Source: an uncultured Lachnospiraceae bacterium (GTDB taxonomy: Bacteria; Bacillota; Clostridia; Lachnospirales; Lachnospiraceae). Taken from it: a stretch of 37,284 nt of DNA. The stretch's first letter is position 1. The number at the start of each line of letters is the position of its first letter. Positions 1 through 37,284 of the stretch are shown here, piece after piece. Location: the NCBI GenBank assembly GCA_944381405.1, contig CALWLA010000021.1:1-37284 (forward strand), written 5' to 3'. The notes under the pieces were generated by a model. The model saw only the letters and a program-made list of their open reading frames with translations. It did not search any database and was not told where the DNA came from. Both the position numbers and the translations under genes were made by a program.

Positions 1-1730
1 AGGGCGCAGGCCGCCCCGGTGCAAAGGAAGACTGCGATTCGCTCCATCCGGGAAAAGGTCCGGCTGCTTTTCTCTCCCCTGAGGACGTACAGCAGCAGAA
101 GCCCCACATACAGGGGCCAGAAGCCCCGGAATTCCGTATAGCCGTTTACCAGATGCCCCATAAAGGTGGTGCAGTCCGCTCCAAAAAAGCTCTGAGGCAG
201 CCACCGCAACATCTGGGACAGCAACAGCGCCAGATAACCGAAGGGGTCTGCCAGGATATAGCCCACCTGGGATACCTCCGAGGTCTCTCCGCCCCGCAGG
301 TCTCCGGTTTCCGCCGGAGCCACCGCCGTGGGCAGGATAAAGCTTCCGATCAGGAGGGCAAACAGTCCCAGCACCGCCGCCCGGTAAAGCCCTCTGCCCC
401 TGGCTGTAGCGAAACGGTTGCCTGGAATCAGGAGAGCCAGCAGCAAAAGGGGCGCATAAACCGCCTTCGGCAGGCAGCCCAGGAAAAAGGCCCCCAGCAT
501 CAGCGCTGCGTTTTTGGAATCGAAGGGCCTTCCCGCCTCCTGCCAAAGGGCCTTAAGCCAGGCGGCGATCCCCAGAAACAGGCAGCCGGTGACAAAAGGA
601 TCATAGGAGAAGGTCGCCGCCAGAAACACGTTCTGGGGAAAAAGGCCGATCAGAAGCATCAGATACTTTCCCACCGGCGTTTTCCGGATGGCCGCATACA
701 TCAGTCCCGTATAGCACAGCAGATTGCCGAGCCTGCCCAGCAGGATCAGCATGGGCCAGGACAGGGACAGCCCCTTGGCAAGCTTTACAAAAAGAGCCAT
801 GGACAGATAAGCCGGCGCCCGGTTCGGCAGCACCTGAAAATCCGGCGCATTTTCTCCGCTTTTATAGTTTCCGTGATCGGAAAGATACCGGTCAAAAAGC
901 TGCATCTCCTCCAAGGCCCCCGGCTGGGTATTGGGATCATTGTAATCCGTGACCATCAGCTGATTTACCACCGCATCGGAAATATGCAGCGTTCCCGGCA
1001 GGCTGGCAAGCTCCATCACCGCCTGAAGGTGCGTTTCCTCATCGTATCCCACCTTGTTCCTGGGAAGGCAGACCGCCATAGCAGTGCCCAGGGTCAGCAT
1101 CACCAGCAGGAACGCAAGCTCCGGTTTTTTCCAGAGTCTCTTTGCCAGAAGCCAAAGAAGGGCCAGGCAAAGAACCGTCATAAAGACAAACAGGCTCAGA
1201 TAGGGATTGAACTGCAGCTCATTTTCAATGCGGAAATCCGAAAAGGAGATCCGGGACAGATCGTATCTGGGATAGGTCTCCTTCCGGCTTTCGATCTGCT
1301 CGTTGCTGGCGCTGTCGTTATAGTCCCCCGGAGGCACCGCCTCCACCAGAAGGGACTGCACCCGGTCCTCCACCACCAGATACTGTTCCCTGAGATATGC
1401 CGGATTTCTGTCAATGACCGTGTAGCTGCCTCCCTCTGCCAGGCTTACGGTTTCCTGCAGGGTCAGGGATCTGGTTCCGGCAGGCACATACACAAAGGGC
1501 TCTCCCTCTGCGGTCTGGATACCGATCTCCCCGGAAATGGAAAAGGCGATCCGGTCCGCATAGCGGCCGGACAGCTGCTGCGGATCCGCCACCTGGCTTA
1601 CGCCCCGTTCCTCTGCCGGAAGGGAAAGCACCCCTGCGTTATCCCGGCAAAAAGCCAGCAGCACGCAAAAAACGGCGGCTAAAAGCGCTGCCGTGATCTG
1701 CAGATACAGCTGTTTTTTTTCTTCAGCCAT
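1..1730 (-). CDS. DUF2142-type polytopic membrane protein, C-terminus cut by window edge
   Basis: The frame is open from an ATG at 1730-1728 to the left edge (576 codons visible, no stop), so it is partial. After one N-terminal membrane segment (about residues 8-23) comes an extracytoplasmic region of about 150 residues. Many hydrophobic segments follow, separated by loops. The loop motif GYDEETHLQAV, soon after the second membrane segment, resembles the conserved Asp-Glu/His loop of DUF2142 proteins, which are related to GT-C-fold glycosyltransferase-like membrane proteins. The function is not known; surface glycan assembly is a guess from fold. The gene starts 51 nt downstream of xylB on the same strand, with a GAGGACAG-like ribosome binding site, so the two may be co-transcribed although no shared function is obvious. 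The long open frame on the opposite strand over this region is a shadow. Confidence 0.8.
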   Translation of the reverse strand, partial: MAEEKKQLYLQITAALLAAVFCVLLAFCRDNAGVLSLPAEERGVSQVADPQQLSGRYADRIAFSISGEIGIQTAEGEPFVYVPAGTRSLTLQETVSLAEGGSYTVIDRNPAYLREQYLVVEDRVQSLLVEAVPPGDYNDSASNEQIESRKETYPRYDLSRISFSDFRIENELQFNPYLSLFVFMTVLCLALLWLLAKRLWKKPELAFLLVMLTLGTAMAVCLPRNKVGYDEETHLQAVMELASLPGTLHISDAVVNQLMVTDYNDPNTQPGALEEMQLFDRYLSDHGNYKSGENAPDFQVLPNRAPAYLSMALFVKLAKGLSLSWPMLILLGRLGNLLCYTGLMYAAIRKTPVGKYLMLLIGLFPQNVFLAATFSYDPFVTGCLFLGIAAWLKALWQEAGRPFDSKNAALMLGAFFLGCLPKAVYAPLLLLALLIPGNRFATARGRGLYRAAVLGLFALLIGSFILPTAVAPAETGDLRGGETSEVSQVGYILADPFGYLALLLSQMLRWLPQSFFGADCTTFMGHLVNGYTEFRGFWPLYVGLLLLYVLRGEKSSRTFSRMERIAVFLCTGAACA

Positions 1731-1781
1731 CAATCCGTTCTGTCCTCTGTCTTCCTTTGTTTTTCTGTATCTTTTCACCGG

Positions 1782-3266
1782 TTATTTCCGGTTTTCCTCC
1801 GCCATCTGGGCAAAGAGGGGTTTTAACGCCGGATAAAGGGTCCTGAATCTCTGATAGCCCTTTTCATAGGCCTCTGTCAGAGCCGGATCCGGCAGCACGG
1901 TTTCTCTGACGCGGCAAAGTTTTTCCGCAGCTTCCGGAACGCTTTCGTAGGCCCCGTCTCCCACCGCCGCCAGGATCGCCGCTCCAAAGGCCGGTCCTTC
2001 CTCGTTTTCCGGCACCTCTACCGGAAGATTCAGGATCGAAGCCGCGATCTTTTTCCAGAGACCGCTTTTCGCGCCGCCTCCGCAGATGCGGGTATGATCC
2101 GGCTTCACGCCCAGGCCTCTGGCCACCTCCAGGGAATCCCGCAGGCCATAGATCACGCCCTCCAGCACTGCCTGGGCCATTTCCCGTCTGCCGGTATCGG
2201 CGCTCATGCCGATAAAGGCGCCTCTTGCCGCAGGATCGTTATGGGGGCACCGCTCTCCCATCAAATAAGGAAGGAAGTATACCGGGTTATGCCCGAGTTC
2301 CCGGATGCCTGCCTGCTCCTGCTGGTTGTCTGTGGCCTCGATCACCTGCTCCATCCACCATTTCCAGCAGGAGGCTGCGCTGAGCATGCAGCCCATCAGA
2401 TACCAGCCTCCATCGGCGTGAGCGAAATTGTGCAGGGCGTTGCCCGGCACCTCATGATAGACCGCAGATGGAATCAGGATCGTACCGCTGGTGCCAAGGG
2501 AAAGGTTGCAGCCGCCGGTGCCCACGGTGCCTGTGCCCACTGCCGCCGCCGCATTGTCCGCAGCCCCTGCGGCGATCCTGACGGTTTCCGGAAATTCCAG
2601 CGCTTCCGCCAGATCCTTTTTCAGGGTCCCCACCACCTCAAAGCTCTCGCAGAGCCTGGGCAGCATCTCCGTTTCCAGTCCGCAGAGCTTCAGCATCTCC
2701 TGGGACCACTGTTTTTTCTCCACATCCAGCAGCAATGTGCCTGCCGCGTCGGAATAATCCGTGCAGAAGCTTCCTGTCATCCGGTAGCTGAGATAATCCT
2801 TTGGCAGCATGATCTTCCGGATCCTGGAAAAATTCTCCGGCTCATTGTCCCTGACCCAGAGGATCTTCGGGGCCGTAAAGCCTGCAAAGGCGATATTTCC
2901 GGTCCAGGCTGCCAGCTGCTCCTTCCCGATCTTTTCGTTCAGATATTCCGTTTCTTTGACCGTGCGCCCGTCATTCCATAAGATCGCCGGACGGATCACC
3001 CGGTCATCTGCGTCTAACGCCACCAGGCCGTGCATCTGGCCGGAATAGCTGATGGCAGCGATCTTCGACCTGTCGCAGTCCTCCGTTAATTTCCGAAGCC
3101 CGGTCTTGGTTTTTTCATACCAGTCCTCCGGGTCCTGCTCCGCCCAGCCGCTTTTGGGGAAGGACAGGGGGTATGCCTCCGTAACGGTCTTAAGCACCCT
3201 GCCTGTTTCATCCATCATCAAAAGCTTTACGCCTGAAGTTCCAAGATCGATTCCGATATAATACAT
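1782..3266 (-). CDS. xylB: Xylulokinase
   Basis: A 494-residue FGGY-family sugar kinase that phosphorylates D-xylulose to xylulose 5-phosphate with ATP, feeding the pentose phosphate pathway in the cytoplasm. It opens with the phosphate-1 loop YIGIDLGTSGVK. The substrate-binding motif SGQMHGLV lies near residue 75, and the C-terminal half holds the ATP-binding signature ICGGGAKSGLW (about 393-403) and EGPAFGAAILA (about 423-433). Length is normal for XylB (about 480-500). The start has a GGAAGGAG site 6-7 nt upstream and a strong promoter. It is divergent from mglB, so a shared sugar-responsive regulator is plausible. Specificity within FGGY kinases is assigned from overall resemblance, and a related pentulose is possible. 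Confidence 0.93.
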   Translation of the reverse strand: MYYIGIDLGTSGVKLLMMDETGRVLKTVTEAYPLSFPKSGWAEQDPEDWYEKTKTGLRKLTEDCDRSKIAAISYSGQMHGLVALDADDRVIRPAILWNDGRTVKETEYLNEKIGKEQLAAWTGNIAFAGFTAPKILWVRDNEPENFSRIRKIMLPKDYLSYRMTGSFCTDYSDAAGTLLLDVEKKQWSQEMLKLCGLETEMLPRLCESFEVVGTLKKDLAEALEFPETVRIAAGAADNAAAAVGTGTVGTGGCNLSLGTSGTILIPSAVYHEVPGNALHNFAHADGGWYLMGCMLSAASCWKWWMEQVIEATDNQQEQAGIRELGHNPVYFLPYLMGERCPHNDPAARGAFIGMSADTGRREMAQAVLEGVIYGLRDSLEVARGLGVKPDHTRICGGGAKSGLWKKIAASILNLPVEVPENEEGPAFGAAILAAVGDGAYESVPEAAEKLCRVRETVLPDPALTEAYEKGYQRFRTLYPALKPLFAQMAEENRK

Positions 3267-3304
3267 GGTTTCTCCTTCCCCGCGGGTCCGTTTTTTTTCT
3301 TTAT

Positions 3305-3333
3305 ATTATAGCAAAGTCCACCGGCGTTTTGAA
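3305..3333 (-). promoter_or_regulatory. xylB promoter
   Basis: On the minus strand, TTCAAA (-35, 3333-3328) and TATAAT (-10, 3310-3305) are separated by 17 bp, with an extended TGC before the -10. It lies about 40 nt upstream of the xylB start. Confidence 0.7.
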
Positions 3334-3414
3334 CCATTCCGGATAAAATGAAACTGAATTATGCACAAATATTTCCGCCGGTCTCTTTGTTTAAATCCAA
3401 AAATTGAACAAGAA

Positions 3415-3428
3415 ACACAAAAATGTGT
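3415..3428. promoter_or_regulatory. Candidate operator in the xylB/mglB divergent region
   Basis: An inverted repeat, ACACA-N4-TGTGT, lies immediately upstream of the proposed mglB -35. Its position would suit a regulator of the sugar operon. No regulator gene is adjacent and the repeat is short, so this is a candidate only. Confidence 0.25.
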
Positions 3429-3429
3429 A

Positions 3430-3458
3430 TGTACTTTTGTGAAATTTTAGACTATAAT
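3430..3458 (+). promoter_or_regulatory. mglBAC promoter (weak -35)
   Basis: A perfect TATAAT (3453-3458) sits 59 nt upstream of the mglB ATG. The hexamer 17 bp upstream is a poor TGTACT, as is common for activated or repressed sugar operons. The ribosome binding site AGGGAGGA follows at 3503-3510. Confidence 0.5.
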
Positions 3459-3516
3459 AGATAAAAGAATAGGCAAAGGCCTATTTGGATTATCATTCTT
3501 TAAGGGAGGATCAATT

Positions 3517-4839
3517 ATGAGGAAAACAAAGATTTGCGCTTTAGCGGCTGCTTCCGTTATGGCCCTCAGCCTGGTTGGCTGCGGCGGCGGTTCCACGGAA
3601 GAGACCACTACTGCTGCAGCAGCTGCTGAGACCGAGGCCGCAGAGGCAGAGGCTGAAGAAGCTGCACCGGCCGAGGAAGTAGCCAACAAGGATAAGCCGC
3701 TTGTATGGTACAACCGTCAGCCTTCCAACAGCTCCACCGGCGAGCTGGACATGGCTGCCCTTTCCTTCAACGAGGACACCTACTATGTAGGATTTGACGC
3801 TAACCAGGGTGCTGAGCTCCAGGGTCAGATGATCAGAGACTACATCGAGGCAAACATCGACACCATCGACCGTAACGGCGACGGCATCATCGGTTACGTT
3901 CTGGCAATCGGCGATATCGGACACAACGACTCCATCGCTCGTACCAGAGGCGTTCGTTCCGCACTTGGTACCGCAGTTGAGGCCGATGGAAACATCAACA
4001 GCGATCCGATCGGAACCAACACCGACGGCACTGCAACCGCAGTACAGGATGGCACCATCGAGGTAAACGGAACCACCTACACCATCCGTGAGCTCGCTTC
4101 TCAGGAGATGAAGAACTCCGCAGGTGCTACCTGGGATGCTGCAACCGCAGGTAACGCGATCAACACCTGGTCCGCTTCCTTCGGCGATTCCATCGATGTA
4201 ATCGCTTCCAACAACGACGGTATGGGAATGTCCATGTTCAACGCATGGTCCAAGGACAACGAGGTTCCCACCTTCGGTTATGACGCAAACGCTGACGCCG
4301 TTGCTGCAATCGCAGAGGGCTACGGCGGAACCATCAGCCAGCACGCTGACGTTCAGGCTTACCTGACCCTTCGTGTTCTGCGTAACGCACTTGACGGCGT
4401 AGACGTTGACACAGGTATCGGCACCGCTGACGAGGCAGGCAACGTACTTTCTGACGACGTATATGTATACAATGCAGACGAGCGTTCCTACTACGCTCTG
4501 AACGTTGCAGTTACCGCTGAGAACTATCAGGATTTCACCGATTCCACCAAGGTTTACGAGCCGGTTTCCAACCAGCTTGACGCAGCAGAGCATCCCACCA
4601 AGAAGGTATGGCTTGATATCTACAATGCAGCAGATAACTTCTTAAGCTCCACCTATCAGCCGCTCCTTCAGAACTATGACGATCTGCTGAACCTTGAGGT
4701 TGAGTACATCGGCGGCGATGGCCAGACCGAGTCCAACATCACCAACCGTCTGGGCAACCCGAGCCAGTATGATGCATTCGCCATCAACATGGTTAAGACG
4801 GACAACGCAGCTTCCTATACGGCACTGCTTAATCAGTAA
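3517..4839 (+). CDS. mglB: Circularly permuted galactose/glucose-binding lipoprotein (MglB-type)
   Basis: A 440-residue lipoprotein component of the MglBAC sugar ABC importer, anchored outside the membrane. The signal peptide ends at lipobox LVGC (Cys22). Residues 23-58 are a Thr/Ala/Glu tether. The core then starts at KPLVWYNRQPS (60-70), which corresponds to PVVFFNKEPS about 90 residues into mature E. coli MglB. The order continues canonically: Ca-loop-like DRNGDG (118-123), GHND and Arg (135-142), Trp206, SNND (231-234) and GYD (254-256). The domain's normal C-terminus is reached near 348. A linker (about 349-362) then leads to residues 363-440, with IYNAADNF (368-375) and FAINMV (421-426). 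These match the canonical N-terminus (IYKYDDNF, LAINLV). This is a circular permutation, not a truncation. Nearly all sugar-contact residues are retained, so glucose/galactose binding is likely. Confidence 0.9.
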   Translation: MRKTKICALAAASVMALSLVGCGGGSTEETTTAAAAAETEAAEAEAEEAAPAEEVANKDKPLVWYNRQPSNSSTGELDMAALSFNEDTYYVGFDANQGAELQGQMIRDYIEANIDTIDRNGDGIIGYVLAIGDIGHNDSIARTRGVRSALGTAVEADGNINSDPIGTNTDGTATAVQDGTIEVNGTTYTIRELASQEMKNSAGATWDAATAGNAINTWSASFGDSIDVIASNNDGMGMSMFNAWSKDNEVPTFGYDANADAVAAIAEGYGGTISQHADVQAYLTLRVLRNALDGVDVDTGIGTADEAGNVLSDDVYVYNADERSYYALNVAVTAENYQDFTDSTKVYEPVSNQLDAAEHPTKKVWLDIYNAADNFLSSTYQPLLQNYDDLLNLEVEYIGGDGQTESNITNRLGNPSQYDAFAINMVKTDNAASYTALLNQ

Positions 4840-4868
4840 TTTAGAACCCATTCAAGTTTGAAATGGCT

Positions 4869-4902
4869 GGTTATTAGGGAGAAGCAATTCTCCCTAATAA
4901 CC
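4869..4902 (+). other. Intercistronic hairpin between mglB and mglA
   Basis: A perfect 14-bp inverted repeat (4869-4882 and 4889-4902) has a 6-nt loop, AGCAAT. It is followed by TTATTTGG and not a real U-tract. It lies in the 138-nt gap after mglB. It would protect the upstream mRNA end or partly terminate, giving more binding protein than ATPase and permease. Confidence 0.75.
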
Positions 4903-4977
4903 TTATTTGGCAAAGAAAAGACGATCATATCAGATTGAAGGCTGAAAAGATCAAATACATAAACAGGGGTAAAAAGA

Positions 4978-6486
4978 ATGGCAGATAAGAAAGATGATAT
5001 CGTCTTATCGATACGTGGTATGAGCAAGTCCTTCGGCCGGAACAGGGTGCTGGATCATATCAATCTGGAGGTAAAACGGGGAACCGTTATGGGCCTGATG
5101 GGCGAGAACGGCGCCGGAAAGTCCACCATGATGAAGTGCCTTTTCGGTACCTATCAGAAGGATGAGGGCACGATCTTTCTTGACGGCAAGGAAATCAGTT
5201 TTTCCGGACCAAAGGATGCGCTTGAAAACGGTATCGCAATGGTTCATCAGGAGCTGAACCAGTGTCTGGAAAGAAATGTGATCGACAACCTGTTCCTTGG
5301 ACGCTATCCGGTCAACTCCATGGGAGTCGTAGACGAAGGCAGAATGAAGAAAAAGGCGTCCGAGCTTTTCAGAAAGCTTGGCATGACCGTAAACCTCACG
5401 CAGCCGATGCGGAACATGTCTGTATCCCAGCGGCAGATGTGTGAGATCGCCAAGGCAATCTCGTATAACTCAAAGGTGATCGTTCTTGACGAGCCCACCT
5501 CCTCTCTGACCGTACAGGAGGTTGACAAGCTGTTTGAGATGATGCGTATGCTGAAGGAGCAGGGTATCGCCCTGATCTATATCTCCCACAAGATGGATGA
5601 GATTTTTGAGATCTGCGATGAGATCTCCGTGCTCCGGGATGGTAAGATGGTCATGACAAAGGCCTCCAAGGACACCAACATGAACGAGCTGATCGCAGCC
5701 ATGGTCGGACGTTCCCTGGAGAACCGTTTCCCGCCGGTGGACAATACACCGAAGGATGTCATCCTCTCCGTGCAGCATCTCTCAACAAAATTCGAGCCTC
5801 ATTTGCAGGATATCACATTTGACGTAAAGGAAGGGGAGATCTTCGGACTCTACGGCCTGGTAGGCGCAGGACGTACAGAGCTTCTGGAAACCATCTTCGG
5901 CGTCCGGACCAGAGCGTCGGGCCGCGTATATTTCCGGAACCGTCTCATGAATTTCAACAACGCAAAAGAAGCAATCGAGCATGGTTTTGCCATGATCACT
6001 GAGGAACGAAAGGCGAACGGACTTTTCCTGAAGAGCGATCTGACCTTTAACACCACCATCGCAAATCTGGAACAGTATAAGTCCGGTCTGGCGCTCTCCA
6101 ATACGAAAATGGTAAAGGCCACCAACAACGAGATCAAGATCATGCGCACCAAGTGCATGGGTCCCGACGATATGATCTCAAGCCTCTCCGGCGGTAACCA
6201 GCAGAAGGTCATCTTCGGAAAATGGCTGGAGCGCAGTCCGCAGGTATTCATGATGGACGAGCCCACCAGAGGTATCGACGTTGGTGCAAAATATGAGATC
6301 TACGAGCTGATCATCAACATGGCCAAGCAGGGAAAAACGATCATCGTTGTTTCCTCTGAGATGCCGGAGATCCTGGGTATCACCAACCGGATCGGCGTTA
6401 TGTCCAACGGACGGCTGTCCGGTATCGTAAACACCAAGGAAACGGATCAGGAAGAGCTCTTGAGACTCAGTGCAAAATACCTATAA
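4978..6486 (+). CDS. mglA: Galactose/methyl galactoside importer ATP-binding protein
   Basis: A 502-residue tandem ABC ATPase that energises the MglBAC sugar importer from the cytoplasm. The first domain has Walker A GENGAGKS (43-50), the degenerate signature SVSQRQ, and Walker B ending LDEPTSSL. The second domain has the altered P-loop GLVGAGRTE characteristic of the carbohydrate CUT2 family, then LSGGNQQK and MDEPTRGID. Length matches MglA/RbsA/XylG (about 500). The ATG has an AGGGG site 10-11 nt upstream. It is the second gene of the operon, 18 nt before mglC. The sugar specificity comes from MglB; the ATPase alone would not distinguish galactose from ribose or xylose systems. Confidence 0.95.
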   Translation: MADKKDDIVLSIRGMSKSFGRNRVLDHINLEVKRGTVMGLMGENGAGKSTMMKCLFGTYQKDEGTIFLDGKEISFSGPKDALENGIAMVHQELNQCLERNVIDNLFLGRYPVNSMGVVDEGRMKKKASELFRKLGMTVNLTQPMRNMSVSQRQMCEIAKAISYNSKVIVLDEPTSSLTVQEVDKLFEMMRMLKEQGIALIYISHKMDEIFEICDEISVLRDGKMVMTKASKDTNMNELIAAMVGRSLENRFPPVDNTPKDVILSVQHLSTKFEPHLQDITFDVKEGEIFGLYGLVGAGRTELLETIFGVRTRASGRVYFRNRLMNFNNAKEAIEHGFAMITEERKANGLFLKSDLTFNTTIANLEQYKSGLALSNTKMVKATNNEIKIMRTKCMGPDDMISSLSGGNQQKVIFGKWLERSPQVFMMDEPTRGIDVGAKYEIYELIINMAKQGKTIIVVSSEMPEILGITNRIGVMSNGRLSGIVNTKETDQEELLRLSAKYL

Positions 6487-6504
6487 TAAGGGAGATTGAT
6501 AGAT

Positions 6505-8154
6505 ATGGCAAACGAAAAAATTCTTACGGCTGAGCAGGAGCTTAAGCTGCGTCAGCCCATCGACGAATATGTCGGCAAGATCCAGAAGCAGATCGACAGC
6601 CTGAGAGCGGATGGAACCGACATGGTGGTTTCCCTCCAGAACGATATCGACGTTACGAAAAAGGATCATATCTTCACGCAGGAGGAGAAGGCCGCAAAGC
6701 TCAAGGAGCTTTCCGCAGCCCTGGAAAAGGCAAAGGCTGTAGAGGCTCAGAACAAAGCCGAGGTATCCAAGCTCATCGCAGATGCGGAGGCCTATATCAA
6801 GGCGCACTTCGACAAGGAATACTATCAGCCTGTCATCGAAAGCTGCAAGCAGGAAAAGATCCAGGCTCAGGAAAAATATAAGGCAAGGGTTGCAGAGCTG
6901 GAAAAGCAGCATCAGGAAACCGTTTCCAAGCTCACGGATCATCAGGAGATCAAGGACGAGAACTATGTTCACAAAAACCGTCTCTTCGATGCAAAGATGC
7001 AGCTGGAAAAGGACAACCAGGCTGCCAAGGATCGGCAGCACGCCGCCTTCACCTACAAGTATCATCTCATCGACATGCTGCGCATGTCCAAGTTTACCTT
7101 TGCGGAGTCTCTGGCAGAGAAATGGGAGCATTACACCTACACCTTTAACCGCAGAGACTTCCTGCTGAAGAATGGTCTTTACATCGCCATCGTGCTGATC
7201 TTCATTCTTCTGTGCGCCATCACGCCGGCCATCAAGGGCGTTCCGCTGCTGACCTTCAACAACGTGCTGAATATCCTGCAGCAGGCTTCCCCGAGAATGT
7301 TCCTGGCCCTTGGCGTAGCCGGTCTGATCCTCCTGGCTGGTACCGACCTTTCCATCGGACGTATGGTAGGTATGGGTATGACCGCTGCAACCATCATCAT
7401 GCACCAGGGAATCAACACCGGTTCCGTGTTCGGCCACATTTTCGACTTCACCGGACTTCCGACGATCGGAAAGATCTTCTTCGCGCTGCTGGTATGTATC
7501 GTGCTCTGCACCTTCTTCACCACCATCGCAGGCTGCTTCACCGCACGGTTTAAGATGCATCCCTTCATCTCCACCATGGCCAACATGCTGATCATCTTTG
7601 GTCTGACCACCTATGCCACCAAGGGCGTATCCTTCGGTGCCATCGAGTCCACCATTCCCAGCATGATCATCCCGAAGCTGAACGGCTTCCCCACCATCAT
7701 CCTGTGGGCTGTGGCCGCAGTGGTGATCGTATGGTTCATCTGGAACAAGACCACCTTCGGTAAGAACCTGTATGCCGTAGGCGGCAATGCAGAGGCTGCA
7801 GCCGTTTCCGGTATCTCCGTATTCAAGGTAACTGTAGGTGCTTTCATCCTGGCAGGTATCCTGTACGGCTTCGGTTCCTGGCTTGAGTGTATCCGAATGG
7901 TAGGATCCGGTTCTGCCGCTTATGGACAGGGCTGGGAGACTGACGCCATCGCTGCCTGCGTAGTCGGCGGCGTATCCTTCACCGGTGGTATCGGTAAGAT
8001 CTCCGGCGTAGTGGTAGGTGTGCTGATCTTCACCGCACTGACCTACTCCCTGACCATCCTGGGTATCGATACCAACCTGCAGTTCATCTTCTCCGGTATC
8101 ATCATCCTGGTAGCCGTAACCCTCGACTGCCTGAAGTATGTTCAGAAGAAGTAA
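6505..8154 (+). CDS. mglC: Galactose-type ABC permease with long N-terminal coiled-coil extension
   Basis: A 549-residue permease of the CUT2 family; E. coli MglC has about 336. The transporter part starts near residue 216 with a first membrane segment at about 224-242 and multiple hydrophobic spans to the end. It includes the BPD-2 region GTDLSIG and the conserved GGNAEAAAVSGI and GGVSFTGGIG loops. Residues 1-215 are highly charged and helical with no signal peptide or membrane segment, and heptad-like Lys/Glu/Ala patterns run at about 60-180, suggesting a cytoplasmic coiled coil. A TTG at 6496 is in frame, but ATG at 6505 is better placed after AAGGGAG (10-nt spacing). The extension is in frame and not a fusion to any recognisable enzyme. 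The gene is followed by a strong terminator. Confidence 0.9.
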   Translation: MANEKILTAEQELKLRQPIDEYVGKIQKQIDSLRADGTDMVVSLQNDIDVTKKDHIFTQEEKAAKLKELSAALEKAKAVEAQNKAEVSKLIADAEAYIKAHFDKEYYQPVIESCKQEKIQAQEKYKARVAELEKQHQETVSKLTDHQEIKDENYVHKNRLFDAKMQLEKDNQAAKDRQHAAFTYKYHLIDMLRMSKFTFAESLAEKWEHYTYTFNRRDFLLKNGLYIAIVLIFILLCAITPAIKGVPLLTFNNVLNILQQASPRMFLALGVAGLILLAGTDLSIGRMVGMGMTAATIIMHQGINTGSVFGHIFDFTGLPTIGKIFFALLVCIVLCTFFTTIAGCFTARFKMHPFISTMANMLIIFGLTTYATKGVSFGAIESTIPSMIIPKLNGFPTIILWAVAAVVIVWFIWNKTTFGKNLYAVGGNAEAAAVSGISVFKVTVGAFILAGILYGFGSWLECIRMVGSGSAAYGQGWETDAIAACVVGGVSFTGGIGKISGVVVGVLIFTALTYSLTILGIDTNLQFIFSGIIILVAVTLDCLKYVQKK

Positions 8155-8204
8155 TCCGCAGAGACGGAAACTGTCAAAAAATTGAATTTGAATGCCCTAG
8201 GGCA

Positions 8205-8244
8205 AAAAAAACGGCTGAGGCGCTGCTGCACCTCAGCCGTTTTT
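8205..8244. terminator. Bidirectional terminator between mglC and the CobW-type gene
   Basis: A perfect 10-bp stem, ACGGCTGAGG (8211-8220) with CCTCAGCCGT (8231-8240), is flanked by A8 on the left and T5 on the right. It can therefore end the converging transcripts from both sides. Confidence 0.9.
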
Positions 8245-8258
8245 CTATGAAGGGGTTA

Positions 8259-9257
8259 TCAAAAAGCGAGCCTTTCTCCGGCTTTCCTGGGCATGGCCTT
8301 CATCTTTCCCTGATTTTTCCTGGGACGTCCTAAATCCCCGAAGGCATAAAAGTCCTGTAAAAGAGCTTCTCTCAGCCAGTCCCTCCGCAGGCCTTCTCCG
8401 ATAAAAACAGCTCTCGATGCTTCCTCCATGGAGGCGTGTTCCGTGATCGTATATTGCCCCTCCACCACATCAAAGCGCAGCCGGCTGTTTCCTGCGGGAA
8501 GGTAGCCCTTGGCCCTGACGATCTTGCCGAAAACCCCTGAAACGACTCCCGTAAGAAACAGAACCAATTCTCTTTCTCCCGCAAGCCTGACACCGGTAAG
8601 CCCCAGATGCTCCGGGGCTGGCCCTTCCTCCCCTTTCTCCGGCCCGCTGCCGGAAAGGGGCGTTTGAAGCAGCTCCTCCCAGAAGCTGTCCGGTTGCTCC
8701 CTGTAATGGCTCTGGAGGATATTCGCTCCCGGAGCAATCTCCCGGATCATGGAAGAAAGTCTGGATAACGTCTCCTGATCCAATCCTTCACACTTGGACA
8801 GCACAACGGTTCCCGCAGCCGTAAGCTGATCCCTGCAGATTTCCGGATAATCCTGCAGCATCCTCGGAAGATGCTTTGCATCTGCCACCGTTACCGGCTG
8901 CAGCAGCGAGATCCGGTCGTACTGGATCTTCCGAAGGTTCTCCAATATCCGGCTCAGCATCCCCACTCCGGTGGGCTCCACCACCAGATATTCCGGATCC
9001 ACCGCATTGGCGATGGTCAATACAGAGCTTGCGAAATCCGCCTTTACGGAACAGCAGATACACCCCTCCGTCATTTCCCAGATTTTCAGATCTGCGCCAG
9101 CCTCCTGCGCCTCTTGTTTCAAAAGGGAGCCATCTACATCGATGGCTCCATACTCGTTTTCCATGACCGCAAAATCCTTCCCGGTCCGTTTGGCCAGCTC
9201 CTGAATAAAAGTTGTCTTTCCGGCTCCCAGAAAACCGGATATGATCAGGATCTTCAT
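8259..9257 (-). CDS. CobW/G3E-family GTPase (putative metallochaperone)
   Basis: A 332-residue cytoplasmic P-loop GTPase of the CobW/HypB/UreG (G3E) class, which inserts or delivers metal ions to target proteins at the expense of GTP. Walker A GFLGAGKT lies at residues 8-15, the metal-binding CxCC motif (CICC) at 66-69, and the ENEYG motif typical of the class near 33-37. A guanine-specificity motif reads SKCE where NKxD is usual. The C-terminal part resembles the CobW_C domain. It is 47 nt downstream of a zinc-dependent alcohol dehydrogenase on the same strand, so the two may be co-transcribed. Zinc delivery to that enzyme is inference only; cobalt or another metal cannot be excluded. Confidence 0.85.
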   Translation of the reverse strand: MKILIISGFLGAGKTTFIQELAKRTGKDFAVMENEYGAIDVDGSLLKQEAQEAGADLKIWEMTEGCICCSVKADFASSVLTIANAVDPEYLVVEPTGVGMLSRILENLRKIQYDRISLLQPVTVADAKHLPRMLQDYPEICRDQLTAAGTVVLSKCEGLDQETLSRLSSMIREIAPGANILQSHYREQPDSFWEELLQTPLSGSGPEKGEEGPAPEHLGLTGVRLAGERELVLFLTGVVSGVFGKIVRAKGYLPAGNSRLRFDVVEGQYTITEHASMEEASRAVFIGEGLRRDWLREALLQDFYAFGDLGRPRKNQGKMKAMPRKAGERLAF

Positions 9258-9304
9258 GGTCTGTTCCTTTCCGGGCCTTTGGGCCCGCTGCTTCTGCCGC
9301 GGTT

Positions 9305-10366
9305 TTAATCCGCGATCTTTACCACCGGTTTGATCAGATCCGCGGGCTTGTCCCTCATCAGGAACAGAGCCTCCTCCAGATGCTCCCAGCCCTCAAACAC
9401 ATGGGTTGCCAGAGGATGTACGTCCAGCCTGCCGGAAGCTACCAAGGCTCCCAGTTTTTCCATCCTCAGGCGGCCGCCGGGCATAAGCCCTCCGTTGATC
9501 TGCTTGTGGCCCATGCCAACGCCCCACTCTGCTCTCGGAATGGAAATGTAGGTTCCCTTTCCCAGGTAGTTGACATTTCCGATCTTTCCGCCGGGCTTTA
9601 AGGCTTTTACTGCCGGTTCAAAGGTATCCACGCTTCCTCCTGCGATCACGACCTTGTCCACGCCCTTTCCACCGGTCATGGCCAGCACCTGCTCCTCGAT
9701 GGGACCGTCCTTGTAGCTGATAAAATCCGTTGCGCCGTAGCCCTTGGCTGCCTCCACGCATTTCGGCCGGGTTCCCACCGCGATGATGCGGGAAGCGCCC
9801 CGCAGGTTCGCGCCTGCCACAGCCATGAGGCCCACCGGGCCGATACCGATCACCAGCACCGTATCTCCGAACTGGACATCGGCCAGTTCAACGCCGTGGA
9901 AGCCTGTGGGAACCATATCGGAAAGCATGCAGGCGTCCACCGGTGAAATATTTTCCGGAAGCAGCGCCAGGTTGCCGTCCGCATCATTGACATGGAAATA
10001 TTCTGAGAAAACGCCGTCCTTAAAGTTGGAGAATTTCCAACCTGCCAGCATGCCGCCTGAATGCATGGCGTATCCGGCCTGGGCCTCCAGGGAGTTCCAA
10101 TCCGGCGTAATGGCGGGAACCAGAACCCGGTCTCCGGGCTTGAAATCCTTTACCAGCTCTCCGACCTCTACGACCTCTGCACAGCATTCATGGCCGAGAA
10201 TCATATTGTGCCTTTCCCCAATGGCGCCCTCCCACAGGGTATGCACGTCCGAGGTGCAGATCGCCACTGCCAGCGGCCGGCAGATCGCATCCTGGGGACC
10301 GCACTTGGGCTTTTCCTTCTCTATCCATCCAGATTCTCCGATTTTCAGCATTGCATAACCCTTCAT
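9305..10366 (-). CDS. NADP-dependent zinc secondary alcohol dehydrogenase
   Basis: A 353-residue medium-chain dehydrogenase that interconverts secondary alcohols and ketones, close to the Thermoanaerobacter brockii and Clostridium beijerinckii enzymes (about 351-352 residues). The zinc ligands Cys37, His59 and Asp150 fall at the same numbers as in T. brockii, with Glu60 beside His59. The Rossmann fingerprint GIGPVG is at 174-179. The NADP-selecting residues Gly198, Arg200 and Tyr218 are kept, with Thr199 where T. brockii has Ser. The start is the ATG at 10366, 8 nt after GGAGG; an in-frame ATG 15 nt upstream overlaps that site and is rejected. It is divergent from a PucR-type regulator, its probable controller, and upstream of the CobW-type gene. 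Confidence 0.92.
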   Translation of the reverse strand: MKGYAMLKIGESGWIEKEKPKCGPQDAICRPLAVAICTSDVHTLWEGAIGERHNMILGHECCAEVVEVGELVKDFKPGDRVLVPAITPDWNSLEAQAGYAMHSGGMLAGWKFSNFKDGVFSEYFHVNDADGNLALLPENISPVDACMLSDMVPTGFHGVELADVQFGDTVLVIGIGPVGLMAVAGANLRGASRIIAVGTRPKCVEAAKGYGATDFISYKDGPIEEQVLAMTGGKGVDKVVIAGGSVDTFEPAVKALKPGGKIGNVNYLGKGTYISIPRAEWGVGMGHKQINGGLMPGGRLRMEKLGALVASGRLDVHPLATHVFEGWEHLEEALFLMRDKPADLIKPVVKIAD

Positions 10367-10428
10367 AATGATTTCCTCCATTTTTTGATAAGCTTTCCAT
10401 AGATTGCCGTTGCTGCTTTATGGTTCTC

Positions 10429-10434
10429 ATTATA
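10429..10434 (-). promoter_or_regulatory. Candidate -10 element for the alcohol dehydrogenase
   Basis: A perfect TATAAT on the minus strand lies 62 nt upstream of the dehydrogenase start. No convincing -35 lies 16-18 bp upstream of it, which would fit an activator-dependent promoter. The divergent PucR-type protein is the obvious candidate activator. Confidence 0.4.
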
Positions 10435-10510
10435 AGGGAGCTGCCGCTTGCAGGTCTTGTTCGTTTCTCCAAATCCTACCATTGTTTTTGTTTGATTTTA
10501 CAAATATCTG

Positions 10511-10539
10511 TTGCGGTTTCCGGATGCGTTTCGTAAAAT
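10511..10539 (+). promoter_or_regulatory. Promoter of the PucR-type regulator
   Basis: TTGCGG (10511-10516) and TAAAAT (10534-10539) are separated by 17 bp. The ribosome binding site AAAGGAGG (10555-10562) precedes the ATG at 10569. Confidence 0.5.
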
Positions 10540-10568
10540 AAAGAAAAGTACAGGAAAGGAGGCGTTCC

Positions 10569-11849
10569 ATGTCCCCCTATCAAAAAATGCCATCCGACCG
10601 GCTTCTGAAAGCAAACTGGATTTTGTCTGCCGCTATGGAACAGGCCAGTCTCCACAGCATTATGGAGGCTGCCAGCCAGATTTTCCAGAGCCCGGTCATC
10701 TATGTAGACGACCATTTCCGCATCATCGATTCCAGTCCAAAGGATCCGGAGGCCATTCCAGAGCTGCGCTGCATGGTCAAGGATTGCTGTCTGAACGAGC
10801 AGGTCATCTGGCAAGTGCTGAAGGAATACACCGACGCCGGAAACGACTTTTACGAGCCCTTCTATATTCCTGAAGGGATCTGTTCCGGAGAGCCCCTGCT
10901 GCTGGGAGAGGTGGTACAGAATGGCCATCTGCGGGGACACCTTATGATCTGCATCGGACAGCGCCCCTGCGGACAGGAAGAACTGCAGCTGGTTTCTCTG
11001 ATCCTCAAGGCTCTGGTTCTGCAGCTGTCTGTCTCCAACGGCAGCGCCCGGGATCTTTGGGGCAACGCCATGTCACAGCGCCTTCAGGAGCTTTTAAACC
11101 CCGGAACGCCGGACCACGTTGCCAAAGCTGCTGCTGCGGCTCTTGCCGCCAACATTCCAGGACGTTACGCCATCCTGGTGGCCCCCGCCATCCACCGGAC
11201 GGCCCAGCAGGCCTCTGCCGCAGTCCTTGTAGCTCAGCTGCAACAGCAGTATCGCAACGCGGTTTTTCTCTATCATTCCCATGCCTTTGTGGTACTTCTG
11301 GGAGAAATCCGCTATTCTGCTGCAGAACCGATCCTGCGGCCGGAAAATAACTGGCTTTGTGAAAAGCTCTTTTCCTTTTTTGAAGCCCAGGGGCTCACGC
11401 CCGGCCTCAGCAACAGCTTCCAAAACCTGCTTCGGCTGCGGGACCAGTACCATCAGGCCCTGATCTCTGCCAGGCTGGCCCAAAGGGGGCTGATCAAAAA
11501 CCGGGCCGTTTTTCTGGACCTGATGCCCCTGCCCATGTTTTCCACCCTGTTGAAGGCCAAGCTGGGGCCCGCCTTTATCCACCCGGTATTTTTCCAGATC
11601 CGGGACTACGACCGGAAATATGCTACGGACTACGAGAAAACCTTATGTCTTTACCTGCTGCACCTGCGGGATAAAGAGCAGACCGCCGCTGCCCTGCACG
11701 TCCATAAAAACACCCTTCAGTACCGTCTCACGCGAATCGGAGAGCTGTTTTCCGTTCCACTGGAAAACACCCAGACCATGCTGAATCTGCTCTGCAGCGC
11801 CCTGCTGCTGTCCCTGGAGCCAGCTCTGGGAGACCGGCCAAAGGAATAA
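10569..11849 (+). CDS. PucR/CdaR-family transcriptional regulator
   Basis: A 426-residue cytoplasmic regulator. The N-terminal half (about 25-165) looks like a sensor region and the middle (about 200-300) like a degenerate GGDEF-like segment. The C-terminus (about 355-415) carries the PucR helix-turn-helix with the diagnostic run AAALHVHKNTLQYRLTRI. Such proteins sense small metabolites and usually activate nearby catabolic genes. It is divergent from the secondary alcohol dehydrogenase, with 202 nt between starts, which suggests it controls that gene and possibly the CobW-type gene. The ligand is unknown. The start is well supported by AAAGGAGG at 6-nt spacing, and a terminator follows. Confidence 0.87.
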   Translation: MSPYQKMPSDRLLKANWILSAAMEQASLHSIMEAASQIFQSPVIYVDDHFRIIDSSPKDPEAIPELRCMVKDCCLNEQVIWQVLKEYTDAGNDFYEPFYIPEGICSGEPLLLGEVVQNGHLRGHLMICIGQRPCGQEELQLVSLILKALVLQLSVSNGSARDLWGNAMSQRLQELLNPGTPDHVAKAAAAALAANIPGRYAILVAPAIHRTAQQASAAVLVAQLQQQYRNAVFLYHSHAFVVLLGEIRYSAAEPILRPENNWLCEKLFSFFEAQGLTPGLSNSFQNLLRLRDQYHQALISARLAQRGLIKNRAVFLDLMPLPMFSTLLKAKLGPAFIHPVFFQIRDYDRKYATDYEKTLCLYLLHLRDKEQTAAALHVHKNTLQYRLTRIGELFSVPLENTQTMLNLLCSALLLSLEPALGDRPKE

Positions 11850-11910
11850 GCGTGCCCCGCGGCGCAGCAATGCCTGCCGGTCAGGACCTGCAGCAACCTG
11901 GCGCAGCAAG

Positions 11911-11946
11911 AAAAGGACAGTCCGATACTGCCGGACTGCCCTTTTC
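11911..11946. terminator. Bidirectional terminator
   Basis: A 14-bp stem with one mismatch (11911-11924 and 11932-11945) and a 7-nt loop is flanked by A4 on one side and a T-rich run on the other. It lies between the converging PucR-type and radical SAM genes. Confidence 0.85.
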
Positions 11947-11993
11947 TTCTTTTCTCTTTTCCCGGTCGCCGCCTCCTTTTTGAGGCTTTCCTT

Positions 11994-12845
11994 TCAGGAA
12001 GCTTTTCTTTCCTCTCTGGCGATGGCTTCGTCCAGATGCTGCAGCATCCGTTCCTTGTCTTCCGGAAGCCGTCCCCTGGTGCGTACCTCGATATGATCGT
12101 GAAAGCCGTCGTAGCTCTCTACAGGCACCGTCAGAAGCTGCAGGAGACGCCGTTCCTCCATCAGGTTCTCCAATTCCCCTGAGGGCACGAAGATGCCCTT
12201 TTCCACGTCCCTGTAAAGAGGCGCGCTTTCATGATGGAAGATGGTAAAATTGATGATGCGCCTGGGACCGGTACGGTTTAAAAACTCCGCCGTTCGTTCC
12301 GCGTTTTCCAGGCCCTTTCCTGCACCGGCCAGTCCTGTCATGATGTGGGCGTCAAAGCTGATGCCCGCCTGCTTCATCCGGGCGATCTGCTCATAGGCTT
12401 CCGCCACAGTATGGTCCTTTTTCATATAGGCCAAAAGCTCATCCATGCCGCTTTCAATGCCAAGATAGAGATCCTGGATGCCCTTTTCATGGAGCAGGGC
12501 AAGCTCCTCATCGCTTTTTTCCGCAATATTCGTCACCGTGGAATCCATGCCGATCTCCCGGCAGTCCGGAAAATATTCATGGATCATATCGATGATCTGC
12601 AAAAGCCTCTCCGTGGGAAGGCCGAAGGGATTTCCGTCCCCCAGAAAGATCCTTTTCGGATTGCCTCCCAGGCCCTTTACCCGCTGAAGCTCTGCCCGCA
12701 CCTCCTCCAGAGGAAGTACCCGGAACTTCAGGTGCTTGAACAGCGTACAAAACCGGCAGCGGTTGTAGGCGCAGCCTACCTCCACCGGAAGCATAAAGGA
12801 CGCCCGTTCCATAGGCGGCCTGCAGATCTGTCCCTCATATTCCAT
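11994..12845 (-). CDS. Radical SAM protein of unknown substrate
   Basis: A 283-residue protein with a radical SAM fold. The cluster motif near residues 25-33 reads GCAYNRCRFC, giving a CX4CX2C spacing instead of the usual CX3CX2C; the DNA was re-read and the spacing is real. Downstream are GDGNPFGLP (a GGEP-like SAM-contact region), LYLGIESGMDELL (typical of the HemN/Elp3-like class) and HIMTGLAG. There is no B12-binding, SPASM or TRAM domain. The substrate is not predictable. The start ATG has AAAGGAGG upstream and its own extended -10 promoter, so it appears monocistronic. Confidence 0.85.
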   Translation of the reverse strand: MEYEGQICRPPMERASFMLPVEVGCAYNRCRFCTLFKHLKFRVLPLEEVRAELQRVKGLGGNPKRIFLGDGNPFGLPTERLLQIIDMIHEYFPDCREIGMDSTVTNIAEKSDEELALLHEKGIQDLYLGIESGMDELLAYMKKDHTVAEAYEQIARMKQAGISFDAHIMTGLAGAGKGLENAERTAEFLNRTGPRRIINFTIFHHESAPLYRDVEKGIFVPSGELENLMEERRLLQLLTVPVESYDGFHDHIEVRTRGRLPEDKERMLQHLDEAIAREERKAS

Positions 12846-12868
12846 ACGTCAGCCCTCCTTTTTGTTTT

Positions 12869-12897
12869 ATTATAGCATACTTTTATCCCCGAACCAA
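12869..12897 (-). promoter_or_regulatory. Promoter of the radical SAM gene
   Basis: Minus strand: TTGGTT (12897-12892), a 17-bp spacer, then TGC-TATAAT (12874-12869), an extended -10. The leader is only about 20 nt. Confidence 0.6.
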
Positions 12898-12900
12898 AGA

Positions 12901-12929
12901 AAAAGAGCCCCCTTCCTAAGGAAGGGAGC
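12901..12929 (-). terminator. Terminator of the NlpC/P60 gene
   Basis: On the minus strand, a 10-bp stem with one mismatch (12929-12920 with 12916-12907) and a TTA loop is followed by CTCTTTTTC. It lies 43 nt past the NlpC/P60 stop. Confidence 0.8.
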
Positions 12930-12971
12930 ACGATTTTATAAAGGAAGCTTGCGCTATTTGATTTTTTATCC

Positions 12972-13622
12972 TTACAGGATCCTGCGGATGGAACGGATCG
13001 TCTTGTAGTCGGCGTTGGAGATCTTGATTCCCGTTTCCTCCGTGCTGGCATGCACGATCTTGCCGTTTCCGATGTAGATGCCTACATGGCCGCTGTAGCA
13101 GATGAGATCCCCCGGCTGAGCGTTATTCAGGTCAGTGCCTACTCCGGTGCCCTCATGGGCCAGCTGCGCGGAGCTGTGAGGCAGGGACACGCCGAAGTGC
13201 TCATAAACCGCCATCACGAACCCGGAGCAGTCTGCGCCGTTGGTGAGGCTGGTTCCGCCATATACATAAGGATTACCGATAAACTGCTGTGCAAAGCTCG
13301 CCACCTGCCGTCCTGCTGCGCTGCCCTGCTGTGCTGCCGGGCTGCTGAGCTGTATGGAAAAGCTGCCTGCCGCCGTCGGACTCTCGGAGATCACCGCCGT
13401 CTCCGTTGCTGCCACGGAGCCCTGCACCTGCACCGGACCACCGCTGATGCTGTGCGCCGCTGCCACCTCTGCTACGACCACTGCCCCAATGCCTGCCACT
13501 TCCGCCGCCGGCACCTCTGTGATCATCACCGCCTCCGCTGCCTGGGCCTGAAGGCCCTGGCCTCCGGACACCGCCAAAAAGAAACAGGTTCCAAATATTG
13601 CAATCAGTTTATTCTTCTTCAA
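12972..13622 (-). CDS. Secreted NlpC/P60 peptidoglycan endopeptidase
   Basis: A 216-residue exported cysteine peptidase that would cleave stem-peptide bonds in peptidoglycan (gamma-D-glutamyl-diamino acid type). A signal peptide covers about 1-29 (cleavage after AQAA is likely). A low-complexity Ala/Val/Ser linker runs to about 105, and the NlpC/P60 domain fills 106-216. The catalytic triad candidates are Cys132 (in GADCSGF), His179 (in GHVGIY) and His191 (in IVHAST). There is no SH3 or LysM wall-binding module. Translation starts at a TTG, 7 nt after GGAGG; no better start exists in frame. It has its own promoter and terminator. Confidence 0.92.
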   Translation of the reverse strand: MKKNKLIAIFGTCFFLAVSGGQGLQAQAAEAVMITEVPAAEVAGIGAVVVAEVAAAHSISGGPVQVQGSVAATETAVISESPTAAGSFSIQLSSPAAQQGSAAGRQVASFAQQFIGNPYVYGGTSLTNGADCSGFVMAVYEHFGVSLPHSSAQLAHEGTGVGTDLNNAQPGDLICYSGHVGIYIGNGKIVHASTEETGIKISNADYKTIRSIRRIL

Positions 13623-13658
13623 CCGTCATCCTCCTGATTCTATCAAAACAACGTCTCC

Positions 13659-13688
13659 AGTATACCTTATTTCTACGGAGGAACGCAA
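13659..13688 (-). promoter_or_regulatory. Promoter of the NlpC/P60 gene
   Basis: Minus strand: TTGCGT (13688-13683), an 18-bp spacer, then TATACT (13664-13659), about 37 nt before the TTG start. Confidence 0.6.
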
Positions 13689-13801
13689 GGCCTTAATCTC
13701 TACGATCTTATTACAATTTCCTGAAATCTGTATTTTTGCCATACAACAGGCCTCTTTTGCTGTTATCCGGCTGCTCTGTCCGTCTTCCGGCGCGGCTGCG
13801 C

Positions 13802-13831
13802 AAAAAAACAGCGCCGGTATAAAACCGGCAC
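13802..13831 (-). terminator. Terminator of the glutaredoxin-like selenoprotein gene
   Basis: An 8-bp stem (13831-13824 with 13818-13811, one G-T pair) has a 5-nt loop and is followed, on the minus strand, by TGTTTTTTT. It lies 15 nt past the stop. Confidence 0.85.
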
Positions 13832-13845
13832 CGTCTCTTTTTTCC

Positions 13846-14130
13846 TTAGTCCTTCAGCTGGTACTCGTCGATCAGCTGCCGCATATGGTCCGCACCCTGC
13901 ATCAGGATCACGTCGTCGTCGATCACGAGACAGGGAATCCCCACTCTGTGCTCCTGGCGCACCTGGGCAAACTCCTCTCTGGTATCCCGCAGGGTCAGGA
14001 ACATCTTCAGCTTTCCCACGCCCTCGCAGACATCCACATATGCGTATTTGATATTGTTTTCGGAAAGAACCTCTTTCACTGCCGGACAGCCGCCTCACGT
14101 TGCGGTTCCGTATAAAATCACCTTTCTCAT
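13846..14130 (-). CDS. Glutaredoxin-like selenoprotein (in-frame UGA read as selenocysteine)
   Basis: Ninety-four residues if the TGA at 14097-14095 (codon 12) is read as selenocysteine. The N-terminus MRKVILYGTAT is the first beta strand of a thioredoxin fold, and U12-G-G-C15-P follows, so Sec replaces the first Cys of a CxxC redox motif. After the UGA the frame continues through a helix, a second strand (YAYVDV), GIPCLVI with the expected cis-Pro, and a final helix ending YQLKD. The start ATG (14130) is 10 nt after GAAGGGG. The ORF has its own extended -10 promoter and a terminator right after the stop, so it is a complete gene. A gene caller would report only a 77-residue product from the GTG at 14079, which lacks the active site. 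Similar small (seleno)glutaredoxins are known in Firmicutes; the substrate is unknown. Confidence 0.85.
14063..14077 (-). promoter_or_regulatory. Candidate bacterial SECIS hairpin
   Basis: Starting 18 nt after the UGA, GAAAGA pairs perfectly with TCTTTC around an apical GGT (14077-14063). A GG(U) apex at about 24-26 nt after UGA matches the geometry of the E. coli fdhF SECIS. The apex is small, so an alternative fold with an AGGUU loop and 5-bp stem is equally possible. Confidence 0.65.
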
Positions 14131-14183
14131 GTTTTCCATTCCCCTTCCATTTTGAAATGCCAGAACTGCTTTTCCGGCAATCC

Positions 14184-14212
14184 ATTATAGCATCTCTTTC
14201 TGGAAAAGTCAC
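14184..14212 (-). promoter_or_regulatory. Promoter of the glutaredoxin-like selenoprotein gene
   Basis: Minus strand: GTGACT (14212-14207), a 17-bp spacer, then TGC-TATAAT (14189-14184). It lies about 54 nt upstream of the ATG at 14130 and inside the gap after the PepSY gene. Confidence 0.65.
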
Positions 14213-14240
14213 CGGGATTTTCGTGGGCCCCGGTCTTTGA

Positions 14241-15044
14241 TCAATCGTAAATGCTCTCCACATCCCACTCCGTCACATTGCCGGTGGCTGCGTCGATCTC
14301 AAACTCATATTCCATCTCATTGTAATAGAAGGAGCCCTCGTATACGGTGCGTCCGTCGTCCCGGTCCTGCTTTGCATTCAGGTACCTGACCTGAGAAGCG
14401 GAGAGCCCTGCCTGAGCAAGGGCCTTTTCCTTTGCCTGCTCCAGGGTGATGGCTGTTCCGGAGGCTGCAGCGTCTCTGCCGCCGTTGCGCACCGCCTGCC
14501 CTGCATAGTATTCGATGTCATAGTCAAAGCTCAACACCTCGCCGGTGTAAGCGCTGATCTCATAATCATATTCCTTGTTGTCCGCCGTATAAAACTCCAC
14601 CTCATAGGCAGCGATTCCATCGTCATAGTCCAGATGGGCCTTTACAAAGGTCACCTCCGACTCCTTCTTTCCGGCATGCTCCAGAGCGATCTCCCGGGCC
14701 TTTGCCTCGTCGATCCTGATCTCCCGGTTCTGGGCCGGAATGGCCTCGTAGAACCGGCCCTCCGCTTCGTAATCGTAGCTCAGCACCGTGCCGTCTCCCG
14801 CGCTGATCTCATAGTCATATTCTTTATAATCCTTTGTCAGGAACTCCACCTCGTAAACCAGCTGTCCCTTTTCAAAATCTGTCTCCACCTTGCTGTAAAG
14901 GATCTGGTCCTGTGCAACCCCTGCGTGCTCCGCCGCGATCTCCTTTGCCTTTGCATCCGTGATCTGGGCCGCCATAACAGTCATGCCTGCCGCTGCCGCC
15001 AGCGCTCCTGCGATCAATCCTGCTCCCATCAGTCTTTTCTTCAT
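14241..15044 (-). CDS. Exported protein with three PepSY domains
   Basis: A 267-residue protein with a signal peptide (about 1-26, MKKRLMGAGLIAGAL then Ala-rich to VMAAQ). Three tandem PepSY repeats of about 65-75 residues follow. Each begins with an alanine-rich helix (I-T/R-x-x-x-AK-x-x-A) and ends in a strand-rich half with (K/M)EYDYEI or EYEFEI followed by a (T/D)G turn. PepSY modules often inhibit proteases or act at the cell envelope; no specific target can be named. The start is taken at the ATG at 15044 because the signal peptide begins there; in-frame ATGs at 15056 and 15134 would add a charged tail. A response-regulator-like direct repeat precedes the gene. Confidence 0.88.
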   Translation of the reverse strand: MKKRLMGAGLIAGALAAAAGMTVMAAQITDAKAKEIAAEHAGVAQDQILYSKVETDFEKGQLVYEVEFLTKDYKEYDYEISAGDGTVLSYDYEAEGRFYEAIPAQNREIRIDEAKAREIALEHAGKKESEVTFVKAHLDYDDGIAAYEVEFYTADNKEYDYEISAYTGEVLSFDYDIEYYAGQAVRNGGRDAAASGTAITLEQAKEKALAQAGLSASQVRYLNAKQDRDDGRTVYEGSFYYNEMEYEFEIDAATGNVTEWDVESIYD

Positions 15045-15129
15045 AATGCTTTCCATCCTTTCTTTTCTTCCGATATGCTTTCCGGGCTTTTCCACCCTCG
15101 TTTTTCTGTTTTGTTCTTTTGATGGTTTT

Positions 15130-15162
15130 ATCATACAGCAGGAAGATTAAAGGAAAATTAAA
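15130..15162 (-). promoter_or_regulatory. PepSY gene promoter with TTTAAT direct repeat
   Basis: Minus strand: two copies of TTTAAT spaced by 5 nt (15162-15157 and 15151-15146) replace the expected -35. TATGAT (15135-15130) serves as -10. An 11-bp period of this kind, abutting the promoter, is typical of OmpR/PhoB-class response regulators. Confidence 0.5.
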
Positions 15163-15183
15163 GAAAAAACTTTTTTGCAAAAA

Positions 15184-15222
15184 TAAAAAGCCGCAGGGCA
15201 CGGGCTCGTGACCTCTGCAGCT
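15184..15222 (-). terminator. Terminator of the phn/nucleotidase operon
   Basis: A long imperfect stem (15222-15207 with 15204-15189) closes with AGCTGCAG/CCGCGGCT-type pairing. On the minus strand it is followed by TTTTTATTTTT. It lies about 22 nt past the nucleotidase stop. Confidence 0.8.
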
Positions 15223-15243
15223 TTGCAGTCTTTCTGTCTTCCG

Positions 15244-16860
15244 TTACCAGCGCACCTCATAGGCGCGGGCCTCCGGCACCTCCACCACCGGATGCGCTTC
15301 CAGGTATTCGATGATCAGCTCCGTCATCTCCCGGTTGATCTCCTGCAGCACCGGAAGGCCTTGATACATCTCGTAGCCGCCGGCTCCGGAAGCCCGGTAG
15401 TTGTTGATGCAGAGGGAAAAGGTATCCGTCTCCTGCACCGGCTGTCCCTGGTATTCCAACACGCAGACCCGCTCTCCTGCCGGCCTTTGGGCGTCTATCA
15501 CATAGTGGATCCCCATGAAATAATCGTAATTGTAGTGCTCCACCTTGGGCTTTACAAAGCTGCCCGAAACCCTGATGCCTTCCTCTGCCTCCGGATCCGG
15601 CTGGAAATATTCCGCAGTGCGCTCCAGAGCCTTCCGCAGGGTTTTGCCGTCGATCTTAAGCACCAGCAGGGTATTTGGATAAGGGTAGGAGGCGATCACG
15701 GCCCTGGTGGTCACCTGGGGCGCAAAGCCCGCTACCTCGTTGGCAAGCCCGCAGCAGGCGATCTGCGCGCCGCTTGCCTCCAGCTGGATCTGGTTGATGA
15801 AATCGGCAATGGGGGAGCCATTGACCGCCATCCGGATCTTCGTATCCGGTTTCAGGGGCCTGCTGAGCCTGCCCAGAGGCTGATCCAGCCAATCCTGCAC
15901 CTGCTGCTCCAGAGGCGCCAGCGCCCTTCCCAGCTCCTCCTGGATCAGGACCTGGCCCGCCTGCTCCGCCGGTCCTTTCAGGACAGAGCGGACCGTAAGG
16001 CCCGGCCTTCCCGGCTGCCGGAAGCCCTCCGGCCCCTGGCCCGGTTCCTCCTTCTGCTCCTCGTTCCTCTGCGCTTCGTCCTTCTGCACCGCTTCCAGAT
16101 ACAGATACTGCCTCAGCTTGTCCGGCGTCTGAGCCGTATAGGTCCCGCTGATCCATTTTCCGGAACAGGGCATATGCTGATGGCCTGTCAGCAGGATATC
16201 CAGGGGCAGCTCCCTGCAGATCCGGTATCCCACGTTTTCCCTGCTGGCGCTTAAAAGCTCCCCGGTCTCCAGGTCCGCTTCGTAGCCGCCGTGATAAATA
16301 CAGATCTTGAGGTCCGCCTGATTCCCGATCTCCACGAGCACCTGCTGCAAGGCCGCAAAGGGATCCGTCACCTGGATCAGCTTCAGATGCTCCGGCTGCT
16401 CCCAAATATTCACATAATCCGTTACGATGCCGGTCACCGCCACCCGAAGGCCGTTTTCCAGCGTCACGATCTCATAGGGCCTGATAAGGTCCTGATCCTC
16501 CTCAGGCAAAATCCTGACGTTGGCGCAGAGCACCTTTGCCTGAAGCCGTTTCAGATAAGCGGTCAGGTATTCATAGCCATAGTTGAAGTCATGATTGCCA
16601 AGGGTCACAAAATCGTAGCCCGCCTGGTTCATGGCCTCCGCCAGGGCAGAGGGATCCCCGGAAAACTTCTGGCAGTACATGGCCAGGGCAGAGCCCTGGA
16701 GCATATCGCCGCCGTCCAGGATCAGGGTGTTTCCGTCCTTCCGGTACTGCCTCATGGCTGCCAGGAGCCCCAGGGGGCTCTGGCTCCTGTCCGCATAGGT
16801 CTCCGGATACAGATATCCGTGGATATCCGAGGTAAAGTAGATTTTCAGCTTCCGCTCCAT
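15244..16860 (-). CDS. Bifunctional metallophosphatase/5'-nucleotidase, cytoplasmic type
   Basis: A 538-residue member of the UshA/CpdB family, which hydrolyses nucleoside monophosphates or 2',3'-cyclic nucleotides with a two-metal centre. Metal-binding motifs are visible in order: SDIHG (11-15), DGGDMLQGS (49-57), GNHDFNYG (88-95) and GHQHMPCSG (about 221-229). The C-terminal substrate-binding domain shows NNYRASGAGGYEM near 470-482. Unlike the well-known secreted enzymes it has no signal peptide (MERKLKIYFT leads straight into the catalytic strand), so it should act inside the cell. It begins 3 nt after the stop of the second phnE and is the last gene of the operon. That makes it a likely processor of whatever the transporter brings in. 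Confidence 0.9.
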   Translation of the reverse strand: MERKLKIYFTSDIHGYLYPETYADRSQSPLGLLAAMRQYRKDGNTLILDGGDMLQGSALAMYCQKFSGDPSALAEAMNQAGYDFVTLGNHDFNYGYEYLTAYLKRLQAKVLCANVRILPEEDQDLIRPYEIVTLENGLRVAVTGIVTDYVNIWEQPEHLKLIQVTDPFAALQQVLVEIGNQADLKICIYHGGYEADLETGELLSASRENVGYRICRELPLDILLTGHQHMPCSGKWISGTYTAQTPDKLRQYLYLEAVQKDEAQRNEEQKEEPGQGPEGFRQPGRPGLTVRSVLKGPAEQAGQVLIQEELGRALAPLEQQVQDWLDQPLGRLSRPLKPDTKIRMAVNGSPIADFINQIQLEASGAQIACCGLANEVAGFAPQVTTRAVIASYPYPNTLLVLKIDGKTLRKALERTAEYFQPDPEAEEGIRVSGSFVKPKVEHYNYDYFMGIHYVIDAQRPAGERVCVLEYQGQPVQETDTFSLCINNYRASGAGGYEMYQGLPVLQEINREMTELIIEYLEAHPVVEVPEARAYEVRW

Positions 16861-16863
16861 GCC

Positions 16864-17688
16864 TTATCCTCTTGCCAGCTTGGTTCTGATCTTTGTGGAA
16901 AGCACCTCGATGATCAGGATCAGCACGATCAGTCCGCAGAGGATCGCGCCTACCTCGTTCCATCTGTAGGAATTCATGGCGAAGATCAGGGGCGCACCGA
17001 TACCGCCGGCGCCCACAAGTCCCAGCACCGTAGCGTCTCTCAGGTTGATGTCAAAACGGTAGATGATGGTGGATACAAAATCCGGGAACAGCTGGGGCAG
17101 AATGCCGTAGCGGATCTTCTGGAACAGGTTGCAGCCTGCCGCATCCAGGGACTCCAGGATCCTGGTATCCATATCCTCGATGTATTCGATGTACATCTTG
17201 CAGACCATACCGATGGAGCAGAGGGACATGGTCAGGAGTCCTGCAAAGGGTCCCGGGCCCGTCACCCGGATAAACATCAGTCCGTATACAAAGGCCGGTA
17301 TCGTCCGCACCGCCATGATGAACACTCTTCCGATCACCGCCACAGGTTTGGGAACGATATTGGTGGCCGAGATAAAGGCCAGGGGCACCGCCAGCACCGC
17401 GCCTACGATGGTTCCCAGAAAGGCGATGCACACGGTCTCCAGCAGCAGATATCCCACGCCCTGGGTGGTGGGGTCAAAGAGCAGCTCCGTATCCGGGTGA
17501 AGGATACCGTTTACGATACCCACCGCAATCTTCATGCCGTCCAGGCCTGAGTCAGCGATCTCCATGGTGGAGGAGGACCAGGCCAGCAGCAGCAGGATGA
17601 TGAAAGCGATGCCCAGCTTCATGGCAAAGGTTTTCGGCTCTTTTGCATAGGTTTCTTCGATCTCTTTTGAAATCCTGTCTCTGTTCAT
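16864..17688 (-). CDS. phnE: Phosphonate-type ABC permease, second subunit
   Basis: A 274-residue inner-membrane permease of the PhnE family. It has hydrophobic segments near residues 24-44, 87-112, 130-150 and 205-255. The cytoplasmic EAA-like coupling motif ESLDAAGCNLFQKIRYGILPQL falls near 160-180. It sits 12 nt downstream of another phnE and just upstream of the nucleotidase. The two PhnE proteins probably form a heterodimeric channel. The start follows AAGGAGG. Confidence 0.92.
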   Translation of the reverse strand: MNRDRISKEIEETYAKEPKTFAMKLGIAFIILLLLAWSSSTMEIADSGLDGMKIAVGIVNGILHPDTELLFDPTTQGVGYLLLETVCIAFLGTIVGAVLAVPLAFISATNIVPKPVAVIGRVFIMAVRTIPAFVYGLMFIRVTGPGPFAGLLTMSLCSIGMVCKMYIEYIEDMDTRILESLDAAGCNLFQKIRYGILPQLFPDFVSTIIYRFDINLRDATVLGLVGAGGIGAPLIFAMNSYRWNEVGAILCGLIVLILIIEVLSTKIRTKLARG

Positions 17689-17700
17689 TGCCGTTCCTCC

Positions 17701-18540
17701 TTATGTAAGCTTGCTTCTGATATAGTGGCTGATATATTCGATCAGAACGACGGTAAAGAACAGGACGATGAGGATCATGCCCACGGAGCTGTATTCTCTC
17801 CATCCGATCTTTTCATTCAGGATCAGTCCCAGTCCGCCTGCGCCTACGTATCCGAGGATCGCCGCATAACGGACATTTCCCTCAAAGCAGTAAAGCGCCG
17901 TGCTGAGATAGGTGGGAAGCACCTGAGGCATCACGGAACGCCACAGAGCCTGGGCCTTGGACAGTCCCATGGCCTCGCAGGCCTCGTAAGCGCCCATATC
18001 CACCGTGTCGATGATCTCATACAGCTGCTTTCCCACATAGGCAAAGGTAAACACCGCGATGGCCGTGGTTCCCGCCAGGGTGCCCAGACCGAAGATATAG
18101 GTGGCGATCAGGGCCGTCACCAGGGTAGGCAGGGTCCGCATGATGCTCAGGAAAATCTTGGTAATGCCTAGCACCAGCTTGTTTTTCACGATATTGTTGG
18201 CCGCCAGCACCGCAAAGGGCACGCAGAGCACCGAACCGATAAAGGATCCCAGCAAGGACATCTTGATGGTATCGAAAAGGGGCTCCCAGATGCTGTCGAG
18301 ATAGCTCCACTTGGGCGGGAACATGGCAAAGAGGATCGTAAAAAACTCATGGCCCCGTTTTACCAGGGTCTCAAAGCTGAAGCCCGTCACCTTGACGGAG
18401 ATCACCGTCATGATCAGAAGCAGCAGAAGGATCAGGGGCGTCCTGGAAGCCTTCTCGTAGCTGATCTTTCCATTGGAGAGCTTGTAAGGCCTCGGCTTGA
18501 ATATCCTGTCAAAAAGGCTCGTATCAGATGTACGCATCAT
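17701..18540 (-). CDS. phnE: Phosphonate-type ABC permease, first subunit
   Basis: A 279-residue permease paralogous to the next gene. Hydrophobic spans lie at about 32-52, 90-115, 135-165 and 210-270, and the coupling loop EACEAMGLSKAQALWRSVMP lies near 185-204. Its ATG overlaps the phnC stop by one base (TGATG), indicating translational coupling. Its N-terminus is about 20 residues longer than that of the second subunit. Confidence 0.93.
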   Translation of the reverse strand: MMRTSDTSLFDRIFKPRPYKLSNGKISYEKASRTPLILLLLLIMTVISVKVTGFSFETLVKRGHEFFTILFAMFPPKWSYLDSIWEPLFDTIKMSLLGSFIGSVLCVPFAVLAANNIVKNKLVLGITKIFLSIMRTLPTLVTALIATYIFGLGTLAGTTAIAVFTFAYVGKQLYEIIDTVDMGAYEACEAMGLSKAQALWRSVMPQVLPTYLSTALYCFEGNVRYAAILGYVGAGGLGLILNEKIGWREYSSVGMILIVLFFTVVLIEYISHYIRSKLT

Positions 18541-19322
18541 CAGGCCTCCTTTTCCCCGTTCTCCGGACCCGGAACAGCTTCCTCCTGTCCGCCCTTATAG
18601 ATCTCATCCAGCACCTCCTGGGTCACGGCGGAAGAGGGACCGTCATAGACGATCTTTCCTGCCCGGATACCGATGATCCTGTCCGCGTATTCCAGGGCCA
18701 GCTCCACATGGTGGATGTTGATCAGGATGGAGATATTCATCTCCCGGTTGACCTTCTTGAAATCGTCCATGACCTGCTTGGCTGTTACGGGATCCAGGGC
18801 CGCCACCGGCTCATCCGCCAGGATGATCTTGGGATTCTGGGCCAGGGTCCTGGCCAAAGCCACGCGCTGCTGCTGTCCGCCGGAAAGCTGGTCCGCTCTG
18901 GTATATGCCTTGTCTAGAATGCCCACCTTGTCCAGATTTTCCAGGGCCTCCAGTTTTTCCGCCTTGGTATAGACCCCAAGCAGCGTTCTCCAGAAAGGCA
19001 TCTCCGGAACCTTTGCCGTCAGCACGTTTTTGATCACCGTGGTACGGTTCACCAGATTGAAGGACTGGAAGATCATGCCGATTCCTCTTCTGAATCTGCG
19101 CAGATCCTTGCCCCTGAGCTCCGATACATTTTTTCCGTTTACCGTCAGGGTCCCCTGGGTAATGTCGTGCATCTTGTTGATGGTGCGGATCAGGGTGGAT
19201 TTTCCTGCGCCGGAAAGTCCGATGATTCCGACAAATTCTCCCTGATCGATCTTAAGCGTCACATCGTCGAGTCCCTTGACCCCGTTGGGATAAATCTTGG
19301 ACACGTGATCAAACTCTATCAT
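18540..19322 (-). CDS. phnC: Phosphonate-type ABC transporter ATPase
   Basis: A 260-residue ABC ATPase of the PhnC family, the energy-coupling subunit on the cytoplasmic face. It has Walker A GLSGAGKS (about 33-40), the Q-loop GMIFQSFNLV, the signature LSGGQQQRVALARTL, and Walker B ILADEPVAALDP. The start is the ATG at 19322, 7 nt after GGAGGA; an in-frame TTG 15 nt upstream overlaps that site. A strong hairpin separates it from phnD. The transported compound could be a phosphonate, phosphite or a phosphate ester. Confidence 0.94.
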   Translation of the reverse strand: MIEFDHVSKIYPNGVKGLDDVTLKIDQGEFVGIIGLSGAGKSTLIRTINKMHDITQGTLTVNGKNVSELRGKDLRRFRRGIGMIFQSFNLVNRTTVIKNVLTAKVPEMPFWRTLLGVYTKAEKLEALENLDKVGILDKAYTRADQLSGGQQQRVALARTLAQNPKIILADEPVAALDPVTAKQVMDDFKKVNREMNISILINIHHVELALEYADRIIGIRAGKIVYDGPSSAVTQEVLDEIYKGGQEEAVPGPENGEKEA

Positions 19323-19335
19323 ACTCTCTTCCTCC

Positions 19336-19374
19336 AAAAAGAAGGGCAGCTGCCTGTTTTCTGCAGCTGCCCTT
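19336..19374 (-). terminator. Attenuating terminator between phnD and phnC
   Basis: A perfect 12-bp stem (19374-19363 with 19353-19342), a 9-nt loop and a following CTTTTT on the minus strand, right after phnD. Partial termination here would keep the binding protein in excess of the ATPase and permeases. Confidence 0.8.
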
Positions 19375-19391
19375 TACCTGCCAAAATCCGA

Positions 19392-20489
19392 TTAGTTGGC
19401 TGCCTGCATCTCCTTGATGATGTCCTGCGCCTTCTTCTCGTTCTCGTAATCCTCAGACTTTGCCTTCTGGTATCCCTGATGGCTGTAAATCGCAATGACC
19501 TGCTTTCCTTCCTCGGTCTGTGCAATATTGATGAATGCGTCGGCGATGGCCTCCTTCAGGTCCTCATCCATGTCGCTTCTTACAGAAACCGTATCGTTGT
19601 AGATACCGGGGGTTACGCCGATCACGTTGGTCTCATCCCAGATGCTTGCGGAACGGCCGAACTCGCTGGTCCACTGATCCACATAGTCTCTTCTGCCGTC
19701 TGCATATACGCAGAGGATGTCGATCTGGCCGGAAGCCAGTCTTGCAAAGGAAGAACCATAGGAATCGGACTGTACTGCGTGAGCCAGATCCGTAATGGAC
19801 TTTCCGTAGTTATCCTGCAGCCAGATGGTGGGATAGATATAGCCTGCAGAAGAGGAAGAGTTCATGACTGCCCAGTTTGCGCTGTTCAGATCATCCCAGG
19901 TAAGCTCCTCGCCTGCATTGACCTTTGCGCCAAGCTCCTGGCCCTTCTCGGAGGGGCCTGCGATCATCAGCGCACGGTAATAAGTAACCTGATCCGTGGA
20001 AGCCTCGGTTGGCTTGTTGTCGTTCCATACCTTCGGGTCATCGGAATCGATGCTGAGGCCGTCGCGGGTCGCAGTCAGGATAACATCCGCGCCGTCCTGA
20101 TACAGCACATAGGTGCCGCCCGGGATCAGCCCTACGTCGGTAGTGCCTGCCGTAAGGGCCTCGCCTACTGCTTCGTAGCTGGTACCAACGGAGATCTCAA
20201 CCTCTCCGACATCATAGCCCTGGTTCTTCATTTCATCCTTCAGCAGCTGCTTCAGGGGCTCTGTTGCAGTTACGATCTCTTCCGGCTCACGGGAGGGAAC
20301 GAAGCTTACCATCAGCTTGTCGATCTCCTTGAGCTCTGCAGTTTCCTCACCGGAAGCTGCTGCCTCCTCGCCCTCTGCGGCAGTCTCTGCTGCTGCAGCC
20401 GCCGTGGTCTCCTCCTCGCTGGAGCCGCAGCCTGCCAGCATAGATGCAGCCAGTGCCGCACAAAATGCTGTCTGGAACAGTTTTTTCAT
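19392..20489 (-). CDS. phnD: Phosphonate-type ABC transporter substrate-binding lipoprotein
   Basis: A 365-residue lipoprotein with a signal peptide ending at lipobox LAGC (Cys21). A Glu/Thr/Ala tether runs to about residue 52, then a PhnD-type periplasmic-binding fold. Visible family features are VSFVPSREPEEI at its start, SYEAVGEALTAGTTDVGLIPGGTYV, and SSSSAGYIYP (the Ser-rich anion-binding turn). It captures the substrate outside the membrane for PhnC/PhnE/PhnE. The start ATG at 20489 follows AAAGGAGG; in-frame ATGs further upstream would destroy the signal peptide. The exact ligand cannot be read from the sequence. The tether is strikingly like that of MglB in this window. Confidence 0.92.
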   Translation of the reverse strand: MKKLFQTAFCAALAASMLAGCGSSEEETTAAAAAETAAEGEEAAASGEETAELKEIDKLMVSFVPSREPEEIVTATEPLKQLLKDEMKNQGYDVGEVEISVGTSYEAVGEALTAGTTDVGLIPGGTYVLYQDGADVILTATRDGLSIDSDDPKVWNDNKPTEASTDQVTYYRALMIAGPSEKGQELGAKVNAGEELTWDDLNSANWAVMNSSSSAGYIYPTIWLQDNYGKSITDLAHAVQSDSYGSSFARLASGQIDILCVYADGRRDYVDQWTSEFGRSASIWDETNVIGVTPGIYNDTVSVRSDMDEDLKEAIADAFINIAQTEEGKQVIAIYSHQGYQKAKSEDYENEKKAQDIIKEMQAAN

Positions 20490-20561
20490 AATACAAACCT
20501 CCTTTGGCGCCTGTAAAGGCGGAACGCATATTCTTTCTTTTTCCGCCGGCACCCAAATCAT

Positions 20562-20590
20562 AGTGTAGCACAAGGAATTTCCGATTGCAA
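20562..20590 (-). promoter_or_regulatory. Promoter of the phn operon
   Basis: Minus strand: TTGCAA (20590-20585), 17 bp, then TGC-TACACT (20567-20562). No PHO-box-like repeat was recognised next to it. Confidence 0.6.
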
Positions 20591-20600
20591 CATTCTTTTC

Positions 20601-21536
20601 CTATCCTTCAAAAAGCGGGGTGGAAAAATACCGTTCCGCCGTGTCCGGCAATAGCGTCACCACCCGTTTTCCGGGGCCCAGTTTTTTCGCCAGCTTCAGG
20701 GCCGCCGCCACGTTGGTACCGCTGGAAATACCGCACATGAGCCCTTCCAGCCTGGCCAGGCGGCGGGCGGTGTCGATGGCCTCCTCGTCCCTGATGATAC
20801 AGATATGATGGCAAAGGCTTGTGTCCAGATTTTCCGGAATCAGGCCGTCGCCGATTCCCATCTGCAGATGGGTCCCCACAGTACCTCCGGAAAGCACCGC
20901 TGCCTTTTCCGGCTCTGCCGCCCAGATCTCCACCCCAGGGTTCTTTTCCACCAGTACCCTGCCGATGCCTGTCAGGGTCCCTCCGGTCCCGAAGCCGGAA
21001 CAGAAGCCATCAGGGGCTTTTCCCAGCTGCTCCAGGATCTCCGCTGCCGTAAAACGGCTGTGTGCCTCCGGATTGGCAGGATTTTCAAACTGCCCTGGTA
21101 CAAACACCTTCGGATCCTGCTGCTGCATCTTGCGAGCTATCCGGATGCATTCCTCCATACAGTCTCCGATGTTCCCTGCGTCGTGTACCAGGATCACCTC
21201 CGCGCCATACTGCTTCATCAGCTTCCGCCGCTCCTCCGAGACGGAATCCGGCATGATGATCCGCACCCGGTATCCCTTGACCGCTCCGCAGAGGGCAAGT
21301 CCGATGCCCTGGTTGCCGCTGGTGGGCTCCACGATCACGGAATCCGGCCCTATCAGGCCCTTTTTCTCCGCATCCTCGATCATGTTCAGGGCGGTTCTGG
21401 TTTTCACGGAGCCGCCTACATTGAGCCCCTCGAACTTTACCAGCACCTCTGCCGACCCCTCCGGCACCATACGGGAAAGCCTCACCAGAGGCGTATTCCC
21501 CACCGCTTCCAGAATGTTACCGCATATTTTTTTCAT
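20601..21536 (-). CDS. cysK: Cysteine synthase family PLP enzyme
   Basis: A protein of about 311 residues of the O-acetylserine sulfhydrylase family, making cysteine from O-acetylserine and sulfide with PLP. It shows GNTPLVRL near residue 14, GGSVKTRTAL with the PLP lysine, PTSGNQGIGLA, and the phosphate loop GTGGTLTG. The usual NPGGSVKDR lysine motif reads NVGGSVKTR, and the substrate loop has SGNQG for SGNTG. Both are plausible family variants but leave specificity a little uncertain. The start is ambiguous: the ATG at 21536 fits family length. In-frame ATGs at 21566 (GGGAGGA 14 nt upstream) and 21599 are possible. It has its own promoter. Confidence 0.85.
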   Translation of the reverse strand: MKKICGNILEAVGNTPLVRLSRMVPEGSAEVLVKFEGLNVGGSVKTRTALNMIEDAEKKGLIGPDSVIVEPTSGNQGIGLALCGAVKGYRVRIIMPDSVSEERRKLMKQYGAEVILVHDAGNIGDCMEECIRIARKMQQQDPKVFVPGQFENPANPEAHSRFTAAEILEQLGKAPDGFCSGFGTGGTLTGIGRVLVEKNPGVEIWAAEPEKAAVLSGGTVGTHLQMGIGDGLIPENLDTSLCHHICIIRDEEAIDTARRLARLEGLMCGISSGTNVAAALKLAKKLGPGKRVVTLLPDTAERYFSTPLFEG

Positions 21537-21628
21537 CGCTGCACCTGCCGTTTCCTGACCTCTCATCTGCAGTGCTGCTTCCTCCCTACATAACAACATG
21601 GCGGAAGCAACACACCCCTTTCAATGCT

Positions 21629-21657
21629 ATGATAACATCCGTCCCGGCTTTCCACAA
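21629..21657 (-). promoter_or_regulatory. Promoter of the cysteine synthase gene
   Basis: Minus strand: TTGTGG (21657-21652), 17 bp, then TATCAT (21634-21629) preceded by TGT. The leader of about 85 nt shows no T-box or S-box hallmark. Confidence 0.55.
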
Positions 21658-21658
21658 G

Positions 21659-21690
21659 CAAAAAGCGGTCCAGATCTCTCTGAACCGCTT
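21659..21690 (-). terminator. Terminator of the rplJ-rplL unit
   Basis: A 12-bp stem with one G-T pair (21690-21679 with 21674-21663) and a GAGA tetraloop is followed by CTTTTTGCTT on the minus strand, 25 nt after the rplL stop. Confidence 0.88.
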
Positions 21691-21714
21691 GAAAACATGC
21701 TGATAAAAAGTCGA

Positions 21715-22089
21715 TTACTTAAGGGTAACCTTTGCGCCCTCAGCCTCAAGCTTGGTCTTGATGTCCTCAGCCTCTTCCTTGGATGCGCCTTCCTTAACGT
21801 TCTTCGGAGCGCCCTCAACCAGGTCCTTTGCCTCCTTCAGGCCAAGTCCGGTGATCTCACGAACGACCTTGATAACCTTGATCTTGTTTGCGCCAGCCTC
21901 AGTCAGCTCAACGTCAAACTCGGTCTTCTCCTCAGCTGCTGCTGCGCCAGCGCCAGCTGCTGCTACAACTACGCCTGCTGCTGCAGATACGCCGAACTCC
22001 TCTTCACATGCCTTAACCAGCTCGTTCAGCTCAAGTACAGACATTTCCTTGATCGCTTCGATAAACTCAGCCGTTGTCATCTTTGCCAT
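21715..22089 (-). CDS. rplL: 50S ribosomal protein L7/L12
   Basis: A 124-residue acidic stalk protein. The N-terminal dimerisation helices begin [13 protein letters not shown], followed by an Ala/Gly-rich hinge (about 40-55). The conserved C-terminal factor-binding domain has [20 protein letters not shown] (about 69-88). Multiple copies bind L10 and recruit elongation factors. The start is the ATG at 22089 after GGAGGAAATT; an in-frame upstream ATG is not needed. It is the last gene of the L10-L7/L12 unit. Confidence 0.98.
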
Positions 22090-22198
22090 GATAATTTCCT
22101 CCGTATTTTTCAGATTAAATGCTCGTTTCATGCCGCCCTAGGCGGCCATTTTGTTGATTGCTCTGCGCATCCAGGGATGCGCCTGTGCCGCCGGGGGC

Positions 22199-22744
22199 TT
22201 AAGCCTCTGCCGGTGCTTCCTCTGCTGCCGGAGCTGCTTCTGCTGCTGCAGGCGCTCCCTCTCCACCCTTCTCTGCGATCTGGTTGAGTACGCGAGCCAG
22301 ATTGGTGATGGGTGACTGGAGAGATCCAAGAAGCTTGGAGAGAAGCTCCTCTCTTCCCGGAATGGTAGCGATGGTCTGGATGCCAGCCTGATCGTAGTAG
22401 GTTCCCTCAACCACACCTGCCTTTAAGTTCAGGCACTCGATGTCCTTCGCATACTTTGCAATGATGCGGGCCGGTGCAGTCGCATCGGTCTTGGATACTG
22501 CAAGTGCGGTGGGTCCAACGAGATTCGGATCCAGCTGAGCAAAATCGGTTCCTTCTGCTGCTCTCTTGATGAGGGTGTTCTTGAATACCTTGTACTGTAC
22601 GCCGTTCTCACGAAGCTCTTTACGGAGCTTGGTGTCCTGCTCAACAGTGATGCCAAGATATTCTGCAACGACTGCGGACTGCGCGCCGTCAAGCATTGCC
22701 TTGATCTCATCGATGATAGGCTGCTTCAGTTCTACCTTTGCCAT
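22199..22744 (-). CDS. rplJ: 50S ribosomal protein L10
   Basis: A 181-residue L10 that anchors the L7/L12 stalk to 23S rRNA. It begins MAKVELKQPIIDEI and ends in an Ala/Glu-rich tail that binds L12. The start is the ATG at 22744 after GGAGGTATAAAC. The leader RNA just upstream is the L10 autoregulatory element, so excess L10(-L12) should repress this unit. Confidence 0.98.
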   Translation of the reverse strand: MAKVELKQPIIDEIKAMLDGAQSAVVAEYLGITVEQDTKLRKELRENGVQYKVFKNTLIKRAAEGTDFAQLDPNLVGPTALAVSKTDATAPARIIAKYAKDIECLNLKAGVVEGTYYDQAGIQTIATIPGREELLSKLLGSLQSPITNLARVLNQIAEKGGEGAPAAAEAAPAAEEAPAEA

Positions 22745-22905
22745 GTTTATACCTCCTGTTTTATTGTAGAAGTATAACTGCGCTTTACAAAAAGACACCC
22801 TCCGGGCCAAAGCTCAGAGGGCAGTCATCATCTTTCGTATGAATCCTCCTCGGCAGGCGCATGTGCTTACGGCTTGCGCCACCTGCTGTCTTCGGCAGTT
22901 ATAAC
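22745..22905 (-). ncRNA. Ribosomal protein L10 leader (autoregulatory RNA)
   Basis: The transcript begins about 22905 and contains CCGAAGACAGCAGGTG (from 22895) and, after a variable hairpin, CCTGCCGAGG. This is the conserved pair of sequences that form the L10-binding kink-turn region in Firmicutes L10 leaders. A terminator-like hairpin (22821-22812 with 22807-22798), followed by TGTCTTTTTG, lies between it and the rplJ ribosome binding site. L10 binding would therefore favour premature termination. Confidence 0.88.
22788..22821 (-). terminator. Attenuator terminator inside the L10 leader
   Basis: A 10-bp stem with one mismatch and one G-T pair, loop TTTG, then TGTCTTTTTG on the minus strand. 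It ends about 45 nt before the rplJ start codon. Confidence 0.75.
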
Positions 22906-22911
22906 TTTTAT

Positions 22912-22940
22912 ATATTAACATCCCGTAAAGGGAATGTCAA
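22912..22940 (-). promoter_or_regulatory. Promoter of the rplJ-rplL unit
   Basis: Minus strand: consensus TTGACA (22940-22935), exactly 17 bp, then TAATAT (22917-22912) with an upstream TG. rplJL can thus be transcribed independently of rplKA. Confidence 0.85.
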
Positions 22941-22955
22941 TCAGTTTTGCGTCCC

Positions 22956-23651
22956 TTAGTTGGACAGCTTGGAAACGTTCATGCGAACGCCCGGGCCCAT
23001 GGTGGAAGTCATGGTCACGCTCTTCAGGTATGCACCCTTCAGAGCCTGCGGTCTTGCCTTGTTGATGGCATCCATGATGGCCTGGAAGTTGTCGCCCAGC
23101 TGCTCCTCGGTGAAGGAAGCCTTACCGAAGGGAACGTGTACGATGTTTGCCTTGTCGAGTCTGTACTCGATCTTACCGGCTTTGATATCGTTGATGGCCT
23201 TGGTCACATCCATGGTAACGGTGCCTGCCTTGGGGTTCGGCATAAGTCCCTTGGGACCAAGTACCTTACCGAGACGTCCTACAACGCCCATCATGTCCGG
23301 GGTTGCTACAACGATGTCGAAATCAAGCCATCCGTCGTTCTGGATCTTCGGAACAAGCTCCTCAGCTCCTACATAATCTGCGCCGGCAGCCAGAGCCTCG
23401 TCAGCCTTGGGTCCCTTTGCAAATACGAGAATGCGGACGGTCTTACCGGTTCCGTGGGGAAGCACGACTGCTCCGCGGATCTGCTGGTCTGCACGTCTTC
23501 CGTCGCAGCCGGTTCTGATGTGAAGCTCCATGGTCTCGTCAAACTTTGCAGTTGCGTTTGCCTTTACGATCTTGATAGCTTCTTCTTTGTCATACTGAGT
23601 TGCGCGATCGAACTTCTTCGCATCCTCAAGATATCTTTTTCCTCTTTTCAT
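22956..23651 (-). CDS. rplA: 50S ribosomal protein L1
   Basis: A 231-residue L1, which binds 23S rRNA at the mobile E-site stalk and commonly represses its own operon. The diagnostic [18 protein letters not shown] lies near residues 54-71 and [12 protein letters not shown] near 138-149. Length is normal. It starts 14 nt after rplK, with TAAGGAGGTAGC before the ATG. Confidence 0.98.
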
Positions 23652-23665
23652 CCTAAGCTACCTCC

Positions 23666-24091
23666 TTATTCTTCCACGGTAACGCCCATGCTTCTGCAGG
23701 TTCCGGCGATCATAGACATCGCGGACTCGAGATTTGCTGCGTTCAGATCGGGCATCTTGGTTTCAGCGATCTTCTGAAGGTCTGCTTTGGAAATGGTAGC
23801 AACCTTGGTCTTGTTCGGTACAGCAGAACCGCTCTTCAGCTTGCAGGCCTTCTTGATCAGAACTGCAGCCGGCGGAGTCTTGGTGATGAAGCTGAAGCTT
23901 CTGTCCGCATAAACCGTGATGACAACCGGGATGATCAGATCGCCCTGGTCTGCGGTTCTTGCGTTGAACTGCTTTGTGAACTCAACGATGTTTACGCCAT
24001 GCTGTCCAAGCGCGGGACCAACCGGCGGTGCCGGCGTTGCCTTGCCGGCAGGAATCTGTAACTTGATGTATCCTGTAACTTTCTTTGCCAT
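23666..24091 (-). CDS. rplK: 50S ribosomal protein L11
   Basis: A 141-residue L11 of the GTPase-associated centre. The N-terminal Pro-rich motif [19 protein letters not shown] and the C-terminal rRNA-binding domain ending in [12 protein letters not shown] are typical. The ATG at 24091 follows AAGGAGGTGCC; an in-frame ATG 9 nt upstream lies inside that site and is rejected. Confidence 0.98.
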
Positions 24092-24154
24092 GATAGGCAC
24101 CTCCTTGTGGTAATAGCGGGGGTTTACACCCTCCCACCTGTATCGTTAAAAGCC

Positions 24155-24682
24155 TTACAGCTTCTTAACTTCTGCAAATGATAATTCAACAGGTGTTTCA
24201 CGTCCGAACATCTCCACGTTGATGGTAACGGAATGCTTGGACGGGTTGATAGCTTTGATCATGCCGACCGTGTCCTTCCATGCGCCCTGGGTCACCACCA
24301 CGGTGTCTCCCTCGGCGAAGTTGATCACGATCTCCTGCTCGTGGCTTCCGAGCATTCTGATCTCGTCCTCCGACAACGGCACAGGCTTGGAGCCCGGTCC
24401 TACGAAACCGGTCACGCCTCTGGTGTTGCGGACAACATACCATGTCTCGTCGTTCATTACCATATGAACGAGGACATAGCCCGGGAACATCTTCTTATCG
24501 ACCTTCTTCTCCACGCCGTTCTTCATCTCTACCGATGACTGCACCGGTACGGCGACTTCGAGGATCTTGTCCTGCAGATTTCTGTTCTCGATGGTCTTTT
24601 CAAGGTCAACTTTTACTTTATTCTCATAGCCGGAATAGGTATGTGCGACATACCATTTCGCTTCGGAATTCGTATCTGCCAT
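24155..24682 (-). CDS. nusG: Transcription termination/antitermination factor NusG
   Basis: A 175-residue NusG that binds RNA polymerase across the clamp and modulates pausing. The NGN domain starts WYVAHTYSGYENKVK (about 11-25) and contains MFPGYVLV. The C-terminal KOW domain has FAEGDTVVVTQGAWKDTVG (about 119-137). It lies 15 nt downstream of secE, the standard order. Confidence 0.98.
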   Translation of the reverse strand: MADTNSEAKWYVAHTYSGYENKVKVDLEKTIENRNLQDKILEVAVPVQSSVEMKNGVEKKVDKKMFPGYVLVHMVMNDETWYVVRNTRGVTGFVGPGSKPVPLSEDEIRMLGSHEQEIVINFAEGDTVVVTQGAWKDTVGMIKAINPSKHSVTINVEMFGRETPVELSFAEVKKL

Positions 24683-24697
24683 TTTGAACCTCGTTTC

Positions 24698-24907
24698 TTA
24701 TAATACAAATCCCAGCAAGTATTTCATGATAAAATCCAGCAGGAAGATCAGGAGTCCGATGAACAGGCTAGTGATCACCACTGCGACGGACTGCTTTCTC
24801 AGCTCTTCCTGATTGGGAAAGATTATCTTGGAATACTCCGCCTTCACTCCGTCAAAAAAATGACCAATTCTTCCAAAGAGCGAAAGCTTCTTTGCCTCGT
24901 CAGCCAT
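24698..24907 (-). CDS. secE: Preprotein translocase subunit SecE
   Basis: A 69-residue single-span membrane protein of the SecYEG channel. It has an amphipathic helix with FDGVKAEYSKIIFPNQEE followed by one membrane segment (about 42-66). The start ATG overlaps the rpmG stop by one base (TAATG), indicating translational coupling. Confidence 0.97.
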   Translation of the reverse strand: MADEAKKLSLFGRIGHFFDGVKAEYSKIIFPNQEELRKQSVAVVITSLFIGLLIFLLDFIMKYLLGFVL

Positions 24908-25065
24908 TACTTCGTCTCCTTGTGGGGTGTGTGCTTACGGCAGAATCTGCAGTACTTGTTGACTTCCATTCTGTCCGGATGAAGCTTCTTCTCCTTCGTT
25001 AAAAAGTAATTACGCTGTTTGCACTCGGTACATGCCAGAGTGATTTTGGTACGCTTTGTAGCCAC
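24907..25065 (-). CDS. rpmG: 50S ribosomal protein L33
   Basis: A 52-residue L33 too short for most ORF lists. It starts at GTG (25065-25063), 8-9 nt after GGGAGG. The product reads [15 protein letters not shown] and continues to a second Cys pair, YCRFC, ending HTPHKETK. All four zinc-ribbon cysteines (12, 15, 39, 42) are present, so it is the zinc-containing form. First gene of the rpmG-secE-nusG-rplK-rplA run. Confidence 0.96.
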
Positions 25066-25183
25066 GGTTATTCACCTCCCAAATTGATTCGTCTGCCCAT
25101 GCCCCTGTAAATCCGGCTGAAGGCCTTGTATTACGCGGTTTTCCGGCATTTTGCTGCAGATCGTGTTGATTAAAACATGCAAG

Positions 25184-25204
25184 AAAAAAGGGGGTTACCC
25201 CTTT
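25184..25204 (-). other. 5'-leader hairpin of the rpmG operon
   Basis: AAAGGGG (25204-25198) pairs with CCCCTTT (25193-25187) around a 4-nt loop, then TTT continues. It lies within the first about 25 nt of the transcript expected from the rpmG promoter. It may stabilise the 5' end or back up the comFC terminator. Confidence 0.5.
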
Positions 25205-25215
25205 CATGCCATGAA

Positions 25216-25244
25216 AGCATATCATAAGCAGGGGCTTCCGTCAA
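25216..25244 (-). promoter_or_regulatory. Promoter of the rpmG-secE-nusG-rplK-rplA operon
   Basis: Minus strand: TTGACG (25244-25239), 17 bp, then TGA-TATGCT (25221-25216). The untranslated leader would be about 145 nt. Apart from the hairpin at its 5' end I see no tRNA or known riboswitch in it. Confidence 0.75.
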
Positions 25245-25254
25245 CGATTTTTTC

Positions 25255-25287
25255 AAAAAAGCAGGGGAAAATCCGGATTTTCCCCTG
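25255..25287 (-). terminator. Terminator of the mreB-recD2-comFC operon
   Basis: A perfect 13-bp palindrome (25287-25275 with 25274-25262) is followed on the minus strand by TTTTTT, 30 nt past the comFC stop. Confidence 0.9.
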
Positions 25288-25316
25288 TCAAAGACGCCTC
25301 TCCCCAGCCCGGACGC

Positions 25317-26306
25317 CTATACGTCCGCCCCTGCGCAGACGCACAGCCCGTATACCTGCCGGACGCCTGCGGAAAGCAGGGCCACGGTACAGGCCTCCAG
25401 GGTCGCGCCGGTGGTATAGATGTCGTCCACCAAAAGGATCCGCTCCGCCGGCGCTGCCTCCCTTCCCGGCGCGAAGGCCGCCTGGAGGTTCAGAAGGCGC
25501 TCCACCGCGGAAAGCTCCTTCTGGGCCTTCGTGTTTTTCCGCCGTATCAAAAAGCTGCCCTTCACTTCTATTTTCTGAAAATACAGCTGCCGGACCGCCT
25601 CCCGGGCTTCCTGTTCCCCCAGAGCTTCCTGCTGCCCCGGAGCTTCCAAAGCCGAAGCTTCCCCCGGGGATCTCCCTTTCCCCGAAGCCTTCGGTACCGG
25701 GGGAGCGTTCTTTTGCCGCAGCCGGTACAGCCCCAGAAGCTGCTGCTCCTGCTGGTGCCAAAGGGCCCTGATCTCCTCCTGCTGTCCCGGGGAAAGCCCC
25801 ATGCTGGAAAGCGTCCTTTCCTCCCCGTTCAGAAACGCCGCCAGGGCAACGGCGATGGCCTCCGCCTGATTGTAGCCCCGTTTTTTCCTGCGCCGCCGGT
25901 GGAGCGGCACCGGAACCAGGGCCTCCGGCCGCAGCAACCGGATCTGTGTCCCCAGATGCTTATAAAGCAAAAACCCCAGGCCCTCCGCATATTCCTTTCT
26001 GCCGCCGTATTTCAGCCTGGCCATCATAGCGGAGGTAAGGCCGTCGTAGTTCAACAGGCACAGGCAAAGCCGAAACCGCCGCTCATATTTTTCACAGCTG
26101 CGGCAAAGCCCCTTTGCTTCCTCCCGCAGCTGTTTCCCACATTTTCTGCAGCGCGGGCCCCGGATATAGGGAAGCGCCCCCTGGCAGGCTTTGCAAAAAA
26201 GCCTACCCGGTTCTGAAACGATTTCTCCGCAGACCGGACAGCGTCTTGGAAACAGCAGTGCCTGGACAAGCCCCCTTCCTTTGGTCCTGATCTTTTCCAT
26301 TTTCAT
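25317..26306 (-). CDS. comFC: ComFC-family phosphoribosyltransferase-like protein with a large insertion
   Basis: A 329-residue ComF-family protein (usual length about 220-250). An N-terminal double zinc ribbon has four CxxC pairs within the first about 70 residues. The type I phosphoribosyltransferase fold follows, with KRGYNQAE (about 142-149) and the PRPP loop ILLVDDIYTTGAT (about 290-302). Between them an insertion of about 85-90 residues (about 161-248), rich in Gln, Glu, Ala and Pro, interrupts the domain before LIRRKNTKAQKELS resumes the family sequence. ComFC is needed for natural transformation in Bacillus; its role elsewhere is unclear. The ATG at 26306 has AAAGGAA 8 nt upstream; an in-frame ATG at 26327 is possible. 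Confidence 0.88.
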   Translation of the reverse strand: MKMEKIRTKGRGLVQALLFPRRCPVCGEIVSEPGRLFCKACQGALPYIRGPRCRKCGKQLREEAKGLCRSCEKYERRFRLCLCLLNYDGLTSAMMARLKYGGRKEYAEGLGFLLYKHLGTQIRLLRPEALVPVPLHRRRRKKRGYNQAEAIAVALAAFLNGEERTLSSMGLSPGQQEEIRALWHQQEQQLLGLYRLRQKNAPPVPKASGKGRSPGEASALEAPGQQEALGEQEAREAVRQLYFQKIEVKGSFLIRRKNTKAQKELSAVERLLNLQAAFAPGREAAPAERILLVDDIYTTGATLEACTVALLSAGVRQVYGLCVCAGADV

Positions 26307-26366
26307 ATACAGATTCCTTTCCGGCATCCAAACCCCGTTTTGAATCTGTTTTTTTTTCTGACAGCC

Positions 26367-28685
26367 CTATCTCCGGCTGCCCGCTCCCGGTTCCTTCTCT
26401 CCGGTTTCTTTTTTTCTGGTTTCGTTCTCTCCAGGTTCATGTTTTCCGGGCTCTTCCCCTCCGGCCTTGCCATAGACCTCCCGGATCCGCTCCCGCAGGC
26501 CGGAATACCTGCGGTTTTCCGTTTCGTTCTGCTCCATTTCCTCAAAGACCTGGGGCATGCCCACCAGGCAGACGCATTTCCTGGCCCGGGTCACTGCCGT
26601 GTACAGCAGATTCCGGTTCATCAGCATATGGGGTCCCGGGTACATGGGGATGATCACCGCGGGATACTCGCTGCCCTGAGACTTGTGCACTGTCACGGCA
26701 TAGGCAGGCTCCAGCTCGGAAAGGTGCTTCTGGTCATAGATCACATACCGGTCCTCGTCGTAAACCACCGTCAGGGTATCCGCATAGGGGTCGATCTCAG
26801 AAATGAGGCCGATGTCTCCGTTGAACACGCCGGTCCCCTTTTCCAGGGCGATGCCCCGGCTGTCCCGCCGGTCCCAGGCCAGCTCATAGTCGTTTTTCAC
26901 CTGCATCACCTTGTCACCCTCCCGGAAGGTATAGCCGCCGTACTGTTTTTCCGGTTTGCCGGGGGCAGGCGGATTGAGGCAGGCCTGCAGCTCCTGATTC
27001 AAAAGCTCTACTCCCAGAGCGCCCTTTCTGGTAGGCGTCAGCACCTGCAGCTCGGAGATCTCAGCGCCCACATAATCCGGCAGCTTTTTCAAAAGCAGCG
27101 TCCGGATGTCCGCCATGATCTTTGCGGGTTCCGTCCCGCGGATAAAAAGGAAATCCCTGCTGGGCTTGCTCAGGTCCACCTTTTCTCCCCGGTGGATATG
27201 GTGGGCGTTCAGCACGATGTCCGACTGGGCCGCCTGCCGGAAGATATGATCGAGCTCCACCACCCGGAAGCAGCCCGAGGCGATCATGTCCTTCAGCACA
27301 TTCCCCGCTCCCACGCTGGGCAGCTGGTTGGCGTCTCCCACCAGGACCAGCCGGGTGCCCGGCACCACCGCCTTCAAAAGAGCGTGCATCAGCCAGATAT
27401 CCACCATGGACATTTCGTCGATGATCAGCACATCCGCTTCCAGCGGGTCGCTTTCATTCCGCAGGAACCTGGGCTCCTCCTCCCGCTGGCGCTCTCCCTC
27501 CTCCGGCGTGCCGGTATATTCCAGCAGCCGGTGTATGGTTTTCGCCTCGCAGCCGGTGGCTTCCGTCATGCGCTTTGCTGCCCGGCCTGTGGGGGCCGCC
27601 AGCAGAATGGACCGGCCCTCCTCTTCATAATAACGGATCAGGGTATTGATGGTGGTGGTTTTTCCGGTGCCCGGGCCTCCGGTAAGGATCAGCAGGCCGG
27701 TTTCCACCGAGGCTTCCACCGCCCGCTTCTGCTGCTCATCCAGCATAAGACCGGTTTCCTTTTCGATCCGGGCAAGACGCCGTTCCACGTCTCCCGGCTC
27801 CCGCTCACCCCGGATGTTCAGGGCCCGCAGCATCTGGGCCGTGTTCTGCTCCATATAGTAATAGGAAGAAAGATAGATCTCCTCTCCGCCTCCAAGGACC
27901 CGGATCCGGTCCGCCACCTGCAGGTCCAGAAAGTATCTGGAGACCTCCTCCCCGGGAACTCCCAGCAGACTTTCCGTCATGGACAGAAGCAGCTCCTTCG
28001 GCAGCCAGGTGTGTCCGGAGGCCGCTCCGGCAGACAGGGCATACTCGATGCCGCAGCGGATGCGGAACTCTGAATCCCGCTGGATGCCGGCCTTTAAGGC
28101 GATGCTGTCCGCCAGCTTAAAGCCGACGCCCTCCACATCCTCCGCCAGCTGATAGGGATTTTTCTTCAGCACCGTATAAAGGGCCGGGCCGTACTTATCG
28201 TAAATGCGGGCGCCCAGCTTGCCGCTGATGCCAAGGCCCTGCATGAACATGACCGCCTCCCGCATCTCCTTTTTTTCCTCTACCTGCTGGGCGATGGCCA
28301 TGGCCATCTGTTCGCTGATGCCCTTGACCTCCGCCAGCCGCTCCGGCTCCTCCTCCATGATCCGGAAGGTATCCTCTCCAAATCGCTTCACGATCCTGGC
28401 TGCGAGGGCCGGGCCAATTCCTTTGATGGAGCCCCCTGCCAGATACCGCTCCATGGCGTCCGCGTCCTCCGGCCGGACGATCTGAAAGGAGGCGATGGAA
28501 AACTGTTCCCCGTAAGTCGGATGGGTGGTGTACTCCCCCTCCGCCTCGATGGTCTCCCCGGCGCAGACGCCAGGCAGGATCCCCACGGCAGTAAAAACAT
28601 CACTACCCTGACTCAGCTCGAGTACAGAGTAGTGATTCTGGTCGTTGTGATATATGATGTTTTCGATGAAAGCCTTAATCCTCAT
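26367..28685 (-). CDS. recD2: RecD-like ATP-dependent DNA helicase (RecD2)
   Basis: A 772-residue superfamily 1B 5'-3' helicase involved in DNA repair. The N-terminal OB-like and helix-hairpin-helix region (about 1-250) is the long extension that distinguishes RecD2 from RecBCD RecD. It includes GGSIKGIGPALA and DVEGVGFKLAD. Walker A GGPGTGKTT lies at 336-344, Walker B IIDEMSMVD at 421-429, motif III VLVGDANQLPSVGAG at 447-461, and motif VI-like AVTVHKSQGSEYP and YTAVTRA near the C-terminus. The last about 30 residues are a charged Glu/Lys/Gly tail. Its start lies inside mreB, overlapping by 11 nt. Confidence 0.96.
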   Translation of the reverse strand: MRIKAFIENIIYHNDQNHYSVLELSQGSDVFTAVGILPGVCAGETIEAEGEYTTHPTYGEQFSIASFQIVRPEDADAMERYLAGGSIKGIGPALAARIVKRFGEDTFRIMEEEPERLAEVKGISEQMAMAIAQQVEEKKEMREAVMFMQGLGISGKLGARIYDKYGPALYTVLKKNPYQLAEDVEGVGFKLADSIALKAGIQRDSEFRIRCGIEYALSAGAASGHTWLPKELLLSMTESLLGVPGEEVSRYFLDLQVADRIRVLGGGEEIYLSSYYYMEQNTAQMLRALNIRGEREPGDVERRLARIEKETGLMLDEQQKRAVEASVETGLLILTGGPGTGKTTTINTLIRYYEEEGRSILLAAPTGRAAKRMTEATGCEAKTIHRLLEYTGTPEEGERQREEEPRFLRNESDPLEADVLIIDEMSMVDIWLMHALLKAVVPGTRLVLVGDANQLPSVGAGNVLKDMIASGCFRVVELDHIFRQAAQSDIVLNAHHIHRGEKVDLSKPSRDFLFIRGTEPAKIMADIRTLLLKKLPDYVGAEISELQVLTPTRKGALGVELLNQELQACLNPPAPGKPEKQYGGYTFREGDKVMQVKNDYELAWDRRDSRGIALEKGTGVFNGDIGLISEIDPYADTLTVVYDEDRYVIYDQKHLSELEPAYAVTVHKSQGSEYPAVIIPMYPGPHMLMNRNLLYTAVTRARKCVCLVGMPQVFEEMEQNETENRRYSGLRERIREVYGKAGGEEPGKHEPGENETRKKETGEKEPGAGSRR

Positions 28686-29682
28686 CGCTTCCGTTTGCCA
28701 GCTCGATAAATCTTCCGGTTCCGATGGCCACTGCAGAAAGGGGATCCTCTGCCACCACCGTGTTGATTCCCGTTTTTTCCTCGATCAGCTGATCCAGGCC
28801 ATAGATCAGGGAACCGCCGCCGGTCATGACGATGCCCCGGTCGTAGATATCCGCCGCCAGCTCCGGAGGCGTACGCTCCAGCACATTATGCACTGCGTTG
28901 ACGATCTGGGACGCAGGCTCGGAAAGGGCCTCCAGCATCTCGTCGGAAGTGACCTGTACGGTCTTGGGAAGTCCCGTTACCAGGTTTCTGCCCCGCACCT
29001 CCATGGTGAGGTTCTCCGGCCGCTTGTAAACGCAGCCTACGCCTACCTTGATGTCCTCTGCGGTCCGCTCTCCGATGAGCAGGTTGTGCTTCTTCCGCAT
29101 GAACCGGATGATGGCCTCGTCAAAATCATCTCCCGCTACCTTGACGGATTCCGAGACCACAGGGCCTCCCAGGGAGATCACCGCGATATCCGAGGTGCCG
29201 CCGCCGATATCCACCACGATGTTGCCGCAGGCCTTGGAGATGTCGATTCCCGCGCCGATGGCTGCCGCCACCGGCTCCTCGATAATGGTCACCTCTCTGG
29301 CCCCTGCCTGGTAGGTGGCGTCCTCCACCGCTTTCTTTTCCACCTCCGTGGCTCCCGAGGGAATGCACACCGCGACCCTGGGCTTCCGCAGGGTCTTCCG
29401 GCCCACCGCCTTGTCGATAAAGTGCTTCAGCATCTTTTCCGTCAGGGTATAATCGGAGATCACGCCCTGTCTTAAAGGCCGTACCGCCACCAGGTTGCCG
29501 GGGGTGCGTCCCAGCATCAGTCTGGCATCCTCTCCATAAGCCACCACGTTGTTTGTATCTCTGTCGATCGCCACTACGGACGGTTCTCTCAGCACCACGC
29601 CTCTTCCTTTGATGTAGACGAGGATGCTGGCCGTGCCCAGATCAATTCCGATATCGTTGGACATCAGTGAAAACATAGCCAT
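28675..29682 (-). CDS. mreB: MreB/Mbl-type bacterial actin
   Basis: A 335-residue rod-shape actin that polymerises under the membrane and guides lateral wall synthesis. Phosphate-1 motif GIDLGTAS lies at about 11-18, IEEPVAAAIGAG near 137-148, phosphate-2 VVDIGGGTSD near 158-167, and the adenosine loop VMTGGGSLIYGL near 290-301. A hydrophobic N-terminus (MAMFSL) could serve as a membrane anchor. GGAGG lies 10 nt upstream. No mreC or mreD is adjacent; recD2 follows directly. It may therefore be an additional MreB/Mbl paralogue and not the one in the mreBCD cluster. Confidence 0.94.
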   Translation of the reverse strand: MAMFSLMSNDIGIDLGTASILVYIKGRGVVLREPSVVAIDRDTNNVVAYGEDARLMLGRTPGNLVAVRPLRQGVISDYTLTEKMLKHFIDKAVGRKTLRKPRVAVCIPSGATEVEKKAVEDATYQAGAREVTIIEEPVAAAIGAGIDISKACGNIVVDIGGGTSDIAVISLGGPVVSESVKVAGDDFDEAIIRFMRKKHNLLIGERTAEDIKVGVGCVYKRPENLTMEVRGRNLVTGLPKTVQVTSDEMLEALSEPASQIVNAVHNVLERTPPELAADIYDRGIVMTGGGSLIYGLDQLIEEKTGINTVVAEDPLSAVAIGTGRFIELANGSDED

Positions 29683-29757
29683 CTATCCGTTTCCTCCAAA
29701 CTTGTATCTCACATGAAACGCTTCTTTTTCTGTCTTACCGCGCAATTTTTCTAATAC

Positions 29758-29786
29758 ATGTTAGCACAGATTCTGTGCTTTTTAAA
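29758..29786 (-). promoter_or_regulatory. mreB promoter with palindrome in the spacer
   Basis: Minus strand: TTTAAA (29786-29781), 17 bp, then TGC-TAACAT (29763-29758). The spacer is almost filled by an inverted repeat, AGCACAG-N3-CTGTGCT (29763-29779), which could be an operator. Confidence 0.5.
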
Positions 29787-29885
29787 GAATTTTTTCATTT
29801 CGGGAAAATAGTTTATTCTTTTTTTATATTTTTTATCTTTTTTTGAGAGAGCCGACATATTCCAGTCACAATTCTCCGATACAAT

Positions 29886-30064
29886 AAAGACAGTTATCAA
29901 GGAGATAACTTAAAAAGCTTTTTCATACTCATACCGGGCAGCGCCTATGGCGGCTGCCCGGCCCCCTACAAAAACAAGGACCACCGGAGTTTGGGTGGCT
30001 GCAAACAAGATTACCTTTACCTTACTGATGAGCCGCCGCAGAAAACCTGCGGCGGCTTTTTTTG
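29886..30064 (+). ncRNA. Probable structured small RNA or orphan leader ending in a strong terminator
   Basis: This plus-strand stretch has no convincing ORF. It contains four hairpins: AGTTATC/GATAACT with loop AAGGA (29892-29910); a 9+3-bp stem with one bulged G (29934-29961); a shorter CCACC/GGTGG stem (about 29983-30000); and an 11-bp terminator stem (30031-30057) followed by T8. A TACAAT at 29880-29885 could be a -10 but lacks a clear -35. It does not match 6S, SRP, tmRNA or RNase P RNA as I know them. The remaining gene-free stretch 29683-29880 holds the mreB leader and promoter and AT-rich sequence. Confidence 0.5.
30031..30064 (+). terminator. Plus-strand terminator of the putative small RNA
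   Basis: A perfect 11-bp GC-rich stem (30031-30041 with 30047-30057), a 5-nt loop AAAAC, then a run of T. The minus side has no T-run directly after the stem, so it serves the plus strand. No annotated gene lies upstream on that strand. Confidence 0.85.
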
Positions 30065-30089
30065 TTCCAAAAAGTCTTTCCTTCCGGTC

Positions 30090-31292
30090 CTACACCGCGC
30101 CCAGCTTTTTCAAAAGCTGGTCCGGGGCGTTCCGTACCAGGGAAAAGGCCCTGTACACCAGATCCGATCCCAGAAGCACCGCGATCAGCCCGGACAGCAG
30201 GATCACGAACAGCACGTTCAGCTTGGAATGGGCGTTGATGAAGTCATAAAAGCCAAAATACTGGAACAGATCCCGGATGGGCCGGTGGAACATGTAAACC
30301 TGCAGGCTGCGCTGTCCCAGGGTAGTGATCACCAGCATCCGGCGGTTCAGCATGATGCCGATGAGGCCCATGGACAGGATAAAGGCTACCAGATACCAGA
30401 TCAGATTGATGCCCCAGACAAAGGGATACAGCTCCGGCGCATAGCGGTGATACTCCGCGCCATAGACCACCAGGTGATATTTCATGAACCAGTCGTACAT
30501 ACCGAAGAAGATCACCGCCGCAAGGCAGAGGGCCAGGCGGTCCACCGTCTTCCTGGTCCCGGAAGCCAGGTAGTTGTCCAGGTTTTCCTGGTTGTAAAAA
30601 TACCCGATATAAAAGAAGGGGGCAAAAGAAAGCACCCGGTCCATGCTGAGAAAATCGCCGCAGTTCACCACATATTTCAGGAATACCACGCTGATGAGCA
30701 CCGTCAGGATCGCGATCAGGTTTACGGGATATTCCCGGAACCGGCTGAAGAGTGGAATCGTCATATACCAGATGGCCAGGGCCAGAAGATACCAGGGCGC
30801 GCCGCTTTCATGGAAGAAATCCGGAAACAGAGGGATGTATCCCGCCAGCAAGCCCTCGGTGATGTTCACCAGCATCTTGTAGACAAAATACAGCCACAGA
30901 AGCTGGATCACCTTGCCCCAGCGGAAATAGCCGTTTTTATAAAGGCTTTTGGCATAAAAGCCGGAGATCATGATAAAACAGGGCATGTGGAAGGAGTAGA
31001 TCAGATAGATCAGATTTGTCACCAGCCGGGTCCAAAATAAGGGTAACAGAAAATGCCCGATAACCACAAGGATTATCAGGATACCTCTTACATTATCTAC
31101 CCGAAGGTCCCGCTCCAGCCTACCCTTCCAGGTATGCGGAATATAGTCAAGATTTACATTGTAACGCCGTCTTCTGTTCGAAGAAATGCCGACAGCATTT
31201 ACATAACTGTCGGCAGCTCTTTCTCTGTGTGGAATTCTCGACCGTACGGAACGTCTCCGGAAATGATTTTCCAGCTTTTCATCCCGCCCCAT
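30090..31292 (-). CDS. Acyltransferase family 3 integral membrane protein
   Basis: A 400-residue polytopic membrane protein of the acyltransferase-3/OafA-like class, which O-acetylates or otherwise acylates cell-surface or small-molecule acceptors. After a basic N-terminal region of about 62 residues comes the signature start DLRVDNVRGILIILVVIGHF (about 62-81), with the conserved His at 80. About ten hydrophobic segments and FHMPCFIMISGF (about 100-111) follow. The acceptor is unknown. It begins 9 nt after the phosphoglucomutase stop, so the genes are probably co-transcribed. The ribosome binding site is weak and the long basic N-terminus may mean a later start. Confidence 0.85.
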   Translation of the reverse strand: MGRDEKLENHFRRRSVRSRIPHRERAADSYVNAVGISSNRRRRYNVNLDYIPHTWKGRLERDLRVDNVRGILIILVVIGHFLLPLFWTRLVTNLIYLIYSFHMPCFIMISGFYAKSLYKNGYFRWGKVIQLLWLYFVYKMLVNITEGLLAGYIPLFPDFFHESGAPWYLLALAIWYMTIPLFSRFREYPVNLIAILTVLISVVFLKYVVNCGDFLSMDRVLSFAPFFYIGYFYNQENLDNYLASGTRKTVDRLALCLAAVIFFGMYDWFMKYHLVVYGAEYHRYAPELYPFVWGINLIWYLVAFILSMGLIGIMLNRRMLVITTLGQRSLQVYMFHRPIRDLFQYFGFYDFINAHSKLNVLFVILLSGLIAVLLGSDLVYRAFSLVRNAPDQLLKKLGAV

Positions 31293-31301
31293 CGAACTAT
31301 G

Positions 31302-33041
31302 TTACCCGATCATTGCTTTGAGTTTTTCTTCCAGATCTGCGTTCAGCTCTTCCACAAGCCGGTCCGCATCCTGAAGGTCCTTTCCCTTTACGCCGCAGTA
31401 GAACTTGATCTTCGGCTCTGTTCCGGAGGGCCTTACGCAAACCCAGGCATTGTCGTTCAGTTCATAATAAAGCACATTGGACTTGGGCAGTCCTGTCTTT
31501 CCGTTTTCCCCTGTCTTAAGATCCGTTACGGTATCCGCATCGTAGTCCCGGATCCGCAGCACCTCATAGGGGCCGAAGGTCCTGGGCTGATCCGCCCTTA
31601 AGGTCTCCAGGATCTGCCGGATCTTTGCCAGGCCCTCAATGCCTGCCAGCTCCACGGATTTGGTGTATTCCTTATAATAACCGTACCGCTCATACATGGC
31701 CAGCATGGCGTCCCAGAGGGTCATGCCCTTGTCCTTGTAATAGGCCGCTGCCTCGCAGAGGGAAGCCACTGCGGAGATGGCGTCCTTGTCCCTTGCATAG
31801 GTGCCGATAAGGCAGCCGTAGCTTTCCTCCATGCCAAAGAGATAATGGCCTTTGCCGCTTGTTTCGTTTTCCAGAATCACCCTGCCGATCCACTTAAAGC
31901 CCGTCAGCACGGACTTCAGCTCGCAGCCATAGTGAGCTGCCACCGCATCCAGCAGATTGGTGGTGACGATGGATTTTACCACCTGGCCGTCTGCAGGGAT
32001 CTGCCCCGCCGCCTGCTTCTGGCTCAGGACGTATTCGCACAGCAGCGCGCCGGACATGTTGCCCGTAAGCGGGATGTATTCCCCGGACTTTGCGTCCTTC
32101 ACATACACGCCCAGACGGTCTGCGTCCGGATCCGTGGCCAGCACCAGGTCCGCATTCTTTTCCTTTGCCAGGGCAAGACCCAGGGCAAAGGCTGCGGGAG
32201 ATTCCGGATTGGGATAGGACACCGTGGGGAAATCCCCGTCGGGAAGGGCCTGCTCCGGCACCTCGTAAACATGGGTAAAGCCCAGCTCCTTCATCACCCT
32301 GGTAGCCGGAATGTGTCCGGTGCCATGGAGAGGCGTGTATACGATGCGGATGTCATCCTGCATCTTCCGAATCACCTCTTTGTTGACGATGGCGTCCTTG
32401 ACATGGCCGATATACTTGTCGTCGATCTCCTGCCCGATGGTGACATAGAGGCCTGCCGCCTCCGCCTCCTGCCGGGACATGGTCCTGCAGGCAGACATAT
32501 CCTCGATGGCCAGCACCTCTGCCGTTACCCCCTTGTCGTGAGGCGGCGTGAACTGAGCGCCGTCCTCCCAGTATACCTTATAGCCGTTGTAGCTGGAGGG
32601 GTTGTGGCTGGCGGTGATATTGATGCCGGCGATACACCCAAGCTCCCGCACCGCAAAGGAAAGCTCCGGCGTGGGCCGCAGGCTTTCAAAGCGGTAAGCC
32701 CGGATGCCGTTTGCCGCAAGGCACAGAGCCGCCTCCTCGGAAAATTCGTCGGATTTATGGCGGGAATCATAGGCGATGGCAACGCCCTTCTGCTGGCCGC
32801 CCTGCTTTTTGATATAGTTTGCAAGCCCCTGGGTGGCCCGGCGCACCACATATTTATTCATCCGGTTGGTTCCTGCTCCGATGATGCCCCGCAGGCCTGC
32901 GGTGCCGAACTCAAGGTCCATGTAAAAACGCTCCTTGATCTCATCGTCGTTTCCGGCGATGGCCCGCAGCTCCTCCTTTGTAGCCTCATCGAAGTATGGA
33001 TTTTCAAGCCATTCCTTATAAATTGCCAGATAATCTCTCAT
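31302..33041 (-). CDS. pgcA: Alpha-phosphoglucomutase/phosphomannomutase
   Basis: A 579-residue alpha-D-phosphohexomutase interconverting glucose 1-phosphate and glucose 6-phosphate. The phosphoserine loop GINITASHNPSSYNGYK lies near residues 135-151, the metal-binding loop ATDPDADRLG near 305-314, the sugar-specificity loop GMEESYGCLIG near 398-408, and the phosphate-binding RPSGTEPKIK near 540-549. Length matches firmicute PgcA. It links sugar uptake to nucleotide-sugar and glycan synthesis. It lies 54 nt downstream of ridA. Confidence 0.95.
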   Translation of the reverse strand: MRDYLAIYKEWLENPYFDEATKEELRAIAGNDDEIKERFYMDLEFGTAGLRGIIGAGTNRMNKYVVRRATQGLANYIKKQGGQQKGVAIAYDSRHKSDEFSEEAALCLAANGIRAYRFESLRPTPELSFAVRELGCIAGINITASHNPSSYNGYKVYWEDGAQFTPPHDKGVTAEVLAIEDMSACRTMSRQEAEAAGLYVTIGQEIDDKYIGHVKDAIVNKEVIRKMQDDIRIVYTPLHGTGHIPATRVMKELGFTHVYEVPEQALPDGDFPTVSYPNPESPAAFALGLALAKEKNADLVLATDPDADRLGVYVKDAKSGEYIPLTGNMSGALLCEYVLSQKQAAGQIPADGQVVKSIVTTNLLDAVAAHYGCELKSVLTGFKWIGRVILENETSGKGHYLFGMEESYGCLIGTYARDKDAISAVASLCEAAAYYKDKGMTLWDAMLAMYERYGYYKEYTKSVELAGIEGLAKIRQILETLRADQPRTFGPYEVLRIRDYDADTVTDLKTGENGKTGLPKSNVLYYELNDNAWVCVRPSGTEPKIKFYCGVKGKDLQDADRLVEELNADLEEKLKAMIG

Positions 33042-33095
33042 CTTTTTATCCTTTGATCTTTTTTCCCTGAATAGAAAACCGGAGCATCCGCCGGA

Positions 33096-33464
33096 TTATT
33101 TCTCAGCGATGGCCTCGATCTCGCAAAGCAGATTCTTCGGCAGGGTCTTGACTGCAACGCAGCTTCTTGCGGGCTTTCCGGTGAAGTACTTTGCATAAAC
33201 CTCGTTGAAGGCTGCAAAATCTCCCATATCCGCGATAAAGCAGGTAGTCTTAACGACCTTGTCCATGCTTACGCCGGCTGCCTCAAGGATGGCCTGAACG
33301 TTCTTGCAGGACTGCTCTGCCTGTGCCTCGATGCCCTCGGGAGCGGTGCCGGTGGCCGGATCTACCGGGATCTGTCCGGAGGTGAATACCAGACCGTTTA
33401 CCTCGTAGGCCTGAGAATAGGGGCCGATGGCCGCAGGTGCATTTTTCGTATCGATTACTTTCAT
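33096..33464 (-). CDS. ridA: RidA-family enamine/imine deaminase
   Basis: A 122-residue YjgF/YER057c/UK114 protein that hydrolyses reactive 2-aminoacrylate and related enamines from PLP enzymes. It has AIGPYSQAYEVNGLVFTSGQ (about 12-31), the conserved arginine in PARSCVAVKTLP (about 98-109), and C-terminal CEIEAIA. Length is normal. AGGAGG precedes the ATG and there is a clear promoter. It probably heads a transcript with pgcA and the acyltransferase. Confidence 0.96.
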   Translation of the reverse strand: MKVIDTKNAPAAIGPYSQAYEVNGLVFTSGQIPVDPATGTAPEGIEAQAEQSCKNVQAILEAAGVSMDKVVKTTCFIADMGDFAAFNEVYAKYFTGKPARSCVAVKTLPKNLLCEIEAIAEK

Positions 33465-33531
33465 TTCAGAGTACCTCCTAAATTTTTTCAGGATAATAAA
33501 TTAGATAAATTTTGCAATTCCTGTATCTTCT

Positions 33532-33560
33532 AGTATAACTTTTTATGCAGGATGTTGCAA
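33532..33560 (-). promoter_or_regulatory. ridA promoter
   Basis: Minus strand: TTGCAA (33560-33555), 17 bp, then TATACT (33537-33532), about 68 nt upstream of ridA. The AT-rich leader holds no recognised riboswitch. Confidence 0.65.
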
Positions 33561-33628
33561 CTTTGAATCTGCATTTTTCCCTTGGATTTCCGGCCTTTCG
33601 GCCCTCTTTTTCAGGGAATGGGGCAGGT

Positions 33629-34909
33629 TTATTTCACATACTGGGACAGCAGGTACAGGATGGAGTTATGCACCGGGGTTCGCAGCACATCCTCCAGCAT
33701 AGCCGAAAGGATCTCCCCCATATGGGGGCCGGGATTTACCCCTGCCGCCAGAAGGTCGCTGCCCTTGATGATCAGGTCGGAGAGATAGACCGGCTCATCC
33801 CGCCGCTGCACCTCGTCGTAATGCCTGCAAAGGGCCTCCGGATCCTCCCCGTAGCAGCGGATGTCATAATTGGCGGTGCCTGCAAAGGCCCTCTTCATGG
33901 CGATAAGCTCCCGCATAAGCTCCGGTGTCATCTTCTGCATGACCTTTTTCAGCTCATACCGGTCGTCGGGAATGTACCAGAACACATATTTTGCCAGGAT
34001 CGCTGCCTTTTTGATGGTATCGTTATCCAGCTTCAGCTCCCGCAGAAGCTTTTCGGACTGTTCCTCCTCCATGCCGCATAAAAGAGCGCCGTAGCGCAGG
34101 TATTTTTTTGAAAGGGGCAGCTCCCCCATGGGAAAATGAGGATCCTTCTCCTGTTTCGTTTCCCATACCTCCCGGAGGCTGTCCGGATACAGCTGGTCAA
34201 ACCCCGGACAGATATAAGAGGCCATGCCCAATCGGAACAGCTGGCAGACCCGCTGGGGATTGGCAGAGCACAGCAGCTTGGAAAGCTCCGCCTGAATCCG
34301 CTCCCGGCTGACCTTTTCCAGAGCCTCCACATGGTTTTTCACCGCTGCCTCCGTCTTTTCCTCGATGGTAAAATCCAGCTGGGCTCCGAACCGGACCGCC
34401 CGCAAAAGCCTGAGGGCGTCCTCGGAAAACCGCTCGTCCGCATCCCCTACGCAGCGGATGATCCCTGCTCTGAGGTCCTCCACTCCTGCAAAGCAGTCCA
34501 CCAGCCCGTCCCTGTCGTTATAGGCCATGGCGTTGATGGTGAAATCCCGGCGGCGCAGGTCCTCGGAAATGGATGGGGTAAAGGTAACGGTTTCCGGATG
34601 CCGCCCGTCCTTGTATTCTCCGTCCACCCGATAGGTGGTCACCTCGTAGCCCTTGAGCTTTCCTTCCTCCTCCCCCTCCTGCTCCCGCAGAAGCACGGTG
34701 ACGGTGCCATGGGCGATCCCCGTATCCACAGTCTTCCGGAAGATCTGCTTCACCTCCTCCGGTTTTGCCGAGGTGGTGACATCCCAGTCCTCCGGGACCC
34801 GTCCCAGAAGGCTGTCCCTGACGCAGCCCCCCACGGCATAGGCCTCAAAGCCTGCTGCCTCAAGGCTGCCGATGATCTTTTTTACGTTTTCCGGTAATTG
34901 AATCTTCAT
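33629..34909 (-). CDS. cca: CCA tRNA nucleotidyltransferase
   Basis: A 426-residue class II tRNA nucleotidyltransferase that builds or repairs the 3' CCA end. The catalytic head has AYAVGGCVRDSLLGRVPEDWD (about 24-44; catalytic DxD-type acids at the end), RRRDFTINAMAY (about 129-140) and the specificity helix EDALRLLRAVRFGAQL (about 183-198). The C-terminal part shows an HD-like region in degenerate form, with no clear HD motif seen. It could also be a poly(A) polymerase-like paralogue, but the RRRDF and EDxxR motifs favour Cca. It has its own promoter. Confidence 0.92.
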   Translation of the reverse strand: MKIQLPENVKKIIGSLEAAGFEAYAVGGCVRDSLLGRVPEDWDVTTSAKPEEVKQIFRKTVDTGIAHGTVTVLLREQEGEEEGKLKGYEVTTYRVDGEYKDGRHPETVTFTPSISEDLRRRDFTINAMAYNDRDGLVDCFAGVEDLRAGIIRCVGDADERFSEDALRLLRAVRFGAQLDFTIEEKTEAAVKNHVEALEKVSRERIQAELSKLLCSANPQRVCQLFRLGMASYICPGFDQLYPDSLREVWETKQEKDPHFPMGELPLSKKYLRYGALLCGMEEEQSEKLLRELKLDNDTIKKAAILAKYVFWYIPDDRYELKKVMQKMTPELMRELIAMKRAFAGTANYDIRCYGEDPEALCRHYDEVQRRDEPVYLSDLIIKGSDLLAAGVNPGPHMGEILSAMLEDVLRTPVHNSILYLLSQYVK

Positions 34910-34977
34910 AATGGTTCCTGTTCCTTTTCCGGCCTGTCCCGCCGGCCTTTGTTCTTTTCATTCCCCTATTCCCTGCC

Positions 34978-35006
34978 ATTATACAATAAACTGTTCGTTT
35001 CGTCAG
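34978..35006 (-). promoter_or_regulatory. cca promoter
   Basis: Minus strand: CTGACG (35006-35001), 17 bp, then consensus TATAAT (34983-34978). It shares the divergent 270-nt region with fbp. Confidence 0.7.
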
Positions 35007-35056
35007 CATTTTTGGGAATCCCGCAAAGTTTCTTGTGCACTTTTTCAAATAATCCG

Positions 35057-35085
35057 TTTCAAAAGCGCCGTTTTTATTGTATGAT
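35057..35085 (+). promoter_or_regulatory. fbp promoter
   Basis: TTTCAA (35057-35062), 17 bp, then TATGAT (35080-35085), about 95 nt upstream of the fbp start. The -35 is weak. No clear catabolite-repression operator was recognised. Confidence 0.5.
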
Positions 35086-35179
35086 GGAACTCAGATAGTT
35101 TCCGGCAGCAGCCGTTTTTTCTTCCGGCAGCGCTGCCCTTTTTCAGACCCGTTGTCACCCAGACAGAAAAGAGGTTTTT

Positions 35180-37144
35180 ATGGCAAAGGACATCGAATAT
35201 CTCCGGCTGCTTTCCCGTCAGTTCCCCAACCGGCAGAGCGCCGTCACGGAGATCATCAATCTGAACGCGATCCTGGAGCTTCCGAAGGGCACGGAGTATT
35301 TCTTCAGCGACATCCACGGAGAGGACAAGGCCTTTATCCACCTGCTGCGTTCCTCCTCCGGTATGATCCGCTCCAAGATCCGGGAGCTTTTCGGAAAATC
35401 CATGGCGGAACGGGAGCAGTCCGAGCTGGCTGCCCTGATCTATTATCCCAAGCGGAAGCTGAAAAAAACAGAGCGGGAATTCCTCTCCGAGGAGGATCCG
35501 GAGGGCTTTCTGGAATGGCAGCGGCTGTCCATCTATCGGCTGATCCGCCTGTGCCGCTACGTTTCCTCCAAATATACCCGTTCCAAGGTCCGGAAGAAGA
35601 TCCCCAAGTCCTATGTTTACATCATCGAGGAGCTGCTGCAGGTGGACGAGACCCAGGACGACAAGCAGATCTACTACCGCTCCATCGTGAACACCATCGT
35701 CAGCATCGGCTCCGGGAAAAATCTCATCACGGTGCTCTGCGATCTGATCCACAACCTGTCCATCGACTCCCTGCATATCATTGGGGACATCTTTGACCGG
35801 GGTCCCCATCCGGATCTGGTGATGGAAGAGCTGCGGAAATACAAGGACGTGGACATCGAATGGGGCAACCACGATATCAGCTGGATCGGGGCCTTCTGCG
35901 GCAACACCGCCTGCGTCTGCAACGTGGTACGCATCGCCCTGAGCTACAACCACTTCGACCTTCTGGAGGACAGCTACGGCATCAACCTCAGGCCCCTTTC
36001 CATGTTCGCCCAGGAGGTCTACGGGGAGGACCCCTGCAGCCGCTTCCAGCCTCATCTGTTGGACGAAAACGAATACGACTCCGTTTCTCCGGAGCTTGCT
36101 GCCAGGATGCACAAGGCCATCGCCATCATCCAGTTCAAGCTGGAGGGGCAGCTGATCCTCCGGCATCCGGAATACGAGATGGAGGACCGGCTTTTGCTGC
36201 AGCGCATCGATTTTGCCAAGGGCGTCCTGTCTCTTTACGGCAAAGAGATTCCGCTTCTGGATAAAAGCTTCCCCACCCTGGACCCCTCAGACCCTTACCG
36301 CCTGACTCCGGCGGAACAGAAGCTGGTGGACACCCTGGCCTCCTCCTTCCGCCACAGCCAGCTTCTGAAAAAGCATGTGCGGTTCCTCTTCGCCCACGGG
36401 CAGCTTTACAAGATCGTAAACCAGAACCTGCTGTTCCACGGCTGCATCCCTCTGCGGAAGGACGGCAGCTTCGACGAGATCTATATCCGGGGAAAAAGCT
36501 ACGCGGGCCGGGCTCTCATGGATCTTTTCAACCAGAAGATCCGGGATGCTTATTTCCTCCACGGGGATGATCCGGAGGAAGCCCGGGATCACGCGGAAGC
36601 TGTGGATCTTCTGTGGTATCTCTGGTGCGGAAAACGTTCGCCTCTTTTCGGAAAGTCCCGCATCGCCACCTTTGAGCGGTATTTTACGGAGGATCCGGAG
36701 CTTCGGCATGAATCCATGAATCCCTACTATGCCCTCAGCGCTTCCCGGGAAACGGTGGAGCGCATCCTGCAGGAATTCGGCATCTCCCCGGAACAGGGGC
36801 ATATCGTCAACGGCCACGTTCCCGTAAAGGAAAAGGAAGGGGAGCTGCCCTACCGGGCCGACGGAAAGCTTTTCGTCATCGACGGCGGCCTGTCCCGGTC
36901 CTATCACCAGAAGACCGGCATCGCAGGTTATACCATGATCTTCAATTCCCGCAGCATCGCCATCGCTTCCCACAAACCTTTTTCCGAGGGCCACGAAAGC
37001 TCTCCCAAGGTGGACATCATCCAGCACTTCGATCCCCGGATCCGGGTGGCGGACACGGACACGGGAACCATGCTGAAAAAACAGATCTCCGAGCTGGAGG
37101 AGCTGCTTTTGGCTTATCAGGAGGGCCTGATCTCCGAATCCTGA
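35180..37144 (+). CDS. fbp: Class III fructose-1,6-bisphosphatase
   Basis: A 654-residue firmicute-type gluconeogenic phosphatase converting fructose 1,6-bisphosphate to fructose 6-phosphate. It is unrelated to E. coli Fbp/GlpX and belongs to the calcineurin-like metallophosphatase fold. Metal-binding motifs are FSDIHGED (42-49), IIGDIFDRGPHPD (about 198-210), EWGNHDISWIG (about 232-242) and the C-terminal NGHVPVKEKEGE (about 551-562). Length matches the family (about 640-670). AGAGG precedes the ATG. It is monocistronic, ending in tandem hairpins. Confidence 0.97.
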   Translation: MAKDIEYLRLLSRQFPNRQSAVTEIINLNAILELPKGTEYFFSDIHGEDKAFIHLLRSSSGMIRSKIRELFGKSMAEREQSELAALIYYPKRKLKKTEREFLSEEDPEGFLEWQRLSIYRLIRLCRYVSSKYTRSKVRKKIPKSYVYIIEELLQVDETQDDKQIYYRSIVNTIVSIGSGKNLITVLCDLIHNLSIDSLHIIGDIFDRGPHPDLVMEELRKYKDVDIEWGNHDISWIGAFCGNTACVCNVVRIALSYNHFDLLEDSYGINLRPLSMFAQEVYGEDPCSRFQPHLLDENEYDSVSPELAARMHKAIAIIQFKLEGQLILRHPEYEMEDRLLLQRIDFAKGVLSLYGKEIPLLDKSFPTLDPSDPYRLTPAEQKLVDTLASSFRHSQLLKKHVRFLFAHGQLYKIVNQNLLFHGCIPLRKDGSFDEIYIRGKSYAGRALMDLFNQKIRDAYFLHGDDPEEARDHAEAVDLLWYLWCGKRSPLFGKSRIATFERYFTEDPELRHESMNPYYALSASRETVERILQEFGISPEQGHIVNGHVPVKEKEGELPYRADGKLFVIDGGLSRSYHQKTGIAGYTMIFNSRSIAIASHKPFSEGHESSPKVDIIQHFDPRIRVADTDTGTMLKKQISELEELLLAYQEGLISES

Positions 37145-37183
37145 CCTTCTTGAATAATTCATAAAAATATGGTTATTATTTGA

Positions 37184-37207
37184 GGCCGTTGCTCAAAAGC
37201 AACGGCC
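37184..37207 (+). other. Perfect hairpin downstream of fbp
   Basis: A 10-bp GC-rich stem (37184-37193 with 37198-37207) with loop CAAA, not followed by a T-run. It lies 40 nt past the fbp stop and just before the true terminator. Confidence 0.6.
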
Positions 37208-37218
37208 CCTCAGACTGA

Positions 37219-37256
37219 AGACAAAGTCCAAAGAAATGCGGGCTTTGTCTTTTTTT
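37219..37256 (+). terminator. fbp terminator
   Basis: An 8-bp stem AGACAAAG/CTTTGTCT (37219-37226 with 37243-37250), extended by an inner CC/GG pair, is followed by T7. The last 28 nt of the window hold nothing recognisable. Confidence 0.85.
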
Positions 37257-37284
37257 GTGGCTAAAAATAATGAGAAAGTGTTGG

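Follow-up and report, generated by a model that had tools for sequence, protein, structure and literature searches.

The gene at positions 3517-4839 (+) of the window, by which we mean the whole analysed stretch of 37,284 nucleotides, raises the question of how a protein related to the galactose-binding protein MglB comes to carry the N-terminal segment of that protein at its own C-terminus. A natural circular permutation of this kind is a test of how fold, export and tethering limit chain order. With a probability of about 0.9 we consider the gene to encode a natural MglB permutant of the proposed Type Ic / Cluster Bc subclass, serving an Mgl-type (CUT2) ABC importer as its sugar-binding lipoprotein, with a single MglB-derived origin and mostly found together with an extended MglC.

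Chain order of the window protein

Translation and matches to PF13407 and PF18610 identify the gene product as a predicted glucose/galactose-binding lipoprotein of 440 aa. The ORF is preceded by a ribosome-binding-like GGGAGG; gene calls in this study followed a longest-ORF rule, with rough start sites. A divergent xylulokinase-type gene lies upstream (1782-3266, minus strand; TIGR01312, 581.5 bits, cut-off 380.25). By inspection, the protein carries the lipobox LVGC at residues 19-22 (3571-3582, +), in which Cys22 would be lipidated, followed by a low-complexity Ala/Glu/Thr tether of ~34 residues that reaches to about residue 56. The core, residues 57-348 (3685-4560, +), has KPLVWYN at residues 60-66, after the tether, and corresponds to the part of canonical MglB that starts at about mature residue 86 and extends to the C-terminus, as judged from PF13407 positions 93-256, the alignment and the sugar-contact positions. 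A linker (4561-4599, +) lies between the two matched segments and, by analogy with the Treponema pallidum protein TpMglB-2, may form an extra, fourth crossing between the lobes. The moved segment, residues 362-440 (4600-4836, +), corresponds to the N-terminal strands 1-3 of canonical MglB and includes D373 and F375; PF18610, hhalign and the strands of the structural model all place it there.

The domain annotation reflects this arrangement. PF13407 matches residues 85-294 with only its model positions 93-256 of 258, and PF18610 (Peripla_BP_7) matches residues 361-431 with all 71 model positions (143.5 bits, cut-off 36.8). The NCBIfam MglB equivalog NF011924 matches in two pieces with 88.6 bits, below its cut-off of 420, and among the matches listed none in 200 genomes of the window's family exceeded 420 bits.

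In a rotation scan, the mature window protein was rotated in steps of three residues and scored each time on a canonical MglB profile built from 15 sequences (13 from the window's family plus those of E. coli and Fusobacterium). Unrotated, the protein gave a best single domain of 106.7 bits and a separate piece of 7.0 bits. With the native ends joined and the chain opened around residues 306-342, the scan peaked at 126.6-127.7 bits for a single domain, and the best rotation spanned profile positions 57-352; the lowest value printed was 53.7 bits. The homologue of Treponema saccharophilum rose likewise from 150.2 bits unrotated to 181.6 bits. In a PDB search, the top three matches all belong to the one T. 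pallidum protein and are collinear over residues 57-438 (E 5.1e-90 for the best, 5jx2, followed by 4.4e-88 and 4.8e-88), and E. coli-type MglB chains, among the matches listed, match in two pieces.

A first structure prediction from 34 close relatives reached a pLDDT of 57.8 and was discarded. The second started from an alignment to window residues 57-440 that combined 29 permuted homologues with 30 canonical-order MglBs (60 sequences), and it yielded an AlphaFold model with pLDDT 85.1 and pTM 0.85. The last strands of this model, E306-313, E337-344 and E364-368 (model residue 1 being residue 57), are residues 362-369, 393-400 and 420-424. The predicted fold matches TpMglB-2 structures over its whole length, with TM 0.80-0.88 over 386-389 columns; canonical structures, at ranks 5-16, gave query-normalised TM values of 0.47-0.50 over 282-287 columns in a comparison that is sequential and not permutation-aware.

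The preliminary description of this locus had claimed that the N-terminal segment of MglB sits at the C-terminus and that sugar contacts are supplied from opposite ends of the chain. Both statements hold: the first is borne out by the rotation scan, the PF13407/PF18610 layout and the full-length match of the predicted model to TpMglB-2, the second by the alignment of D373, F375 and N66 with D14, F16 and N91 of E. coli MglB. The window protein is thus confirmed as a circular permutation of MglB with a complete sugar site, whose homology to MglB is strong for the core and moderate for the tail.

Nine of the ten glucose contacts are identical to those of E. coli MglB (D373, F375, N66, H136, D138, R142, W206, N233 and D256), the tenth being Q275 in place of E. 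coli N256, and all ten positions of the window protein are invariant in 81/81 permuted proteins. In addition, D118, N120, D122 and D227 fall on calcium positions, which in E. coli MglB we take to include 134-140. Positions 142 and 205 are further calcium positions of the E. coli protein (PMC4990184).

Origin of the C-terminal segment

When the first permuted structure was described, its authors left open whether the tail comes from a different gene (PMC4990184). Such a segment would have converged on the strands that MglB has at its N-terminus, and low sequence similarity speaks for this alternative: the window tail is identical to E. coli MglB at 17/77 positions, and 13% identity is quoted for TpMglB-2 (PMC4990184). 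Reciprocal searches are weak as well. A canonical N-terminal profile scored 7.7 bits on the window tail (E 0.2) and 15.9 bits on that of T. saccharophilum, and it gave higher scores to YtfQ (30.2 bits), XylF (24.5 bits) and RbsB (21.6 bits) of E. coli than to these tails. This profile nevertheless matched 81/81 permuted proteins within their last 100 residues, with E below 0.01 in 3/81.

In the opposite direction, a tail HMM built from the 81 permuted proteins matched the N-termini of the best three canonical MglBs over the full tail length with 22.9, 21.4 and 15.1 bits, the best score among 1,050 shuffled sequences being 7.3 bits. N-terminal matches occurred in 9/18 canonical transport-slot rows, near-identical repeats included (E below 0.01 in 7/18), and in 71/82 rows of the sensor set (E below 0.01 in 3/82). 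In hhalign, the 81-tail profile matched the N-termini of 15 canonical MglBs with 90.2% (E 1.5e-6) and in correct register over positions 2-79. The four best N-termini (L100, L115, L121 and L134) gave 81.9%, the other eleven 42.5%, and those of 71 canonical-order sensor-set MglBs 36.2%. Single E. coli MglB was matched at 2.9%, in the right register, the remainder of MglB at 0.3%, and six further CUT2 binding proteins of E. coli, each entered as a single sequence, at 0.1-0.7%.

Hence the tail profile picks out MglB N-termini in the correct register but not those six other binding proteins. Moreover, the D-x-F sugar contacts are kept in 81/81 permuted proteins, and once the tail is put ahead of the core the junction between the two shows one single-residue gap against E. 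coli MglB. We therefore regard convergence of a foreign segment as unlikely. To the question left in 2016 (PMC4990184), these comparisons of sequence give the moderately supported answer that the tail is a diverged MglB segment. A donor was also sought in a tail tree, in which 87 columns left the choice undecided (AU p 0.172 for the E. coli-like group and 0.357 for the L100/L115/L121/L134 group).

Operon context and proposed function

The permuted gene is accompanied by the two other genes of an importer. mglA (4978-6486, +) encodes an ATPase subunit of 502 aa with two ABC_tran stretches; the MglA model is its best NCBIfam match (669.6 bits, under the 828-bit cut-off). mglC (6505-8154, +) encodes the permease subunit, with PF02653 at 257-540 of a 552-aa reading and an NF007014 score of 265.1 bits, under the cut-off of 386. 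Its ORF opens at TTG 6496, and the ATG at 6505 was chosen as start. A fused two-domain ATPase and a BPD_transp_2 permease adjacent to the permuted mglB constitute the CUT2 layout.

For the window protein we infer ligand, lobe closure, delivery to MglC and lipidation as follows. The lipid tether would run straight into canonical strand 4, and the C-terminal strands 1-3 would supply the D-x-F sugar contacts. As in MglB, glucose (or galactose) would be enclosed between the two lobes, and the closed, tethered protein would hand the hexose, outside the membrane, to the MglC/MglA encoded alongside.

MglC bears a long hydrophilic N-terminal extension of ~215 aa (6505-7152, +) ahead of its first membrane segment. 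The highest 19-residue hydropathy within residues 1-200 is 0.09 and the charged fraction 0.35; a Pfam search of 6505-7122 gave no match. By inspection of the sequence, the extension would be cytoplasmic and coiled-coil-like. A literature search covering papers outside subscription journals found nothing on a coiled-coil N-terminal extension of an MglC permease.

This extension and the permuted gene occur together. Within the window's family, the extension was present in 21/200 genomes, the same 21 that have PF18610. Among 469 candidate stretches obtained from named genomes, 384 encode relatives, of which the best 80 were kept; by tblastn, mglA is present at 76/80 of these named loci, directly after the permuted gene in the loci listed, and mglC at 72/80. 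Wherever the permease domain falls within the stretch, MglC has the extension (72/72). At seven of the eight named loci without mglC, the available sequence stops no more than 2.1 kb from the permuted gene. At the eighth, L082:4781-8906, the permuted mglB is followed by an mglA that breaks off near residue 346, and a match to mglC was not found though 4.9 kb follow; this operon is possibly decayed or rearranged. Since the 80 named sequences are 86-96% identical to that of the window (tblastn), these counts represent mostly one lineage; independent support comes from T. saccharophilum: its MglC of 562 aa carries the extension (L139:11714-12358; local match E 4.9e-9; whole-length identity 43%). 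Nine canonical operons of the family encode an MglC of 331-343 aa, or one of 409-423 aa with an extension that gave no match to that of the window.

The link is not absolute. In the class sample the permuted gene occurred in 4/371 genomes and the MglC extension in 3/371, the exception being genome G925, which has the permuted gene and no match to an extended MglC. Its orphan permuted MglB, 61% identical to that of the window, follows genes for GGDEF and HD-domain proteins on the same strand (L155:13639-17027, minus strand); this diverged protein, which lies outside the 81, has Ile at the D138 position and could have been co-opted as a sensor in cyclic-di-GMP signalling. Taken together, the permuted MglB appears since its origin to have mostly travelled with an MglC bearing a hydrophilic N-terminal extension.

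Might the permuted protein then be mainly a sensor, that is, a chemoreceptor or two-component input, and not a transport binding protein? Among 42 named loci with long flanks (at least 9.9 kb upstream and at least 9.5 kb downstream), 37 have a histidine-kinase match, and the orphan gene of G925 adjoins signalling genes. However, mglA is present in the window as in nearly all named loci, directly next to the permuted gene in those listed, and the two-component genes often come with a canonical-order MglB of their own. We thus consider the sensor reading quite unlikely and keep to that of an importer subunit.

The canonical-order MglB lies on the same strand in 29/42 of the long-flank loci. Across all named loci, many of which are cut short, it was found near the permuted gene in 48/80 (11 upstream, 37 downstream). 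Genes at these loci are commonly arranged as mglB(permuted)-mglA-mglC-response regulator-histidine kinase-second Peripla_BP_4 protein-canonical MglB. Of the PF18610 genomes in the 200-genome sample, at least 15 out of 21 have a canonical match within about 10 kb on the same contig and strand. A search of the window's genome with canonical MglB found no clear twin, because the permuted gene itself was the top match to the twin-type protein (E 1.6e-10), and the two further matches, on contig C6, are weak (4.8e-8 and 1.7e-6).

Proposed single origin of the permutation

For the phylogenetic analysis, the transport set was reduced from 18 rows to 12 by removal of near-identical repeats, and one row was moved in from the sensor set, which itself was cut from 82 to 76; the fused gene L125 was excluded. 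Two entries labelled as binding proteins of the window's own genome (L135 and L136) turned out to be incorrectly chosen ORFs, and no statement here relies on them. The trees comprised 15 of the 81 permuted, 13 transport and 18 of the 76 sensor rows, and second trees were calculated without six long-branch rows. In the core tree, the 15 permuted rows form one clade with support of 100/99, and of 100/100 after the six rows were dropped. This clade is nested in a group with the MglBs of E. coli and Fusobacterium (99/96 and 96/98, respectively). Its stem is long (1.68 and 3.02), and the nearest row in the first tree is L099, another long branch. The permutation would accordingly have arisen once, in an ancestor of the sampled Clostridia and Spirochaetes versions, and from MglB rather than by borrowing of an unrelated tail.

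In genome G149, a 553-aa ORF (L125:5155-6816, +) encodes a complete canonical MglB followed by a partial second copy, mainly the N-terminal segment. The fused gene lies on a different contig from the permuted locus of that genome, and the 16-kb stretch around it contains no mglA match. Such a fused duplication could be the kind of source from which a circular permutant derives. Canonical operons also contain paired mglB genes side by side, for example at L130, L132 and L134, and tandem genes of this type would lend themselves to a permutation through fusion and subsequent trimming.

That fusions like L125 exist might suggest that the window protein consists of two incomplete domains, a truncated MglB joined to a second partial one. 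The preliminary description itself had named a second partial domain as one finding that would speak against permutation. However, each segment is present once and the two jointly make one complete domain; moreover, the predicted model matches 5jx2 over its full length. We consider two incomplete domains very improbable, and a permuted single domain is retained.

Tentatively, these observations can be combined with those on the operon: permuted MglB and extended MglC may form a separate, co-adapted importer subtype common to Clostridia and Spirochaetes, transport may use the permuted protein while the canonical twin serves the two-component sensor, and the permutation may have come about by fusion and trimming of tandem mglB genes. 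We regard this as a possible scenario, though a doubtful one in its entirety. If true, the two chain orders would be maintained together because each has its own task. Loci that encode a permuted and an unpermuted homologue provide natural pairs, with which the functional consequences of chain order can be tested within a single organism.

Distribution and possible horizontal transfer

The preliminary description had pointed to Lachnospiraceae as the place to look for the same domain order, and PF18610 was found in 21/200 genomes of the window's family. It was present in 2/398 genomes of the phylum sample and 4/371 of the class sample, each count including the window's genome. Judged by their titles, the best 80 of 384 relatives are mostly Lachnospiraceae with few other Clostridia; one record titled Bacteroidales (L055) is probably a mislabelled bin. 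All 80 named loci gave one collinear tblastn stretch, starting within 5 residues of residue 57 and ending at 430 or beyond; at L079 and L091 the gene was found by tblastn and missed by ORF calling. That the window is a contig of a 41-contig draft genome could raise the suspicion of a misassembled or chimeric gene, a risk we consider negligible and in effect ruled out, because many relatives show the same collinear order: it recurs in 80/80 named loci, two of them titled complete genomes (L045 and L081), and in solved structures.

A search of viral contigs found no relatives. Among 72,556 plasmid records, two contain 80% or more of the query at a single site. Permuted mglB-mglA-mglC operons are located on these large plasmids of two phyla, namely pTS2 of Treponema saccharophilum (L139) and a plasmid of Agathobacter rectalis (L140); on the A. 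rectalis plasmid, genes for an integrase and an IS91-type transposase lie upstream. Horizontal transfer of permuted MglB has been suggested (PMC4990184), and the plasmid occurrences fit this proposal without proving it.

Lipid anchoring

Tethering has been offered as a possible reason for the permutation (PMC4990184). We found a lipobox in 13/13 canonical transport MglBs sampled and in 76/81 permuted MglBs (pattern search over 80 rows, with L039 examined by eye). Because all sampled canonical transport proteins have a lipobox while 5/81 permuted ones lack it, the idea of anchoring as the reason, as put forward in PMC4990184, is weakened. In the samples examined, anchoring neither needs permutation nor is needed by it.

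The permuted MglBs without lipobox are encoded at L042:5198-6436, L048:3738-5048, L059:9890-11233, L070:9776-11170 and L072:9992-11296 (and L008:502-1740). In the reading used, L042 and L072 have no cysteine ahead of the core, and in L048, L059 and L070 a cysteine occurs only upstream of the likely start. Judging from these readings, such proteins are apparently no longer lipid-anchored.

The preliminary description had further proposed that permutation puts the lipid anchor at a different face of the N-domain. Strands in a beta-sheet are spaced by about 4.8 Å. The N-lobe strand orders printed for the two topologies are 2-1-3-4-5-6 versus 5-4-6-1-2-3, the TpMglB-2 strands being parallel but for one (PMC4990184). 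By these orders, both N-termini would precede strands of the same sheet. As these strands are two positions apart, the permuted N-terminus would be shifted relative to the canonical one by about 10 Å along the same sheet edge, which does not bear out the claim of a different face.

Comparison with known systems

The preliminary description knew of no naturally permuted galactose-binding protein. This has to be corrected, as TpMglB-2 (Tp0684) was reported in 2016: its crystal structure, determined by Brautigam and colleagues, has a topology that is permuted when compared with E. coli MglB and includes a fourth hinge between the lobes (PMC4990184). The permutation itself is therefore already known since 2016, and Pfam holds the moved segment as PF18610. 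The same topology was described for further treponemes and for numerous Gram-positive bacteria, often from the gut, and Type Ic / Cluster Bc was proposed as the subclass name for permuted binding proteins (PMC4990184). By calorimetry, TpMglB-2 bound D-glucose with a KD of 1.1 uM and D-galactose with one of 33 uM; no binding could be measured once the residues equivalent to N66, D256 and F375 had been altered (PMC4990184). Our literature search, again covering papers outside subscription journals, found nothing joining MglB, Lachnospiraceae and permutation.

Because a relative from another phylum was published in 2016 (PMC4990184), the window protein adds one more member to an unusual group that was already known. 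To this we add the evidence on the tail, the linkage to MglC, the canonical twin, the single permuted clade among the sampled MglBs and the members without a lipobox.

The window protein shares with TpMglB-2 (PDB 5JX2, 6BGC and 6BGD, the latter two released in 2018) the order of segments, 42% identity in the structural alignment, residues at the calcium positions (D118, N120, D122 and D227 in the window protein) and Gln at the position of E. coli N256 (Table 2, PMC4990184). It differs in that TpMglB-2 has Asn at the position of E. coli D14 (Table 2, PMC4990184), where the window protein keeps Asp, in its low-complexity tether past the lipobox and in belonging to a genome of another phylum. The moved segment is a member of PF18610, from which no tested feature sets it apart. 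With E. coli MglB (2GBP, 2FVY) and the canonical MglBs of its family, the window protein has in common both pieces of the fold, nine of ten ligand residues and the operon partners mglA and mglC; in contrast, those proteins are unpermuted, and the window protein falls under the cut-off of the MglB equivalog.
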